56,978 nucleotides of DNA from IMG/VR virus record IMGVR_UViG_3300034102_004028, positions 1 through 56,978 of that record; one strand, written 5' to 3'. Positions 1-56,978 of the stretch are shown here, in pieces. The notes under the pieces are model-generated. The model had not been told where the DNA came from and did no database searches. It saw only the letters and a program-made list of their open reading frames with translations. How positions within the stretch are numbered: the first letter of the stretch is position 1; every line of letters begins with the position of its first letter. The translations under genes were made by a program, and so were the position numbers. Origin of the DNA: a virus.

Positions 1-407
1 CTTTGAGAAAAATTTATGATAAAGAAGGAAACTACCTTTGTGAGGACAACTGTGAATCTCTTGGAAAATGGCCAGTATTTTTTGATGAAAATGTCCATCA
101 TATTGACACTTCAAGCTTTGCCGTTAAGCGTGATGTTGCTATTAATATCGGTCATTCTTGGTACGGGCAGTGGGGCGCTGATAGAAAATTTTTCTTCAAC
201 CTTGCAAAATTTTTTCCAAAGTATGACTGCAACCGAGAACACACCTTATGTTACCGCTTAGACGGAAATCCCAATTCCGTGAAGCATGAATTTTTTGACC
301 AAGGAAACTTGGCGATGAGTAAAAAATATGATGGAGCTTTCCCATGGAAAATAAAAGAAGAACGGCTTTGGTCACCGGGGTCTCCGGTTACCTTGGTTCT
401 CACCTAA
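1..407 (+). CDS. Glycosyltransferase, C-terminal part (5' truncated by window)
   Basis: The reading frame is open from the window edge, so the N-terminus lies upstream; a TTG at position 3 is unlikely to be the start. The visible 134 residues carry a pattern common at the C-terminal end of GT-A type glycosyltransferases: an HIDTSSFAV stretch, a WGADRKFF stretch with a likely acidic active-site or metal region, then TLCYRLDGNPNSV. The DxD nucleotide-sugar site would lie outside the window. It probably transfers a sugar to a host envelope or virion component. Its last 64 bases overlap the epimerase that follows, which could supply its sugar nucleotide. The family is fairly clear; donor and acceptor are unknown. 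Confidence 0.55.
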   Translation, partial: LRKIYDKEGNYLCEDNCESLGKWPVFFDENVHHIDTSSFAVKRDVAINIGHSWYGQWGADRKFFFNLAKFFPKYDCNREHTLCYRLDGNPNSVKHEFFDQGNLAMSKKYDGAFPWKIKEERLWSPGSPVTLVLT

Positions 408-1294
408 GCAAAAGACTTAAAGAAGAAGGTTTTCGTGTCATAGGTGTTGATAAGCAAACACCTGAACATTCCTTTTTTCATCGTTTTCACCGAACCGATG
501 TTTTAGATTTTAATTCGTTGGAAGAAATTTTTGACAACTACGAAATCGATGTGGTTTTTCACCTTGCGGGAATGATTGAAGTCGGTGAATCCTGGAAGCA
601 TCCAACTCAATTTTGGGAAAACAATGTTGGTGGTACTGTTCGTGTACTGGCAGCAATGAAACGCCACGGATGTGAGAAGATTATTTTTTCATCTACGGCG
701 GGTCTTTACATTGACAGTTCTATTCCTATTGTGGAAAATGAAATAATTGTCAATAACAATCCTTACGCCAATTCTAAACATGCTTGTGAAATGGCCATTG
801 AAGATTCTGGTCTAAATTACGTCATCTTCAGATATTTCAACCTAGCCGGTTCTGGAGGTGATGTTGGTGAGAACCATTATCCAGAAACACACTTGATTCC
901 TAGAATTCTTCAAAATCTAAATAGTTTTGAAATATACGGAGACGATTATGACACACCTGACGGAACATGCATTAGAGATTATGTTCATGTTGAGGATGTC
1001 GCAGATGCACACATTGAAGCAATCAAATATCTAGAAGAAGGTAAAAATTCTGAAATTATCAACTTAGGCGCTGGCGTTGGCTACAGTGTAAAAGAGATTA
1101 TTCAAACTATAGAAAAAGTTACTCTTAAGAAAGTAAACTATACAGTTTTGCCAAGGCGAAAAGGAGACCCTGAATCCTTAGTTGCGGCGATTGAGAAAGC
1201 CAAAAAACTTTTAAATTATTCACCTAAACATGACATTACCTCTATCATCAAAAGCGCCTTTGAATGGGAGAAAAAGCGGAACAGAATTAGATAA
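344..1294 (+). CDS. galE: NAD-dependent sugar epimerase, GalE type
   Basis: This is a 316-residue extended short-chain dehydrogenase, close to the usual GalE length of about 330-340. The Rossmann motif GVSGYLG (G12, G15, G18) is at the N-terminus, and Asp36 follows strand 2 as expected for NAD. The catalytic set is S117/T118, Y141 and K145 (YANSK). The segments RYFNLAG, a GENHYPETHLIP-like stretch and IRDYVHVEDVADAH are characteristic of UDP-glucose/UDP-GlcNAc 4-epimerases. It should interconvert UDP-hexoses in the cytoplasm. Pairing with the upstream glycosyltransferase suggests a role in host surface glycan or virion glycosylation. Exact substrate specificity cannot be read from the sequence. 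Confidence 0.85.
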   Translation: MENKRRTALVTGVSGYLGSHLSKRLKEEGFRVIGVDKQTPEHSFFHRFHRTDVLDFNSLEEIFDNYEIDVVFHLAGMIEVGESWKHPTQFWENNVGGTVRVLAAMKRHGCEKIIFSSTAGLYIDSSIPIVENEIIVNNNPYANSKHACEMAIEDSGLNYVIFRYFNLAGSGGDVGENHYPETHLIPRILQNLNSFEIYGDDYDTPDGTCIRDYVHVEDVADAHIEAIKYLEEGKNSEIINLGAGVGYSVKEIIQTIEKVTLKKVNYTVLPRRKGDPESLVAAIEKAKKLLNYSPKHDITSIIKSAFEWEKKRNRIR

Positions 1295-1856
1295 AGATTT
1301 TCCGCTTCCCATTCAAGATATTTACGATAACACATTTCTTAAAAACCATGTTCATTTTCTCAGTGGTGAGATTGAAGAACAGAATGTTTTAAAAGCTATA
1401 CAGTGGATAATTTATGAGAATGCACTCAGCGGTTCTACAGGTGAGCCTAATACTCTACAACTCTATGTCAATTCTACCGGTGGTGATTTGTATCACGCAC
1501 TTGGTCTTATCGACATGATGAGGTTGAGCAAGAACCCGATACAAACAATTGGTGTTGGTGCTGTTATGTCGGCTGCATTTTTAATTTTTTCATCCGGCCA
1601 AAAAGGGCACAGATACATTACTAAAAATTGTAGTATAATGTGTCACCAATACTCAGATACGTATGAGGGAAAACACCACGATTTGAAGTCTTACGCCAAA
1701 TCGGCAGAAATGACAAATAATATGATGCTAAGTATTTTGCAACATGCATCAGGACTCACAAACCGAGAGGTTAAATCTAAATTGTTGACACCAAGCGATG
1801 TTTGGTTGTCGGCTGAAGAACTTGTTAAATTAGGTATCGCAGACCATATACTTTAA
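1230..1856 (+). CDS. clpP: ClpP-like serine protease subunit
   Basis: 208 residues from the ATG at 1230, or 198 from an in-frame TTG at 1260; either start lies inside the epimerase gene, so the N-terminus is uncertain. The ClpP triad is intact: Ser114 (GAVMSAAF, matching the GxAASMG region), His139 (IMCHQ, matching MIHQ) and Asp190 (TPSDVWLSAEELVKLGIAD, matching the end of ClpP). The oxyanion strand reads STGG at 82-85 instead of SPGG. Family members form tetradecameric chambers fed by ClpX or ClpA. Here it might join host Clp ATPases, replace host ClpP, or act in capsid maturation. A tmRNA gene lies about 11 kb downstream, which makes an SsrA-tag degradation link attractive but unproven. Confidence 0.85.
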   Translation: MTLPLSSKAPLNGRKSGTELDKDFPLPIQDIYDNTFLKNHVHFLSGEIEEQNVLKAIQWIIYENALSGSTGEPNTLQLYVNSTGGDLYHALGLIDMMRLSKNPIQTIGVGAVMSAAFLIFSSGQKGHRYITKNCSIMCHQYSDTYEGKHHDLKSYAKSAEMTNNMMLSILQHASGLTNREVKSKLLTPSDVWLSAEELVKLGIADHIL

Positions 1857-1879
1857 AGGAGGTTTATTTAAAAACAGAT

Positions 1880-2071
1880 ATGATAGGTGCGATTAAAGTA
1901 GAAAAAATAGAAAAGACCAAATTCCGAAAGGCGGATGAAAGTCTTGACTACAATATGAGTGGTAAGAAAAAGAAAAAACACCATGACAAAAGTTTTTATA
2001 GATTAGCGAGGGAAGAGGACGATGACTACAATTTTGATGGATACGATAAAAAAGCAAATAAAAGATATTGA
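1880..2071 (+). CDS. Small basic hypothetical protein
   Basis: 63 residues, rich in Lys and Asp (GKKKKKHHDK in the middle, DDDYNFDGYDKK near the end). No family is recognised. A strong AGGAGG lies just after clpP at about 1858-1863, but the spacing to the ATG at 1880 is long (about 17 bases), so the start is uncertain. It is packed between clpP and the coiled-coil ORF at 2022, which it overlaps by 50 bases. Its charge suggests nucleic-acid or acidic-protein contact, but nothing more can be supported. Confidence 0.5.
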   Translation: MIGAIKVEKIEKTKFRKADESLDYNMSGKKKKKHHDKSFYRLAREEDDDYNFDGYDKKANKRY

Positions 2072-2195
2072 GTTAAAAATTGAAACTCAACAAGGTGATG
2101 TTGAGCAATTGAAAAAAATGCTTGAACGACTGAAGTATCAACAATTCGAAGAAGATATCCGAGAATCGGATTCCAGGCAATTGTTGAAGGGTTGA
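2022..2195 (+). CDS. 57-residue coiled-coil hypothetical protein
   Basis: The ORF runs ATG 2022 to TGA 2193-2195, with an AGAGG Shine-Dalgarno just upstream. The product (MTTILMDTIKKQIKDIELKI...) has hydrophobic residues at heptad spacing from about residue 8 to 45 (I-I-I-L-I, then V-L-M-L-L), so it should form one amphipathic helix or a short coiled coil. It overlaps the previous small gene in another frame. No family is recognised. The good ribosome site and clean heptads make it more likely real than chance. Confidence 0.5.
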   Translation: MTTILMDTIKKQIKDIELKIETQQGDVEQLKKMLERLKYQQFEEDIRESDSRQLLKG

Positions 2196-2215
2196 CTCCG
2201 TAGCAACACTTCAGG

Positions 2216-2244
2216 TTGACAGGCAAGAGTTCTTGTCATATAAT
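2216..2244 (+). promoter_or_regulatory. Consensus sigma-70 promoter
   Basis: TTGACA at 2216-2221 and TATAAT at 2239-2244, separated by exactly 17 bases: a perfect host-type promoter. Predicted transcription start is about 2251. It excludes a TTG at 2233 as start of the next gene, since that codon lies between the -35 and -10 boxes. Confidence 0.85.
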
Positions 2245-2268
2245 GAATGTATTCTTGAAAGGAACAGT

Positions 2269-2496
2269 GTGATTACATTAGAAAACTTGACACCCGAACA
2301 AGTTGAAATGCTCAACATTCTTTGGTCTATGACCGAATTGTCTGAGGTTGAAGAATGGCAGGAAACTCTTACTGAAGAAGAAAGAGAAATGAGTGAGGCT
2401 CTTATTCGACTTGTGATTTTGGAATCTATGGATAAAATTATTACAAGTGATTTGAGTGATGCACAGGAAGTTTTGAAAAAGTTTACTAAGGGTTGA
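2269..2496 (+). CDS. Small acidic hypothetical protein
   Basis: 75 residues from the GTG at 2269. This start is chosen because an AAAGG ribosome site precedes it by six bases and because the consensus promoter at 2216-2244 puts the transcript start near 2251. The product is very acidic and mostly helical (ELSEVEEWQETLTEEEREMSEALIRL). Small acidic early phage proteins often bind or inhibit host enzymes, but that is analogy only. It is the first gene of a promoter-led run of small genes to about 2830. Confidence 0.6.
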   Translation: MITLENLTPEQVEMLNILWSMTELSEVEEWQETLTEEEREMSEALIRLVILESMDKIITSDLSDAQEVLKKFTKG

Positions 2497-2498
2497 TT

Positions 2499-2696
2499 AT
2501 GGATAAGTTTGATTTCATGGTGGATTTTCTGATTAATGATAAACAGAGGTCTTACGATAACATTTTGCTTGAAGATGAGGAACTTGAAAATGCTTCCTCG
2601 GCATTTGTCGAAAGTATTTTGCTGAATGCTTATAACGTCACTGACCGGCGACTTTATAAAACTACTCTGAAAAAAGTTACGGAGTTGGTAGAATGA
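2499..2696 (+). CDS. Small hypothetical protein
   Basis: 65 residues from the ATG at 2499, with AAGGG ending six bases upstream; this fits better than a TTG at 2493 overlapping the previous stop. Acidic and helical, with no recognisable motif. Its stop forms an ATGA overlap with the next small ORF (ATG 2693), so the two are probably translationally coupled. Confidence 0.55.
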   Translation: MDKFDFMVDFLINDKQRSYDNILLEDEELENASSAFVESILLNAYNVTDRRLYKTTLKKVTELVE

Positions 2697-2830
2697 GTCA
2701 CGAAATCGAGTTTCACTTTTATCTTGATGCATGGTTGTGGTGCCGGCAAAATGGTTTTGATTTTAAACGTGAATACATGGTGAAAAAAGATTTTAGAACC
2801 TGGACGCTTGCCATACCTGAAGATGTGTGA
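2693..2830 (+). CDS. 45-residue hypothetical protein
   Basis: ATG 2693 to TGA 2828-2830, coupled by ATGA to the previous gene. The product (MSHEIEFHFYLDAWLWCRQN...) is rich in aromatic residues, with Trp at 14, 16 and 37. It has no recognised family. Its last 20 codons contain the -35/-10 boxes of the next promoter (2808-2836), showing how tightly this region is packed. Confidence 0.5.
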   Translation: MSHEIEFHFYLDAWLWCRQNGFDFKREYMVKKDFRTWTLAIPEDV

Positions 2831-2836
2831 TACAAT
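2808..2836 (+). promoter_or_regulatory. Sigma-70-like promoter (TTGCCA-17-TACAAT)
   Basis: TTGCCA at 2808-2813, 17-base spacer, TACAAT at 2831-2836. It lies directly upstream of the gene at 2860 and matches the layout of three similar promoters at 3375, 4197 and 4737. Start expected near 2843, giving a leader of about 17 bases that carries GAGGA. Confidence 0.65.
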
Positions 2837-2859
2837 TCTTCCGTTTGTGAGGAATTATT

Positions 2860-3213
2860 ATGATGATTTATGTGAAATCTTCTTCAAAAAAGAAGAACAT
2901 TACAAAAAAGAAAAAAGCCGAATATGATGCATGGTTAGATTCGGTAAAAACCATGCCAGGAATCCAAGGACGCAAATTTACTGGTGCAAAGTTAGTAAGC
3001 ACTAACACACTTCCAAAATTGTCTGCTCCTCCTGGTCGAGAGACAACTTACTACAAAAGTGTTACAACCCCAGGTGGTGACTGCACAAAGCCAAACCTTC
3101 CTAAAGTTTATACCGGTACAGCCATGAAGGGTATTGGTACGTTGCACAAATCCAACGCTGTCCCAGTGTTCACGGATGAAGATATGCTGGCGCAGGCTTC
3201 GATGAGGAGGTAG
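2860..3213 (+). CDS. Conserved-looking basic hypothetical protein
   Basis: 117 residues, starting at the ATG at 2860 (a second ATG follows at 2863) behind a GAGGA site. The N-terminal third is highly basic (SSSKKKNITKKKKAEYDAWL); the rest is Gly/Pro/Thr-rich and probably extended, with a conserved-looking PPGRETTYYKSV and TPGGDC centre. No function is known to me. It has its own promoter (2808-2836) and is followed by a 40-residue membrane protein whose ATG lies two bases after its stop. Confidence 0.65.
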   Translation: MMIYVKSSSKKKNITKKKKAEYDAWLDSVKTMPGIQGRKFTGAKLVSTNTLPKLSAPPGRETTYYKSVTTPGGDCTKPNLPKVYTGTAMKGIGTLHKSNAVPVFTDEDMLAQASMRR

Positions 3214-3214
3214 G

Positions 3215-3337
3215 ATGATTATCGGACTATCAAACCTCTGGCTTGTCGCCTTAGGAGCGTTCCTAGGCGCTCTATTTGGTAGAACTTTAACATTCGGTTT
3301 TATGGCTGTTGCTTTTTTGATACAATTACTACTTTAG
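3215..3337 (+). CDS. 40-residue membrane protein
   Basis: ATG 3215 to TAG 3335-3337. AGGAGG at 3205-3210 gives a strong ribosome site inside the end of the previous gene. The product is almost wholly hydrophobic: about residues 4-21 (GLSNLWLVALGAFLGALF) and 27-40 could be two short membrane spans around an Arg. The size and topology are those of small phage inner-membrane proteins; role unknown. Confidence 0.55.
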   Translation: MIIGLSNLWLVALGAFLGALFGRTLTFGFMAVAFLIQLLL

Positions 3338-3374
3338 TATTACTGTTGTTTTTTTACAAATCTGCAAAAAATGG

Positions 3375-3402
3375 TTGCCATTCCTGCCGGAACCTGTAGA
3401 AT
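3375..3402 (+). promoter_or_regulatory. Sigma-70-like promoter (TTGCCA-16-TAGAAT)
   Basis: TTGCCA at 3375-3380 and TAGAAT at 3397-3402 with a 16-base spacer, in the 94-base gap before the GP88-family gene at 3432. Predicted start about 3409; AAGG follows at about 3421-3424 as ribosome site. Confidence 0.6.
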
Positions 3403-3431
3403 AGACTTTGTTGAGTTGATAAGGCAATCGA

Positions 3432-4181
3432 ATGAAACTTCTTTCTACTGGTAATCCTAAGGTCTTGAAAGGTCTTAAACAAGGCTTCAATACCTACATT
3501 TTGCACCTTGCACCCGCTAACGTTTCTGGTTATGAAACTTGTCCTAAGCGGACCGCTGGTTGTACCGCGGCATGTTTGAACACCGCAGGTCGCGGCGGTA
3601 TGTTCAAAAAAGGTGAATCGACCAATGTCATTCAAGAGGCACGTAAACGCAAAACAAAAATGTTTTTCGAGAACCGTACCGAGTTTATGGCACTTCTGGT
3701 TAAAGATATTGAATTGGCAATCAAGCAAAGCAAAAAATTGGATTTGGTTCCCGTTTTTCGCTTGAATGGCACTTCGGACTTATCGTTCGAAAAATATGAA
3801 GTTGTCCGTAACGGTCAACTATTCCGCAATATCTTTGCTGCCTTCCCTGATGTTCAATTTTACGACTACACAAAAATCCTTGGTCGTAAAGTGAAAGATA
3901 TTCCTAACTATCAATTGACCTTTTCGGCTGCCGATGGCAATGATACGGATGTCCTCCGTGCTATTGCTGAAGGTCTGAATGTCGCTACCGTTTTCGGTCT
4001 GAAAAAGACCGAGGCAATGCCTGAAACCTACAATGGTCGCCCCGTGTTTAACGGTGATGAATCTGATTTGCGATTCCTTGACCCCAAAGGTGTTATTGTT
4101 GGTTTGTATGCCAAAGGTAAGGCTAAAAAAGATACTAGCGGCTTCGTTAAGTATCCTACTATTATGTTGAAGGCCGCATAA
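3432..4181 (+). CDS. Phage GP88-family protein
   Basis: 249 residues. The N-terminus LSTGNPKVLKGLKQGFNTYILHLAPANVSGYETCP followed by a Cys-rich stretch (CTAACLNTAGRGG) is the signature of the phage "gene product 88" family, found in many unrelated phages. Cys residues near 37, 44 and 48 suggest a metal or iron-sulfur site (inference). Later segments (VFRLNGTSDLSFE, FYDYTKI, LTFSAADGNDTDV) form an alternating strand/helix pattern resembling a TIM-barrel-like fold, again inference. The biochemical role of the family is not established. It is a single-gene unit with its own promoter (3375-3402), and the next promoter follows directly. Confidence 0.75.
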   Translation: MKLLSTGNPKVLKGLKQGFNTYILHLAPANVSGYETCPKRTAGCTAACLNTAGRGGMFKKGESTNVIQEARKRKTKMFFENRTEFMALLVKDIELAIKQSKKLDLVPVFRLNGTSDLSFEKYEVVRNGQLFRNIFAAFPDVQFYDYTKILGRKVKDIPNYQLTFSAADGNDTDVLRAIAEGLNVATVFGLKKTEAMPETYNGRPVFNGDESDLRFLDPKGVIVGLYAKGKAKKDTSGFVKYPTIMLKAA

Positions 4182-4196
4182 TTGCCTAAAGACTGG

Positions 4197-4225
4197 TTGC
4201 CGAAAGGTAATCGGTCTGCTATACT
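4197..4225 (+). promoter_or_regulatory. Sigma-70-like promoter (TTGCCG-17-TATACT)
   Basis: TTGCCG at 4197-4202, 17-base spacer, TATACT at 4220-4225. It fills the 75-base gap before the gene at 4257. Start expected near 4232, followed by AGGAG at 4246-4250. Confidence 0.7.
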
Positions 4226-4256
4226 TCGTTCATGTTCATTCTATTAGGAGTTTGTT

Positions 4257-4607
4257 ATGTCTAAAACTACCAAGGCTGTAAAGCTAAAACCTTTCGAAAA
4301 AGTCCTCAATGTTCTTATTTCTGGTCAAGTCACCAGTAAAGAACAACTAGATGCACTTCTAGGAAAAGAAATTATGATGTACCGCATTTCCACTTATATG
4401 TGGCACATCAAAACAATTGCGAACGGTATTATCCGTGTCGCTAAAGATGGTCGTAAAGTTACTGGTTATCAACTTGTCAATGTCAATGAGGTTAAAAAAT
4501 ACCTTGAAGATAATGGCCTTCTATTGTCCAAGGTTGAAAAGCTTTCGGATATTTCTGAGCCGGTTGAACAGGTCGAAGTCGCCAAGGCTGATGCTGAAAC
4601 TGTCTGA
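4257..4607 (+). CDS. Putative winged-helix small phage protein
   Basis: 116 residues with strong AGGAG site. Residues about 12-75 have the pattern helix, helix (SKEQLDALLG), helix (STYMWHIKTIAN), then a beta hairpin (GIIRVAKDGRKVTGYQLVN) typical of winged-helix DNA-binding domains. The C-terminal 35 residues are acidic and Val-rich. A DNA-binding or regulatory role is inferred from this pattern only. The gene is a transcription unit of its own: promoter 4197-4225 and terminator 4627-4653. Confidence 0.6.
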   Translation: MSKTTKAVKLKPFEKVLNVLISGQVTSKEQLDALLGKEIMMYRISTYMWHIKTIANGIIRVAKDGRKVTGYQLVNVNEVKKYLEDNGLLLSKVEKLSDISEPVEQVEVAKADAETV

Positions 4608-4626
4608 CAACTTAAACACTACAGAG

Positions 4627-4653
4627 GTCCGAGCTTTGCCTCGGACTTTTTTT
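4627..4653 (+). terminator. Rho-independent terminator
   Basis: Perfect 7-bp stem GTCCGAG/CTCGGAC (4627-4633, 4640-4646) with a six-base loop, followed by seven T. It ends the single-gene unit 4257-4607. Confidence 0.9.
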
Positions 4654-4665
4654 ATGGAGAATTGA

Positions 4666-4821
4666 ATGTGGAGATTGTGGGCTAAAGCACTAGGTGAGAA
4701 AGCATCCGAGGATGATAAAGAAGCCGATAAAATCGCTTGCATTCGCACTGCGATTGTGTTATGCTACATCATTACAAACATTTTTATTGTTGCTGGCGTT
4801 ATTCGCCATTGGAATGACTGA
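4666..4821 (+). CDS. 51-residue single-span membrane protein
   Basis: ATG 4666 to TGA 4819-4821; GGAG lies ten bases upstream. The N-terminal half is charged (MWRLWAKALGEKASEDDKEADK), and residues about 26-45 are one hydrophobic span (IRTAIVLCYIITNIFIVAGV) ending in RHWND. I recall similar short proteins from marine T4-like phages, but I know of no function. The stop overlaps the next start (TGATG), and the coding region contains the promoter at 4737-4765. Confidence 0.65.
   Translation: MWRLWAKALGEKASEDDKEADKIACIRTAIVLCYIITNIFIVAGVIRHWND
4737..4765 (+). promoter_or_regulatory. Sigma-70-like promoter (TTGCAT-17-TATGCT)
   Basis: TTGCAT at 4737-4742, 17-base spacer, TATGCT at 4760-4765, inside the 51-residue membrane-protein gene. 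It could drive 4821-5688 and perhaps phoH separately from the upstream gene. Weaker than the others. Confidence 0.5.
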
Positions 4822-5360
4822 TGAATATTTTCTACCTTGACCCTGACCCAAAAGTTTGTGCGGAGATGCACAACAACAAGCATACCGTAAAAATGATTAT
4901 TGAGTATGCACAACTCATGTCCACGGCTCATCGTTTGCTTGATGGTGAAGAATACACCGACATGACGGCTAATGGTCGCCGTATCAAACGCTGGCGCCTA
5001 GGTGATGAGCGTGAACAACAACTAATGAAGGCTTCACATATCAATCACCCCTCTGCTGTTTGGTGCCGTGCTAACCATGAAAATTATGATTGGCTTTATA
5101 TGATGTGGAAATGCCTATTGAAAGAGTACACCTATCGTTACGGTAAAGTACATGCATGTGCAAGACTTGTTGGTGTACTTTTTAATTCACCAAAAAATAT
5201 TCAGCGAGGTAATTTTTTTCCTCCCACGCCTGCGATGCCTGATGATGTAAAAATTCCTGGTGATTCTCTTGCCTCTTATCGTAATTATTACAATAAGAAT
5301 AAGACGCATCTAGCCGATTGGAAAAAACGGCCGGCACCGAGTTGGTATTCGGCTATATAA
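4821..5360 (+). CDS. Conserved phage protein, Pyr_excise-like
   Basis: 179 residues beginning MNIFYLDPDPKVCAEMHNNKHTVKMIIEYAQLMSTAHR. This N-terminus is typical of a protein conserved in marine T4-like phages and sometimes assigned to the pyrimidine-dimer DNA glycosylase family (T4 endonuclease V-like). Conserved features visible are His/Lys/Glu in NKHTVKMIIEYAQ, NHPSAVWCR and the C-terminal WKKRPAPSWY. I cannot confirm a T4 DenV-type catalytic N-terminal Thr, so a repair role is tentative. The gene is coupled by TGATG to the membrane protein and is followed closely by 5371-5688 and phoH. Confidence 0.5.
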   Translation: MNIFYLDPDPKVCAEMHNNKHTVKMIIEYAQLMSTAHRLLDGEEYTDMTANGRRIKRWRLGDEREQQLMKASHINHPSAVWCRANHENYDWLYMMWKCLLKEYTYRYGKVHACARLVGVLFNSPKNIQRGNFFPPTPAMPDDVKIPGDSLASYRNYYNKNKTHLADWKKRPAPSWYSAI

Positions 5361-5370
5361 GGTTATCAAT

Positions 5371-5688
5371 ATGCCAACTTATAGTTTTTTTAATTCTGAG
5401 ACAGGTGAGGAGTTCGAATCGTTCATGAAAATTTCTGAGCGTGATGAATATCTGAAATCCAATCCACACATTCAACCTGTGGTGACTGCGCCAGCAATCG
5501 TATCTGGCGTGTCTACCTCTATGCAGAACCGTGTGCCAGATGGCTTTAAAGAGGTTCTCTCTAAAGTGTCTGAAGCACATCCGGGAAGTGCCCTAGCACA
5601 AAAACATTCTAGGAAATCCATCAAACAAGCCAGGACCGAACAGGTTGTGAAGAAGCACGTAGAGAGGAAAACTGGCGTAAAAATTTAA
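5371..5688 (+). CDS. FmdB-like conserved phage protein
   Basis: 105 residues. The start MPTYSFFNSETGEEFESFMKISERDEYLKSNPHIQPVVTAPAIVSGV resembles the MPTYEY start of FmdB-family proteins, but the zinc-ribbon Cys pairs are absent. The C-terminal third is basic and helical (QKHSRKSIKQARTEQVVKKHVERK). AAGG precedes the ATG by seven bases. Similar proteins are widespread in T4-like phages of aquatic bacteria; function unknown. It ends nine bases before phoH and is probably co-transcribed with it. Confidence 0.6.
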   Translation: MPTYSFFNSETGEEFESFMKISERDEYLKSNPHIQPVVTAPAIVSGVSTSMQNRVPDGFKEVLSKVSEAHPGSALAQKHSRKSIKQARTEQVVKKHVERKTGVKI

Positions 5689-5697
5689 AGGGTCTCA

Positions 5698-6438
5698 ATG
5701 GCTAGAAAAGCAAACACCAGAATACATCTTGAGGATGAGCAACCAAAGATTACGAATGCACTTAAGGTTCGTATAGATGATTTAAAAACATTTGAGCCAC
5801 TGACAGAAAATCAAAAGATATTTTTTGATGCATATAAAAGAGGAGATTATTTTGTAGCATTGCATGGTGTTGCAGGTACAGGTAAAACTTTTTGTGCCCT
5901 ATACAAAGCACTAGAAGAAGTTTTGGATAAGAGTAATCCATTTAGAAAAATTATTCTTGTTCGTTCGGCCGTTCAATCTAGAGAGATTGGTCATTTGCCT
6001 GGTGATGTTACAGAAAAGATGGAAATCTATCAACAACCTTACAGACAAATTTGTGAGACATTGTTTGGTAGAAAAGATGCATATCAGAGACTTGAAGAAC
6101 AAGGTTTCATTGAATTCATTTCAACTTCATTCATTCGTGGTATGAGTTTTGATGATGCAATCATTATTGTTGATGAAATGCAAAACTTAACATTCGAAGA
6201 AATTGATACTGTTATGACCCGTGTTGGTTATCGCTCAAAGATTATTTGGTGTGGTGATTATAGACAAACAGACTTGAACAAAAAGAAAAATGATATGAGT
6301 GGCATTCTTAAATTTTTTGACATTGCATATCACATGGGAGCCTTCACAAGGATTGAGTTTACACCGGAAGATATCGTTCGAAGTTCTTTAGTGAAAGACT
6401 ATATCTTAGCTAAAATGGTTTATGAGGATAATAATTGA
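5698..6438 (+). CDS. phoH: PhoH-like ATPase
   Basis: 246 residues, the usual size for phage PhoH. Walker A GVAGTGKT is at residues 57-64 and Walker B IIIVDEMQN at 155-162, with a conserved RSAVQSREIGHLPGD segment and a GDYRQTDL sensor region. PhoH proteins are P-loop ATPases related to superfamily 1 helicases; they are common in aquatic phages, and their role (RNA metabolism is suspected in bacteria) is unsettled. The gene shares a TTGA overlap with the oxygenase that follows. No Pho box is apparent upstream; the nearest promoter is that at 4737. Confidence 0.9.
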   Translation: MARKANTRIHLEDEQPKITNALKVRIDDLKTFEPLTENQKIFFDAYKRGDYFVALHGVAGTGKTFCALYKALEEVLDKSNPFRKIILVRSAVQSREIGHLPGDVTEKMEIYQQPYRQICETLFGRKDAYQRLEEQGFIEFISTSFIRGMSFDDAIIIVDEMQNLTFEEIDTVMTRVGYRSKIIWCGDYRQTDLNKKKNDMSGILKFFDIAYHMGAFTRIEFTPEDIVRSSLVKDYILAKMVYEDNN

Positions 6439-7013
6439 TTGACAGTGCAAAATTTCTGGAAGAAAACGGCTATCTTTTTCTTCCAGACTTTATAGATAAA
6501 GATAGCTGTAGACTTATGGCTGAATCGATGATTGAAGCTGTAGAGTCTGGTCGAGGTGAAAAGGACCCTCAGTGCCCAATGTCCTATTCTTTCATTGATG
6601 TTTTTGATAGCGCACATGATGAAATTTTACCGCATCTTAAAAAAGTGAGTGGTAAAAATTTACTGAAAACTTTTAATTATTGTAGACTGTATCAACCGGG
6701 TGAAACTTTAGAAAGACATACGGACAGAGACTCATGTGAATATTCAATAACATTAACTCTCGGTTTTGAAGGTAAACCTTGGCCATTTTTTATTGAGGAC
6801 AAAAAAGGATTCGAAAAAGAAATTTTAGCTTCGGTTGGTGATGTGATTTTTTATAAAGGAATTGAAAGACCTCATTGGAGAAATTCATACAAAGAAGGGA
6901 AGTGGCAAGCACAAGTATTTTTTCATTACGTCGATGCCGAAGGTGAATATAAAAACCAACCTATAATTGAAATGTTTAGAAAAGAAAAAAATGTTTTTGT
7001 TGAAAAAACCTGA
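6435..7013 (+). CDS. 2-oxoglutarate/Fe(II) oxygenase family protein
   Basis: 192 residues from a TTG that overlaps the phoH stop, with GAGGA seven bases upstream. It shows the iron-binding facial triad of the double-stranded beta-helix dioxygenases: His95-x-Asp97 (LERHTDRDS) and a distal His147 in ERPHWRN, preceded by GDVIFYKG. Arg149 or Gln158/160 could hold 2-oxoglutarate. Such enzymes are frequent in T4-like aquatic phages. Substrates may be nucleic acid bases, proteins or small molecules; none can be inferred here. It sits between phoH and a nuclease gene. Confidence 0.75.
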   Translation: MIDSAKFLEENGYLFLPDFIDKDSCRLMAESMIEAVESGRGEKDPQCPMSYSFIDVFDSAHDEILPHLKKVSGKNLLKTFNYCRLYQPGETLERHTDRDSCEYSITLTLGFEGKPWPFFIEDKKGFEKEILASVGDVIFYKGIERPHWRNSYKEGKWQAQVFFHYVDAEGEYKNQPIIEMFRKEKNVFVEKT

Positions 7014-7656
7014 AGCACTAAATTTTGATTTGAATGCTGAAAATTCTCCTTCAGGTAGACTTTATAAAACACCTTCAGGAGAAAAATATCCTTCCGTTAC
7101 AACTATACTTTCTTCATACGGAAAGAAACAACTGTTTGAGTGGCGCGAACGTGTTGGTGCTGAGGAAGCAAATCGTATAGCAGCCAAAGCATCACGCCGA
7201 GGCACGGCTTTACATACCGTTTGTGAAAAGTACCTACTCAATGAATTGACAGGTATGAAACTTGCTAGTATGATTCCTTCAACAAAGGAACTTTTCTTTA
7301 AAATGAAAAGCTTGTTGGATGAAAACATAACAACGGTTTATTGCCTTGAACAAGCATTGTATTCTGATAGAATGCGTATCGCTGGCCGTGTTGACTGTAT
7401 CGCCGAATGGAATGGCAAAATTTCAGTTGTTGATTTCAAGTCATCTACCAATCAGAAAGAAAAAGAAAAAATTGGAAACTATTTCATGCAATGCACCGCA
7501 TATGCATTGATGTATGAAGAAATTGTAGGTGTACCCATTGAACAGATTGTTGTTTTGATTGGTACTGAAAATGGACCAGGTCAAGTTTTTATCGAAAAGA
7601 AAGATGATTACATTGAAGAACTGGAAAAATACGTGAGGAAACACCATGACAAATGA
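6991..7656 (+). CDS. RecB/Cas4-like PD-(D/E)XK nuclease
   Basis: 221 residues from the ATG at 6991; an upstream ATG at 6967 lies deeper in the oxygenase gene and adds a Lys-rich leader. With the 6991 start, the motifs are His75 (GTALHTVCE), Glu120, Asp135 (AGRVDCIAEW), Asp148-x-Lys150 (VVDFKSS) and a QCTAYALMY helix with conserved Gln/Tyr. This is the order found in RecB-type exonucleases. A role in DNA processing, recombination or host DNA breakdown is likely. The 3' end overlaps the first PP-loop gene by 11 bases, so the cassette is joined to this operon; an internal promoter lies at 7246-7274. Confidence 0.8.
   Translation: MFLLKKPEALNFDLNAENSPSGRLYKTPSGEKYPSVTTILSSYGKKQLFEWRERVGAEEANRIAAKASRRGTALHTVCEKYLLNELTGMKLASMIPSTKELFFKMKSLLDENITTVYCLEQALYSDRMRIAGRVDCIAEWNGKISVVDFKSSTNQKEKEKIGNYFMQCTAYALMYEEIVGVPIEQIVVLIGTENGPGQVFIEKKDDYIEELEKYVRKHHDK
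7246..7274 (+). promoter_or_regulatory. Sigma-70-like promoter inside the nuclease gene
   Basis: TTGACA at 7246-7251, 17-base spacer, TATGAT at 7269-7274. It is the nearest candidate promoter upstream of the PP-loop/Bug cassette beginning at 7646. Being inside coding sequence, it needs experimental support. Confidence 0.45.
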
Positions 7657-8665
7657 TGAAATTTATTTTTACAGTGAAGATGGCACAAAATTCAAATCAA
7701 AAATTAGTGCTATTGAATACTCACAAAAAACTGGTCAACAAATAAAATTTTATTTCCATGATGAAATCTATTCCAAAGTGGACTGGAAAAAAGAGTTGCC
7801 ACATGATTTGAATTATTATTACAAACAACAGGCTCTACGGCTTCGTGAAAAATATGACTATCTGGTTTTAGCATATAGTGGTGGAGCAGACTCAACTTGT
7901 ATACTCGAAACTTTTGTACATAACAATATAAAATTAGATAAGATTGTTTCTGTTGGTGCATTTAGTAAAGACTCTGCTTGGGGTGTTGATGAGAATCACA
8001 ACGGAGAAATTTATCATAATGTTATTCCTTATGTGAAAGAGTTGGGCTTGGAATCTATTACAGATATTGTCGATTATACGAAATATCTTGATGGTGATAA
8101 TTTTAAAAATTTGTCCATATATCAGCATGGTTCAAATTGGGTTTATGAGATAGGTTCTTTTTTTAGTGTTCACAACTTTTTTTGGAGAGATGCTGAAAGG
8201 ATTTTGATACCTAATGAATGGAAAAACAAAAAGGTTGGATTCATATATGGCTTAGATAAGCCAGAAATAAATTTTCATGAACAAGAGTTTGTTCTAAAAT
8301 TTACTGATGCTCCGGTTATACTTTACGGAAATTCAAGTGGTTACGAAAATGTTGAGAGGGTTAGATTCTTTTGGAACCCAGAATTTACCGAGATGACGGT
8401 TAAACAAGTTCAAGAATTGAAAAGAACCAGAACTGTCGGTGCAAATCAAAAAAACATAGCTAAAGCACTCTATAATCTCAGAAAACCTTTATCGTTTGAG
8501 TCTCCAAAAACCGGTAACGTTTTTTGGAGTTTGAGAGATACCTATCTTAAAGACATGAAAGATACTGAGTTATTTAAATTTTATAGTGATGGTTTGAAAG
8601 TTTTGGATTCAACTGTCGGTTTCAAGTCTGTTGTACCGATTCCAACCAAAAACTATCACATATAA
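7646..8665 (+). CDS. PP-loop ATP pyrophosphatase-like protein 1
   Basis: 339 residues. The PP-loop SGGADS is at 78-83 after a hydrophobic strand (YLVLAY), marking the N-type ATP pyrophosphatase fold used by enzymes that adenylate a substrate (asparagine synthetase, QueC, TilS, GMP synthetase). Residues 1-70 form a separate N-terminal part with FHDEIYSKVDW. The same part and the later motifs KVGFIYGLDKP and FWNPEF...KQV recur in PP-loop protein 3 (10850), so the two are paralogues. No glutaminase domain is present, so any ammonia or sulfur donor must come from elsewhere. The substrate is unknown. Annotation pipelines may call such proteins PAPS reductase-like or asparagine synthase-like. Confidence 0.75.
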   Translation: MTNDEIYFYSEDGTKFKSKISAIEYSQKTGQQIKFYFHDEIYSKVDWKKELPHDLNYYYKQQALRLREKYDYLVLAYSGGADSTCILETFVHNNIKLDKIVSVGAFSKDSAWGVDENHNGEIYHNVIPYVKELGLESITDIVDYTKYLDGDNFKNLSIYQHGSNWVYEIGSFFSVHNFFWRDAERILIPNEWKNKKVGFIYGLDKPEINFHEQEFVLKFTDAPVILYGNSSGYENVERVRFFWNPEFTEMTVKQVQELKRTRTVGANQKNIAKALYNLRKPLSFESPKTGNVFWSLRDTYLKDMKDTELFKFYSDGLKVLDSTVGFKSVVPIPTKNYHI

Positions 8666-8668
8666 ATA
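8661..8668 (+). promoter_or_regulatory. Possible T4-type late promoter (TATAAATA)
   Basis: An exact TATAAATA spans the stop codon of the first PP-loop gene, 33 bases before the ATG at 8701. T4-like late promoters need only this -10 element. If active, the small protein and the rest of the cassette would also be made late. Confidence 0.4.
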
Positions 8669-8700
8669 ATAATTAAAGGCTTTTCAAATTGGAGAAAAAA

Positions 8701-9075
8701 ATGCCAAAATATGTAAAAACAATAGTAAAAAAATCTAGTATTATTCCTTGGCTCGCTGATGGAGTAGTTTCAGCAGATTCTGTACATTTAACTGAAGCAG
8801 AGAGACAGTCAATTATTGATGCCCGCACCGAAGGCGAAAGTTTTCCTGGTTACATAGGTTTTAACGTTACGAATGTTGGAAATACTCAAATGGTTTCCTT
8901 CGAATTCGACACACTTGAAAATTTGAATAATTTTATCAATAAAACACAGAAACCAGACAGTGGAGTCTATGACGATAATTCTTTAATTGTAAAATACAAT
9001 AAAATGTTGGTTGCAAAAATTAAAGAACTTGGTTTGTCAAATTCTTATCAAGTTACCACTTCAATAGAAACGTAA
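8701..9075 (+). CDS. Hypothetical protein inside the PP-loop cassette
   Basis: 124 residues from the ATG at 8701, which has GGAG six bases upstream; a TTG at 8689 lies before the ribosome site and is rejected. The product begins MPKYVKTIVKKSSIIPWLAD and has strands and helices (QMVSFEFDTLENLNNFI) suggesting a small alpha/beta fold, perhaps ferredoxin-like. No family is recognised. There are no Cys or clear catalytic residues. Its place between two PP-loop genes suggests a partner, carrier or regulatory role in the same pathway (inference). Confidence 0.6.
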   Translation: MPKYVKTIVKKSSIIPWLADGVVSADSVHLTEAERQSIIDARTEGESFPGYIGFNVTNVGNTQMVSFEFDTLENLNNFINKTQKPDSGVYDDNSLIVKYNKMLVAKIKELGLSNSYQVTTSIET

Positions 9076-9089
9076 TACAATTTTATATT

Positions 9090-9932
9090 ATGCCTGGTCG
9101 TGATGATTGGATAAAAATAGAAAATGGTTCTTGCTCTTTTGATTTTTCTGATTTGAAAATTTGGAAAAAGAAAGAATGTATTGACTATGCCGTTGAGAAA
9201 ATGGTTGAAAAGTCGGAGAATCTTTATCTTGCTTTGAGCGGTGGACTTGATAGTGAATTTGCGGCCAACTGTTTAATCGAGAGGGGAGTAAAATTTACTC
9301 CTGTAATCATGGATATACACACCAATAGAATTGAGAATTGGTATGCTCATCGTTGGTGCTACGAAAATACAATAAAACCCTTAGTTATAACTCTGAGTGA
9401 GGAAGAAGTCGTAAAAACTTTTCCTAAAATTTCTCAAGAAAGAAATATTCCTTTTTATTGTTCGATACCTATTATTTTGTCAAAAATGGTTTCTCAGAGA
9501 GAAGGAAATCTAATTTTAGGTGGTGAGGAAATTATCGACAGAGATTACTTTTTGAGTGGTGAGTTCAACAAAATGTCCGAAAAAATTAGTTTTTGTGAAT
9601 ACGCCTTTTGTGTTGAGCAGGAAAATTCAAATCATATTGGTGGTTTTCTATCGTACACACCAGAACTTTTTCTTAATTGTTTGGAAGAAATTGACTACTC
9701 CAAACCAGGTCAAATTGCTCTGGCTGAATACTATGGAGTATTGCCAAGACCGAAAATAAATGCTAACATTAATCTGGCTTTGTTGCCAGGTTTAAAACGT
9801 TTGAAAAATATTTTGGACAAAGATAAAATCGTCAATGTTTATGAAATGGAAAATAAAGACAGCTTTATAGACCAGGCAAAAAAGTCAAAAAAGATTACGA
9901 TTCAAGCAAAAGAATTGATGTTGTTTAATTAG
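9090..9932 (+). CDS. PP-loop ATP pyrophosphatase-like protein 2
   Basis: 280 residues. The PP-loop SGGLDS is at 50-55 (YLALSGGLDSEFAANCLIERG), which is the asparagine-synthetase or QueC form. Unlike the paralogues at 7646 and 10850, it lacks their N-terminal domain and their VGFIYG motif, so it is a separate branch. A later segment NLILGGEEIIDRD may be part of the substrate pocket. It probably adenylates a carboxylate or carbonyl on an unknown substrate. No Shine-Dalgarno is visible before the ATG; translation may depend on the preceding gene. Confidence 0.7.
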   Translation: MPGRDDWIKIENGSCSFDFSDLKIWKKKECIDYAVEKMVEKSENLYLALSGGLDSEFAANCLIERGVKFTPVIMDIHTNRIENWYAHRWCYENTIKPLVITLSEEEVVKTFPKISQERNIPFYCSIPIILSKMVSQREGNLILGGEEIIDRDYFLSGEFNKMSEKISFCEYAFCVEQENSNHIGGFLSYTPELFLNCLEEIDYSKPGQIALAEYYGVLPRPKINANINLALLPGLKRLKNILDKDKIVNVYEMENKDSFIDQAKKSKKITIQAKELMLFN

Positions 9933-9941
9933 GTATTTTTT

Positions 9942-10853
9942 ATGAAAATTGTTATCTATTTTTTATTATTCTTTTTCCTATCCGTTGCTAAAGCAAAAGA
10001 TAACGTTGAGTTGATTATCGCATCATCTCCTGGTGGTTCTGTACATCGTTATGCATTGCATATACAACCTGCATTAGAAGCCGCACTAGGTAAAAATGTT
10101 ATCTTGACATTTAAGCCAGGTGGTAATGGACTTATTGCGGCAAAAGAGTTACACACTTCACCTAAAGATAAATTGACTCTGTTGATAGGCAATCTAAATT
10201 CTCCGGAAGTCTGGCGCGAGAATTTCAAAAATCAAAAAATCATTGATGTTCAGAGTGATATAACTCCCGTTGCTTTTTTAGGAACTATTCCTTCAATTAT
10301 CTTTTCGAAACCGAATGGAAATTACAGTAATTTTCGTGGAGCTTTGGAATTTGGAAAAAAAGAAAAGTTGTCCATGGCTATAGCTATGAATACACCCAAC
10401 TTCAAATTGATGGAAGATTTACTCAACAAATATAAACAAGAAGAAAACCTAACACTCGTTCCTTTTAGAACTGGCTCACAAGGATTGCTTGGTGTTTTAG
10501 GTGGACATGTATCATTAGGTGTAACGGTGATTGATGTTTTGATTCCAGAATTCGAAAAGGGTAGCATTGTACCTCTTGCATTAGTGTATGAATCTCGTTT
10601 AAAATCACTTCCCAATATTTCGACTTTGAGGGAGTTAGGTCTCTCAATAGAAAATGAAGATAGGTATTACAACAATTTTTTCTTGTGGGCTAATGTAGAT
10701 AAGAACAACGAAGAAGTTAACAAAGTAAGAAATGTTTTGTCGGAATTTTTGAACGGAAGTCAATCTGAAAAATTCCTATCTTCGATGTTTGTGCAATTTG
10801 GACAAAATAATGTAAGAACACCTGAAAAATACCTGAACAAAATTTTAAAATGA
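9942..10853 (+). CDS. Exported Bug/TctC-family solute-binding protein 1
   Basis: 303 residues with a signal peptide (MKIVIYFLLFFFLSVAKA, cleavage after AKA), so it is periplasmic. The mature protein follows the Bug (Bordetella uptake gene)/TctC Venus-flytrap pattern: ELIIASSPGGSVHRYA, FKPGGNGLIAAKEL, a GVLGGHVSLGVTV hinge segment and LPNISTLRELGL. Family members bind carboxylates or other small molecules for tripartite tricarboxylate transporters, but many Burkholderiales copies are orphans, as here: no TctA/TctB genes are present. It is more divergent than the second copy at 12045 (S-P-G-G where that one has T-A-A-G-G-G). Rare in phages; likely acquired from the host. Confidence 0.8.
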   Translation: MKIVIYFLLFFFLSVAKAKDNVELIIASSPGGSVHRYALHIQPALEAALGKNVILTFKPGGNGLIAAKELHTSPKDKLTLLIGNLNSPEVWRENFKNQKIIDVQSDITPVAFLGTIPSIIFSKPNGNYSNFRGALEFGKKEKLSMAIAMNTPNFKLMEDLLNKYKQEENLTLVPFRTGSQGLLGVLGGHVSLGVTVIDVLIPEFEKGSIVPLALVYESRLKSLPNISTLRELGLSIENEDRYYNNFFLWANVDKNNEEVNKVRNVLSEFLNGSQSEKFLSSMFVQFGQNNVRTPEKYLNKILK

Positions 10854-12043
10854 TTATGAATGAGATAATTAAAATGTCCTCTGATTACAACAGACAAGAC
10901 ATTTTCGGTTACTATACAGTCGGAAAATTGAAAATGTATAGCCAAATTGAGGCTGTAGAAGTTTCAAGTAAATTAAATTTGCCAATTAAATGGCACTTTA
11001 ATGATGAGGTCTATAGTAGTTTTGACTGGAGTGTTGAGCCGACCGAAAGTCTTACCGAGTTATATAAAAAAAGATGTGAGCAACTGCGGGAAAAATATGA
11101 CTACTTGGCATTATATTATAGTGGCGGAGCAGACTCCGACAACATCTTAAATCACTTCATAGAAAATAACATAAAACTTGATGAAGTGATTTCTATGACA
11201 GACTATCAAGGAACACAAGATAGAATGTCACAGTTTAATGCAGAAATTTTCGAAGTTGCGATACCAAAAGTAAAAGAAGCACAAAAAAAACAACCACATT
11301 TAAAACATACGATAATTGATACCACTGATTTTGTTTTAGATTCTTATAAATCACTAAATCTAGACCAGATTTATAATCAAAACTTTTCTTTTGCTCCGTT
11401 TACGCTTGTTAGAGGAAAAGTAAAGTATTCTCAACAACACTGGAAAGAAATGTTTTCTGTAGGTAAAAAAGTTGGCTTCATTTATGGTGTTGAGAAACCT
11501 AGACTTAGTGTGGATGACAATTTTAATTTTAATTATTTTTTTACTTGTGCTACAATTGCTGCCGCGACAACTCCGGAACTTCAGAGAGAAAACAATCCTT
11601 TCGACTTTACTGAACTGTTCTATTGGAGTCCTGATTTTCCAAAAATTCCAATAAAACAGGCTCATGTCGTAAAAAACTTTGTTAAAAGTCATGGCTTAAA
11701 TAAATTTAAAAGATATCCTAGAGCAATCAACGAAGTGATTCGGCAGTTACCTTCGGGAACAAATTTTTCTCTGCTACATAATGGAGACTTCCTTTTGAAT
11801 GATGAATTGAATCGTCTAATTTATCCTTATTGGTACAACATACCATATCAGTATAAGGCTATAAATCTTATTCTCTATGAAAAAGATATTTGGTTTATTG
11901 GAAAAATGAACACTGAAGAACAAGCCAAAAACTGGAAAACTATAACACAAAAAGTTTTAGAGATAACAAAAACAGATTATAAAAAACAATCTTTTTTAAA
12001 TAACTCTACATTTAGTAGCAAATTATATAACTTAGGAAAATAA
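10850..12043 (+). CDS. PP-loop ATP pyrophosphatase-like protein 3
   Basis: 397 residues, joined to the binding-protein gene by an ATGA overlap. The PP-loop SGGADS is at 91-96. The region before it (WHFNDEVYSSFDW, then REKYDYLALYY) and after it (ENNIKLDEVISM) aligns closely with the protein at 7646, as do VGFIYGVEKP and YWSPDFPKIPIKQ. This makes it a paralogue with an extra C-terminal segment of about 60 residues. It should be cytoplasmic and ATP-using; substrate unknown. The physical coupling to an exported binding protein on each side is the striking feature. Confidence 0.75.
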   Translation: MIMNEIIKMSSDYNRQDIFGYYTVGKLKMYSQIEAVEVSSKLNLPIKWHFNDEVYSSFDWSVEPTESLTELYKKRCEQLREKYDYLALYYSGGADSDNILNHFIENNIKLDEVISMTDYQGTQDRMSQFNAEIFEVAIPKVKEAQKKQPHLKHTIIDTTDFVLDSYKSLNLDQIYNQNFSFAPFTLVRGKVKYSQQHWKEMFSVGKKVGFIYGVEKPRLSVDDNFNFNYFFTCATIAAATTPELQRENNPFDFTELFYWSPDFPKIPIKQAHVVKNFVKSHGLNKFKRYPRAINEVIRQLPSGTNFSLLHNGDFLLNDELNRLIYPYWYNIPYQYKAINLILYEKDIWFIGKMNTEEQAKNWKTITQKVLEITKTDYKKQSFLNNSTFSSKLYNLGK

Positions 12044-12044
12044 A

Positions 12045-13010
12045 ATGAAAAAAATCATGTATGCATTGATAGCATTTGCTTTGAGCTTTAATGTCTATTC
12101 ACAAAGTCCAACGGACAAACAAACTGTAAAAATTATTGTACCAACAGCCGCTGGTGGTGGTTTAGATGCCATATCAAGAATTGTTGGTAAAAATTTATCC
12201 GAAATCATGAAAGTTCCGGTCATTGTTGAGAACAAACCTGGAGCAAACGGCATCATTGCGGCCAAAAGTGTTCTAAGTGAAGAATCAAATGGAAGAACTT
12301 TGCTTTTTTACGCACCACATTCCTACACTCTCAATAATCTTTTCACTGAATCTGGAAATCAAACATTTGAGTGGGATAAAGAGTTGACACCAGTTTCAAT
12401 GATGTATTGGAGTCCCTTCATTCTTACTGTTAACAAAAAGCTAAACGTCAACAATATGTCTGAGTTGAGAGAGAAATTTAAAAATAAAGAAATTTCATTT
12501 GGCAGTACAGGTTCCGGAACACCATTGCAAATCTACTCAGAAGTTATTTTTGATAAACTCGGAATAAAATCGGTTCACGTTCCTTACAAATCATTACCTT
12601 TGGTGGTAAATGATGTGTTGAATGGAACTTTAGATGTTGTTGTTGCTGGTACAGGCACTGTTGCACCACACATCAAAGCTGGAAATTTAGTACCTCTTTT
12701 GACCTTTTCGGATAAAGTTAATGCTGAATTTCCTAATGTGCAAACTCTGACAGGAACTTTTTCAGAGTATTCTAACTTGAAGGTTGTTGGTAGTTTTCTT
12801 GTGAGTAAAGATACAGACCCTGCAATCAGGGAAAAGTTAAGAAAAGACATTGAGCTTGCGAAAAGAAATACCATGGAAGAATTGAGACAAAGAGGCTTGA
12901 TTGATGCTTCGGAAAGCATTGTATTGGATGAGAAAAAAATGAAGCAGGTTGAGAAGAATTGGATTACCGCAGTCGAGAAGGTTAAGAGTAGGCAACAATT
13001 GCCGAAATAA
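12045..13010 (+). CDS. Exported Bug/TctC-family solute-binding protein 2
   Basis: 321 residues, the standard Bug length. A signal peptide (MKKIMYALIAFALSFNVYS) precedes QSPTDKQ. Canonical family signatures are present: VKIIVPTAAGGGLDAISRIVG, VENKPGANGIIAAK, FGSTGSGTPLQIYSE, VPYKSLPLVVNDVLNGTLDVV, and PHIKAGNLVPLLTFSDK followed by FPNVQTL. The ligand pocket therefore looks complete and the protein probably functional in the host periplasm. No transporter genes accompany it; it could feed a host TTT transporter, act in sensing, or have been adapted to shield the cell during infection (the last is speculation). It is the last gene of the cassette, three bases before the tmRNA promoter. Confidence 0.88.
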   Translation: MKKIMYALIAFALSFNVYSQSPTDKQTVKIIVPTAAGGGLDAISRIVGKNLSEIMKVPVIVENKPGANGIIAAKSVLSEESNGRTLLFYAPHSYTLNNLFTESGNQTFEWDKELTPVSMMYWSPFILTVNKKLNVNNMSELREKFKNKEISFGSTGSGTPLQIYSEVIFDKLGIKSVHVPYKSLPLVVNDVLNGTLDVVVAGTGTVAPHIKAGNLVPLLTFSDKVNAEFPNVQTLTGTFSEYSNLKVVGSFLVSKDTDPAIREKLRKDIELAKRNTMEELRQRGLIDASESIVLDEKKMKQVEKNWITAVEKVKSRQQLPK

Positions 13011-13012
13011 GC

Positions 13013-13041
13013 TTGACAGCTAAATAATAAACCACTATAAT
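13013..13041 (+). promoter_or_regulatory. Perfect sigma-70 promoter of the tmRNA gene
   Basis: TTGACA at 13013-13018, exactly 17 bases, TATAAT at 13036-13041. Predicted start is about 13048, just before the acceptor piece of the tmRNA. Both boxes match consensus. Confidence 0.9.
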
Positions 13042-13048
13042 AGTGGTT
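13030..13048. repeat. Inverted repeat over the tmRNA promoter -10 box
   Basis: AACCACTA-TAA-TAGTGGTT: perfect 8-base arms around a three-base centre, with TATAAT inside the symmetry. Because the transcript should begin near its right edge, it is a DNA rather than an RNA element: a candidate operator. Confidence 0.6.
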
Positions 13049-13320
13049 ATGGTTGTACGAAGCAACTAGAAAAGTGTTCTGGACGGGGGTGCAAATCCCC
13101 CCACCTCCACCAGAAATATATTGCACTTCACTGATAAGGAAGACTGGTCGGCTGTATTCAACTGGCTAGTGCAGTATTTTTCTGATGGGGGTGTACTCAG
13201 CTATTCGACAGGGCAACAAGTACAGAAGTGGACAACTCACCAGAGTAGGTGTAAAAACTAAATCAAGTAAACGCAAACGATGAAAAGTTCGCATTGGCAG
13301 CCTAAACGCTGACTAGGGTT
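13048..13320 (+). ncRNA. ssrA: Circularly permuted two-piece tmRNA
   Basis: The acceptor piece comes first: T-stem GGGGG (13085-13089), loop TGCAAAT, CCCCC (13097-13101), then CACCTCC, discriminator A and encoded CCA (13110-13112). An intervening segment of 74 bases (13113-13186), expected to be cut out, follows. The coding piece starts at 13187 with GGGGGTG, which pairs fully with CACCTCC and places a G3-U70 wobble as required by alanyl-tRNA synthetase. The conserved TTCGACAGGG lies at about 13204-13213. A P2 helix joins 13220-13227 to 13077-13084 (7 of 8 pairs). The resume codon GCA at 13273 opens a tag reading ANDEKFALAA, with TAA at 13303. Two-piece tmRNAs are known in alphaproteobacteria, cyanobacteria and some betaproteobacteria; the tag is of betaproteobacterial type. 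The 3' end is approximate. Confidence 0.93.
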
Positions 13321-13322
13321 TC

Positions 13323-13363
13323 GATAGGTTTCCTCGTAACAGAATAACCTATCATTTATTTTT
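13323..13363 (+). terminator. Hairpin terminator after the tmRNA
   Basis: GATAGGTT (13323-13330) pairs with AACCTATC (13346-13353), followed by ATTTATTTTT. The loop is 15 bases, so it is a moderate terminator; it might alternatively include the last tmRNA pseudoknot. Confidence 0.6.
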
Positions 13364-13374
13364 AGGAGAAAAAA

Positions 13375-13935
13375 TTGAAATATAAAATGTCTTTTGTAGC
13401 ACTTGCTATGGTTCTTTCAACTGCGGCATCCGCACAATCGGTTTCTTTGACTTATGGTTATAGAGATTCTGATAATGGAACAACACAAACCGCAACCGGA
13501 ATTTCAGCTAGGATGAAAATTTCTGATACTTTGAGTGGTGATGTTGGTATTGCAAATTTGCAAGATAGAGAAAAACTGACCAATGGACTTAGAAGTGAGT
13601 TGGGTTTGACTTATAGTAAACCTCTAGTTTCGGTTTTTTCAGGAAGTCTTAGACTTTCTCACGGATTCAAATCGAATTCGGGTAAAGAAACCATTCAATA
13701 CTACAATATTGAACCATCAGTAACAGCAAAAATTCCAGGAACAGAATTTTCTGCTAGAGTTGGATATCGTTATCGTGACACATACAGTAAAAATGATAGT
13801 GACAGGTCTGATACCACTCGTTATGCAGTCATGTATGACCTGACGAAAAAAGATAGAATTGCTGTAAATTATGATGACCAACGTGGTGTAGGCGCGGCAA
13901 AACAAACCTCGCTAGTATACACTCGTTCGTTCTAA
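13375..13935 (+). CDS. Small outer-membrane beta-barrel protein
   Basis: 186 residues from a TTG with AGGAG six bases upstream, a start well supported by spacing. A signal peptide (MKYKMSFVALAMVLSTAASA) is followed by QSVSLTYGYR. The mature part consists of alternating hydrophobic/polar strands (VSLTYGYRD, GISARMKIS, LGLTYSK, GSLRLSHGFK, FSARVGYRYRD, RYAVMYDL, DRIAVNYDD, TSLVYTRSF) ending in Phe, the usual BAM-recognition residue of porins. About eight strands would fit. It is expected in the host outer membrane. The gene follows the tmRNA and precedes a cell-wall hydrolase. A role in superinfection exclusion, permeability or lysis is possible; none is shown. Confidence 0.75.
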   Translation: MKYKMSFVALAMVLSTAASAQSVSLTYGYRDSDNGTTQTATGISARMKISDTLSGDVGIANLQDREKLTNGLRSELGLTYSKPLVSVFSGSLRLSHGFKSNSGKETIQYYNIEPSVTAKIPGTEFSARVGYRYRDTYSKNDSDRSDTTRYAVMYDLTKKDRIAVNYDDQRGVGAAKQTSLVYTRSF

Positions 13936-13954
13936 GTAGTTTTGTAAATTTTTT

Positions 13955-13976
13955 GATGGTTTTTTAAAAAACCATC
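13955..13976. repeat. Perfect 22-base palindrome (possible weak terminator)
   Basis: GATGGTTTTTT joined directly to AAAAAACCATC, between the beta-barrel gene and the hydrolase gene. It could form a hairpin in RNA, but no long T run follows it, so it may be a processing or attenuation site instead. Confidence 0.45.
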
Positions 13977-13993
13977 CTTTAAAAGGAGAAAAG

Positions 13994-14551
13994 ATGCGAA
14001 GTAAACCAATACTTCTTACCATGTTTTTTTCTGCTTTTATCCTGTTTTTGAGTATGATTAATATTGACGTTGACAGGATACTTCCGATGAAGGTGAGCTA
14101 TTACTCACTTTCAAAGGATACACAAAGACAGATTACGTGTCTAGCAGAAAACATCTATTTCGAAGCTGCCCATGAACCAATCACTGGACAAAAAGCGGTA
14201 GCATTTGTAACAATTAATCGTGTACAAACAGGCAATTATGCCAATACAATCTGTGATGTTGTTTTCCAGAAAACGGGTGGAACTTGTCAGTTTTCCTGGT
14301 ATTGTGACAAGAAGTTTACCGATAAACGCTTGACAATCAGAGAAACAAAGTTGTATAATGACATTCGTGAGTTAGCAACACACATCGTCATAAACTTTGA
14401 AAAGTTGAAAGATGTAACCGAAGGAGCAACTTACTATCATGCCGACTATGTTAATCCGGGTTGGAAATTGGATAAAGTCGACCAAATTGGTCGGCACATT
14501 TTTTACAAAAGAAAAGGTGACAAAATTGACCGAAACAAGGAATTCATCTAA
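13994..14551 (+). CDS. SleB-family cell-wall hydrolase, probable membrane-anchored endolysin
   Basis: 185 residues with an AGGAG site. Residues 6-24 are a hydrophobic segment (ILLTMFFSAFILFLSMINI) with little charge, which could be a signal-anchor (SAR-type) sequence. The SleB/hydrolase_2 domain follows: CLAENIYFEAAHEPITGQKAVAFVTINR with likely catalytic Glu52, then TCQFSWYCD and ATYYHADYVNPGW, both standard for the family. It should cut peptidoglycan glycan strands in the periplasm. As the only free-standing lysin in the window, it is the best endolysin candidate; the next gene encodes a small membrane protein that could assist lysis. Confidence 0.85.
   Translation: MRSKPILLTMFFSAFILFLSMINIDVDRILPMKVSYYSLSKDTQRQITCLAENIYFEAAHEPITGQKAVAFVTINRVQTGNYANTICDVVFQKTGGTCQFSWYCDKKFTDKRLTIRETKLYNDIRELATHIVINFEKLKDVTEGATYYHADYVNPGWKLDKVDQIGRHIFYKRKGDKIDRNKEFI
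14330..14359 (+). promoter_or_regulatory. Sigma-70-like promoter inside the hydrolase gene
   Basis: TTGACA at 14330-14335, 18-base spacer, TATAAT at 14354-14359. It could drive the downstream membrane protein, AAA+ ATPase and dsbA-33-59 genes apart from the lysin. Confidence 0.6.
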
Positions 14552-14552
14552 A

Positions 14553-14777
14553 ATGAAAGATTCTTCCACGTTTATTACCATTGCGGTTTGTGTTATGATT
14601 ACACTGATGGCAGGAGTTATTTCATTGTCTCTGAATCAACTCAATGACAGAAACAATATGGCTAGGAACATTGAAGCCGCTATTGCAAAGGGTGTTGACC
14701 CTCTAGCGGTTAAGTGTGCATACGAAACTCAACCTACAGCTACTTGTGTGTCTTATGCTTTGAACATTAAGAAATGA
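14553..14777 (+). CDS. Small single-span membrane protein
   Basis: 74 residues from the ATG at 14553, one base after the hydrolase stop codon; a longer frame reaches back to 14439 inside the hydrolase but is unlikely. Residues 6-26 form one membrane span (TFITIAVCVMITLMAGVISLS). The outer part has two Cys (VKCAYETQPTATCVSYA) that could make a disulfide in the periplasm. Candidate holin, spanin or lysis regulator by position; similar short proteins also occur away from lysis genes. Its stop overlaps the next start (ATGA). Confidence 0.65.
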   Translation: MKDSSTFITIAVCVMITLMAGVISLSLNQLNDRNNMARNIEAAIAKGVDPLAVKCAYETQPTATCVSYALNIKK

Positions 14778-15922
14778 GCGATTCAGTTTCCAATTTTTTA
14801 GCCAAAATTAGTGCCGAAAGCACTGCAATTGCAGTGCGCCGGCGTAAAAAGTTAAAGTTAAAAAGAAAAAACAAAAGAACATTTAGGAAGTGGATTTGGT
14901 CCGCAGAAGATGTGAACAACAATATTATGAATAATGAAAAGATTTTTGTCGGTGCTTCCGACTATGGTGACTATGTTTTCTCTCAATTACTTGACAAGCG
15001 GGCGAATTCTGACCTGAGTACGCTTAGCCGAGAATATCAGCTACATTGCAACCGCAAAAAGTGGCATGATTACATGGAGAGTGAATTTGATGGTGAATAC
15101 ATTCTAGAATCAAACGATTCTTACGGGATGATTATCACTGAAGGATTCAACTTCATACGTTATAATCTGAGTTCAAATTCTGTCACTGTTACTGTATATG
15201 GTGACAAAGAATTTATTGAAGATATTAGAGAATCCGTTTTTGGTCACTTTGAAGAAGTTACTTCACACATCGAATGGGTTTATGCCAATGATGGAAGTTC
15301 TGTGAATGTTCCTCTGAATAAAGACCGTTTGCCTGTTGCTGAAATGTATCCTTTCCTGAAAGGTGAAACACTTGAAAGCTACTACGACCGTTACCTGAAT
15401 TCGCAAGCAAATATTCTTTTGCTGATTGGACCTCCAGGTACTGGTAAGACTACTTTCATCCGTGGCTTACTGTCACATAGCAACTCATCTGCAATTGTTA
15501 CCTATGATGCAAGCATCCTGGAGAAAGATTTTCTCTTTGCTCGTTTCATTGAAGATGATGCCAATATCATGGTCCTGGAAGATTCCGATAACTTCCTGAA
15601 GGCTCGTAGTGATGGTAACACAATGATGCACCGTTTCCTGAACGTTGGTGATGGTCTAGTGACAACGAAAGGTAAGAAACTTATCTTCTCGACAAACTTG
15701 CCTTCTATTCGTGATGTTGATTCGGCACTTGTTCGCCCAGGACGTTGCTTTGATATTCTGAATTTTGATACACTTACACAAAGCGAAGCTGAAGTTCTTT
15801 CTACTCGCCTCGGTGTTCAGCTTGATGGTATCCGTGATAAGTGGTCTATTGCTGAAGTGTTCAACAAACAAGTTGAAAATTCTACCATCAAAAAAGTTGG
15901 TAGAAAAGTTGGTTTTATTTAA
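14774..15922 (+). CDS. AAA+ ATPase
   Basis: 382 residues. The N-terminus is strongly basic (residues 21-38: RRRKKLKLKRKNKRTFRK), suitable for nucleic-acid contact. The middle (about 50-200) has no known family. The AAA+ core runs from about 205: Walker A GPPGTGKT 219-226, Walker B IMVLED 265-270, sensor-1 FSTNLPS and an arginine-finger segment LVRPGRCFD, closest to the BCS1/Cdc48-like class. It could remodel replication or transcription complexes. It leads a run of replication and late-transcription genes (dsbA, 33, 59), which favours such a role. Confidence 0.8.
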   Translation: MSDSVSNFLAKISAESTAIAVRRRKKLKLKRKNKRTFRKWIWSAEDVNNNIMNNEKIFVGASDYGDYVFSQLLDKRANSDLSTLSREYQLHCNRKKWHDYMESEFDGEYILESNDSYGMIITEGFNFIRYNLSSNSVTVTVYGDKEFIEDIRESVFGHFEEVTSHIEWVYANDGSSVNVPLNKDRLPVAEMYPFLKGETLESYYDRYLNSQANILLLIGPPGTGKTTFIRGLLSHSNSSAIVTYDASILEKDFLFARFIEDDANIMVLEDSDNFLKARSDGNTMMHRFLNVGDGLVTTKGKKLIFSTNLPSIRDVDSALVRPGRCFDILNFDTLTQSEAEVLSTRLGVQLDGIRDKWSIAEVFNKQVENSTIKKVGRKVGFI

Positions 15923-15931
15923 GGAGTTATT

Positions 15932-16204
15932 ATGTCTGTGAAACAAATGTCTATCAATCAAATTTCGAGCGAAGCTGACCGCAAGAAACTGTTTGATGCA
16001 ATTAGAGAATGTTCCGATTCCATGACACGAATCGAAGGTGAAAAAGACTTCATCAAAGAAGCAACCAAAAAAGTCTGTGAAGATTTGAAGTTGCCAAAGC
16101 GACTTGTCAATCGCCTTGTCAAAGTTTATCATAAGCAAAACTATGATGAAGAAGTGGCAACGCATGAGCAATTTGAACAATTGTATGAAACGATTGTGAA
16201 GTGA
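15932..16204 (+). CDS. dsbA: DsbA-like double-stranded DNA-binding protein
   Basis: 90 residues, the same size as T4 DsbA (89), with an AAGGAG site. The pattern (LKLPKRLVNRLVKVYHKQNYDEE, then EQFEQLYETIV) matches the C-terminal half of T4 DsbA, where a helical domain binds DNA near late promoters. It also occupies the T4 position next to gene 33 and gene 59. Expected role: assistance to late transcription or DNA packaging on double-stranded DNA. Identification rests on pattern plus synteny. Confidence 0.75.
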   Translation: MSVKQMSINQISSEADRKKLFDAIRECSDSMTRIEGEKDFIKEATKKVCEDLKLPKRLVNRLVKVYHKQNYDEEVATHEQFEQLYETIVK

Positions 16205-16425
16205 TGCCAACAAAAGACGAAATGTTCAAGTTCCAGCAAGAGATAGAAACTCTTGTTTCTGGAACCGATTACAATTACATGGAAGCAATCGTAGAATATT
16301 GCAACCTGACAGGTATGGAAATTGAACTAGCATCAACCCTTGTTAACAAAGATTTGAAAGCAAAGATAGCAATCGATGCAGAAAATCTCAATATGTTACC
16401 GAAAGCCGCCAGACTACCAATATGA
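16204..16425 (+). CDS. 33: Gp33-like late transcription co-activator
   Basis: 73 residues from the ATG at 16204, which overlaps the dsbA stop (TGATG). Shorter than T4 Gp33 (112). Helical, with YMEAIVEYCNLTGMEIELASTLVNKDLKAKI, a pattern seen in Gp33 of T4-like phages, where it bridges the sliding clamp and RNA polymerase flap to activate late promoters. The C-terminal LPKAARLPI could be the clamp-contact tail. It supports the view that the ATAAATA elements in the window are late promoters. Gene 55 is not in the window. Confidence 0.75.
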   Translation: MPTKDEMFKFQQEIETLVSGTDYNYMEAIVEYCNLTGMEIELASTLVNKDLKAKIAIDAENLNMLPKAARLPI

Positions 16426-17006
16426 CAGGTTACGAAGCCTTTTCTCTTTATCATGTTCTGAAATTACACTTCACTTCCGATAGTTACGATTACTTCAAGT
16501 ACAACGGTAAATGTAACATCAACATTGAAACTTTCGAAAAGCGCAGAGACAAGTATCATTTCTACAAGTTGTCCAGGAAATATGAGAAAGATGATTACCA
16601 GGAATTCGTCATTTCTGCTCTCATGCAAAATGAAAATGCATGGGCAGGAACTCTACTTGAGGACGATACCTACGATAAACATCTGAAGCGCCAGGCAATC
16701 TTGCAAGCACTAGGCTATACATTCAAAAATGACTGTGCTATAATTCGTGAAGCAGGTGGCATTAATAGTGTCTTGAAAATTGATGAAGGTTATCCTCCTC
16801 TGTTGACAATGACTTTGCAGAATGTCACAACTATTGAAACTTTGTGCATACTTAATTCTTTTATGAATTTCTTGCCTGTTTGGAACCGAAAGATTAGTGA
16901 TACTATCCGATGGCCGACATTGCATAGAAAATTTGTGAAGTATGCACCCTTTATACTCTTTGATAAGGAAACGTATCGCAAACATGCGATTCAGGAATTG
17001 AAATGA
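16422..17006 (+). CDS. 59: Gp59-like helicase loader
   Basis: 194 residues (T4 Gp59 has 217), coupled by ATGA to gene 33. The N-terminus MTGYEAFSLYHVLKLHFTSDSYDYFKYNGK is typical: T4-like loaders share a GY(E/D)AY...K.HFT...YDYFKYNGK start. The C-terminal half with GINSVLKIDEGYPPLLTMTLQ also fits. Gp59 binds forked DNA and Gp32 and loads the Gp41 helicase. Gene 32 is two genes downstream, as in the T4 cluster but with a HAD gene inserted. Confidence 0.88.
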   Translation: MTGYEAFSLYHVLKLHFTSDSYDYFKYNGKCNINIETFEKRRDKYHFYKLSRKYEKDDYQEFVISALMQNENAWAGTLLEDDTYDKHLKRQAILQALGYTFKNDCAIIREAGGINSVLKIDEGYPPLLTMTLQNVTTIETLCILNSFMNFLPVWNRKISDTIRWPTLHRKFVKYAPFILFDKETYRKHAIQELK

Positions 17007-17494
17007 TTAAGAAAATTTATTTGGACATGGATGGTGTTCTCTGTAACTTCGAAAAGAAGTACATTGAACTTTTTGGTAAAGAACCGGCAGCCGCTGACCG
17101 CAATCGTAAAGAGTGGTCGGCTAACTGGGACAAATTTTGCCAAGAAGGACACTTCGAGAAATTGAACTGGTTTCCTGGAGCACATGTTTTGCTTGACCAC
17201 GTTAAGCGAACAAACATCACCACAGAAATTCTTTCTTCATCTGGCGGTAAAAAATACCATGATATGGTTGAAGCAAGTAAAAAGAAGTGGTTAAAAGAAC
17301 ATAACATTCTTTATAAGGCTAACATTGTTCCTGGTCGTTCGTATAAAACCGCATACGCAACACCAGAAACTGTATTGATTGATGATACTCCAGATATCAT
17401 TGAAGCTTTTAACAAAGCAGGTGGTCACGGCATTCTTCATAAGGATGTCGGTGAAACTATCAAAATTCTGGACAAGCTATTGACAAATGGCTAA
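17003..17494 (+). CDS. HAD-family 5'(3')-deoxyribonucleotidase-like phosphatase
   Basis: 163 residues. HAD motif I is DMDGVLCNF (nucleophile Asp8, acid Asp10), motif II is likely in ILSSSGG, and motif III/IV reads VLIDDTPDIIEAF. The small size and lack of a large cap match the 5'(3')-deoxyribonucleotidase class, which removes phosphate from nucleoside monophosphates; other small-molecule phosphatase roles remain possible. It overlaps gene 59 by ATGA and ends with the gene 32 promoter inside its last codons. Not part of the T4 59-32 order, so probably an insertion. Confidence 0.8.
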   Translation: MIKKIYLDMDGVLCNFEKKYIELFGKEPAAADRNRKEWSANWDKFCQEGHFEKLNWFPGAHVLLDHVKRTNITTEILSSSGGKKYHDMVEASKKKWLKEHNILYKANIVPGRSYKTAYATPETVLIDDTPDIIEAFNKAGGHGILHKDVGETIKILDKLLTNG

Positions 17495-17509
17495 ATAATT
17501 TTATATAAT
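17480..17509 (+). promoter_or_regulatory. Sigma-70-like promoter of gene 32
   Basis: TTGACA at 17480-17485, 18-base spacer, TATAAT at 17504-17509. The start should be near 17516, giving a leader of about 50 bases before the ATG at 17569. This rules out an in-frame TTG at 17515 as start codon. Confidence 0.8.
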
Positions 17510-17568
17510 GAATTTTGTGGATAAAAAAACATACAACGACATACATCGCATATACGAAAGGAAATATT

Positions 17569-18450
17569 ATGTCATTCGCTAATCTTAAACGCAACCGTGA
17601 TAGCCTTGATAAACTCACCAAGGCAATTGAGAGCACCACACAAACTGCTGAGGCTGGCTCCAAAGACGACACCCGATTCTGGACTCCTACTGTTGACAAA
17701 TCTGGCAACGGCATGGCTGTCATTCGTTTTCTTCCAGCACCTGGTGCTGATGGAGAAGATGGTCTTCCTTGGGTTCGTTTGTTCGACCACGGTTTTCAAG
17801 GACCTGGTGGCTGGTACATTGATAAGTGCCTGACCACACTTAATGAGAAGTGTCCTGTTTGCGAACACAACAACACTCTATGGAACTCTGGTGTTGAAGC
17901 AAACAAAGATATTGCACGTAAGCAAAAGCGCCGTCTTTCTTACATCGCAAACATCTATGTTGTTTCCGACCCATCTAATCCTGAGAATGAAGGCACTGTT
18001 CGTTTGTTCAAATTCGGTAAGAAAATCTTCGATAAGATTACTGAAGCAATGAACCCCGAGTTTGCTGATGAAACTCCTCTGAATCCTTTTGATTTCTGGG
18101 AAGGCGCAAACTTCAAACTGAAGATTCGTAATGTTGAAGGCTACCGCAACTATGACAAATCAGAATTTGCCGATAAGTCTGCATTGCTTGGTGGTGACGA
18201 TTCAGCACTTGAAAAGATTTATTCGCAAGAACATTCTTTGAAAGAAATGTCTGACCGTAAACACTTCAAACCTTACGATACTCTGAAGGCTCGCCTTGAT
18301 AAGGTTCTTGGTTTTGAAGGTGTTGCTCCTCAGAGCCGCGCTGAAGAAGTTGAGATTCCTGTTGTCAAAGCAAAAGGTGGAGTAAATATTCCATCTAGCG
18401 TTGATGATGATGACTTGGATTATTTCAAGTCTCTAGCAGAGCAAGAGTAA
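17569..18450 (+). CDS. 32: Single-stranded DNA-binding protein Gp32
   Basis: 293 residues (T4 Gp32 301). The start MSFANLKRNRDSLDKL follows AAGGA by five bases and carries the basic self-association segment. The zinc site His74, Cys87, Cys95, Cys98 (DHGFQ, DKCL, KCPVC) matches T4 His64/Cys77/Cys87/Cys90 in order. The core includes RLSYIANIYVVSDPSNPENEG, and the C-terminus is acidic (VDDDDLDYFKSLAEQE), as needed to recruit Gp59 and other partners. It coats ssDNA in replication and recombination. It has its own promoter, and an intrinsic terminator follows. Confidence 0.95.
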   Translation: MSFANLKRNRDSLDKLTKAIESTTQTAEAGSKDDTRFWTPTVDKSGNGMAVIRFLPAPGADGEDGLPWVRLFDHGFQGPGGWYIDKCLTTLNEKCPVCEHNNTLWNSGVEANKDIARKQKRRLSYIANIYVVSDPSNPENEGTVRLFKFGKKIFDKITEAMNPEFADETPLNPFDFWEGANFKLKIRNVEGYRNYDKSEFADKSALLGGDDSALEKIYSQEHSLKEMSDRKHFKPYDTLKARLDKVLGFEGVAPQSRAEEVEIPVVKAKGGVNIPSSVDDDDLDYFKSLAEQE

Positions 18451-18453
18451 TTT

Positions 18454-18480
18454 AAACCCCGCTTAAAGCGGGGTTTTTTA
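18454..18480. terminator. Bidirectional terminator between gene 32 and the tape-measure gene
   Basis: AAACCCCGC/GCGGGGTTT (18454-18462 and 18468-18476) with a five-base loop, A-rich before and T-rich after. It lies between convergent genes; the T run overlaps the tape-measure stop codon. Confidence 0.9.
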
Positions 18481-20658
18481 TGCCATGTTACTTGCGAATA
18501 ACTCGATTGCATCAAAGTTTGTAGCACTTGCGAATGACTGAGGTGCTCCTCCGCCAGACTGAACGTTTGTTGTTGGTGCGACAACAGTTATTCCAGAACC
18601 ATCGAATGCCATAGCCATTCTTTGACCATTACTCAAATCAACACTGCCTTGTGATAGTTGTCTACCTCTTAAAAGAGAATCAACTGATTGATTTAAAGAT
18701 GGGTTAGTTTTTCTGCCACCGGGAGACAGTTTTAAGATATCTGCCGCTATAGCACCAGGATTATTTTTCTGTGCTTCTACTAATGCCTTCGCGCCAGCAG
18801 GTCCAACGTGCCAAGCTAAATTAATCAAGTCGTCAGTTATGTTTGTGAAGCCTTGGGCGCGCAGGCCTGAAACCATATTATTTAAAACTGCTTGATATAT
18901 TTTATCTTGATTTTCTGGACTGAAAACATCCTTTTCAGAAAGTCCAGCAGATTTTAGAGCACCTCTTAGAGTTCCAGGTAAAAATCCATAACGACCCATA
19001 GCGCCAGCATTTTGGTCACCAGTCATTCTGGCATCACTAATGGCTAATGCTTCACCTATCGTTAATTGCGACAAAGGTTTTCCATACTTTGATGTTATTG
19101 ATGGGTCGCCGCCTGGACCACCAAAACCAAAAATTGCATCATAGCCAGCGCGGCCACCTTCGCGGCGACCAATAACATCTCTTAAATTGCCACCTGAAGG
19201 AATTTGACTCGGTGCAGTTCCTCCTTGAGGTGTAATCGGCACATATCCTTTACCCCAATTTGGTCTGTCGGCTTCGATAATTTCATTGAAAGTTCCAAAA
19301 TTTGGTGTCAAATAACCTTTCAATTGATTTTCTTTTCCAGACAATTGACTACCCAATTCAGAAAGTTTGTCAATTATAGCTTTCTTACCTTCATAATATT
19401 TTGGAAGTTGGCCCCTCATAGCATTACCGGTGACTGTGTTGGGTGCGTTTTCTGCCTCATCTATTCTTCTTTGCAGTAGAAGTAAATCTTTTAATTTTGA
19501 ATCAATTTCTTCTCTCAACTCATCTCTAGATTTTTCTCCTGTTGCGGCACCAAATAGTCCTGCGGCACCTATTCCAGCTAAAGCTAATGCGGCACTTCGT
19601 GGGTCTTTTGCACTACCGGCGGCCAAACCCGCCGCAATGGCCATTAATATTTTTCCTTTATTCGACTGAAAAAATTCATTCAAAAGAAAACCTATTGCGC
19701 CACCCATACCAGAAAAACCTGCTGCCAGTTGCATGAATGCCGCTTTTGCATATGTTAAAACTGCATCAGATGCTGTCGCTATACTTTTACCAACTAAGTC
19801 AATTTGAGGTCCAAAATTTCTTATGATTGTTTTGGATACAGTGTCATAAATTTCGTTAAACTTTTTAGTGTCAAATTGTAAATCTAATTTATCAGCCCAT
19901 TGTTGGAGTATATTTTTATCTGATTTGATATCGAGTCCTAGAAAGCTATAAATCTTTTCTTTAAGTGGACCGAAATCTATGCTCTTTGATATTTCTTTTA
20001 TGACATAACCGCCAGCCATCAATGCTATTATGCCTAGTATCGGAGAAATTCTGGATATAGCTCCTAAAGTTCCTGAAATAATACTTCCACCAAAAGAAGC
20101 AATACCACCCAACATACTGCCGATACCACCAAAAATTCCTCCTAAAGCTGAAGAACTAGACGGAGCTGTTTGTGAAGGTTTAGAATCTCCACCTTTTTTA
20201 CCAAGAGAATCAATTGCTTGATTTCTTGTTTTCACATCATACCATAAAGCATCTTGTGACTGTGCTGATTTTCCTGCTGCCAATCTGGTGAGCGTTGCTA
20301 TGTTTTGACGAGTGATGTTCATATCTCTCGCCATTAAATTCATATTGAAAGTATTTTTCGCAACTACTCTGAGTAAAGCTTCTTGTCTCTCATTAGAAGA
20401 AATTAAATCATTTGTAGCCGCCGCTTGTGCAGAAACTTGAGCACTACTTACGGAACCGGCGGCGCCAGAAGAAAGAGGAGAATAACCACGACCAAATATT
20501 TTTTGGCCTGTAGCAGATAACATTCCTTTTCCACCAAAGAAAATGTTTCTGACATCCATTCTTTCACGGGCGCTTTTTAAAACAGCAGAACCCATCGAAC
20601 TGAGTACGCCTTTATTTTTCAGTTCTTGCTTATATACTGTTGAAAATCTTGTTGCCAT
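18478..20658 (-). CDS. Tape-measure protein with muralytic domain
   Basis: 726 residues. The N-terminal part is helical and Ala/Gln-rich. About 175-235 is a Gly/Ile-rich hydrophobic stretch (GGIFGGIGSMLGGIASFGG, then ILGIIALMAGGYVI), with another near 310-370: features of tape-measure proteins that insert in the host membrane. Residues about 490-650 look like a peptidoglycan hydrolase: RREGGRAGYDAIF, then AGAMGRYGFLPGTLRGALKSAG and FSPENQDKIYQAVL, a muramidase/transglycosylase pattern with possible catalytic Glu in RREGG. In T4 the tape measure is Gp29 and the tail lysozyme is in Gp5; here the lytic activity appears to be in this protein. Its ATG directly abuts the stop of the frameshift ORF of the tail chaperone. 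Confidence 0.75.
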   Translation of the reverse strand: MATRFSTVYKQELKNKGVLSSMGSAVLKSARERMDVRNIFFGGKGMLSATGQKIFGRGYSPLSSGAAGSVSSAQVSAQAAATNDLISSNERQEALLRVVAKNTFNMNLMARDMNITRQNIATLTRLAAGKSAQSQDALWYDVKTRNQAIDSLGKKGGDSKPSQTAPSSSSALGGIFGGIGSMLGGIASFGGSIISGTLGAISRISPILGIIALMAGGYVIKEISKSIDFGPLKEKIYSFLGLDIKSDKNILQQWADKLDLQFDTKKFNEIYDTVSKTIIRNFGPQIDLVGKSIATASDAVLTYAKAAFMQLAAGFSGMGGAIGFLLNEFFQSNKGKILMAIAAGLAAGSAKDPRSAALALAGIGAAGLFGAATGEKSRDELREEIDSKLKDLLLLQRRIDEAENAPNTVTGNAMRGQLPKYYEGKKAIIDKLSELGSQLSGKENQLKGYLTPNFGTFNEIIEADRPNWGKGYVPITPQGGTAPSQIPSGGNLRDVIGRREGGRAGYDAIFGFGGPGGDPSITSKYGKPLSQLTIGEALAISDARMTGDQNAGAMGRYGFLPGTLRGALKSAGLSEKDVFSPENQDKIYQAVLNNMVSGLRAQGFTNITDDLINLAWHVGPAGAKALVEAQKNNPGAIAADILKLSPGGRKTNPSLNQSVDSLLRGRQLSQGSVDLSNGQRMAMAFDGSGITVVAPTTNVQSGGGAPQSFASATNFDAIELFASNMA

Positions 20659-20859
20659 TTATTTTTTTCTTCTTGCTAGATTTTGTTGTTTAATTTTTTC
20701 ATTTTCTTCTTCAATATGTTGTAGAAGCATAGTCACATAAACATTTCTTTCCCAAGGCATCATTTCATTTAAATCACGTAAACTATATTTGTGGTGTTGC
20801 ATCAGTGCAAAATTAGTTTGGAAATGATTGCTTAAATTATCATAACGAACGGTCAGGCG
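20659..20859 (-). CDS. -1 frameshift extension of the tail chaperone
   Basis: 66 codons ending at TAA (20659-20661). The frame between the previous in-frame stop and its first ATG has no ATG, GTG or TTG for the first 18 codons, yet codes for a sensible protein with MQHHKYSLRDLNEMMPWERN, then a charged helix EEENEKIKQQNLARRKK. It joins the 20853-21590 gene through a -1 slip at TTTTTTC (20859-20865), giving a 310-residue fusion. This is the G/GT layout of tail assembly chaperones placed just before tape-measure genes (known from lambda and many other phages). Independent initiation at the internal ATG (MQHHK) is the alternative. Confidence 0.7.
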   Translation of the reverse strand, partial: RLTVRYDNLSNHFQTNFALMQHHKYSLRDLNEMMPWERNVYVTMLLQHIEEENEKIKQQNLARRKK

Positions 20860-21590
20860 AAAAAACTTTGGATTCCTTCAATCTCAATGTTATCGGCATA
20901 ACCACATTTAACACACTTAAAATCAAGTTTCTTTGTCAACTTAGGAATATTTTCAAAGAATTCTTTTATCTTCTGAAATTGCTCTCTTGTCAAACTATCA
21001 ATAAAATCAATTAATTCTTCTTTAGGAGTATCTTTGGCATAGTAAATGCTTTCGTCATCGTAAATGTAGTCGATGGAACTTAAAATTGTTTCCACAACAA
21101 CGGCAGTCGGACTAACATTTTCAATAGCTGTGAGTGTTTCTATACTTCCAAATGTCGGATACTTTAAAACGAGTCCTAGTTTAGGAGTCAATTCTAGTTT
21201 ATTGGTCTCATTACCATTCAATTCAGGTTCAACCTCAAGGGCATTAAAACTCAACTTGACAATTGAGTTGCATTTTCTTTTTTCGCCACCTTCATCAATA
21301 TCGTTGTTGCATTTGTATTGCAAATCGACTGTTTCACCTACCGACCTTGCTCTCAGATGTAAGAACAAATATTCAAAATCTAAGATTGGTAAATCATCAA
21401 CATCTATTTTCGTAATCAAACAATTTGTAATTATTTGTTTGATTGCTAAGATGACTGAGTTTTGGTCATCTGACTCCGCAGCCATCAAAAGAATTTTTTC
21501 TTCCTTAACTAAAAACGGTCTGAACTTTACTTTCTTCTTCATCAATGGCAAAGTAATTTCGTATAAAGGCACATCAACTTTAGGTAACAT
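20853..21590 (-). CDS. 26: Gp26-like baseplate hub/tail chaperone (zero-frame product)
   Basis: 245 residues; related to the T4 Gp26/T4_baseplate family. The N-terminal part VKFRPFLVKEEKILLMA...ILAIKQIITNCL and FEYLFLHLRARSVGE is characteristic. Two Cys pairs (Cys94 and Cys107, and CVKC near 229-232) probably bind zinc. The C-terminal end ...IEGIQSFFA finishes on the slippery TTTTTTC. Position immediately before a tape-measure gene suggests a tail-assembly chaperone that wraps the tape measure; the frameshifted form adds the tape-measure-binding tail (inference from other phages). Confidence 0.8.
   Translation of the reverse strand: MLPKVDVPLYEITLPLMKKKVKFRPFLVKEEKILLMAAESDDQNSVILAIKQIITNCLITKIDVDDLPILDFEYLFLHLRARSVGETVDLQYKCNNDIDEGGEKRKCNSIVKLSFNALEVEPELNGNETNKLELTPKLGLVLKYPTFGSIETLTAIENVSPTAVVVETILSSIDYIYDDESIYYAKDTPKEELIDFIDSLTREQFQKIKEFFENIPKLTKKLDFKCVKCGYADNIEIEGIQSFFA
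20859..20865 (-). other. Probable -1 ribosomal frameshift site (T TTT TTC)
   Basis: Read on the - strand in the chaperone frame: AGT TTT TTC GCC TGA. The heptamer fits the X XXY YYZ rule, lies two codons before the zero-frame stop, and a -1 slip opens the extension frame exactly (next codon CGC). Confidence 0.7.
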
Positions 21591-21602
21591 AAAATCTCCA
21601 AA

Positions 21603-22391
21603 TTAAAAAATACTGAACGGGTTTTTCAATGCATCTTTTGCCGCTTCGGCAGTACCCTTTATCTGCCCAGCTAAAACATCTTTTACAGGTACACCAGCAA
21701 TAGAACTTCCCAGTAATGCTGCCGTGGCTGCTCCAAAATCATATCCACCCTGATAAATTGTTCTGTGTCTCTTGTAAGCAAACTGAACAGTCAATCTATG
21801 AAAGCCATCGTCAGACCAACTTAAAGGTTGTGCAGAAATCGTTTTCGGGAAAGCGTCAATAAATTCAACAGCATAAATCTGTTTAATGAAATCATCATAT
21901 TGAATAACAGTGATATTTGTAAGATAAGAGGTGTCTTTACCTTTTGGATATCTAACGTTATTTGTATCTGTAGGAACTATTGCTTCCAACCATCTATCGA
22001 AAAGTTTTCTTTCATAGAATTCATTGGTACACAAAAAAGTTAATGAGGTGTCGGTGTAAACCGCTTGATACGGAACCTCATATGTAAGGTTGTAAATTTG
22101 TATTGGTTCGGTGTTTAGGGATTTTCCTGGCAATTCCGCCGCTTCACACTGCAAAGCAAGATATCGTGAAATACTTGGATTCGCGGATGTTGAAAATCTA
22201 TCTCCTAAAACTCTAGTAGAAACGTCTGAAAATATGGAGTTGGGTAAATTCAAAAGTCGTTCCAAGAAACCATTTTCTAAGAATTTACCAACATATGGTG
22301 GTATAGGTAAAATAACCTGGAAGCGATTTGGTCTAGCTAAACCGTCTTTCGCTTTGATGTTTGATAAAAATAACTGTGGTAAAAATGACAT
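21603..22391 (-). CDS. 54: Gp54-like tail tube initiator/tube protein
   Basis: 262 residues. The pattern RPNRFQVILPIPPYV, LALQCEAAELPGKSL, PYQAVYTDTSLTFLCTNEFYERKLFDRWL and a C-terminal WSDDGFHRLTVQFAYKRH is that of the T4 Gp19/Gp54 tail-tube fold. At 262 residues it is longer than T4 Gp19 (163) and shorter than Gp54 (320). The place beside the 26-like gene and the presence of Gp48 across the divergent junction favour Gp54, the first ring of the tube on the baseplate. A Gly/Ala-rich C-terminal tail is unusual. Confidence 0.65.
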   Translation of the reverse strand: MSFLPQLFLSNIKAKDGLARPNRFQVILPIPPYVGKFLENGFLERLLNLPNSIFSDVSTRVLGDRFSTSANPSISRYLALQCEAAELPGKSLNTEPIQIYNLTYEVPYQAVYTDTSLTFLCTNEFYERKLFDRWLEAIVPTDTNNVRYPKGKDTSYLTNITVIQYDDFIKQIYAVEFIDAFPKTISAQPLSWSDDGFHRLTVQFAYKRHRTIYQGGYDFGAATAALLGSSIAGVPVKDVLAGQIKGTAEAAKDALKNPFSIF

Positions 22392-22969
22392 TAGAATTTC
22401 TTTCTTGAGTCTGACCAGACTTTGTTTGCTGAAGCTTTTTCAAACTGTTCTACGGGCAACAATGCGGCAATGTCCCATTCATCAGCGAATATTTCAACGA
22501 ATCTGGATTCAACATGGCTGGCCAAATATCTTTTAATGCAAGGTGTTGCTTCAAAAGCGGTAGAAAAAGCTGACAGAGTTTGATAGCTCAACTTCAGTCT
22601 TGTTTGCATGTCGTAGTTTTTATTGCTTGCAAACTGCGACAATTTATCTAGTAGTATTATGCGATGCTTTGGATGAATATAGTGTAAATTTAGACCCAAA
22701 AATCCATCATTGTATTTTTGAATTGGAATCACCAAAGGAAATCTGTCATAATAAGGCAACTTATCTTTTGTTTTTGGGTCGTAGTAGAAAAAGTACATGT
22801 GACCAATAAAATTTGAATTGGTCATTCTTTCTCTATCTTGCATCAACTTTTGAGGTGTCGGTTTCAGTTCCGTAACCTTCGAACGTAACCATGCGCGGGC
22901 TTGCGTGGTGCGAGTTTCTAAGCCAGTTTTAGCTAACTGTGAGTTGATTCTGTCTAATAGGTATGCCAT
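22391..22969 (-). CDS. Conserved T4-like structural or assembly protein
   Basis: 192 residues. Segments WLRSKVTELKPTPQKLMQDRERM, GHMYFFYYDPKTKDKLPYYDRFPLVIPI and GFLGLNLHYIHPKHRIILLDKL look highly conserved; I recall a similar protein in cyanophage and other marine T4-like tail clusters, usually unnamed. No catalytic motif is seen. It shares its last base region with the 54-like gene and probably belongs to the tail-initiation complex (inference). On the - strand, TATAAAGA at 23025-23032 could be its late promoter. Confidence 0.6.
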   Translation of the reverse strand: MAYLLDRINSQLAKTGLETRTTQARAWLRSKVTELKPTPQKLMQDRERMTNSNFIGHMYFFYYDPKTKDKLPYYDRFPLVIPIQKYNDGFLGLNLHYIHPKHRIILLDKLSQFASNKNYDMQTRLKLSYQTLSAFSTAFEATPCIKRYLASHVESRFVEIFADEWDIAALLPVEQFEKASANKVWSDSRKKF

Positions 22970-23049
22970 AAATCTATTTATTTGCCTTTTAGGACAATAC
23001 GATTACCTTGTTTTAACACTGATTTCTTTATAAGTATTGGTGTTCCAGA

Positions 23050-23505
23050 TTAAAGAGTTAGACCTAGGTCCTTCTCCGTTAGTATCTGAAACTTCCAACC
23101 GTGAGTGTGACAGAATTCATCTGCTGCCTTCCACTTCATTTGATTGATTGCGTAAGTGGCTGCCTCTTGTAGAAACTTCTGAGTCTTTCTTTTACCCTGA
23201 ACAGGTTTCCTTGTCTGAGCCTCAGGTTTAACCTCAATCACATGGGTCATTACGGTTCCATCGGTTCTTTTGACTTTAATGATAAAGTCTGGAAAGTATC
23301 TATGCACTCGACTGTCTAGTGGGTGTACGTATGGTATCGCCAGTTCTTCTGAGGACCACCACACAATGTTTGGATGGTCATCAAAGTAGTTCATGCAACG
23401 TAGTTCCCAAGACGAACGGAAAATGATGTTATCCGGGTTGCCGTTGTACTTAGCTGGGTTTTTGGGGGTAAATTTACCCTTGTAGGAATTCTTGCCGTAT
23501 GTCAT
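23050..23505 (-). CDS. 4: Gp4 head completion nuclease-like protein
   Basis: 151 residues, the same size as T4 Gp4 (Gp50). KYNGNPDNIIFRSSWELRCMNYFD, IVWWSSEELAIPY, and HRYFPDFIIKVKRTDG followed by HVIEVKPEAQ give the order E, D, ExK of a TnsA/PD-(D/E)XK nuclease fold. Gp4 acts at the portal vertex after packaging and is needed for stable heads. The start codon lies at the left edge of the divergent junction with gene 48, only 30 bases away. Confidence 0.9.
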   Translation of the reverse strand: MTYGKNSYKGKFTPKNPAKYNGNPDNIIFRSSWELRCMNYFDDHPNIVWWSSEELAIPYVHPLDSRVHRYFPDFIIKVKRTDGTVMTHVIEVKPEAQTRKPVQGKRKTQKFLQEAATYAINQMKWKAADEFCHTHGWKFQILTEKDLGLTL

Positions 23506-23512
23506 ATAAATA
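23505..23512 (+). promoter_or_regulatory. T4-type late promoter (TATAAATA) for gene 48
   Basis: Exact TATAAATA in the 30-base divergent gap; start expected about 23518, followed by AGGA (23527-23530) and the ATG at 23536. The clearest late promoter in the window. Confidence 0.7.
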
Positions 23513-23535
23513 TGTAGTCAACCTTCAGGAAAATC

Positions 23536-24801
23536 ATGGCACTATTTAATCTAACAGACATTTCTTATACAAGAGAAGAAAGAAACTTTCTTCCTGCTTT
23601 TTCTAGAATGTCAACCGACCCTTCGGTAAATCAGCGTACATTTAACATGAAACGCTATCCTCTTGATGTGGGTGCAACTGATAAAGGTCATTACATGTTG
23701 ATTCATATCAACGTGCAAGAAAAGAGTAGTTATCCAGCAAATTTCTCTAATGATTTACCGACAATACAAAAAAATAGGATTGGACTAGCGGCGCAAACGG
23801 GTGCAACTAATGTTGGTGGAGTAGCAAATCTAACTATTGATAATGTACAAAGAATAGGTGATGCTATTGGTGAAGCAATTCCAAACAGTGTTAAAACTGC
23901 AACCACCGATTTGGTGAATAGAGTTCAAAATGGAGTTTCGTCCATTATCTCGGAAAAAGTTATTCCTAAAATTTCGGATGAATCTTTAGCTTCAGCAGAA
24001 TACATTGCTCAAGTTGGAGCACTTATTGGTTCCGGTATCAAAGAAGGTGCCGAAAAAATGGTGGGCTCTATAAACAATCAGAACTTTTTAAGAAGAATAA
24101 AGAGAACCACCGAAACAATTGCACTGTACATGCCTGGAACAATGGCTTATACACACAATCAACAGTACAATCAACTGCAAATGGGTGGAGAAAATGCCGC
24201 ACTTTTTGGTGCTGGAATGTCACTGATAACCGATGCAGTAAATGGTAAAGTTAACCCTAAACAGTTAGGTGAAAATTTATCTCCATTTATTGCTGAAAAG
24301 TTGAAAAACTTAGCATCACCGTTTTTAGGTCCAAATTCCGCAACTGGTTTGTTTGCTAGTGCTATTGGTGGTGTCCAAAATCCACAACTTGAACTGATAT
24401 ACAATTCACCTAGTTTTAGAAATTTCAGATTTGATTTTATGTTTTATCCTTCAAGCGAAGCTGAGGCTTTAGAAGTGCATAAAATAATTGAAGCTTTAAA
24501 ATTTCACCAAGCGCCAGAAATAATGAGAGGTACCGCTGGCTATTTTATGGTTCCTCCGTCCGAATTTGATATTGAGTTTTATTATAATGGTGCGGTAAAT
24601 CCTAACATACCAAAAATTTCTACTTGTGTGTTGACCTCTATCGATATGGATTATGCGCCAAAAGGTTTCGTTGCTTATGAAGTTCCTGGAGAAAATTCTC
24701 CATCTATAGGTAAAACAGGTGCACCTTTTGCTATAAGAGTTTCTTTGAGTTTCCAAGAAACAGAAATTATGACAAAATTCAATTTCATGCAATCGGCATA
24801 A
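23536..24801 (+). CDS. 48: Gp48-like baseplate tail-tube cap
   Basis: 421 residues (T4 Gp48 364). The C-terminal half is diagnostic: YNSPSFRNFRFDFMFYPSS, EALEVHKIIEALKFHQAPE, YFMVPPSEFDIEFYYNG and STCVLTSIDMDYAPKGF, the Gp19-type tube domain in cap form. The N-terminal part MALFNLTDISYTREERNFLP and the central helical insert match T4-like phages of aquatic hosts. Gp48 caps the hub and starts tube growth with Gp54. The gene begins the rightward late baseplate operon. Confidence 0.88.
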   Translation: MALFNLTDISYTREERNFLPAFSRMSTDPSVNQRTFNMKRYPLDVGATDKGHYMLIHINVQEKSSYPANFSNDLPTIQKNRIGLAAQTGATNVGGVANLTIDNVQRIGDAIGEAIPNSVKTATTDLVNRVQNGVSSIISEKVIPKISDESLASAEYIAQVGALIGSGIKEGAEKMVGSINNQNFLRRIKRTTETIALYMPGTMAYTHNQQYNQLQMGGENAALFGAGMSLITDAVNGKVNPKQLGENLSPFIAEKLKNLASPFLGPNSATGLFASAIGGVQNPQLELIYNSPSFRNFRFDFMFYPSSEAEALEVHKIIEALKFHQAPEIMRGTAGYFMVPPSEFDIEFYYNGAVNPNIPKISTCVLTSIDMDYAPKGFVAYEVPGENSPSIGKTGAPFAIRVSLSFQETEIMTKFNFMQSA

Positions 24802-24808
24802 ATTCAAA

Positions 24809-25447
24809 ATGGCAAATTATTTTTACAATTTCCCCAAAACGATTTACAGTCTCAATGATTCATCATCATTGGATAGAATAACAAACTTGATGGCTTCTTT
24901 TTCATTTGATGAAGCATTGACTGAAAATTCAATATTGTATTATGAGTACACCGTTCCTGATGGTGAGACTCCAGAAATATTGGCTCATAAATTATATGGT
25001 TCTTCTGAGGACCATTGGATTATTTTGAAGATGAATAACATTATGGATGTCAAAAAAGATTGGCCTCTGGACCAAAGAAGTTTGGCCGCCGCAATTGATG
25101 ATAAGTATGCTAATAATGGAATCTCTCAAAGTCAGACAGGTTACCAGTGGGCGTTTAATAACACGCACTCATACTACAAAATAGAAACAAGAACTTTGGT
25201 CACTTCAGGTGAAAAAGTTACAGACATAATTCAAGTCGATGCAAATACTTTTGCAAACATAACAACGTCATCTGTAATGTATACTTTACCTGATAGTAAT
25301 GTGTTGAAGATTGACACTTCAAGAAATGCAAAAACTTATTATGAATATGAAGTTGAACAAAATGAGAATAAAAGGAACATAAAAATTTTGAAAGAAGAAT
25401 ATGTTCCTACCGTGAAAAATGAATTTATTGGGACTATAAATGTCTGA
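24809..25447 (+). CDS. 53: Gp53 baseplate wedge protein
   Basis: 212 residues (T4 Gp53 196). The N-terminal YFYNFPKTIYSLNDSSSLDRITNLMASFSF and the LysM-like segment YYEYTVPDGETPEILAHKLYGSSEDHWIILKMNNI are typical of this family. Gp53 joins adjacent wedges around the hub, binding Gp6-Gp25. It is followed by an 8-base overlap with the 27-like gene. Confidence 0.9.
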   Translation: MANYFYNFPKTIYSLNDSSSLDRITNLMASFSFDEALTENSILYYEYTVPDGETPEILAHKLYGSSEDHWIILKMNNIMDVKKDWPLDQRSLAAAIDDKYANNGISQSQTGYQWAFNNTHSYYKIETRTLVTSGEKVTDIIQVDANTFANITTSSVMYTLPDSNVLKIDTSRNAKTYYEYEVEQNENKRNIKILKEEYVPTVKNEFIGTINV

Positions 25448-26765
25448 TAGTAATGTAATTAGCAATTCTCAGTTTAAGATAAAAAAATTAGCTATCGTAT
25501 CCAAAATCGGACCGATAGACATTTCTGCTATCTTTGAAGAATTGAACATCTATGATTGTATTTTCAATCCTTGCATAACTGGAAATATTTTAATAAAAGA
25601 TTCTATTGGTCTATCAAACAAGTTATCGTTTGATGGTTCTGAAGTCTTAGTTATTGAAATGGGTAAGACTGACAAAGAAGCTATTTTCAGAAAATCTTTT
25701 AGAATATACAAACAATCAGAAAGAAAATCCCTTAACGTCACATCTGAAATTTATTTGTTGCATTTCGTCTCCGATGAATTCATATTATCTCAACAAACAA
25801 AAATTGCAGAGTCTTTCAAAGAAACATATTCAAAGGTAGTTGAAAAAATTCTGAAAGATAAACTCGGTGTACAAAATGACATGATGGGTTATTTTGAAGA
25901 ATCTGAAGGCATTAGAAACGTATTAATACCAAATAAGAGTCCATTTGATGCGATTAAGTTTTGCTCAAAGAGAGCATTAAATAAAACAAAATCGCCGACA
26001 TTTTTATTTTTTGAAAATAAGATTGGTTATAACTTCGTAACTCTTTCAACTTTGATATCGAAAAAGCCCGTACATGACATTAATTTTCAGATTAAAAATT
26101 TGTCTGATGATAGTAATGAATTGATGGGCGCAATTAAGTATGAAGTTATTTCACAGTTCGATTTAAATAAAAGTATAAAGTCTGGGCTTTACGCCGGCAC
26201 TTTTGTTGGTTATGATTTAGTAACTCAAAGCATCGGTGTTAAAACTTCAAATTATGATTCGCTTTATGGTAAAAATGCTATTGCAAATAAAACACCAAAC
26301 ATTGGAGTCATAACCAACAAATTTGGTTTGAAGAATACTGAAATGTATGATTCTAGGGTTGTTGTTTATCCTATGGACGCTTTTGGTGAAAACAGTCAAT
26401 ACATTAAAGAGAACTCACCACTATCGATTGATGCCGCTGAAGATACATACAATTATATACTTCAACGAGGTGCATCATTTAGAAACATTTTAAATCAAAG
26501 AATAAAAGTGTTGATGCCAGGTAATTTTGACCTGACTTCTGGTCTTACTGCAAATTTATTGATTCCGGCCAGAGGAGAAAAGGCAAGAGGAATTGATGAT
26601 ATTGATTATTCATTAAGTGGAAAATATTTGATTATTGCGTCAAGACATATGATTACGTATCACAAACACGAAACAATTATCGAAGTTGCTACGGATTCTA
26701 ATAATAGAGAATTCGTCTACAGAAGCACTGAGACACAGAACGATTATATGGATTTTTATGGATAA
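25440..26765 (+). CDS. 27: Gp27-like baseplate hub protein
   Basis: 441 residues (T4 Gp27 391). Pattern of tube-like beta domains: FEELNIYDCIFNPCITGNILIKD near the N-terminus; FASHMI-type C-terminal region LSGKYLIIASRHMITYHKHETIIEVATDS; and RIKVLMPGNFDLTSGLTANL. Trimeric Gp27 forms the hub cup holding the Gp5 spike. The position directly before the Gp5-like gene supports this. Sequence similarity to T4 itself is weak, so the call relies on fold pattern and synteny. Confidence 0.75.
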   Translation: MSDSNVISNSQFKIKKLAIVSKIGPIDISAIFEELNIYDCIFNPCITGNILIKDSIGLSNKLSFDGSEVLVIEMGKTDKEAIFRKSFRIYKQSERKSLNVTSEIYLLHFVSDEFILSQQTKIAESFKETYSKVVEKILKDKLGVQNDMMGYFEESEGIRNVLIPNKSPFDAIKFCSKRALNKTKSPTFLFFENKIGYNFVTLSTLISKKPVHDINFQIKNLSDDSNELMGAIKYEVISQFDLNKSIKSGLYAGTFVGYDLVTQSIGVKTSNYDSLYGKNAIANKTPNIGVITNKFGLKNTEMYDSRVVVYPMDAFGENSQYIKENSPLSIDAAEDTYNYILQRGASFRNILNQRIKVLMPGNFDLTSGLTANLLIPARGEKARGIDDIDYSLSGKYLIIASRHMITYHKHETIIEVATDSNNREFVYRSTETQNDYMDFYG

Positions 26766-27900
26766 AGATGTTCATCTATATGAGTTAAACGCTTCAAGAC
26801 AACAGATTGGTTTTGTCTTGTGGCATGGCATTGTTGAAGATATTTTTGACCCACTAAAAAATGGTCATGTTCGTGTCAGAATCATAGGCTTTCATAATTT
26901 AGACCGAGTTAAGATGCCAACAGGTACTTTACCTTGGGCAACAGTGATTAAATCGACTACTGGTTCAACTCAAACACCCAACCTTCAAATCGGAGATTGG
27001 GTTACAGGATATTTTCTTGATGGAGCTGATGCACAGAAACCAACAATATTAGGAAAATATGATGGTATTAGGTCGGATAGAATTGATAGTTTCTATCGAC
27101 AATCTGAACCAAAATCTGGATTCAGTGCTTTAATTTCTTCACCTTTTGCTGAACTGACAAAAGAACAAGAAAAGATGTTGAGGTCGTATCCGAAACCTGC
27201 AACTAATGTGAGATTTACGGACCGACCAACAATGCCTCTTTTGGGTCAAGGAATTGTTAGAGGAACTGCTGTTGATATTGCAAATAAAAACAGAGTACAC
27301 GTTTGTGATATAAGTCAATCAATGAGAAGGGCTGCGTCAGCGGCAAGACTAGCGTTTTCAGTTTTGATGCAAGGCATTCGTGCAGGCATTCGTGCAATTT
27401 TGAAGGCGTTAGGTTTCTCACCTGAAAGTGAATCAGCAAGATTTATTGAAATAGCTAAAAAAGTTCTTAGAGGAATAAAATGGCTACAATCTATTATTGA
27501 TGACATTAAAGATGCTGCCGCTGTTCTAGTTTACTATGCAAAAATAGTTCGTGCGATGATTGATTGGATTTTAAGTCTTCCAAAAGCTTTAGCGAATTTT
27601 CTTGCAGAATGTTTAAGTGAATTATTGGCTTCTTTAGGTAGTGGGTTTTCTGCTTTGACTGACATTACGGGATTTACTGATTTGAATAGTTCGATACAAG
27701 TTGTTACCGATATTGCTGAAGCAAGTAAAAAACTTGCAAACGATACATTAGGATTGCTAAATGTTCCTGGCCAAGTTGTAGACGCTTTGACCGCACCTTC
27801 TACTTCTACTACGCGAGATGCTGCCGCCGGAGCTGTAGCAACATTTGTTTCCAAATTTTCAACCTCAAACAATGCGACAAGCACTATAGCGATACCATAA
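26758..27900 (+). CDS. 5: Gp5-like hub protein, OB-fold part without lysozyme
   Basis: 380 residues from the ATG at 26758; a start at 26686 lies too deep in the previous gene. Residues about 15-100 are the Gp5 OB fold: GFVLWHGIVEDIFDPLKNGHVRVRI, LPWATVIKSTTG and GDWVTGYFLDG. Residues about 160-190 contain RFTDRPTMPLLGQGIVRGTAVD. The rest is helical and Ala/Ile-rich, and there is no lysozyme domain of the T4 Gp5 kind. The spike beta-helix is in the next gene, so T4 gene 5 corresponds to two genes here. Confidence 0.8.
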   Translation: MDKDVHLYELNASRQQIGFVLWHGIVEDIFDPLKNGHVRVRIIGFHNLDRVKMPTGTLPWATVIKSTTGSTQTPNLQIGDWVTGYFLDGADAQKPTILGKYDGIRSDRIDSFYRQSEPKSGFSALISSPFAELTKEQEKMLRSYPKPATNVRFTDRPTMPLLGQGIVRGTAVDIANKNRVHVCDISQSMRRAASAARLAFSVLMQGIRAGIRAILKALGFSPESESARFIEIAKKVLRGIKWLQSIIDDIKDAAAVLVYYAKIVRAMIDWILSLPKALANFLAECLSELLASLGSGFSALTDITGFTDLNSSIQVVTDIAEASKKLANDTLGLLNVPGQVVDALTAPSTSTTRDAAAGAVATFVSKFSTSNNATSTIAIP

Positions 27901-27902
27901 TC

Positions 27903-28820
27903 ATGGCAGTAACACAAACTTTTGCAGACGGCTCATACACACAAACTTTCGAAGATGGTTCAACAGTAACCATGGATGCGGAAGGAAATTTTACTTCCAC
28001 TCCAGCAACAAAACCGGAAGGTGATTACTCTTGGTCGGAACCAGAATCTGAAGCAAGCGTTGATAATCCCCCTGTTTATCCCTATAATAACGTTACACAG
28101 ACCGCTTCTGGTCATACGTTTGAAATGGATGATACCCGTGGACGAGAAAGAATTCGACTACAACATGGTGGTGCAAAAACGGGTGGACAAGGTTCCTTTT
28201 TCGAAATGCAGTCTAACGGAGACAAAGTAGAAAAAATCATTGGAAAAAATTATCAAATTGTTGCCAAAGATAACAATGTTTTGATTAGTGGTGTCTGTAA
28301 CATTACTATTGAAGGTGACTCAGTTGTACATGTCAAAGGCAATAAATTTGAAAGAATTGATGGTGATTATGTTCAAGAAGTCCGAGGCAGATACACACAA
28401 AATTTGAAGGGTAAAGCAAACATCATTTGTTCAGATGATATGGTTATGGGTGTAGGTACACCAGGTTTAGGTTCTTTAAGACTTTCGGTGGGTGACCATC
28501 TTTATTTGGATTCTGATTTGGAAGTTGCAGGCTCATTAACTGCCGACATGGTGACTGCTGAAACAAAAGTAAATGCAGGAACTGGTATGACTGCCGGACC
28601 TTTAGGTTTTGCCACGCTACTAGGTGGTGTTTCTGCTGGTTTACCTGTAGCCGTGCCCGGTTTAGTCAACGCATTGGTTTCTGTAAATGCTCCGTTGATA
28701 AATGGAGTTATTGTTAAGGACATTCAAGGCACTATGATGGGAATGAGAATGATATATAACTTTCATAAGCATCCAGCACCAAAAGGTATAACTGGGCTTC
28801 CTATCAAACCTATGTTATAA
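27903..28820 (+). CDS. Central spike beta-helix protein (Gp5 C-terminal-like)
   Basis: 305 residues, two bases after the OB-fold gene. N-terminal TFADGSYTQTFEDGSTVTMDAEG is a short beta repeat. Residues about 60-200 match Gp5/VgrG needle sequence: SGHTFEMDDTRGRERIRLQHGG, GSFFEMQSNGDKVEKIIGKNYQIV, then short strands every 8-10 residues (CNITIEGDSVVHVKGNKFERI). The C-terminal portion is Gly/Ala/Val-rich, with a final HKHPAPKGITGLPI that could hold a metal ion (HKH) as in spike tips. Expected as the trimeric membrane-piercing needle. Confidence 0.8.
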   Translation: MAVTQTFADGSYTQTFEDGSTVTMDAEGNFTSTPATKPEGDYSWSEPESEASVDNPPVYPYNNVTQTASGHTFEMDDTRGRERIRLQHGGAKTGGQGSFFEMQSNGDKVEKIIGKNYQIVAKDNNVLISGVCNITIEGDSVVHVKGNKFERIDGDYVQEVRGRYTQNLKGKANIICSDDMVMGVGTPGLGSLRLSVGDHLYLDSDLEVAGSLTADMVTAETKVNAGTGMTAGPLGFATLLGGVSAGLPVAVPGLVNALVSVNAPLINGVIVKDIQGTMMGMRMIYNFHKHPAPKGITGLPIKPML

Positions 28821-28831
28821 TGGAGAAGTGA

Positions 28832-29680
28832 ATGTCGAGTATTTTTGGACGATTAAATTTTAATTTTGATGAGACAAAATTCGGAGATTCGATTTATCTA
28901 ACCGATGAGGCTAAAAATTATTTAAACACTGCACCCACAGAATTAAAAACTTGGCAATTGAATGATATTGCGAATGGCAATATTCAAATGACGGATTACT
29001 ATAAAAATCCTCTTATCAATGTTGCGAATCAATTGAAAAGCAATATACAAAATTTAAGCATCGTTTTATCTACCATTGAGTTTTATGATAATATCGTTCA
29101 ATCAGCAAATTTAATATCCGGTGTTGCCAATCTTATTATTGAAATAGAGAGTTTTAAAAGTCATACAAACAATGTATCTGGAGTAAACACTGCGGTTTCT
29201 TCAACAAACGAATTGGGCACCGATGCTTTGCATTTTCCTGATTATGATAATGCTGTTAACTTAGGACAACAACTACTATTGTTAGTCAATGAATCGGACG
29301 GAGTACAAAATTCAACTCCACTTTTGGGTAGCATGACAAGTCTGTTCATCGGTGATGAATTGATTTCTAACACCACAATTTTAGTTAATGATTTTTTGAC
29401 AGTAAATAATAGTCTGAGACTTGGTGCTCCAGAAAATAATGTCTACTGCAACTTGACTTCAACTCAGGTAAATACAATTCTCAGTCATGTAACTACAGCG
29501 AACACCTTAATTGCTGGTAGGAGAGAACATGATTGGAATTTTTATCGACAAGGACTGTCGATTTTAGATGATTATTTTAAAGTTGAAAAATTAACTAGAA
29601 CTGGTAATACTCAAAACTATCTTGTTAATAATTTAATTGGAACCGACAGATATAAAAACAACCTATCAGGTAACACCTAA
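28832..29680 (+). CDS. Baseplate-cluster structural protein of unknown role
   Basis: 282 residues between the spike gene and gene 25, with GGAG upstream. Begins MSSIFGRLNFNFDETKFGDSIYLTDEAKNYLN. Largely helical and rich in Asn, Leu and Thr, ending with a Tyr/Asn-rich segment (YLVNNLIGTDRYKNN). Genes of similar size occupy this position in other aquatic T4-like phages, but I know of no function. Virion location is inferred from the operon. Confidence 0.6.
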   Translation: MSSIFGRLNFNFDETKFGDSIYLTDEAKNYLNTAPTELKTWQLNDIANGNIQMTDYYKNPLINVANQLKSNIQNLSIVLSTIEFYDNIVQSANLISGVANLIIEIESFKSHTNNVSGVNTAVSSTNELGTDALHFPDYDNAVNLGQQLLLLVNESDGVQNSTPLLGSMTSLFIGDELISNTTILVNDFLTVNNSLRLGAPENNVYCNLTSTQVNTILSHVTTANTLIAGRREHDWNFYRQGLSILDDYFKVEKLTRTGNTQNYLVNNLIGTDRYKNNLSGNT

Positions 29681-29690
29681 TAAATAAGAC

Positions 29691-30095
29691 ATGGCAACTG
29701 TAGTCGCACAAGTAACAAGAAAATATAAAGACCTGGACTTAGCATTTACGATGCATCCAGTCAGAAAAGACGTAAACAAGCATGTTGATGACTTGGCGGT
29801 TATTAATTCCGTAAAGAATCTTATTTCAACTTCTCGATATGAAAGACCGTTTCAGCCACAGTTAGGTTCTGGTGTCAGAAACTTGTTGTTTGAACAAATG
29901 GATTCTGTTACTGCCGCCGCACTAAAAAGAGAAATAATACAGACTTTGGAAAATTTTGAACCTAGGGTAGTCGTTCAAGAAGTTGCAATTTCTCCAGATT
30001 TCGATAATAATGGATTTAAGGTCGGCATGAGATTCTTGATAATTAATAGAACAGAACCAATAACAATACAATTCTTCCTACAACGAGACAGATAA
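29691..30095 (+). CDS. 25: Gp25 baseplate wedge protein
   Basis: 134 residues (T4 Gp25 132). Contains the lysozyme-like Gp25/TssE core: SVKNLISTSRYERPFQPQLGSGVRNLLFEQ, then the EPR signature in TLENFEPRVVVQEV that holds the Gp6 clasp. Gp25 and two Gp6 chains form the inner wedge core. Gene 6 follows after three bases. Confidence 0.95.
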   Translation: MATVVAQVTRKYKDLDLAFTMHPVRKDVNKHVDDLAVINSVKNLISTSRYERPFQPQLGSGVRNLLFEQMDSVTAAALKREIIQTLENFEPRVVVQEVAISPDFDNNGFKVGMRFLIINRTEPITIQFFLQRDR

Positions 30096-30098
30096 AAA

Positions 30099-32171
30099 AT
30101 GGCTGACCGTTTAAATGTAACTGAGTTAGATTTTGACTCAATAAAAACAAATTTAAAAAATTATCTTAGACAACAATCTGAGTTTCAAGACTATGATTTT
30201 GAAGGCTCCGGTTTAAGTGTCTTACTGGATATCCTTGCATACAATACGCACTACAACGCATATTACTTGAATATGGTTGCAAATGAATCTTTTATGGATT
30301 CAGCCGCACTTAGAAATTCTGTTGTTTCTCATGCTAAAAGAGTTGGTTACACACCGCGTTCCGTTTCTTCACCTAGAGCCGTTGTCAACGTTACTGTTCA
30401 AACCAACAATTCAACTCCAGGCACTTTGACTATTCCTAGAGGATATTCATTTTTATCTTCACAAATTGATGGCACCTCATACAGATTTGTTACTTTAGAA
30501 TCTTTTTCGACAACTAAGACAGGTAACAATTTCATATTTACTTCTATTCCGATTTATGAGGGACAATTTTCTTCTTACTCATATACAAACAGTTATTCAA
30601 ATAATCCAAAACAACTGTTTACAATACCCGATTCGAATGTAGATACTAACACACTTAAAGTTAGTGTGAGACAATCTTCTTCAAATACACAAACAATTGT
30701 TTATACAAAAGCAACGGAAGTTTTGAACCTTACTTCGACTTCAACTGTATATTATTTGCAAGAAGGAAGAAACGGTCAATATGATGTTTATTTTGGTGAT
30801 GACATTATCAGCAAAAAAATTCCAGATGGAGGTGTTGTAACCTTAGAATATTTGATTTCAAATGGCACTGAAGCAAACAGAGCAAACAATTTTACATCCA
30901 CACTTTCCATTGGTGGTTATTCTGCGATTGCAGTAAATCCAATTGCACCCGCATCTGGCGGTTCTGTTAGAGAGAGTGTAGACCAAATTAAATTTTCTGC
31001 CCCACTAAACTTGTTGTCACAAAATAGAGCCGTTACCAAAAACGATTACATCAAAATTATACAACAAAAATATCCTTCGTTTGAAGCGGTGAACGTTTGG
31101 GGTGGTGAAGAAAATGACCCACCAGTTTATGGTAAAGTTTTCATTTCGGCTAAACCTAAATTAGGTTTTGAAGTTACTGATACAGAAAAAGACTTCGTTA
31201 AAAACACTATTCTAAAACCAATAAGTGTTTTGACAGTTACACCTGAAATTGTTGATATCGATTACAATTACTTAAAAATAAATTCTACTGTTTTCTACGA
31301 AAGAAGTAAACTGAATGTATCAGATTCTGAATTGAAGAATGGTCTCAAAACAACAATCGAAAATTATTGTGCGACAAACTTAAATAAATTCAATTCTTAT
31401 TTTAAATATTCTGGGTTAGAAACAGTTGTTGATAACTACAATACAGCCATCGTTTCAAATGAGATAGAGTTGTTTGTGGCTAAAAAATTTAGACCGGCAT
31501 TAAATCAATCTGACAGTTACATGTTAGACTTCGGTTTCGAACTAAATCGAGGAACAACAAGTGATAACTTCTATTCGTCACCAGACTTTACTGTTATAGA
31601 TGAAGAAGGTGTTTCGCGTAAATGTTTCTTTGAAGAAATTCCTTCTTCATTCACCGGCTTAGAGTCGGTAACTGTTACTAATCCAGGTTTTGGATATACT
31701 ACAACACCAACTGTTACCGTTGTTGGTGACGGTACTGGTGCAACAGCAAGAGCAGTTATCGTCAATGGAAAACTATCCAAGGTTGAAGTATTGACACCTG
31801 GAGTTGGTTACACTACGGCAGCAATTCAAATTACTGGTGGTGGAGGAAGTTTGGCCTCAGCTTCTGCGGTTTTAGAGGGAAGATATGGAAAGATTAGAAT
31901 TTCATATTATAAAACAGACGAGATAAGCAGTCAAAGTACAAAAGTTGTTATCAACAAAAACAAAAATGATGGTGTCGTTGGTACAATCGATTACTTGCTA
32001 GGTAAAATTACAATTAATAATTTCCAACCAACCTCAGTGAATAATTCATTTGGTGACATTATGATTCATATCAGACCAAAAATCAATATCATACAATCTA
32101 AGTTAAATAAAATGCTTGTTTTGGATGCGGAAGACCCAACAAGTGTAACTATTAAAACAGTCATCATCTGA
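30099..32171 (+). CDS. 6: Gp6 baseplate wedge protein
   Basis: 690 residues (T4 Gp6 660). The N-terminus LDFDSIKTNLKNYLRQQSEFQDYDFEGSGLSVLLDILAYNTHYNAYYLNMVANESF is the baseplate_J-type Gp6 signature. About residues 523-595 carry a Gly-rich beta module (PGFGYTTTPTVTVVGDGTG and GVGYTTAAIQI) that also occurs in the next proteins. Gp6 dimers clasp around Gp25 to make the iris of the baseplate. The last base of its stop is the first base of the next start. Confidence 0.93.
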   Translation: MADRLNVTELDFDSIKTNLKNYLRQQSEFQDYDFEGSGLSVLLDILAYNTHYNAYYLNMVANESFMDSAALRNSVVSHAKRVGYTPRSVSSPRAVVNVTVQTNNSTPGTLTIPRGYSFLSSQIDGTSYRFVTLESFSTTKTGNNFIFTSIPIYEGQFSSYSYTNSYSNNPKQLFTIPDSNVDTNTLKVSVRQSSSNTQTIVYTKATEVLNLTSTSTVYYLQEGRNGQYDVYFGDDIISKKIPDGGVVTLEYLISNGTEANRANNFTSTLSIGGYSAIAVNPIAPASGGSVRESVDQIKFSAPLNLLSQNRAVTKNDYIKIIQQKYPSFEAVNVWGGEENDPPVYGKVFISAKPKLGFEVTDTEKDFVKNTILKPISVLTVTPEIVDIDYNYLKINSTVFYERSKLNVSDSELKNGLKTTIENYCATNLNKFNSYFKYSGLETVVDNYNTAIVSNEIELFVAKKFRPALNQSDSYMLDFGFELNRGTTSDNFYSSPDFTVIDEEGVSRKCFFEEIPSSFTGLESVTVTNPGFGYTTTPTVTVVGDGTGATARAVIVNGKLSKVEVLTPGVGYTTAAIQITGGGGSLASASAVLEGRYGKIRISYYKTDEISSQSTKVVINKNKNDGVVGTIDYLLGKITINNFQPTSVNNSFGDIMIHIRPKINIIQSKLNKMLVLDAEDPTSVTIKTVII

Positions 32172-34972
32172 TGGAAAACGTTCTATTATCAAGCATAGTT
32201 TCAAACCAATTACCTGATTTTATCAGAAGTGATTACCCAAAATTCGTCACATTTTTGGAGAAATATTACAAATGGCTTGAACAAATCAACCGCGTTTCTT
32301 ATGGTATAGATGCGCTAAAAGACTCTTATGATATTGACTACTCTGATAGTTACTATCTCGATTTGCTCAAAAAAGATTTGTTACCTTATTTTCCTGTAGA
32401 GATACAAGCCGATAAGAGACTGTTTTTAAAACTAGCAACAAATCTATACAAATCAAAGGGTACTGAGAACTCAATTAAGTTTCTTTTCAGAGCATTGTAT
32501 AATGATGAAATTGAAATCTATTTGCCGAAAGAAGATATTCTAAGAGCATCTGATGGTAAATGGACTCTACCTCTTGCTTTGCGTATCGATACTGATGATA
32601 ACAATATTTTTAATATTGCTAATACTCTCATTGTCGGACAGATTTCCAAAGCAACCGCGGTTGTCGAAAAGGTTATTCGTTCTGTTGACCGTCAATTAGG
32701 TATTTCTTATATCGAAGCATATGTTTCAAATGTTGACAGATTGTTTGAAACTGGTGAAACGCTATCTTCAACTTATGTTGATTCGTCAACTGGACTGGAA
32801 GTAACTGTCACTGGTCGATTGATTGGTTCACTTTCGGAAATAAAAATTGTACCTACCGCTAGAGGTTTGTTCTACAATGGTTATGACCCTGACACCAATT
32901 ATGACGGTGACCCAGTAAGTATTGTTGGTGGTTTAAATCCAACTGCAAACAATCCAATTGGCGCCGTAGCATATGTTGGTGATACTACGAAAGGTGGCAT
33001 CACAGACATATTGGTTATTAAAAGTGGTTTTGGTTTTAGAGACCCCGCAGTTAATATCAATTCCTCTATTGTTGATTTTAAAGGAGGATTTGAAAATGCT
33101 CCTTTGGGTTCTGAAGCAAAAGCAAACATTTCACTCTTAGATACATCGGTAGCGAGAACTATCAATATTTCTAATATGTCAGTTTCAACGCTTGATGGTT
33201 TATTCGACAATATTTCGGTAATTGAAGCTAATACGATTAGTTCAATCTCCACATATCAACCATTCACTGTATACCCAATATCATTTGTTTTGATTGAAGG
33301 TTCTGGTGGTGGTTATAGAACCAAACCTACAGTTGAAACATATAGTTTTTACAATGAGGATTTACCAGATAGTTTAATTGCTTCTTCTTTGTCGATTACA
33401 AAAGGCACAAATAAAATTTCATCAGCTTTGGTTGACTTTACTGTTTCATTGGAAGCGGGAAATTATGTTCGATTATTCATTAATAACAAATATGAAGAAG
33501 TAAAAGAAGTAACTTATGTTGACACCAATAATGTGTATTTTGCTGATAATTTCCAAAACGATAAAACAAACGTAAGTCTTTTCAAAATAAACAGAAATGA
33601 TTTATATAAAATCGGTTCAATCGGAAGAATAAACATTAATGCTGGAGGCACTGGCTACTCAAACGGCGACATATTAATATTTACTGGTGGTTCCGGATAT
33701 GGCGCAAATGGATATGTTAACGTTGGTGTCGGTGGTGTAATTACGACCGTAACAATAAACAACCATTCTACAGGTGCTTATATTATTGGTGGTGAAGGTT
33801 ATGATGCTAATAATCTACCAACAATCACTATACAATCTGCCGCTGGGGTAAATGCAAATTTAAGTGTATCTGAAATAGTTGGTGATGGTGAACAATATGG
33901 TTTAACAACATCTAGAATTGGTGCAATTACATCTTTGCGTGTTATAAGTTATGGTTACGATTATGTTTCTGCTCCTATCGTTTCTTTAAGAAATGCAGAC
34001 TTAGCAACAACTGCAATAACAGAAGGACAATTATTTGTTTCCAACACCGCAGTTTATCAAGGTACTTCAAATACCAACTTTACCTTTAAAGCGTTTGTTG
34101 ATAGTTATGATGATAACACAGGTCTTTTGAGAGTTTATGATTATAAGGGCACATTAGACACAACCAAACTACTCAAATCAGATAACGTCACAACAACAAA
34201 TGCAATAACTGCAACAGTTACTTCATCATTATTTTATGGTGATGGTAATGCAAAAGCAAATGCTAAGTTTGAAAATGGTCTGATTCGTTATCCTGGAATT
34301 TATTTAAATACAGATGGCCATGTAAGTTCCGATAAGAAACTACAAGATGGTGAAAAGTATCATAATTTCTCTTATGTCATTAAGACAAAAACAGATTATG
34401 CCAAGTTTAAGTCTGCATTGAATGATATTTCACATCCAATAGGAACCAAAACTTTTGTTGTTAAGACGGATACTAATGAAGAAGATATTGCAATATCAAA
34501 CAACACCTATTTTATAACTGTAAATGACTTGATTGATACTTTCAATATTGCATTTAATTCAAACACAATCGTTTCAACAAATGCAACGGCCAATTTGATA
34601 TCAAGTGTTAATGTTGGTGATACCATCATTCTTTCTAACGTACATAAAACTCTGCAAAATACGGTTAATGTTCTTTCTGGCTCAAATGCATTGTTTGGTC
34701 ATGCAAATAGTGTCAACTTTATCAATGACTTGCAGGAAGGCGATACGATTTATTTGTCGACCGGCAACACCGCAACAATTAAAACGGTTACAAATTCATC
34801 ATATGCTATCTTGAGTACAACAATTAACGTCACCTCAACCGGTGCTACCGTAAATGTTGTTTATTCAGAAGTTGCTTCCGCAGTTTCAGTCAATGCAAAT
34901 ACCATCATAACAAATACAAGATTTAAAGCTAATGGTAATAATTTGAGTGCAATCATCCAAAAAGTTAGATAA
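32171..34972 (+). CDS. 7: Gp7-like baseplate wedge protein
   Basis: 933 residues in the gene 7 position between 6 and 8 (T4 Gp7 1032). The N-terminus PDFIRSDYPKFVTFLEKYYKWLE and the helical region KRLFLKLATNLYKSKGTENSIKFLFRALYNDEIEIYLPKED are conserved in T4-like phages of aquatic bacteria. The remainder is beta-rich with several Gly-Tyr modules (GGTGYSNGDILIF, GGEGYDANNLPTITI, YGYDYVSAPIV). It probably links the inner wedge to peripheral proteins. Synteny is the main basis for the name. Confidence 0.7.
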   Translation: MENVLLSSIVSNQLPDFIRSDYPKFVTFLEKYYKWLEQINRVSYGIDALKDSYDIDYSDSYYLDLLKKDLLPYFPVEIQADKRLFLKLATNLYKSKGTENSIKFLFRALYNDEIEIYLPKEDILRASDGKWTLPLALRIDTDDNNIFNIANTLIVGQISKATAVVEKVIRSVDRQLGISYIEAYVSNVDRLFETGETLSSTYVDSSTGLEVTVTGRLIGSLSEIKIVPTARGLFYNGYDPDTNYDGDPVSIVGGLNPTANNPIGAVAYVGDTTKGGITDILVIKSGFGFRDPAVNINSSIVDFKGGFENAPLGSEAKANISLLDTSVARTINISNMSVSTLDGLFDNISVIEANTISSISTYQPFTVYPISFVLIEGSGGGYRTKPTVETYSFYNEDLPDSLIASSLSITKGTNKISSALVDFTVSLEAGNYVRLFINNKYEEVKEVTYVDTNNVYFADNFQNDKTNVSLFKINRNDLYKIGSIGRININAGGTGYSNGDILIFTGGSGYGANGYVNVGVGGVITTVTINNHSTGAYIIGGEGYDANNLPTITIQSAAGVNANLSVSEIVGDGEQYGLTTSRIGAITSLRVISYGYDYVSAPIVSLRNADLATTAITEGQLFVSNTAVYQGTSNTNFTFKAFVDSYDDNTGLLRVYDYKGTLDTTKLLKSDNVTTTNAITATVTSSLFYGDGNAKANAKFENGLIRYPGIYLNTDGHVSSDKKLQDGEKYHNFSYVIKTKTDYAKFKSALNDISHPIGTKTFVVKTDTNEEDIAISNNTYFITVNDLIDTFNIAFNSNTIVSTNATANLISSVNVGDTIILSNVHKTLQNTVNVLSGSNALFGHANSVNFINDLQEGDTIYLSTGNTATIKTVTNSSYAILSTTINVTSTGATVNVVYSEVASAVSVNANTIITNTRFKANGNNLSAIIQKVR

Positions 34973-34980
34973 ATAAAAAT

Positions 34981-36306
34981 ATGTCAGCACTTATTACGAA
35001 AAATTTTAAGATTTTATTGGCCAAACAAGTTTATAACTTGATGGAAATCGGAGCCAACTCTTATCTTCCTTCAGATAGGAAGTCTTATATTTACGCCTTT
35101 TTGGGTAAACAACTACCTTGGAATTCAGGAACAGAAATCGCTGGAACACCTTTAGAAAGTGTTAATGCTTATAACGATTACTTTAAAAGAGGTATTTTTG
35201 CCAAACAGGTTTCTTTAGAAAATTGTTCTTTAGTCACTCCTAGAGTTAACTGGTCGTCAAATACAATTTACAATACGTATGAAGCAAATACAAACTTTTA
35301 TGTGTTAAATTCGAAAGACCAAGTTTTCAAATGTCTCGCAAATAATTCAGGAGCATCTTCTACTACAGAACCAGAACTTTCACTTTCAACAACTTCTCTT
35401 GAAGAACCTTATGTTGAAACTGTCGATGGTTACAAGTGGAAATATATGATGACGCTCACATCATTACAAAAACAAAAGTTTTTGACTTCGGAGTGGATGC
35501 CTGTTGTATATAACAAATTCGTTCGTGCTGCCGCCGAGCCAGGTTCCATAGATATTGTAACTGTTACAAATTCTGGAAATAATTACACCGATGGTACAAC
35601 ACAATCAATTATAACAATTGATGGTGATGGAACTGGAGCAATCTTAAAAGCAAACGTTTTTTCCGGACAAGTGCAAGATATTGTCATTCAAAATAGAGGC
35701 AATTATTACACTTATGCTAATTTGACATTTACAGATGTAACTGGTGGAACAGGAACTGGAGCAACTGCTACCGTTTCAATTGCACCTCACGATGGCCATG
35801 GTTATGACCCCGTTTATGAATTGGGTGCAAGTACGGTTATGTTTAACGTTGAGTTTGATGGTGAAGAAGGTGGAGTAATTCCTGTAGATAATGATTTTAG
35901 AGAAATCGTTTTGGTTCAAAACCCGTATTTGAACGGAACTACAAATCCAGCCACTGCTAATGGCTACAGTCTTTACACAAAAGTAAAAGTTTCACCTGGT
36001 ATTGGTGATTTCAATTCTGACGAAATCGTTTATCAAGGAGCAACTTTTGCGGAAGCAACTTTTACCGCTGAAGTTATATCTTTTGATACGGTTGAAAATT
36101 TTCTTTATTTAAATAATGTTCGCGGAACAATAGCGGGTAATCAAGCTATTAAAGGATTCTCAACAGGCTCAATTCGTGTTGTGAATAATGTTACAAACCC
36201 TACACTAGATTTATACTCCGGTAAAGTATTATACATATCTGACAAGCTACCAATAACAAGAGATATTGACCAGACGGAACGAATCCGTTTCATACTGAGT
36301 TTCTAA
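34981..36306 (+). CDS. 8: Gp8 baseplate wedge protein
   Basis: 441 residues (T4 Gp8 334). NFKILLAKQVYNLMEIGANSYLPSDRKSYIYAFLGKQLPW, VSLENCSLVTPRVNWSSNTIYNTYEANTNFYVLNS and VDGYKWKYMMTLTSLQKQKFLTSEWMPV are standard Gp8 segments. An insert at about residues 190-270 is a Gly-rich beta module like that in Gp6 and Gp7, explaining the extra length. Gp8 dimers connect Gp7 and Gp10 in the wedge. Confidence 0.88.
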   Translation: MSALITKNFKILLAKQVYNLMEIGANSYLPSDRKSYIYAFLGKQLPWNSGTEIAGTPLESVNAYNDYFKRGIFAKQVSLENCSLVTPRVNWSSNTIYNTYEANTNFYVLNSKDQVFKCLANNSGASSTTEPELSLSTTSLEEPYVETVDGYKWKYMMTLTSLQKQKFLTSEWMPVVYNKFVRAAAEPGSIDIVTVTNSGNNYTDGTTQSIITIDGDGTGAILKANVFSGQVQDIVIQNRGNYYTYANLTFTDVTGGTGTGATATVSIAPHDGHGYDPVYELGASTVMFNVEFDGEEGGVIPVDNDFREIVLVQNPYLNGTTNPATANGYSLYTKVKVSPGIGDFNSDEIVYQGATFAEATFTAEVISFDTVENFLYLNNVRGTIAGNQAIKGFSTGSIRVVNNVTNPTLDLYSGKVLYISDKLPITRDIDQTERIRFILSF

Positions 36307-36315
36307 GAGGAATAA

Positions 36316-39300
36316 ATGACAACTCTATTCAATTACGACCCATACTACGATGACTTCGATGAAGATAAAAACTTCATGCGTGTTTTGTTTCGTCCAGGAT
36401 ATTCGGTCCAAGCAAGAGAACTAACACAATTACAAACTATTCTTTCCAATCAAATTGAAAAGTTTGGTAACCACATTTTCAAAAGTGGTAGCCCAATCAT
36501 TGGTGGTAAAGTTTCTTTGGATAGAAAAGCAAATTATATCATATTGCAATCTCAATATGGTGGCACAGATATTGAACCTTCACAGTTTTTGAATAAGACA
36601 ATTGTTTCTTTTGGAAGCGGTAAACTTGTAAGAGCAAAAGTTATTGCAATTGATACCACTGATTCGACTTCACCTGCTCTTATTATTAAATACTTGAGTG
36701 GTGATAAATTTGCTGAAAATGAAGATATTAGAGTTTATGGTGAAGATATTTTTGCCACTTTAAAAACTTCTAATGCCACAGGTGGTTCTCTTGTTGCAAG
36801 TATCCAAGAAGGCGTTTACTACTTTAAAGGTCAATTTGTAAAAGTAGTTCCACAATTCTTGCTAATTGAGTTGTTCTATAGAATTGGAAATAGTTCAACT
36901 ATAAACACTAAGCCATCCTATAAAATTGGTATCGAATTTGATGAAACTATTGTAGATGAAATTGATGATACTTCTCTGTTAGACCCAGCACAGGGTTCAT
37001 TTAACTATCAAGCCCCTGGTGCAAATAGATTTAAAATTTCAACAAATCTTTCAAAGAGAACTATCGATTCTTCTGACGTTTCTACGTTCTTCGAAATTCT
37101 TCGTCTAGTTGAAGATACTGTTGTTAAAGAAATTGACTATCCAATTTACAGTGAGATAGAAAAAACTTTAGCTCGTAGAACTTATGACGAATCTGGCAAC
37201 TATACTGTTGACCCATTTGTCATTTCACTTGAAGAAGGTGATGTAGCTAATGGAAAATTTGATGTTACACTGGACCCAGGTAAGGCTTATGTTGGTGGTT
37301 ATGAATTCCAAACTATTGCTCCAACAACAATAAGTGTGGATAGAGCTAGAGATGTTGCAAACGTAAATGATTATGACTTATCAACAAATTATGAATCTAG
37401 TGTTGTATTGGCCAATGTTCGTGGAACATTAGATATTTCCACATATCCACAGTTGGATATACATTGTGTGCCTCACGCAAGCATTTCAATATCCACTGGA
37501 CCTGCATATAATTCCACAAAAATTGGAACTGTTTATGCACACATGATTCGTTACAACGATTCAACAAATTCTGCGAATGGTAACTCACACACATTCACAA
37601 CTTATACCTTTGGAGCAAATAATTCTCCTATAACTGGTACTCTTGGTGGTTCTGGTTCTTCAGCAACAACCATCAGAATACCGGCCGCATTTAATGCTTC
37701 GTTGACGGCTAATGCATATGCAAACATGTACTTCAGAATTACTGATGCTGGTGGTTCTGCTCTTGCTCCAATTTTAATTACAAGTTCGAATACCGCAACA
37801 TTGAATCTACAATCTGCGTTGCCGTTTATTCCATCATCAAACACATTCAGCATTGAATCCGACTTCACTGCTGCCGAGTCTCTTGTTGCAAATGGTGGAT
37901 TGTACATTGCATTTGCCGGTAACATTGACGCGGATTCTAAATCGACAACTACAGGATTTGCATCTATCAACGAGCCTGCAAGAGCTTCATTGATATTCAA
38001 CCCACCACAAACCGCAATTAAAGCGAATACTATTTCTAATATGGATTTCTATGCTAGAAAGAAATATTCTGGCACAACTTCTGGTGGTAAATTTACTGTA
38101 ACTGCTTCTGGTACCGATAGTTTCGCATTCTCAAGTGGTTCTGGTACAATTTCTGATGCATTACTACAAGATAACATTATCTGTTTTGTTCGCTCAGACA
38201 GTGCAAGTAACGTTCAATTCGGTGTTACACCAAATACTGTTATCGCTCTATCAAATAATAATTTTACCGTAACTTCAGTTTCCACATCTTCTTTTGAAGT
38301 TGATTTGAAGGTGACTGAAACTGTTAAAGTTGACTTGTTAGTAACGACAAAAATAAACAATGCTGAAGATGGTGCAACTGGTGTAACAAAACGTAAACAA
38401 CTTGTTCCTATTACCAGTGGTATAGATTTACATTCTTTGATTCCATATGAAATGAACACTGGTGGAACTCAAGGCACAACAGTTCTTTATTCCGCAAACA
38501 CAGCCGCAGAGACCACAACCTTCTCTGGTGGTATGATATTCAAGAGTATTGGTGCGACAAACTTTACCAATTCTTCTACTTTAACCGACTTGAGAACTCC
38601 AGGTAAAGCTGTAAGCTTACAAGTGCCTGATGTATACGAGATTGTTGGAATTTATGATTCCAAATCACCTACATCAAACGTAACTTCAGCGATGTTGACT
38701 GATTCTTCTTACAATATTACTAACAGATATGACTTCGATAATGGTCAGAGAAAAACTCATTATGACCATGCAACTATTAAATTGAAACGCGGTTTCTCTG
38801 CACCAACAGGCAGAATCTTTGTTCAATATAGTTACTTCAAGAGCTTGTCGGTTTTCAATGGTTTATTCACTATTGATTCTTATGCACAAGGTTCTAACGT
38901 AGATTATAATGAAGTTCCTTCATTCAACGATAAAGAAAACAACACACTAGTTAGCTTAAGGTCTGCATTTGACTTTAGACCATATAAAGCAATTGGTGGC
39001 ACTTCACTTTCTGGTGGTTTGAATCCCGAACCATTACAAAACATTGAAATGTCATATGACTATTATCTACCTAGAATTGACAGAGTTGTTGTCAAATCTG
39101 GTGGTGAATTTGCTATTGTAAGAGGACAAGCCGCAATTCAACCTATTGCTCCGGTTATTGACGGAAAGGACATGCTAATTTATACTTTGACGATTCCAGC
39201 TTATACTGAGAATGTTAAAGATATTCGTGCTGACTTTAAAAATAATCGTCGCTATACAATGCAAGACATCCAAGGATTCGAAGATAGAATTCGCGGACTT

Positions 39301-42300
39301 GAATACTATGTTTCTCTGAACTCTTTGGAAAAGAGTGCCGCTGATGCAAAAATTTTAGACTCAAATGGTTTGGAAAGAGCGAAGTACGGCATACTTGTTG
39401 ACAACTTCACAAACAAAGAACTTGTTCAATTAACTAGCACACAAGACAATAGAAATTTGTTGGATAAAGGAACTCTTTACCCAGCATCATTAATGAGACA
39501 AGTTAAGCTACAAGCAAACAACGTTTTATTTTCCGGTTCAACTAAAGTTGTTGGAACAGGAACGAAGAAGGCATACATGCTTTCTTACAGTACGGCTGGT
39601 TTTGCTCAACAACAATATTACACCAAATCTCTTCCAATCGCGCAAGCTTTATTTGCAAACTTTAGAGGTGTCACAAAGTTATTCCCAGAATTTACAGGTG
39701 ATGTTGACACCGGCGTTACAGCAAAAGTTACTTTAAATTCTACTCAAGGAATAGAAAATGCTTTCAACTTCATAAATGGAGCATTCAAGTACATTGCAGA
39801 TAACAGTCCACAGTGGGCTGATGATAAAAACAGTCCATTTGCTCAAATTATTGATACTAAATGGTATCAAACAAGAAATGAAGTTTCGCAGAGCGGTATA
39901 GGTTGGCAACAACAAGGTTTCGGTTTTGTTACGACAACAAATGAAGTTACCTTTGCTAAAGCGGGAACAGAATTTTCACAAAAACAAATTTCCACATCAT
40001 CTTCAGAAGTTGATGTTGGTACTTTTGTTACCGACTTGGCTATTCAGCCTTACATGAAACCTAAGAGAATTGTATTCTCGTCTGTTGGCTTAAGACCTTC
40101 AACAAGAATGTATAGTTTCTTTGATGATGTAAATGTTAATCAATATATTGTTGTTCCAAATCGCGTTACATTGAACGTTAATACTTCGTTAGTTAATGGC
40201 GAAACTGTTCTTATTGCTAACACTTATGCTGATTTATTGGCAAATGTTGCAAGTTTAGTTTCTGGTGGAACCTCGTATAAAACTGGCACTGTTGTGATGA
40301 GTGAAACTGGTTCTGCTAATGTTTCAATTATAAATGAAAACTCATCTATAAACCTAACAAGCAATTTCATTTATGGTATTGACACTGGCGGCGTTTATTC
40401 GATTTCGTCTGTAAACGACCATCGTTCAGGTGTTACAAGAGGAATAACTTCAACAACAATAACTCTTGCCGCTGACGCTCCTTCTTATGATATTTCAGGC
40501 AATACTTTGTACCTGGTTCACACTTCAAATAATGAAGTTGGTGTTGGTGCATCTTTCAGTATTGCAAGTTACAATGGCACAACTAAAGTGGCTACTGTAG
40601 CTGGCGCCGCCGCACATGCAGGTAAGCAATACACATACAGTTTTGGAAATAACAATTCTAACAAGCTAGGTCAAGTTGGTGGTGCTCTTTACATGCCTGA
40701 AGCTACTTTCCGTTCTGGTCAGAGAAACTTCCGTGTAACAGAATCTTTCAATAACACATACGATACTGATGCAATTTCTTTTGCCGACAAAGTTTATACA
40801 TCTTCAGGTGTAACTGTAAACAAAACGACTCTGGTCGATACAGTTTTAAATGTTGATGTGGATGCCAAAATTATTGGTTCCACAACAAGAGAGAGGGTTG
40901 TTGGAACAAGAGAATTGAGCAGTGTTTTCACCGCCGTTGGTCGTGACCCATTAGCACAAACTTTCTTTGTCGATTCGCAAAAATATCCTTATGGACTATT
41001 CTTAGACAGCGTTGATTTGTTCTTTAGAGCAAAAGACGATGGAAATATTCCTGTTATGGTTCAAATTCGACCAACAGTTAATGGTGCTCCTTCTTCTGAC
41101 TATTGGTATCCAGAATCTGTTGTCGTAAAATATCCTAGCGAAATTAACGTTTCTGAAAATCCATTAATTTCTACAGCATCAACAACAACAAACTTCAAGT
41201 TTGATTTCCCTGTTTATCTGAAACCAGGTTTATATTCGTTCATCGTATTGACAGATTCGGACGAGTACACAATGTGGGCAGCAGAAAAAGGTGGCACAAC
41301 TGTTAACAATGAATTTGTAGACAAACAGCCTTATTTGGGAACACTATACAAATCTCAAAACTCGATGGAATACGTTCCGTTCTTGAATGAAGATTTGATG
41401 TTCAAATTGAACCGTTGTGTTTTCCCCACAACTTCCGCCACATTGTATTTCGAGAATGAAGCAACACCTTCACTGTATTATGCTGACAAGTATAAGTTGA
41501 TGGAAACATCGATTAATCCTTCAGCCAATGTTACTAGTTTGAACTATTCTATTGTTACAACTACAGTAGCGGGTGCAAAAGAAACTTCTTATACACCAAT
41601 AACTCCTTATGCGACATATTCTTTCGCAGAAGATGAATATTATGCTGTAGGTTTCCGCCGCAAGAAACTAGGAAACAAAAACGATTGGACTGTAAAAGCG
41701 GTTATGTCAACTACGAATGATGCAGTCTCTCCAATTATTTCTGAAGAAAGTCTGCATCTAAATGTTTGGGAAAACTTCCTTGATAATGCAGAAATTAATT
41801 CGGAAGATTTCACGATTGTTGCTCCTGGTTCAGGCTACAGTAATGCTAATTTGATTACAATTACAAGTTCTACTGGTGCAGGCGCAAATGCAAACGTAAC
41901 TGTTGATGCCAACGGAAACGTTGTTGCGATTTATGTAACTTCAGAAGGTTCTGGCTATTTGGATGATTTCAGTATTTCATACTATGCACATCCTACAACA
42001 CCTGCAACAATTGTATTGAACAGTGAATTTGATTCATCTGGTGGTCCTTGCCTAGCAAGATACATCACTAAACCTATTAAACTTGCTGACGGATATGAAG
42101 CTGGTGATTTACGTGTATTCTTAAGCGCAAATAAACCAGGTGTTTCAGAAGTTTCCGTTTTCTACAAAGTATTGTCTGATTCGGATGGTACGGAATTTGA
42201 TGACAGACCATATCAGAAGATGGTATGTATTAATCCGACTTTAACACCATCTCAAGATTTGACAACTTATCGTGAATATGAATATCGTCCTTCAGCGACA

Positions 42301-42447
42301 GTAAATCAAGTAACTTATACTGGAACAAATGGTGTAACATACGATACATTTAAAACTTTTGCAATCAAAGTTGTTTTAACCTCAAGTGACCCAGCTATTC
42401 CACCAAGTGTAAGAGATTTGCGTATCATTGCAACACCTGCGGAGTGA
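36316..42447 (+). CDS. Very large DUF4815 baseplate/fibre-attachment protein
   Basis: 2043 residues. The N-terminus MTTLFNYDPYYDDFDEDKNFMRVLFRPGYSVQARELTQLQTILSNQIEKFGNHIF is the DUF4815 hallmark found after gene 8 in many T4-like aquatic phages. Later regions are mainly beta, with KGGTT/WAAEKG-type virion segments and, near residues 1830-1890, a GSGYSNANLITITSSTGAGANANV module shared with Gp6, Gp7 and Gp8. The C-terminal quarter has a lectin-like or jelly-roll pattern. It probably fills the role of T4 Gp10 and neighbours, joining peripheral fibres to the wedge (inference). It is the largest gene of the window. Confidence 0.75.
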   Translation: MTTLFNYDPYYDDFDEDKNFMRVLFRPGYSVQARELTQLQTILSNQIEKFGNHIFKSGSPIIGGKVSLDRKANYIILQSQYGGTDIEPSQFLNKTIVSFGSGKLVRAKVIAIDTTDSTSPALIIKYLSGDKFAENEDIRVYGEDIFATLKTSNATGGSLVASIQEGVYYFKGQFVKVVPQFLLIELFYRIGNSSTINTKPSYKIGIEFDETIVDEIDDTSLLDPAQGSFNYQAPGANRFKISTNLSKRTIDSSDVSTFFEILRLVEDTVVKEIDYPIYSEIEKTLARRTYDESGNYTVDPFVISLEEGDVANGKFDVTLDPGKAYVGGYEFQTIAPTTISVDRARDVANVNDYDLSTNYESSVVLANVRGTLDISTYPQLDIHCVPHASISISTGPAYNSTKIGTVYAHMIRYNDSTNSANGNSHTFTTYTFGANNSPITGTLGGSGSSATTIRIPAAFNASLTANAYANMYFRITDAGGSALAPILITSSNTATLNLQSALPFIPSSNTFSIESDFTAAESLVANGGLYIAFAGNIDADSKSTTTGFASINEPARASLIFNPPQTAIKANTISNMDFYARKKYSGTTSGGKFTVTASGTDSFAFSSGSGTISDALLQDNIICFVRSDSASNVQFGVTPNTVIALSNNNFTVTSVSTSSFEVDLKVTETVKVDLLVTTKINNAEDGATGVTKRKQLVPITSGIDLHSLIPYEMNTGGTQGTTVLYSANTAAETTTFSGGMIFKSIGATNFTNSSTLTDLRTPGKAVSLQVPDVYEIVGIYDSKSPTSNVTSAMLTDSSYNITNRYDFDNGQRKTHYDHATIKLKRGFSAPTGRIFVQYSYFKSLSVFNGLFTIDSYAQGSNVDYNEVPSFNDKENNTLVSLRSAFDFRPYKAIGGTSLSGGLNPEPLQNIEMSYDYYLPRIDRVVVKSGGEFAIVRGQAAIQPIAPVIDGKDMLIYTLTIPAYTENVKDIRADFKNNRRYTMQDIQGFEDRIRGLEYYVSLNSLEKSAADAKILDSNGLERAKYGILVDNFTNKELVQLTSTQDNRNLLDKGTLYPASLMRQVKLQANNVLFSGSTKVVGTGTKKAYMLSYSTAGFAQQQYYTKSLPIAQALFANFRGVTKLFPEFTGDVDTGVTAKVTLNSTQGIENAFNFINGAFKYIADNSPQWADDKNSPFAQIIDTKWYQTRNEVSQSGIGWQQQGFGFVTTTNEVTFAKAGTEFSQKQISTSSSEVDVGTFVTDLAIQPYMKPKRIVFSSVGLRPSTRMYSFFDDVNVNQYIVVPNRVTLNVNTSLVNGETVLIANTYADLLANVASLVSGGTSYKTGTVVMSETGSANVSIINENSSINLTSNFIYGIDTGGVYSISSVNDHRSGVTRGITSTTITLAADAPSYDISGNTLYLVHTSNNEVGVGASFSIASYNGTTKVATVAGAAAHAGKQYTYSFGNNNSNKLGQVGGALYMPEATFRSGQRNFRVTESFNNTYDTDAISFADKVYTSSGVTVNKTTLVDTVLNVDVDAKIIGSTTRERVVGTRELSSVFTAVGRDPLAQTFFVDSQKYPYGLFLDSVDLFFRAKDDGNIPVMVQIRPTVNGAPSSDYWYPESVVVKYPSEINVSENPLISTASTTTNFKFDFPVYLKPGLYSFIVLTDSDEYTMWAAEKGGTTVNNEFVDKQPYLGTLYKSQNSMEYVPFLNEDLMFKLNRCVFPTTSATLYFENEATPSLYYADKYKLMETSINPSANVTSLNYSIVTTTVAGAKETSYTPITPYATYSFAEDEYYAVGFRRKKLGNKNDWTVKAVMSTTNDAVSPIISEESLHLNVWENFLDNAEINSEDFTIVAPGSGYSNANLITITSSTGAGANANVTVDANGNVVAIYVTSEGSGYLDDFSISYYAHPTTPATIVLNSEFDSSGGPCLARYITKPIKLADGYEAGDLRVFLSANKPGVSEVSVFYKVLSDSDGTEFDDRPYQKMVCINPTLTPSQDLTTYREYEYRPSATVNQVTYTGTNGVTYDTFKTFAIKVVLTSSDPAIPPSVRDLRIIATPAE

Positions 42448-42450
42448 TAG

Positions 42451-42684
42451 ATGAAACTGAAGGTTGAAGGTACAAATTTTGTGAAAGATACTGCAACAAA
42501 CGCCCTTCTGATGACGGGGCGTTCTGCGTTAATTGAAAATGAAGCGAGAAGAAAACTCGCCCAAAGAATTAATGGTAAAAATGATGAGATAAATAACCTC
42601 AAGACCCAAGTAGAATCTATGTCTCAAGACATGAAAGATATAAAACAACTACTCAACGCTTTATTGAATCAGAGTAAAGAATAA
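42451..42684 (+). CDS. Small coiled-coil virion-associated protein
   Basis: 77 residues. The N-terminal MKLKVEGTNFVKDTATNALLMTGRSALIENE is followed by an amphipathic helix ending in LKTQVESMSQDMKDIKQLLNALLNQ, a clean coiled coil. The stop shares its last base with the next gene's ATG. Similar short proteins sit between the DUF4815 gene and fibre genes in related phages; it could be a trimeric adaptor or fibre-assembly helper, without direct evidence. Confidence 0.6.
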   Translation: MKLKVEGTNFVKDTATNALLMTGRSALIENEARRKLAQRINGKNDEINNLKTQVESMSQDMKDIKQLLNALLNQSKE

Positions 42685-45600
42685 TGCCAATCAGTAATAT
42701 TACCAGAACAAACACAGTTGACGAATGGCGCATACAGACCAATTTGTCAGCTAATGCTCTCAATAAAATTGAGACCGGAAACTATGATAAAACAGCAGGC
42801 TCTTTAAACATTGCTTGTACCGCAGTTTTATCGATTACCTCTACAGGAACAGGTCTTTCTGTAGCAAACAATGCTCTTGTTTCTGGTGATTTCACTGTTG
42901 GTAAAAGTATTGCTCTGGGTTCAGAAGGTGCCGCAACTGGTAACTTAGCTGTTGGTGCAAATGTTTTCATTTATGGTAGAGGCGCCGCACTTTATGTTGC
43001 AAATAGTGCAATTGTTAATGTCAGCATTCAAGCAACACAATCTATTCGTACAAATAATTTTATTGCTAATACAGACGCCTCAATTACAGGCACAGCACAA
43101 ATTGGCTACTTAACTGTTAATAACTCTACAGCAATTGGAACTACTCTTGCTGTAGTCGGTAACACAACTGTTGGTAATTTAGTAACCGCAAATTCTGTCG
43201 TTGGTGATAATGGTCGATTTTCCAGCAATTTGGTTGCATCACACTTTGTTACTGTTGCTGGTTCTCTAGTTGCTGATAGTGCGAGAATCACCTCTAACGC
43301 AACTTTTGGTGAAACCACTGCTACAACAATTAACACCACAAACGCTAGAATTTCTGGTAACGCTAACGTTTCATCTATTACTGCATCTGGTTCTTTGGTT
43401 GCTGATAATGCCAGAATTGCGGCGAATGCGACCTTTGGTGAAACCACCGCTACAACAATTAACACCACAAACGCTAGAATTTCCGGTAATGCTAACGTAG
43501 CTCACGTAACAGCTACTGGTTCTCTAGTTGCCGATAATGCAAGAATTACTGCGAATACGACAGGTTCACATTTCATAGCATCTGGTTCTCTAGTTGCTGA
43601 TAGTGCCAGAATTGCGGCTAACGCAACTTTTGGTGAGACAACAGCTACAACCATTAATACAACCAATGCAAGAATTTCTGGTAACGCCAACGTTGCTCAT
43701 GTTACCGCATCTGGTTCTTTTGTAGGTGATTCGGCTAGAATTACTGCAAATGCAACCGTAGCACACATTATTGCCAGCGGTTCTTTAGTTGCAGATTCAG
43801 CCAGAATTACTGCGAATGCAACCTTTGGTGAAACCACTGCTACAACAATTAACACCACAAACGCCAGAATTTCTGGAAATGCCAACGTTGCTCATGTGAC
43901 GGCTTCAGGTTCTTTAGTTGCAGATTCAGCTAGAATTACTGCGAATGCAACCTTTGGTGAAACCACTGCGACAACAATTAATACAACTAATGCTCGTATA
44001 TCAGGAAATGCCAACGTAGCTCATGTTACAGCATCTGGTTCACTAGTTGCAGATAGCGCAAGAATTGCCGCAAATGCAACATTCGGTGAAACAACTGCAA
44101 CCACTATTAATGCGACAAATGCTCGTATATCAGGAAATGCCAACGTAGCGCACCTGACCGCTTCAGGTTCAACCGTAGCCGATAGTTTAAGAATAACTAC
44201 AGACGCCGGCATCGGTGGCACACTAAGAGTTACAGGAAACTCCGTTTTCGGTAATGTGAACACATCCAACATGGTGTATGCAGGTACACTGAGAACGGTT
44301 GGTAGAACAGATGTTGGTGGAGCACTAACAGTAGGCACAGATGCGTCGATTGGTGGAAAGTTAACTGTCTCTGGTGACTTCGTTCTTTCTGGTGATATTG
44401 TTTATGATACAGACGTTCTTTCAATTAGCACAATTACTCCAGTTACAACAACAGGTGCAGGATACTTCGGTGTATTCAGAGGTAACACTACGGGTGGTGT
44501 TACTGGCCATAATGGTTTGGCTAACTCAGATGCTAATGCATATATTCGTTGGGTAGCTTCTTCAAACACATGGCAAATTCGTGATGTATTTAATCCTGAT
44601 GTTGGAACAAGCTATTCAAAAGTTTTAACTGCAAATTTAATTAGCAGTAGCTTGACTTCAACAAGTACAGATACTTTCTTAAGTTCTTCTGGTGCAAAGA
44701 GTCTGAAAGATTCTATCAATACTGAAATCACTGATAGACAAGCCAATGTTGGTGCGGCTAGAATTGCGGATACTGGTTCTGCTCAAGCAAACACTGGTGC
44801 TGCCAGATTAGAGTTATTGGCCAATACTGGCGCTGGCAGAATTGCTGACCAGACTTCTATTTCTACAGCCAACACCAACATGAAGAATTATGTTGATGTT
44901 ATTAAAGGTAATATAGAAGCTAATACTGGTGCTCTCAACATAGCTAAGTTTGATAAGTCTGGTGGCACAATTACAGGTTCAGTAACAATAAACGGTGGTT
45001 TGACTGTTAATGGTGCTGTCACTACAATAAACACCGAAGAAGTTAATATTTCTGACAATGAAATTGTTCTAAACTCTGATTGGCCGACAAATTCGATGCC
45101 TTCGCAAAATGCAGGCATCGTAATCAACAGAGGTTCTTTAGCAAATTCACCAAACGTTTTCATTCGCTATGATGAAGGAAACGACTACTGGGTATTGAGA
45201 GATAATGTTGGACAATTTATTATTGCAACAGCCGCTAACGTTGGTGTTGCTTTAATTACTGCTACGAATGCAGGTCAGGCTAACGTTGGTGCGGGCAGAA
45301 TTGCCGATACTGCTTCTGCTCAAGCAAACACTGGTGCTGCCGTAATATCTTTAAGCAACTCAATAACTAACGCAATCAATTCAGGTCAAGCAAACGTTGG
45401 TGCGGCTAGAATTGCGGATACTGCTTCTGCTCAAGCAAATACTGGTGCAGGTTTAATCTCATTAAATACATCACTAACAAATGCTTATCAAGCAAACGTT
45501 GGTGCGGCTAGAATTGCGGATACTGCTTCTGCCCAAGCAAATACTGGTGCAGGTTTAATCTCATTAAATACATCAGTTCAAGCTAACGTTGGTGCTGGAT

Positions 45601-46643
45601 TAATAGCAAATAAATTAGCATCCGATGCAAACGTTGGCGCAGGTTTAATCTCATTAAATACATCAGTTCAAGCTAACGTTGGTGCTGGTATTATTACTGC
45701 GAACAACAACCTTAAGAATTATGTTGATGTAGCTAATACCAATCTTAAGAATTATGTTGATGTGGCAGTAGCTGGTAAAGATAATACTGATGAAATTACT
45801 GAAGGAAGCACCAACTTATACTTCACTAACGCTAGAGCAAGAGCGGCAGTCAGTGCTAGTGGTTCTTTAAGCTATAATTCATCTACTGGTGTTTTCAGCT
45901 ATACAACACCAAGCACTTCTGGCATCAGTGAAGGAACAAACCTTTACTATACAGATGCTAGAGCAAGAGCGGCTGTAGGTGTGGCAGCAACTTTTGGTTC
46001 ACCATTAAATTACATTAGTGCAAACGGAGCTTTCCAACACTTGAACTCTGGTGTAAGTGCCGGAACTTTTGGAACTGCTTCTGTTGTTCCGCAAATTACC
46101 GTAAATGCATCTGGACATGTTACATCAGTATCTTGTACTTCGATTTCGATTGCTTCTAGCGCAGTTTCTGGTCTAGCCGCTTCTGCTACAACAAACGCAC
46201 TAGATGCATCGAATATTTCTTCTGGAACATTAGCGGCTGCAAGACTCGGAACAACAGGTGCACCACAATTTGGTTCTCTAGGTGTCGGTACCGCCGCTTC
46301 AGGAACAACAGGTGAAATTCGTGCAACCTCTGATATTACTGCTGGCTACTCTGATGATAGACTGAAGAACAGAGAAGGTAACATACAGAGTGCATTAGAC
46401 AAAGTTTCTAGTTTGAATGGTTTCTACTACACTGCTAATGAAGTTGCTCAACAACTTGGTTATTCTTCAAAGAGACAAGTTGGTATTTCAGCACAAGAAG
46501 TTCAAAATGTTTTACCTGAAGTTGTTGTACCAGCACCTATCGATGAAACATACCTGACCGTACAATATGAAAAAATGGTACCTCTGCTAATCGAAGCTAT
46601 CAAAGAATTGAAAGCAGAAATAGAAGAACTAAAGAAGAAGTAA
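42684..46643 (+). CDS. Tail fibre with tandem repeats and S74 chaperone
   Basis: 1319 residues. The N-terminal MPISNITRTNTVDEWRIQTNLSANALNKIE probably attaches to the baseplate. Residues 192-505 are tandem 43-residue units (NATFGETTATTINTTNARISGNANVAH type), about 690-1010 are ANVGA/ANTGA units, then strands and knobs. The C-terminal 100 residues are an intramolecular chaperone (peptidase_S74): YSDDRLKNREGNIQSALDKVSS, VGISAQEVQNVLPEVV and a final coiled coil IEAIKELKAEIEELKKK. In the family, Ser/Lys autocleavage just before DDRLK releases the chaperone after the fibre trimer folds. Likely a long receptor-binding or intermediate fibre. Confidence 0.88.
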   Translation: MPISNITRTNTVDEWRIQTNLSANALNKIETGNYDKTAGSLNIACTAVLSITSTGTGLSVANNALVSGDFTVGKSIALGSEGAATGNLAVGANVFIYGRGAALYVANSAIVNVSIQATQSIRTNNFIANTDASITGTAQIGYLTVNNSTAIGTTLAVVGNTTVGNLVTANSVVGDNGRFSSNLVASHFVTVAGSLVADSARITSNATFGETTATTINTTNARISGNANVSSITASGSLVADNARIAANATFGETTATTINTTNARISGNANVAHVTATGSLVADNARITANTTGSHFIASGSLVADSARIAANATFGETTATTINTTNARISGNANVAHVTASGSFVGDSARITANATVAHIIASGSLVADSARITANATFGETTATTINTTNARISGNANVAHVTASGSLVADSARITANATFGETTATTINTTNARISGNANVAHVTASGSLVADSARIAANATFGETTATTINATNARISGNANVAHLTASGSTVADSLRITTDAGIGGTLRVTGNSVFGNVNTSNMVYAGTLRTVGRTDVGGALTVGTDASIGGKLTVSGDFVLSGDIVYDTDVLSISTITPVTTTGAGYFGVFRGNTTGGVTGHNGLANSDANAYIRWVASSNTWQIRDVFNPDVGTSYSKVLTANLISSSLTSTSTDTFLSSSGAKSLKDSINTEITDRQANVGAARIADTGSAQANTGAARLELLANTGAGRIADQTSISTANTNMKNYVDVIKGNIEANTGALNIAKFDKSGGTITGSVTINGGLTVNGAVTTINTEEVNISDNEIVLNSDWPTNSMPSQNAGIVINRGSLANSPNVFIRYDEGNDYWVLRDNVGQFIIATAANVGVALITATNAGQANVGAGRIADTASAQANTGAAVISLSNSITNAINSGQANVGAARIADTASAQANTGAGLISLNTSLTNAYQANVGAARIADTASAQANTGAGLISLNTSVQANVGAGLIANKLASDANVGAGLISLNTSVQANVGAGIITANNNLKNYVDVANTNLKNYVDVAVAGKDNTDEITEGSTNLYFTNARARAAVSASGSLSYNSSTGVFSYTTPSTSGISEGTNLYYTDARARAAVGVAATFGSPLNYISANGAFQHLNSGVSAGTFGTASVVPQITVNASGHVTSVSCTSISIASSAVSGLAASATTNALDASNISSGTLAAARLGTTGAPQFGSLGVGTAASGTTGEIRATSDITAGYSDDRLKNREGNIQSALDKVSSLNGFYYTANEVAQQLGYSSKRQVGISAQEVQNVLPEVVVPAPIDETYLTVQYEKMVPLLIEAIKELKAEIEELKKK
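43257..44200 (+). repeat. Tandem 129-base coding repeats
   Basis: Six full 43-residue units and two 22-residue half units (ending GSHFI and VAHII) of the pattern ASGSLVADSARI-TANATFGETTATT-INTTNARI-SGNANVAHVT. Each unit looks like two 21-22 residue half repeats, each ending in an ARI strand. DNA identity between units is high, so unit number may vary. Confidence 0.85.
44740..45690 (+). repeat. ANVGA/ANTGA coding repeats
   Basis: Repeated QANVGAARIADTASAQANTGAGLISLNTS-type units within the fibre gene, interrupted by a strand-rich knob at about 44940-45230. The same vocabulary occurs in the gene at 50761. Confidence 0.75.
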
Positions 46644-46644
46644 A

Positions 46645-46977
46645 ATGGCAGCATTTTCAGAATTAGTTATAGAACAAGGTGCAACATTCAATACGACATT
46701 GAATGTTGAAGATACTGCGGGAACAGCAATTAACTTGTACGCTTATACCGCAGAATCACAAATGCGTAAATCGTACTATTCAACGAGTGCAACCACCATT
46801 ACATCTACTGTTACAGGCACTGCAAATGGTGAAGTCACTCTTTCAATGACTGCGGCAAATACTGCAAGTCTGAGTCCAGGAAGATATGTTTACGATGTTA
46901 AAATCACATCTCCAGCTAATGTCGTTACTAGAGTTGTTGAAGGAATAGTTACTGTTTTACCATCCGTTACGAGGTAA
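46645..46977 (+). CDS. Small Ig-like or BppU-like virion protein
   Basis: 110 residues starting one base after the fibre stop. The pattern ELVIEQGATFNTTLNVEDTAGTAINLYAYTAESQMRKSYYS, SPGRYVYDVKITSPANVVTRVVEGIVTVLPSVTR is an all-beta sandwich seen in tail accessory proteins (BppU N-terminal or Ig-like). Probably a trimeric fibre collar or attachment disc. It is conserved in many T4-like aquatic phages next to fibre genes. Confidence 0.65.
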   Translation: MAAFSELVIEQGATFNTTLNVEDTAGTAINLYAYTAESQMRKSYYSTSATTITSTVTGTANGEVTLSMTAANTASLSPGRYVYDVKITSPANVVTRVVEGIVTVLPSVTR

Positions 46978-46979
46978 TA

Positions 46980-47234
46980 ATGGTAACTGCTAGAATTCGA
47001 ACACCAGGAGTAATAGGTAAAGTTGAGGTCCAACAGACACTCAGAACCACTGTTGCTGACCCAAAATTCAAACCAAAACCAAATGTGGCTTTGACAGAGT
47101 TGGTTGATACGAATATAACTACGCTTGAAGATGGACAAGTCGTAACTTATAGTTCAACTGATGGTAAATTCATAGTCAAAGGTTTAGGTGACATTGATAC
47201 GAAGATTTCGAACATAAACGGTGGATTTTTTTGA
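46980..47234 (+). CDS. Small virion protein ending in NGGFF
   Basis: 84 residues; begins MVTARIRTPGVIGKVEVQQTLRTTVADPKFKPKPN, then TLEDGQVVTYSSTDGKFIVKGLGDID. The C-terminal SNINGGFF resembles the NGGTF ends of the proteins at 47286 and 49144, suggesting a shared docking signal. No function is known. It closes the operon before a late promoter. Confidence 0.6.
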   Translation: MVTARIRTPGVIGKVEVQQTLRTTVADPKFKPKPNVALTELVDTNITTLEDGQVVTYSSTDGKFIVKGLGDIDTKISNINGGFF

Positions 47235-47245
47235 TTATTCCTGGA

Positions 47246-47253
47246 CATAAATA
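47246..47253 (+). promoter_or_regulatory. T4-type late promoter (CATAAATA)
   Basis: CATAAATA at 47246-47253 in the 51-base gap before the fibre gene at 47286. Start near 47260; AAGGA (47277-47281) follows as ribosome site. Confidence 0.55.
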
Positions 47254-47285
47254 CTTAAAATAAAAAGATTCCATAAGGAACAAAA

Positions 47286-49121
47286 ATGGCAAATACAGTA
47301 ATTCAGTTAAAATATTCCAGTATAACCAATAAGCCACCACTGCTGAATGTAGCAGAACCAGCTTATTCTAATGTATCTGGAACATTGTGGATAGATGACG
47401 GTAGTGGTGTTGTAGCGATTGGTGGTAAAGCATATACCGACAAGATTGACGCTGCCGCTTCGGCCGCAACAGCAAACGTATTGGTTAAGAGAGATACTAC
47501 AGGTAATGCATCTTTCAACTACGTTCTGGCAGATGTTGTTGGTAGTCTTTATGGTAATGCACAGACCGCAACAAAACTACAGACTACAAGATATTTTAAC
47601 TTAAGCGGAGATATTGATTCCGTTTCTTATGCTTTTGACGGAACATCCAACGTTGAAGCTACACTTGAACTAACAAATACGGGTGTTTCATCTGGCACTT
47701 ATGGTGGAACAACAAACATTCCAGTTTTCACTGTTGATGTGGATGGTAGAATTACTAGTGCCGCCAATGTAAGTGTTGGAACCACTTTAAGTTTTGCTGC
47801 CGATAGTTCCACCGGCAGTTTAGACCTTCTATCTGATACATTGACTGTCAAGGGTGGTGATGGTATAACCACTGTAGCAGTTGACGGAAACAATACCGTA
47901 ATTTTAGATGTTGACAGCACCGTTGTTAAGACAGATAGAGCTTCACAAACAATTAACGGTGATATTGCAATTACTGGTAACTTGACGATTACTGGTAATA
48001 CAACACAAATTGCTGTAACTTCTCTTAATGTTACAGACCCAATAATTTATCTGGCAGCTAATAACTATAGTTCAGATATTGTTGATATTGGTTTTGCTGG
48101 CAATTATCACGACAGCGGTACAGATAGACATGCTGGTGTTATTCGTAAACATGGTACAAATGATGTTTATGTTTTTACTGGATACGATGAAGAATTTGGT
48201 ACGAATTTACTGAACATTGCTAATCCTAGCCTTGTTTATGCAAACGTTAGAGCTAACTTAATTGGTAAGTTGGTTGAGTCTAATGTTGCAAAAATCACTT
48301 CTGCGAATGTTACAACAGCAAACATACGCAACGTTGAGATTCTAGAAAATCAATATATTAAAGGCGACATTTATCTTGGCGCTGCCGGTAACAATGTAAT
48401 AAAGAATTTTGGTTCAGATTATCTGTACATTGGTGCGGCAAATACTGGACATTCAGATGGTGCATTAGCACTTTCATCTGGAAATTCAACTTCTAATGCA
48501 AGAATTAATGTAGTTGGTTTTAACAGAAGTGTCAGAGGTCATCAAGATAGATTCGACTTTACAAAATTTGATGATTGGTCTGGTTATGCTGTTAGAGTTG
48601 ATACTGTTAACACCAATGCAACTTCAACTTCAACAGGTGCTATTCGTGTAAACGGTGGCGCAGGTATTACTGGAAACCTACATGTTGGTGGAGATGTAAC
48701 TCTAACCAACGCACTGACAGTTTCAAATGGCGGTACTGGAGCAACATCATTCACTGTTGGTTCGATTTTAGTTGGCGATAGTTCTAGTTCAATCAAAGAA
48801 CTTGCAAACACTGGAACCGCAGGAACTTATGGTAGTGCAAATTATCTTCCTGTCATAACAACCGATGCATATGGTAGAGTTTCAGGCGTAACAAATACAG
48901 CGATTGCAATCGATACTAGCGCAGTTGTTTCTGGAACATTGGGCATCGCAAGAGGTGGTACAGGAGCATCTTCATTCGCAGTTAAAGGTGTTATAGTTTC
49001 CGATTCATCTTCAACAACAGGTGCTTTCAATTCATTGACTTCTTCAACCGAAGGACACGTTTTACAAATTAATTCCTCAGGTGCGCCTACTTTTGCACAC
49101 CTAAATGGAGGAACATTCTAA
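47286..49121 (+). CDS. Fibre-like structural protein (MANTVIQLK type)
   Basis: 611 residues. Begins MANTVIQLKYSSITNKPPLLNVAEPAYSNVSGTLWIDDG, like the gene at 49712, a start also typical of T4-like aquatic phage fibres. Contains GDIAITGNLTITGNTTQIAVTSLNVTDPIIYLAANN and a knob VDIGFAGNYHDSGTDRHAGVIRK, both mirrored in the gene at 50761, and NGGTGATSF repeats near the C-terminus. It ends in HLNGGTF. Beta-structured trimer expected. No S74 chaperone. Confidence 0.75.
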   Translation: MANTVIQLKYSSITNKPPLLNVAEPAYSNVSGTLWIDDGSGVVAIGGKAYTDKIDAAASAATANVLVKRDTTGNASFNYVLADVVGSLYGNAQTATKLQTTRYFNLSGDIDSVSYAFDGTSNVEATLELTNTGVSSGTYGGTTNIPVFTVDVDGRITSAANVSVGTTLSFAADSSTGSLDLLSDTLTVKGGDGITTVAVDGNNTVILDVDSTVVKTDRASQTINGDIAITGNLTITGNTTQIAVTSLNVTDPIIYLAANNYSSDIVDIGFAGNYHDSGTDRHAGVIRKHGTNDVYVFTGYDEEFGTNLLNIANPSLVYANVRANLIGKLVESNVAKITSANVTTANIRNVEILENQYIKGDIYLGAAGNNVIKNFGSDYLYIGAANTGHSDGALALSSGNSTSNARINVVGFNRSVRGHQDRFDFTKFDDWSGYAVRVDTVNTNATSTSTGAIRVNGGAGITGNLHVGGDVTLTNALTVSNGGTGATSFTVGSILVGDSSSSIKELANTGTAGTYGSANYLPVITTDAYGRVSGVTNTAIAIDTSAVVSGTLGIARGGTGASSFAVKGVIVSDSSSTTGAFNSLTSSTEGHVLQINSSGAPTFAHLNGGTF

Positions 49122-49143
49122 TTAATGTTGAAAGGAATTTATC

Positions 49144-49701
49144 ATGGATGTGAGATTACAAAATGCGTATGTAGAAGTTTTGCTTGGCAATTTTTTAGAA
49201 GTTGTCAAGCAAAACATAATGTTTCAAGCTCAAATTGAGATTGCAAATAAAGACAATAAAGATGTTGGTGAAAACCAACGAAGATTAAAAGAAGTTTCGG
49301 ATAATAATGTTGAGTTGCAAAAACAACTGCTTGAAAAAGACAGAGAAATAAGCAGACTGACTACTGAAAGAAACGATTTAAAAAATTCTTCTAACAATAA
49401 TAATTCTTTAGCGCAAGAGAAACAAAGACTACAAACAGCAGTTAACGATTACATGAGACAGTTAAACGAAGCAAGGAATGAAACGCTTCGTGTAAAAAGT
49501 GAATCACAGGATGTTTTGTTGCAAAACAATAATCGTATTGAAGAACTCACTAAATATGTTACTAGGTTGGAAGCCGCAATACCGGCTAACAAACTTAAAA
49601 AAGTAAAATTGGGTGAGAACATTCAATCGACTCCAGAAGTCACAGAACCTGAAATAACTTTACCTATAGACGATTCTGTGAAAAATGGGGGAACATTCTA
49701 A
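49144..49701 (+). CDS. Coiled-coil protein ending in NGGTF
   Basis: 185 residues with AAGGA upstream. Residues about 20-145 are one long coiled coil (VELQKQLLEKDREISRLTTERNDLKN, RLQTAVNDYMRQLNEARNETLRVK), followed by an acidic linker (TPEVTEPEITLPIDDS) and KNGGTF. The end shares the last 12 bases of DNA with the end of the preceding fibre gene. It could be a rod, spacer or assembly chaperone for the fibres next to it. Confidence 0.65.
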   Translation: MDVRLQNAYVEVLLGNFLEVVKQNIMFQAQIEIANKDNKDVGENQRRLKEVSDNNVELQKQLLEKDREISRLTTERNDLKNSSNNNNSLAQEKQRLQTAVNDYMRQLNEARNETLRVKSESQDVLLQNNNRIEELTKYVTRLEAAIPANKLKKVKLGENIQSTPEVTEPEITLPIDDSVKNGGTF

Positions 49702-49711
49702 GATTCAGTAG

Positions 49712-50725
49712 ATGGCAAATACAGTAATTCAACTAAAAAATTCGGGAGCATCAGGAAATATTCCTAATGCTCTTGCTCCTGGTGAGCTTGCTATTAACTA
49801 TGCTGATGGTAAGCTTTACTATGGTGATGCATCAAACACTGCAATTTTATTTGATGCAGTTACTGAGCCTGCCGGTTTAGATACAGAGATACAATTCAAT
49901 CAACTAGGTTCTTTTGGTTCTTCACCAAACCTAGCATTTAACAGCACTTCGAAAACTTTATCAACAGATAATATCGTTTTATCGAAGAATACTACAACCA
50001 GTAATTTAATATACACAGGTGCTCTGTATGGTGGTATCGCATCGATATCACATACACCATTAGCAAACTCGCTTGCGTATTTTACAGGCAACACTTCACA
50101 GTATGTTCAAGTCAATTTAGAAAATATTGACCCGAATGGTTCATCAGACTATGTTGCAACAGCAGATGTAGGTTCAGATGAAACTTTCTATATTGATTTG
50201 GGTATACAAAACTCAGGTCAAAATGATGGTAACATAAAAGCACTTGATGGCTTTTTGTTGGTTCAAGGTAATACAGGACAAGTTGGTGGTAATCTTGTTG
50301 TTGGTACAATATCAGGAACTCCGGGACAAGAAACACGAATTGTTGCCGGTGGCATCAACGATGAAAATGTTGTTCTGAAAATTGGTGAGTATGGACTTAA
50401 TGTTGTAAAGGGTGATATAACAAGTAATGCAACAACAAGAATTTCTAATGTTGCTAATAATGCTTTTGCTCAGGCCAACTTAGCATTTGATACTGCAAAT
50501 ACAAAACTAAATTCTTCTGGTGGAACAATATCTGGTGATTTAACTGTTACTGGAAATGCAAACGTTCTAAGTGCATTAATAACAAATCAGTATATACAAT
50601 TCGCAGATGGCTCTAAACAATATACAGCAAATGCTGGCGCCGGTGGTGGAGGTTTCGGACTCATTGATTTGGGCTTAATAACTGAAGCAGTATTCAATAC
50701 AAACATAATTGACCTACAGCAATAA
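49712..50725 (+). CDS. Fibre-like structural protein, short paralogue
   Basis: 337 residues. Begins MANTVIQLKNSGASGNIPNALAPGELAINYADGKLYYGDASN, paralogous at the N-terminus to 47286. The middle LDTEIQFNQLGSFGSSPNLAF and C-terminal SSGGTISGDLTVTGNANVLSALITNQYIQF are standard fibre segments. Begins 10 bases after the coiled-coil gene. Probably a distinct distal fibre module. Confidence 0.7.
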   Translation: MANTVIQLKNSGASGNIPNALAPGELAINYADGKLYYGDASNTAILFDAVTEPAGLDTEIQFNQLGSFGSSPNLAFNSTSKTLSTDNIVLSKNTTTSNLIYTGALYGGIASISHTPLANSLAYFTGNTSQYVQVNLENIDPNGSSDYVATADVGSDETFYIDLGIQNSGQNDGNIKALDGFLLVQGNTGQVGGNLVVGTISGTPGQETRIVAGGINDENVVLKIGEYGLNVVKGDITSNATTRISNVANNAFAQANLAFDTANTKLNSSGGTISGDLTVTGNANVLSALITNQYIQFADGSKQYTANAGAGGGGFGLIDLGLITEAVFNTNIIDLQQ

Positions 50726-50731
50726 CCTCGC

Positions 50732-50739
50732 CATAAATA
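50732..50739 (+). promoter_or_regulatory. T4-type late promoter (CATAAATA)
   Basis: CATAAATA at 50732-50739, in the 35-base gap before the ATG at 50761. Same sequence and similar position as the 47246 element. Confidence 0.55.
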
Positions 50740-50760
50740 TAAGAAAATGGGTAAATTTTA

Positions 50761-53451
50761 ATGTCTATACAGTTACAATTTCGCAGAGGTAATACAGCAC
50801 AGACTGCCGTTTTTACGGGAGCAGTCGCTGAGGTGTCGATGGACACCGATAAAAACACACTTATATTGCACGATGGTGTTACTGCTGGTGGCTACGCACT
50901 TGCGAGAGAAAGTTCTTTAACTGCAAATCAAGCATTTACACAGCAAGCATATAATAAAGCCAATGCCGCATATGATGCCGCAAACACAAAATATTCTTCA
51001 TCTGGTGGCACAATAGCAGGTAATGTTATTGTAACAGGCAATGTAAATCCGACAACAGACAACGTTTATAGTTTAGGTTCAGCATCTTATCGCTGGAAAG
51101 ATATTTTTGTTGGCGCAGGCACCGTTGATATTGACGGTGTTAAATTAAGCAAAACAAACAATCAGCTTGTCATTTCTGGTGCTACAGATTTGGTACTGAG
51201 TGGAACAAATGTTCCTTCATCCTCAGGTTTAGCAAACACCTTAACAAATGCATTCAATCAAGCCAATTTGGCATATGATGCGGCCAATACTGCATACACT
51301 GCTGGTGGAGCAAGAGCATTCGACCAAGCAAATTTAGCTTTCAATAAAGCAAATAGCGCATGGGATTATGCAAATAGTGCATATGCAACAGCTAATAATG
51401 AAATACTTACAAGACAAGCGAACGTTGGTGAAGCGGTTATTACAATTACTGGTGCATATCAAGCAAACGTTGGTGCTGGTTTAATTGCTAACAAATTAGC
51501 CTCTGATGCAAATGTTGGTGCTGGTTTAATTTCGCTAAACACATCCTTAACTAATGCATATCAAGCAAACGTTGGCGCTGGACTAATTGCTAACAAATTA
51601 GACTCTGATGCTAACGTTGGTGCTGGTTTAATTGCTTTAAACACTTCCGTAACAAATGCATATCAAGCAAATGTCGGCTCAGCAAGAATTGCCGACCAGG
51701 CTTCAGCACAGGCTAATGTTGGCGCTGGTTTAATATCTTTAGACACATCTGTTACAAATGCATACCAAGCCAATGTTGGCGCCGCTAGAATTGCCGACCA
51801 GGCTTCAGCACAAGCTAATGTTGGCGCCGCAAAAATTATTTCTTTGGCTCGCGCAGATTCTGCATTTGCTCAGGCTAACTTGGCATTTGATGCCGCAAAT
51901 AATGTTGCTCCACAAATTCAGCCCACAAGAGATGTTGCAAACAGTGCATTCTCTCAAGCCAACTTAGCATTCGATAAAGCTAACTCAGGTTTTGGTGTTG
52001 CAACAAGCGGTTTTGCTCAAGCAAACTTAGCATACAATAGGGCTAATAGTGCATGGGACCACGCAAACAATGCTTATGCTCATGCTAACACAAAATTAAG
52101 TTCTTCAGGTGGTACGATTTCTGGTGACCTTTCCGTTACTGGTAATTTAACTATTACTGGAAATACAACAACAATTAATGTAGGTTCATTATCTGTTACT
52201 GATACTGTTATCCGATTAGGTTCAGAAAATGTAACAGACATACTCGATATTGGTTTTGTTGGTCATTACGCAAATACTCCAAATAATCATACTGGTCTTG
52301 TTCGTAAAGCTAGTGATGGAAGATATTATTTGTTTGACAATTTGTTAACAAATGTTGAGCCGACAAATACTATTGACATTGCAAACACAAGAGTTGCAAC
52401 ACTAAGCGCAAATCTAGTTACAAACGTAATCACATTGCGTGGTGTTGACCCACTTGATTATGCAAACACAATTCAAACCGCAGGTCAAGCTAACGTTGGT
52501 GCGGCCGTAATTTCAATTACTAATGCATACCAAGCAAATGTTGGTTCCGCTAGAATTGCCGACCAAGCTACAAGTCAAGCAAACGTTGGTGCTGGTTTAA
52601 TTGCTTTAAACACTTCTGTAACTAACGCTTATCAGGCTAACGTTGGTGCTGGTTTAATTGCTTTAAACACTTCTGTAACCAATGCCTATCAGGCTAACGT
52701 TGGTTCCGGTTTAATTGCAAACAAGCTGGCTTCAGATGCGAACGTTGGCGCAGGCTTAATTTCTTTAAACACTTCTGTAACTAACGCTTATCAAGCCAAT
52801 GTCGGCTCAGCAAGAATTGCCGACCAAGCTACAAGTCAAGCAAACGTTGGTTCTGCTATTATACAAGGTCAAGCAAACGTTGGTGCAGGACTTATCACTG
52901 TAACAAATGCATATCAGGCTAACGTTGGTTCTGGTTTAATTGCAAACAAACTGGCTTCAGATGCAAACGTTGGTGCGGGACTTATTACTGTAACTAATAA
53001 TTACCAAGCTAACGTTGGTGCAGGTCTAATTACAAAAGTCGCAAAAGCTGGCGACACAATGACCGGAACGTTGTCAACTTCCGGTTCATTGATTGGTTCT
53101 TCATTAACATCAAACAATATTGTAACAGTCAATACACATTCTGTTTATGAAGCAACTGCTGTTACAACAGGTTCTACCGCGCAATTCACATTAGACTCTT
53201 TCTCAACAACTGCATTCCGTTCTGCAAAATATCTTGTGCAAGTTACCAGCGGTTCTTCTTATGAATTGTTGGAGATGACACTGATACATGACGGCACAAC
53301 TGTTTATTTGTCTCAATATGGTAACATCAAAACAGGTGCAACACTTGCAGTATTTGATGCATCAATTTCGGCAGGTACTCTAAGTGTGGTGGCTACACCT
53401 AACAACGCAATAACAACATTCAAGACTGCTGTTACATTGATAGCTACATAA
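50761..53451 (+). CDS. Repeat-rich fibre with Mtd-like N-terminal domain
   Basis: 896 residues. Residues 1-55 (MSIQLQFRRGNTAQTAVFTGAVAEVSMDTDKNTLILHDGV) match the N-terminal domain of the Bordetella phage major tropism determinant, a trimeric attachment fold used by many fibres. Two blocks of QANVGAGLIANKLASDANVGA-type repeats (about 218-360 and 575-760) flank FAQANLAFDAAN repeats and the SVTDTVIRLGSEN knob. The C-terminal 110 residues are a globular beta domain (YLVQVTSGSSYELLEMTLIHDG). No DGR variable repeat or reverse transcriptase was seen. Confidence 0.8.
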   Translation: MSIQLQFRRGNTAQTAVFTGAVAEVSMDTDKNTLILHDGVTAGGYALARESSLTANQAFTQQAYNKANAAYDAANTKYSSSGGTIAGNVIVTGNVNPTTDNVYSLGSASYRWKDIFVGAGTVDIDGVKLSKTNNQLVISGATDLVLSGTNVPSSSGLANTLTNAFNQANLAYDAANTAYTAGGARAFDQANLAFNKANSAWDYANSAYATANNEILTRQANVGEAVITITGAYQANVGAGLIANKLASDANVGAGLISLNTSLTNAYQANVGAGLIANKLDSDANVGAGLIALNTSVTNAYQANVGSARIADQASAQANVGAGLISLDTSVTNAYQANVGAARIADQASAQANVGAAKIISLARADSAFAQANLAFDAANNVAPQIQPTRDVANSAFSQANLAFDKANSGFGVATSGFAQANLAYNRANSAWDHANNAYAHANTKLSSSGGTISGDLSVTGNLTITGNTTTINVGSLSVTDTVIRLGSENVTDILDIGFVGHYANTPNNHTGLVRKASDGRYYLFDNLLTNVEPTNTIDIANTRVATLSANLVTNVITLRGVDPLDYANTIQTAGQANVGAAVISITNAYQANVGSARIADQATSQANVGAGLIALNTSVTNAYQANVGAGLIALNTSVTNAYQANVGSGLIANKLASDANVGAGLISLNTSVTNAYQANVGSARIADQATSQANVGSAIIQGQANVGAGLITVTNAYQANVGSGLIANKLASDANVGAGLITVTNNYQANVGAGLITKVAKAGDTMTGTLSTSGSLIGSSLTSNNIVTVNTHSVYEATAVTTGSTAQFTLDSFSTTAFRSAKYLVQVTSGSSYELLEMTLIHDGTTVYLSQYGNIKTGATLAVFDASISAGTLSVVATPNNAITTFKTAVTLIAT
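51415..51835 (+). repeat. QANVGA repeat block 1
   Basis: Repeating units built from QANVGAGLI, ANKLASDANVGAGLI and SLNTSLTNAY in the fibre gene. Codon use varies between units, so the DNA repeats are less perfect than the protein ones. Confidence 0.75.
52485..53035 (+). repeat. QANVGA repeat block 2
   Basis: Second array of the same units in the same gene, separated from the first by the knob domain. Near-identical 20-40 base stretches recur both here and in the gene at 42684. Confidence 0.75.
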
Positions 53452-53481
53452 TAAAATAAAGTAAAGAGGGGATAGTGAACC

Positions 53482-55746
53482 TTGGCTTCTAATCAAGATT
53501 TCATCGTAAAGAATGGCTTGACCATTGGTTCAAGCAGAGTCATCGCAGCCAATGGTGTTTGGATTGGCGCATCAACCAATCTCATTGGTCCGCAAGGACC
53601 TACAGGTCCACAAGGCGCTCAAGGTCCTACTGGGCCTACAGGTCCACAAGGCGCTCAAGGACCAACAGGCGCAACTGGACCGCAAGGTGCTCAAGGTTTA
53701 ACTGGACCAACTGGTCCAACAGGACCGCAGGGCGCTCAAGGCTCTACAGGTATCACGGGCCCTCAAGGCGCACAAGGCGCCGCTGGTCCTACTGGGCCAA
53801 CGGGTCCTACTGGAACAACCGGACCCACAGGTCCGACTGGCCCAACCGGACCTCAAGGCGCTCAAGGCGCACAAGGACTAACAGGCGCACAAGGACCAAC
53901 TGGCGCAACAGGTCCGACTGGCCCAACCGGACCTCAAGGTGCTCAAGGTGCTCAAGGCGCACAAGGACCGACAGGCGCAACTGGTCCGACAGGACCAGCT
54001 GGCTCTACCTCATATTCTGCCGGCAATTTACAAAATACTGGATATGGTAGCGGCAGTCTTACTTGGTATCAAGCCAGCACTAACTGGCAAACATGGACCG
54101 GTAGCTGGGCAAGTCATTTAATTTCAAATCATGGTGATGGTTCAAATTATTACAATCAAACATTGATAATGCCTTTTTGGGGTCCTCCGCAATATATGCG
54201 TAAAGAGGGTGGAACAAATGTAGGACCATATCAGTTTCTTACAAGTGAAGGTGGAAGTGGAACTTTTTCAACATCCGGAGATTTGAGAGCCCCAATTTTT
54301 TATGATACGAACAATACAGCTTATTATACAGACCCATCAAGTACAAGTAATTTAGTTGGTCTGACAGTTTCAAACACTATCACAGGAAGTGTTAGTGGAA
54401 GTGCCGGCTCTTTAAGCGCAAACCTTCCAGTTTCTAGATTAAATAGTGGAACAAACGCATCTGCATCAACTTTTTGGCGTGGAGATGGCACATGGTCCAC
54501 GGGTGTTGCCGGACCAACAGGCCCTACTGGACCAACAGGACCGACTGGCGCACAAGGTGCTCAAGGACCAACTGGCGCAACAGGTCCACAAGGGGCACAA
54601 GGTGCTCAGGGTCCAGCTGGACCTACTGGGCCTACTGGCCCAACAGGAGCACAAGGGGCACAAGGTGCTCAGGGTCCAGCCGGACCTACTGGACCCACTG
54701 GTCCTTCTGGCGCATCAATTTTAGGTTCAACTAATACTTGGACTGGCCCCAATTACTTTCAAAGTAACCTTGGAGCAACATCAGGCTCTTTATCTAGCCC
54801 GCCACTCCAAGCATATTCAACTGGTAATAATTCCGCTTTTATGTCTTTTCATAAAGGTGGTCATTATGCAGTTAACATGGGATTAGATTCCGATAACGTA
54901 ATGCGTATCGGTGGTTGGTCTGCTTCAGCGAATCGTTGGGAATTGGATATGTCTGGAAACAATTGGGCAGCCAGCTCGTTCAGAGCACCAATATTCTATG
55001 ACTCAAATAACACTGGCTATTATGTTGACCCAGCCAGTGGTACCAATCTAAACGGTGATGTTACAGCTAGTCAATTCTATGTAAACGGTTGGTTCAGAAA
55101 TAACGCAAACAATACAGGTTTATATAATCAGAATACAACTCAGCATTTGAGTTCAACCACTAATGGTTACTGGGATATGTCCAGTACAACAAGTGTTAGT
55201 AGCGTTAGATTCTATACTGGTGGTCATTTGAGTGCTTTGCGTGGTTATGTTTATGCAGATACCAGCAATAATATTGGATTCTTAGGAGCAAGTGGCAATT
55301 GGCGTTTACGTGTTGTTGGTGATGATTATTCTCTTGCTGATGGTAGCTCAATGAGAGCGCAAATTTATTATGACTCAAATAACACCGGCTATTACGCTGA
55401 CCTGAACAATACAACATATTGCTACTACTTACAATCGGCAACTTCCGTTAGAGCAGACTCCGATAGAAGAATTAAAGACAACATTGAAACTATCGACAAT
55501 GCAATTGATAAAGTTAAAAGGCTAAGAGGAACATATTTCACTCGTAAAGACTTAACTGACAAAACAAAAAAACATATTGGACTTATCGCACAAGAAGTAT
55601 TGGAAGTTATTCCGGAAGTTGTTGGTGGTTCCGAAGAAACTACATATTCGGTTGGTTATGGTGAGATAGTCGCAGTTCTAATTGAAGCAATTAAAGAACA
55701 ACAGGAACAGATTGAAGAAATGAGGAATTTAATCAATGGCAAGTAA
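53482..55746 (+). CDS. Collagen-like tail fibre with S74 chaperone
   Basis: 754 residues from a TTG start (GAGGGG lies about 11 bases upstream); the paralogue at 55736 starts with ATG at the same residue. Residues 1-35 are an attachment segment ([20 protein letters not shown]). Gly-X-Y repeats of GPT, GPQ and GAQ fill residues 36-174 and 341-410. Three copies of an [17 protein letters not shown]-type motif follow the collagen blocks. The C-terminal S74 chaperone has [23 protein letters not shown] and [19 protein letters not shown] plus a coiled coil. Probably a long flexible trimeric receptor-binding fibre. Confidence 0.88.
53491..53531 (+). repeat. 41-base direct repeat of fibre N-termini
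   Basis: Identical to 55745-55785. It codes for the shared attachment segment [14 protein letters not shown] of the two collagen-like fibres, and the similarity continues with silent changes to about base 105 of each gene. Confidence 0.85.
53587..54003 (+). repeat. Collagen-like Gly-X-Y repeat block 1
   Basis: 139 residues of uninterrupted Gly triplets ([12 protein letters not shown]). Higher GC than the surrounding DNA; long antisense frames in it are side effects of the repeat. Confidence 0.9.
54502..54711 (+). repeat. Collagen-like Gly-X-Y repeat block 2
   Basis: 70 residues of Gly triplets in the same fibre after a globular domain. [18 protein letters not shown] units are duplicated almost exactly. 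Confidence 0.9.
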
Positions 55747-56978
55747 TCAAGATTTCATCGTAAAGAATGGCTTGACCATTGGTTCGTCTAGAGTCATTGC
55801 TGCCAATGGTGTTTGGATTGGTGCATCAACGAATCTTATTGGACCACAAGGTCCGCAAGGTGCAACTGGACCCCAAGGCGCACAAGGACCAACAGGCCCC
55901 ACTGGACCGACCGGCCCACAAGGTGCTCAAGGACCGACTGGTGCTCAAGGACCGACAGGCCCCACTGGACCACAAGGCGCACAAGGACCAACTGGTGCAA
56001 CAGGACCACAAGGCGCTCAAGGTGTAACTGGACCAACCGGCGCAACAGGACCACAAGGCGCTCAAGGTGCTCAAGGCGCAACTGGACCTACTGGCCCGAC
56101 CGGCCCAACAGGACCACAAGGTGCTCAAGGTGCTCAAGGCGCAACTGGACCTACTGGCCCGACCGGACCAACAGGACCAACAAATACACAAAGTTTAGAA
56201 TCTTTCGATACAAGAAATTCGGCAACGACTCCACAAACTTATGGTAGCTTAGTTCGTTTTGATTTCAAAGGAAATTCAACGAACGGATTGAGTGATGGTG
56301 GCAGCTATAATGGCGTCATGTATTGGAGAAAATATGGTTCGGGTTCTGATTTTAGTGGTGGTGGAGCATCAGAAATAGCATATAGCGACAATGCTCGTCT
56401 GTGGATGCGTTATGGAACATCTACAAGTTGGGGCTCTTGGAAAAGATTTGTATTTGGTGATGGTTTCGATAATGGAGGAACAATAACAACCAGTGGTGAT
56501 ATGAGAGCGCCAATATTCTATGATAGCAATAACACTGGCTATTACGTAGACCCAGCAAGCACATCATATGTTAATGCTTTAACTACCGCGGGTTCATTAA
56601 ACGCACCTTATATCGGTATTAACAATACTACAGGTTCAAATGGTTACGGTCTTTCACTCTATAATGGAGCATCAGGTGGACAACCAACATATGGAATAAT
56701 GTTCCAACAAACCGGAACATTTGGTACATATGGCTCAGTAAGTGCTGATTGGGCAACTTATTTCACAATGAATTCAACTTCAGGTCGAGGTTGGATTTTC
56801 CGCAACGTTGATTCTGGAAACGTTGCAGGTATTAACAATTCAGGTCAAATGACTTTGGCCAGCCATCTTGAACAGGGAAATAATCTTGGTCGTCCAAACA
56901 TACAGTGGAGCGCATCGGGTACTTCCTCTGGCATGATTGTATTTTATCTGCCTGGTACCACCAGCAATTATGGTATGG
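55736..56978 (+). CDS. Second collagen-like tail fibre (3' truncated by window)
   Basis: 414 residues visible and still open at the window edge. The ATG at 55736 overlaps the stop of the previous fibre by 11 bases. The first 35 residues match the previous fibre, followed by a 114-residue Gly-X-Y block. The globular part ([22 protein letters not shown], then [35 protein letters not shown]) resembles receptor-binding fibre tips with a Trp-rich pattern ([11 protein letters not shown]). One [19 protein letters not shown] motif is present. An S74 domain would be expected beyond the window. Likely a tandem duplicate with a divergent tip, widening host range (inference). Confidence 0.85.
55841..56182 (+). 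repeat. Collagen-like Gly-X-Y repeat block 3
   Basis: 114 residues of Gly triplets in the second collagen fibre. The [17 protein letters not shown] unit is duplicated at about 56055-56105 and 56117-56166. Confidence 0.9.

Follow-up and report, generated by a model that had tools for sequence, protein, structure and literature searches.

A PP-loop enzyme family that is provisionally virus-only and a TctC/Bug-type solute-binding receptor recur side by side in uncultured phages as a real, nonrandom genetic unit. This cassette is apparently undescribed, and its purpose is probably the uptake and modification of a small acid. To our knowledge, no system of this kind, in which a virus-specific ligase-like family is tied to receptors of its own, has been described before, although the parts have familiar folds. 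The stretch of DNA analyzed here (the window) is a whole IMG/VR virus record of 56,978 bases, possibly a fragment of a larger genome, which carries phage tail, baseplate, tail-fibre, and replication genes.

As an earlier note made from the sequence alone had described, six intact open reading frames lie in the order PP1, small protein (SM), PP2, Bug1, PP3, and Bug2, all on the plus strand and with spacing of −4 to +23 bases (Table 1). The start of PP3 overlaps the stop of Bug1 by 4 bases. For SM, the listed start is TTG, and an alternative ATG at 8701 is possible. We refer to the PP1/PP3 family as PPa and to the PP2 family as PPb. The two paralogies that the note proposed also hold. PP1 and PP3 have a common N-terminal region and VGFIYG motif, with 34% identity over 282 amino acids (E 8e-33), while Bug1 and Bug2 are 24% identical (E 1e-11) and both belong to PF03401.

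Table 1. Features of the cassette and its flanks in the window
Feature	Coordinates	Strand	Assignment	Basis
PP1	7646..8665	+	PP-loop ligase-like protein of the PPa family, oxygenase/PP2-linked class; motif SGGADS	ORF, AlphaFold2, Foldseek, tree
Small protein (SM)	8689..9075	+	Predicted dimeric alpha+beta barrel, ABM mono-oxygenase/cyclase type	AlphaFold2, Foldseek
PP2	9090..9932	+	Second PP-loop family, PPb; motif SGGLDS	Profile searches
Bug1	9942..10853	+	TctC-family solute-binding protein, predicted exported; "before PPa" position	PF03401
PP3	10850..12043	+	PPa family, Bug-linked class; motif SGGADS	ORF, tree, BLASTP paralogy
Bug2	12045..13010	+	TctC-family binding protein, predicted exported; direct 3' partner of PP3, gap of 1 base	PF03401
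Exonuclease	6967..7656	+	Left flank, outside cassette; 5' border of the putative exchanged block	PHROG
tmRNA	13020..13396	+	Right flank, outside cassette; permuted beta-proteobacterial type, tag ANDEKFALAA; host marker	

The predicted structure of PP1 (AlphaFold2 pLDDT, 95.6; pTM, 0.93) places it firmly in the PP-loop class. Its best solved neighbours by Foldseek are asparagine synthetase B (AsnB), carbapenam and beta-lactam synthetases, TilS, and LarE, at TM scores of about 0.25 to 0.43 and with marginal E-values; its close structural matches are solely uncharacterised proteins from uncultured phages. The SGGxDS core of the PP-loop is present, and among 79 PPa sequences S78, G80, and D82 are fully invariant, with G79, S83, D98, D143, G202, K205, F241, K253, and Q254 near-invariant. 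AsnB-type enzymes activate carboxylates, and from fold class this reaction type is only likely for PPa. The PPa profile has no match among PDB sequences at an E of ≤1, and neither PP1 nor PP3 matches Pfam Asn_synthase or TIGR01536. The earlier note had allowed that these proteins might prove to be ordinary tRNA-modification or PAPS enzymes; PP1 and PP3 have no match above cut-off to either kind of family in Pfam, PHROGs, or NCBIfam, and the alignment of PP1 with PAPS reductase (PHROG 424; E 0.14) was counted as no match. Readings of the cassette proteins as PAPS reductase, tRNA-modification, or QueC/Qat enzymes were rejected, as all fell below cut-off in Pfam, PHROGs, NCBIfam, and PADLOC. In PADLOC, the five window proteins scanned (the six of the cassette less Bug1) gave no defence match.

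One motif-seeded scan of 84,980 prokaryote species genomes returned 10 stretches with the motif and no PPa relatives, and three PPa queries found none in 50,697 phage records. The alignment of 79 PPa sequences was too diverse to serve as a genome-scan seed. PPa thus appears to be a virus-only family, provisionally so, with the genome scan hanging on a single motif.

By sequence comparison, PP2 belongs to another, more remote PP-loop family that has only the PP-loop core in common with PP1 and PP3, as evidenced by a profile-profile alignment of 52 columns (96% probability) and by BLASTP, which found nothing real. The PPb profile lies nearest NAD synthetase, TtuA, and LarE, with an E of 2e-7 to NadE in a PDB profile search. 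In NCBIfam, the PP-loop proteins, PPb included, are all far below the curated cut-offs for MnmA, ThiI, TilS, and TtuA. PP2 matches Asn_synthase and TIGR01536 weakly (E 0.048 and 0.037), and one PPb relative matches PAPS reductase at an E of 1.8e-4 over 60 residues only. One PPb query of the same 50,697 phage records found none. For SM, the AlphaFold2 model (pLDDT, 86) has RslO4, SnoaB, and ABM proteins as top Foldseek matches (prob 1.00; best E 7e-4), and its predicted fold is the dimeric alpha+beta barrel of antibiotic-biosynthesis mono-oxygenases and cyclases. SM relatives occur in other cassettes; an SM-profile search of IMG/VR gave two additional loci only.

Both Bug proteins match PF03401 well above its gathering cut-off of 27 (Bug1, E 4.9e-15 and 56.2 bits; Bug2, E 2e-35 and 123 bits). 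The best PDB match of Bug2 is Bug27 (E 2e-26), followed by a terephthalate-binding protein. An N-terminal hydrophobic stretch, used as a heuristic for export, occurs in 83 of 87 Bugs and in 2 of 150 PPa proteins, and the sequence of Bug1 carries such a signal-like stretch. The Bugs are therefore predicted to be exported to the periplasm. The nearest relatives of Bug1 mostly also stand directly before a PPa. A seed-limited scan found two bacterial relatives of Bug2, from an Alcaligenaceae bacterium and Ramlibacter, at 28 to 32% identity. Three faecal "Bacteriophage sp." matches to Bug2 were set aside; the one record opened is marked UNVERIFIED and is unannotated, and TctA matches in these records suggest ordinary tct operons.

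No TctA or TctB, and hence no complete TTT transporter, was found among the proteins scanned from the window cassette and its neighbourhood, and most related cassettes are likewise without them. TctA does lie beside a Bug or PPa gene in several related contigs, and in one (L017), PPa, PPb, and a Rieske protein have consecutive tctC, tctB, and tctA genes next to them. One cassette neighbour is a DctP-type receptor, which belongs to another transporter class. In bacteria, Bug/TctC families are hugely expanded in Betaproteobacteria, many Bugs are orphans for which signalling rather than transport roles have been suggested, and known TTT ligands are mostly dicarboxylates (PMC5812351).

The pairing of PP-loop and Bug genes recurs widely. 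A PP1 search of IMG/VR gave 15 viral loci, an alignment-seeded search gave 439 stretches with PP1/PP3-family relatives, and a PP2-type search gave 142. By joining loci that had identical proteins in common, we reduced 168 loci to 120 non-redundant groups; we then built profiles and mapped gene order. Co-localisation of PP-loop and TctC/Bug genes was found in most PPa-bearing groups: a Bug-like gene is present in 70 of 95, compared with 0 of 25 PPb-only groups (Fisher 3e-12). Many contigs among the 25 PPa groups that have no Bug gene are truncated. Bug-like genes account for 84 of 661 genes (12.7%) at three or fewer genes from PPa and for 7 of 801 (0.9%) at six or more (Fisher 1e-22; odds ratio, 16.5), figures to be read in light of the facts that the contigs were gathered by PP-loop searches and that the Bug profile was built from the same contigs, so that internal controls carry the weight. 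Scattering of these genes among relatives, which the earlier note had named as evidence against its idea, did not occur. Instead, PPa is directly followed by Bug on one strand in 43 pairs, with a median gap of −4 bases that suggests coupled translation, and in inverted pairs PPa is still 5' of Bug.

The commonest plan is PPa, then a fatty acid (FA)-hydroxylase or Rieske oxygenase, then PPb, then a repeated PPa-Bug unit, with 2OG-Fe oxygenases alongside. Related cassettes also carry radical SAM/SPASM, B12-type radical SAM, ATP-grasp, amidoligase, carbamoyltransferase, AMP-binding ligase, and amidohydrolase proteins. In T4-like relatives, the cassette has tail-fibre genes on one side and, on the other, a PHROG head-tail adaptor gene, by position the neck gene gp13, followed by gp15; in the window clade, it sits between the exonuclease and tmRNA. 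Bacterial DNA contamination was rejected as a source of the cassette, given relatives that lie among tail-fibre, neck, phoH, exonuclease, and tmRNA genes. A permuted beta-proteobacterial tmRNA, with tags such as ANDEKFALAA, lies just 3' of the cassette in 8 of 8 window-clade relatives checked, and from this flanking gene the hosts are probably Betaproteobacteria. The phages with the cassette are uncultured and mostly aquatic, and the pairing occurs in at least dozens of distinct phages. As far as we searched, the combination is not among described phages, as the note had supposed, and its small-molecule theme gains support. An FA-hydroxylase query of the phage collection returned two Acinetobacter phage records at 27%.

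The partners also diverge together. Across 41 pairs, the distances between PPa proteins and between their Bug partners are correlated with a Mantel r of 0.89, compared with 0.65 for Bug and the unpaired PPa of the same contig and 0.60 for Bug and PPb. When the unpaired PPa is controlled for, as a correction for phage relatedness, the partial correlation is 0.81 (p 0.0005). After dereplication at rising thresholds, r is 0.87, 0.81, 0.64, and 0.45, and exchanging the partners gave a worse fit than the true pairing in three of the five two-pair contigs. Joint inheritance of neighbouring genes could partly produce this co-divergence.

Moreover, the cassette appears to move as one unit. Compared with L003, its nearest relative, the window shows a synonymous divergence of 0.19 to 0.67 in the flanking genes and of 1.0 to 2.0 in all six cassette genes. 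Identity drops just past the exonuclease, and the edges lie near 7650 and 13,200, a pattern that suggests exchange of the six-gene block between phages by recombination in the flanks. The dN/dS values of 0.12 to 0.41 across the six proteins, which are rough since dS is near saturation, indicate that all six are maintained by purifying selection.

A PPa tree of 143 proteins, made by a fast method and with several long branches, requires only 4 changes between the labels "then Bug" and "then oxygenase or PPb" over 81 labelled rows. It places PP1 in the oxygenase/PPb-linked class, so PP1 would have no Bug partner of its own, and PP3 in the Bug-linked class. On this tree, PP1 and PP3 represent old enzyme classes and not recent duplicates. 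The tree thereby speaks against a recent origin, in the window, of the PP-loop/Bug pair duplication that the earlier note had suggested; a duplicated pair does fit some relatives, with tandem PPa-Bug pairs in L019, L042, L127, L143, and L148.

We propose that these genes form a modular, phage-borne cassette for the uptake and ligation of a small carboxylic acid, a reading that we consider evenly poised between right and wrong. Sequence comparison and statistics show PPa and Bug to be a conserved, tightly spaced, co-diverging unit amid variable small-molecule enzymes; chemistry, ligand, and benefit are inferred. Bug, secreted to the periplasm, would capture a ligand of (di)carboxylate type, which may enter via TctAB, in most cases a permease supplied by the host; a TctA gene is carried by some of the phages themselves, and a complete tctCBA set by one. 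PPa, to judge from its fold, would adenylate the carboxylate with ATP and join it to an amine or ammonia to form an amide-type bond, and PPb with oxygenase, ABM-fold, or radical-SAM proteins may modify the product further. If every PPa-Bug pair has a single substrate to which both partners are matched, the co-divergence and the tandem pairs would both be explained. Candidate roles for the product are metabolic supply; modification of the virion, DNA, or host surface; and chemical competition. The preference of TTT receptors for dicarboxylates and the carboxylate activation of AsnB-type enzymes fit import and ligation. The lack of TctA/TctB beside the window cassette and in most others, the TM scores of only about 0.4 to solved enzymes, the 25 of 95 PPa groups that have no Bug gene, and the signalling roles suggested for orphan Bugs count against it. 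We also posit, tentatively and at somewhat short of an even chance, a virus-invented biosynthesis, where phage-owned, carboxylate-activating PP-loop ligases co-evolve with dedicated secreted receptors and, together with oxygenases and ligases that can replace one another, yield a range of small molecules or modifications in the course of infection.

Alternatively, the product might be made for use outside the cell, with the Bugs binding it or its fragments in the periplasm for self-protection, retrieval, or superinfection control instead of importing a substrate. The enzyme mix, which is like that of natural-product and surface-sugar clusters, and the placement of the T4-like cassette, flanked by tail-fibre and head-tail adaptor genes, are in keeping with this idea. 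However, several cassettes include TctA/TctB permease genes, a sign of import, and no exporter is annotated among the recurring neighbour clusters; we consider the idea unlikely. Modification of a macromolecule (phage DNA, tRNA, or a virion protein), for which a Bug merely supplies a building block, seems to us quite unlikely: the PPb profile is sulfurtransferase-like (LarE, TtuA, and MnmA) and carbamoyltransferase and amidoligase genes are neighbours, but PPa and PPb have no above-cut-off match to tRNA- or DNA-modification families, and we know of no macromolecule-modification system paired with an exported receptor. Least probable is a set of generic auxiliary metabolic genes, unrelated host genes without joint function gathered in a hypervariable spot: the locus is a recombination hotspot of varying gene content and TctC genes abound in Betaproteobacteria, but the odds ratio, pair-specific co-divergence, and whole-block exchange argue otherwise, that co-divergence and the failure to find PPa in the scan of bacterial genomes disfavour a chance collection, and the two seed-limited scans found no close bacterial homologue of either PPa (none with the motif) or Bug2.

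If the uptake-and-ligation reading is true, uncultured phages that are abundant carry genes for their own chemistry and not only borrowed host genes. The work defines a PP-loop family that is so far virus-only, offers a reason for phages to carry Bug receptors, and yields predictions for uptake and products in infected aquatic Betaproteobacteria. An orphan class of periplasmic receptors also gains a genetic partner, which could aid ligand identification for bacterial orphan Bugs.

Searches of the open-access literature found no paper joining phage, TctC, and PP-loop, and none combining three of the terms "phage-encoded," asparagine synthase, PP-loop, and auxiliary metabolic genes. Among known enzymes, AsnB and the beta-lactam and carbapenam synthetases, the top Foldseek matches of PP1, have the SGGxDS PP-loop core in common with it. 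Unlike the AsnB superfamily, PPa has no N-terminal glutaminase domain and carries a new N-terminal region, with TM scores of about 0.4 and no PDB sequence match. LarE, TtuA, and NH3-dependent NAD synthetase are weak-to-moderate matches of the PPb profile, but PPb is far under their NCBIfam cut-offs and its context is not lactate racemase, tRNA thiolation, or NAD synthesis. Family match and predicted export ally Bug1 and Bug2 with the TctC/Bug receptors of TTT systems; they differ in being phage-encoded, paired one-to-one with a virus-only ATP enzyme, and usually without TctAB. A TTT component has been noted once on phage contigs, when tctA was listed as an auxiliary metabolic gene of SUP05 phages from a protein-domain match only, with a 2OG-Fe oxygenase alongside; the passage on tctA makes no mention of a PP-loop or TctC cassette (PMC4164917). 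Cyanophage pstS offers a likeness in that the phage provides a periplasmic receptor, here a phosphate-binding protein thought to feed the host permease. However, pstS is described as host-acquired (PMC10976474), whereas the phage Bugs are tied to putatively virus-only, ligase-like enzymes in a multi-gene module.

Synonymous divergence between the window and its nearest relative, the viral locus L003, is 0.2-0.7 outside positions 7650 to 13200 and jumps to 1-2 inside them. This interval is a block of old divergence with sharp edges in two otherwise closely related phages, a pattern that points to exchange of the cassette.

A beta-proteobacterial-type tmRNA follows immediately on the 3' side of the cassette, as in all eight relatives checked. 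The window's copy encodes the tag ANDEKFALAA and is usable as a host marker; a permuted tmRNA on a phage genome is also noteworthy in its own right. In relatives, the gene for an exported protein is kept adjoining the tmRNA and the putative cell-wall hydrolase gene. Its product, for which Pfam gave nothing above cut-off, is possibly an outer-membrane beta-barrel. Further upstream, the PHROG label "ferrochelatase" is probably wrong, because the protein, which lacks a Pfam match, looks like a 2OG-Fe(II) oxygenase.

Features in the window and in related viral loci (PPa and PPb, PP-loop enzyme families; Bug, exported TctC-family solute-binding protein)
Locus	Position	Strand	Feature	Evidence
Window	6435-7013	+	"Ferrochelatase"	PHROG, E 4e-41
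Window	13020-13396	+	Permuted tmRNA, beta-proteobacterial type, phage-encoded	Rfam RF01850, 124.6 bits
Window	13375-13935	+	Exported protein	Sequence
Window	13994-14551		Putative cell-wall hydrolase gene	
L007	2338-3837		Nod/Nol-like carbamoyltransferase between PPb and FA-hydroxylase, related cassette	
L017	5731-8367		Complete tctC-tctB-tctA transporter operon within phage cassette	
L074	902-9986		Second cassette family (also L073, L078, L079, L083, L086): two PPa in tandem, mostly with Bug	

TctC and TctA matches also occur on three scaffolds of faecal origin entered as "Bacteriophage sp.", namely MT835824 (which carries the flag UNVERIFIED), MT836965, and MT835892; these are probably bacterial DNA within the phage collection. 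The L074-type cassettes adjoin genes that, judged by sequence, are nucleotidyltransferase-like and methyltransferase-like, and a surface-sugar context is likely for them. Besides its transporter operon, the L017 cassette encodes PPa, PPb, a Rieske protein, and enzymes of the B12-type radical SAM and ATP-grasp families.

Follow-up and report, generated by a model that had tools for sequence, protein, structure and literature searches.

The window, the whole 56,978-base IMG/VR virus record analysed here, harbours at 13013-13363 a complete permuted two-piece tmRNA gene, which very probably encodes a functional phage tmRNA for ribosome rescue and has long been inherited within a group of T4-like phages. 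One RNA gene was called by ARAGORN, a permuted tmRNA at 13020-13396 (+) with the tag ANDEKFALAA. A sequence-only reading had recognised a permuted two-piece tmRNA at this locus and proposed a covariance-model search, which matched two-piece models well above their cut-offs: Rfam beta_tmRNA (RF01850) at 13000-13378 with 124.6 bits (E 1.5e-37, cut-off 84), the best-scoring model of its clan on this RNA, and tmRNA_permuted (RF04321) at 13051-13305 with 113.8 bits (E 1.7e-21, cut-off 47, model positions 1-213). Together with the ARAGORN call, these matches bear out that reading and confirm that the resemblance is not due to chance. The boundaries 13013 and 13363 also proved right, the start being the −35 box and the end the final T of the T-rich run that follows the 3' hairpin. 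The gene consists of the following parts.

13013-13041 (+): sigma-70 promoter, TTGACA at 13013-13018, 17-nt spacer, TATAAT at 13036-13041; 12/12 consensus
13049-13112 (+): acceptor piece, its 5' end predicted (Rfam alignments, ARAGORN, covariation)
13051-13056 with 13232-13237 (+): P2 helix of 6 pairs joining the two pieces (covariation)
13075-13081 with 13209-13215 (+): second inter-piece helix, 7 pairs (covariation)
13085-13101 (+): T-arm (Rfam alignments, ARAGORN)
13090-13096 (+): T-loop UGCAAAU, a G replacing the usual second U (sequence)
13102-13108 with 13187-13193 (+): acceptor stem, 7 bp (sequence)
13113-13186 (+): spacer of 74 nt, presumably excised, folding as a long hairpin, which draws the acceptor strands close to each other
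13187-13353 (+): coding piece (ARAGORN, Rfam, covariation)
13194-13209 (+): D-loop, within the coding piece
13199-13200 (+): D-loop AG, partner of the T-loop G; GG in U-type copies
13238-13251 (+): hairpin after the P2 3' strand, within the coding piece
13273-13305 (+): tag frame ANDEKFALAA-stop, resume codon GCA at 13273, TAA at 13303-13305
13323-13363 (+): 3' hairpin GATAGGTT/AACCTATC (8 bp), then T-rich ATTTATTTTT (sequence, fold)

As had been claimed, the acceptor piece precedes the coding piece on one strand, an order confirmed by both the sequence and ARAGORN, and the 7-bp acceptor stem, the T-arm and the CCA end are all present. The G3-U70 pair is formed by 13189 with 13106, while A73 and the encoded CCA occupy 13109-13112 (CCA, 13110-13112). 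The tag and its TAA, as previously read, are evident in the sequence and identical in the ARAGORN call; the frame has both an alanine resume codon and a degradable end. The earlier description of P2 requires correction in one respect: the two halves do pair with each other, but instead of a single helix they form two separate ones, of 7 and 6 pairs, both of which covary among 23 related phages. The folding energy of 13049-13358 lies 3.9 sd below that of shuffles. A spacer hairpin beside the acceptor stem is as expected of a precursor cut by tRNA enzymes, and the spacer would be removed by such cutting; its length and sequence vary among relatives. The promoter TTGACA is retained in several relatives (e.g. 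L122, L150, L163, L169 and L185). The 3' hairpin with ATTTATTTTT may also serve as a transcription terminator; it is absent from the output of a terminator scan with a loop limit of 8.

Selection on the structure was examined in 23 phage tmRNA copies from gp32-related loci. Standard pairs occupy 96.1% of the pair cells in the consensus structure as compared to at most 84.3% in shuffles, and double-sided changes occur in 23 of the 40 pairs (shuffles: mean 14.4, maximum 21), values that are somewhat flattering since the structure was predicted from the same alignment and the shuffles lose relatedness. G3-U70 is constant in all 23 copies, with the neighbouring acceptor pairs swapping between G-C, C-G, A-U and U-A, and the G-U identity pair is kept in 86/86 copies of a wider viral set. 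The tags of the phage copies end mostly in ALAA or near variants. Covariation and the fixed G3-U70 pair are strong evidence pointing to selection for a working two-piece tmRNA. Mycobacteriophage DS6A has a tmRNA-like RNA lacking a tag, for which interference with host tmRNA or SmpB has been reported (PMC11915505). A pure decoy of this kind would have no use for a reading frame for the tag, a resume region, a stop codon or G3-U70, yet the phages keep all four, and such a role of the window RNA is highly improbable.

The assignment of the DNA to a T4-like phage also holds, as gp32, gp33, gp59, PhoH and baseplate wedge genes are found in the window; the closest cultured gp32 relatives among the matches listed are cyanophages (54-57% identity). 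The slot occupied by the tmRNA is marked by the following genes.

6967-7656 (+): PD-(D/E)XK exonuclease (phrog_298), upstream marker
15932-18450 (+): downstream markers as a block, comprising the next four genes
15932-16204 (+): gp33
16422-17006 (+): gp59
17003-17494 (+): deoxyribonucleotidase
17515-18450 (+): gp32

When 80 viral contigs with a related gp32 were gathered, a permuted tmRNA was found ~3.6-7 kb upstream of gp32 in nearly all of those with enough upstream sequence. Five gp32-related copies missed by ARAGORN were detected by Rfam, and L178 is the sole such long locus in which neither finds a tmRNA. An IMG/VR scan with a DNA pattern of T-arm and acceptor end, using no phage gene, yielded at least 120 stretches; the pattern demands a T-loop TNC, which explains why GGC types are missing from L002-L121. 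Slot genes on the same strand (upstream the PD-(D/E)XK exonuclease, or downstream any of gp33, gp59 and gp32) lie beside 52 of the 65 confirmed permuted tmRNAs among the matches listed, and beside 29 of the 34 listed ones that are flanked by 2 kb or more on each side; the same slot is seen in 25/25 copies located through gp32. The tmRNA distances correlate with those of the slot proteins (Mantel r 0.59 for the exonuclease, 0.37 for gp32, 0.29 for gp59 and 0.15 for gp33; each p 0.001, 999 permutations). The shared slot and the correlated distances suggest that the tmRNA has probably been long inherited in this one T4-like slot, with exchanges.

This bears on whether the gene was recently acquired from a betaproteobacterial host, or is an integration scar at a host tmRNA gene. 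The beta type of the best Rfam model agrees with such an origin, as does the tag, which is identical to that of the permuted tmRNAs that Cupriavidus has as second copies. However, in trees built with FastTree the window tmRNA groups with phage copies apart from bacterial ones, and the phage copies fall between the alpha and beta bacterial copies, the deep nodes being weakly supported and the one-piece rooting doubtful; the Cupriavidus permuted sequences place outside the phage group. The recurrence of the slot across many T4-like phages and the tracking of the exonuclease distances further argue against a recent origin, beta-type copies are known in phages of non-beta hosts, and the proteins examined included no integrase. 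A recent host origin is therefore very unlikely, and long inheritance within the phage group is preferred.

Permuted tmRNAs of beta type have also been detected in phages infecting Stenotrophomonas or Synechococcus elongatus; S. elongatus itself seems to lie below the permuted-model cut-off among the control genomes, judging from Caulobacter as the one strong control. As the copies in the Stenotrophomonas phages and in BUCT-ZZ01, whose host species seems below that cut-off, indicate that type does not follow host, assignment of a host from the tmRNA type was rejected, and a betaproteobacterial host of the window phage is unproven. In the Cupriavidus genomes L221 (plasmid p2), L274 and L321 the permuted tmRNA is a second copy, a one-piece tmRNA lying elsewhere in the same genome. 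Both forms are present in 7/8 beta-type genomes checked, which suggests gain by transfer. A Gallionellaceae MAG, UBA12482 (L323; also L246), carries a one-piece (851-1220) and a permuted (1503-1834) tmRNA in tandem on the same strand, ~280 bp apart. A 3-kb contig from a bacterial bin (L309) has a permuted tmRNA that falls within the phage group and no slot gene on the contig; it is possibly a phage contig binned with a bacterium. The direction of transfer between phages and betaproteobacteria was set aside owing to the weak deep nodes and doubtful rooting of the trees.

The region upstream of the tmRNA holds a cassette (9090-13010) in which two TctC/Bug periplasmic receptor genes (9942-10853 and 12045-13010) alternate with two genes resembling PP-loop ATPases by eye (9090-9932 and 10850-12043). 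Hardly any TctC genes are found in the phage collection, related cassettes being seen in L122, L142, L145 and L132. A host assignment from the TctC genes was likewise rejected, because their plasmid matches, mainly in Burkholderiales, are only ~25% identical. Identity to L122 is 51-72% for genes at 7646-13010 and 89-98% for genes after the tmRNA, which marks an abrupt recombination boundary located at the window tmRNA gene or within it.

The sequence-only reading had considered phage tmRNAs uncommon and a permuted one undescribed in T4-like phages of betaproteobacteria, a view that finds no support. The Methylophilales (OM43) belong to the betaproteobacteria in older taxonomy. Permuted tmRNAs have been published in T4-like Melnitz, which has a Methylophilales (OM43) host, and in the pelagiphage Mosig (PMC9004378), and they are frequent in one T4-like slot of IMG/VR. 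In a 2021 database, 53 of the 133 unique structures of phage tmRNAs were two-piece (PMC9004378), and 79 unique phage tmRNAs of all forms are held in a 2025 database (PMC11915505). Melnitz and Mosig are, like the window phage, T4-like phages with a permuted two-piece tmRNA, and that of Mosig has a PD-(D/E)XK nuclease on one side and gp33 on the other, like that of the window. However, the Mosig copy scores as alpha type and the Melnitz copy is reported to be alphaproteobacterial-like (PMC9004378), unlike the beta-type window copy. Only one small gene separates nuclease and tmRNA in Mosig, where the window has a gene cassette, and the glutamine riboswitch reported for the Melnitz/Mosig system (PMC9004378) was not found in the window by Rfam. 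The Stenotrophomonas phage Marzo (T4-like Menderavirus; 94.6 bits) and the Synechococcus phage BUCT-ZZ01 (94.5 bits; unannotated in its record) share the beta type with the window but, unlike it, have no slot genes within ~2-3 kb; the Marzo tmRNA sits in a tRNA cluster. The betaproteobacterial permuted tmRNA (RF01850), which Sharkady and Williams reportedly recognised in 2004 as a third two-piece lineage, shares with the window its gene order, the hairpin after P2, the tag and the 3' hairpin. It differs in its elbow, and the possible terminator role of the 3' hairpin further distinguishes the window. To our knowledge of the open-access literature, no account has been given of the slot or its frequency, of the covarying elbow or of its apparent exchange.

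The D-loop/T-loop interaction at the elbow is required for SmpB binding and function (PMC3968760). A T-loop UUC with a D-loop GG is present in 79/79 standard and 44/46 permuted beta bacterial tmRNAs; the window, with AG/UGC, lacks this beta-type feature, which is usual rather than demanded by the family models. The UGC T-loop occurs in 52/86 phage copies as compared to 0/79 one-piece and 1/46 permuted beta-genome copies. The phage copies comprise 33 GG/UUC, 49 AG/UGC, one GG/UGC and no AG/UUC (Fisher 2e-22, kinship ignored), and the lone counter-example (L036, GG/UGC) appears to reflect a shift in register caused by one additional base. The alphaproteobacterial copies combine a T-loop GGC with a D-loop AG in 24/24 cases, and AG likewise accompanies the UGC T-loop of six alphaproteobacterial genomes; the rule is broken by GG/UGC in L309, the copy from the bacterial bin. 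The covarying nucleotides would correspond to positions 18 and 55 in tRNA numbering. Two features argue against a working tmRNA in the window, namely a T-loop without the usual U55 and a D-loop ~3 nt longer than in most relatives; such longer D-loops, in the window and in L108, were misread by a fixed-offset pattern. A limited check of the open-access literature found no description of the elbow covariation.

When mapped onto a 63-tip tree of four slot proteins, elbow type shows 10 changes, as compared to a mean of 17.7 and a minimum of 11 in shuffles. A distance of 0.06 substitutions separates the window from L122, its closest relative on this tree, yet the former has a UGC and the latter a UUC elbow. 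An alpha-type elbow (D-loop CAGGATCGA, T-loop GGCAGTG) is found in L161, L151 and L166, where the neighbouring helix is also changed, on both pieces, and the P2 strands and pre-tag segment are close to those of the window and L122. As the permuted order sets T-arm, acceptor stem and D-arm side by side, the changed parts are contiguous, and the whole tRNA-like domain could be replaced by one exchange. These comparisons suggest that the domain is swapped between phages as a matched block; stepwise compensatory change may be another route to the elbow switches. Such an exchange might serve the fit to host SmpB. It may tentatively be proposed that T4-like phages swap a tRNA-like cassette (GG/UUC, AG/UGC or alpha-type AG/GGC) among tmRNAs that are alike in their other parts for this fit, and that the sporadic betaproteobacterial permuted tmRNAs, which often accompany a normal copy, could derive from such phages. 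If so, elbow type is predicted to follow host SmpB, which would indicate how phages retune a translation factor on host change.

We infer the following course for the window tmRNA during infection, with a benefit to the phage. A host-type promoter would give one precursor RNA, from which the spacer would be removed by host RNase P and 3' processing, the two pieces being held by the acceptor stem and the two further helices. AlaRS would charge the tmRNA via G3-U70, and EF-Tu and host SmpB would deliver it where ribosomes have stalled on mRNAs that break during infection; the ANDEKFALAA tag and stop codon so supplied would allow the ribosomes to be recycled and the fragments to be destroyed. An SmpB gene was not found in 8 related contigs (none of them rated as complete; 214 and 172 kb for the two longest), which suggests dependence on host SmpB.

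A working tmRNA might instead mainly tag host proteins for destruction and amino-acid recycling, perhaps via a phage ClpP, a use already proposed for the Melnitz tmRNA (PMC9004378). The window encodes a ClpP-family protease at 1230-1856 (PF00574, 107 bits), whose active-site Ser, His and Asp seem present by hand alignment, and early expression is plausible since the tmRNA promoter is of host type. However, a tmRNA is directed to stalled ribosomes whatever the protein being made, while ClpP requires ClpX or ClpA and its link to tagging is a conjecture. Tagging of host proteins as the main role is therefore unlikely as compared to ribosome rescue, within which the ClpP-family gene may leave room for phage-assisted destruction of tagged proteins.

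The phage tmRNA thus appears to be no curiosity but a feature of nearly all members of a large aquatic T4-like phage group, and this near-constant presence makes its benefit testable in cultured relatives. It also bears on how many times the permuted tmRNA gene arose in bacteria.
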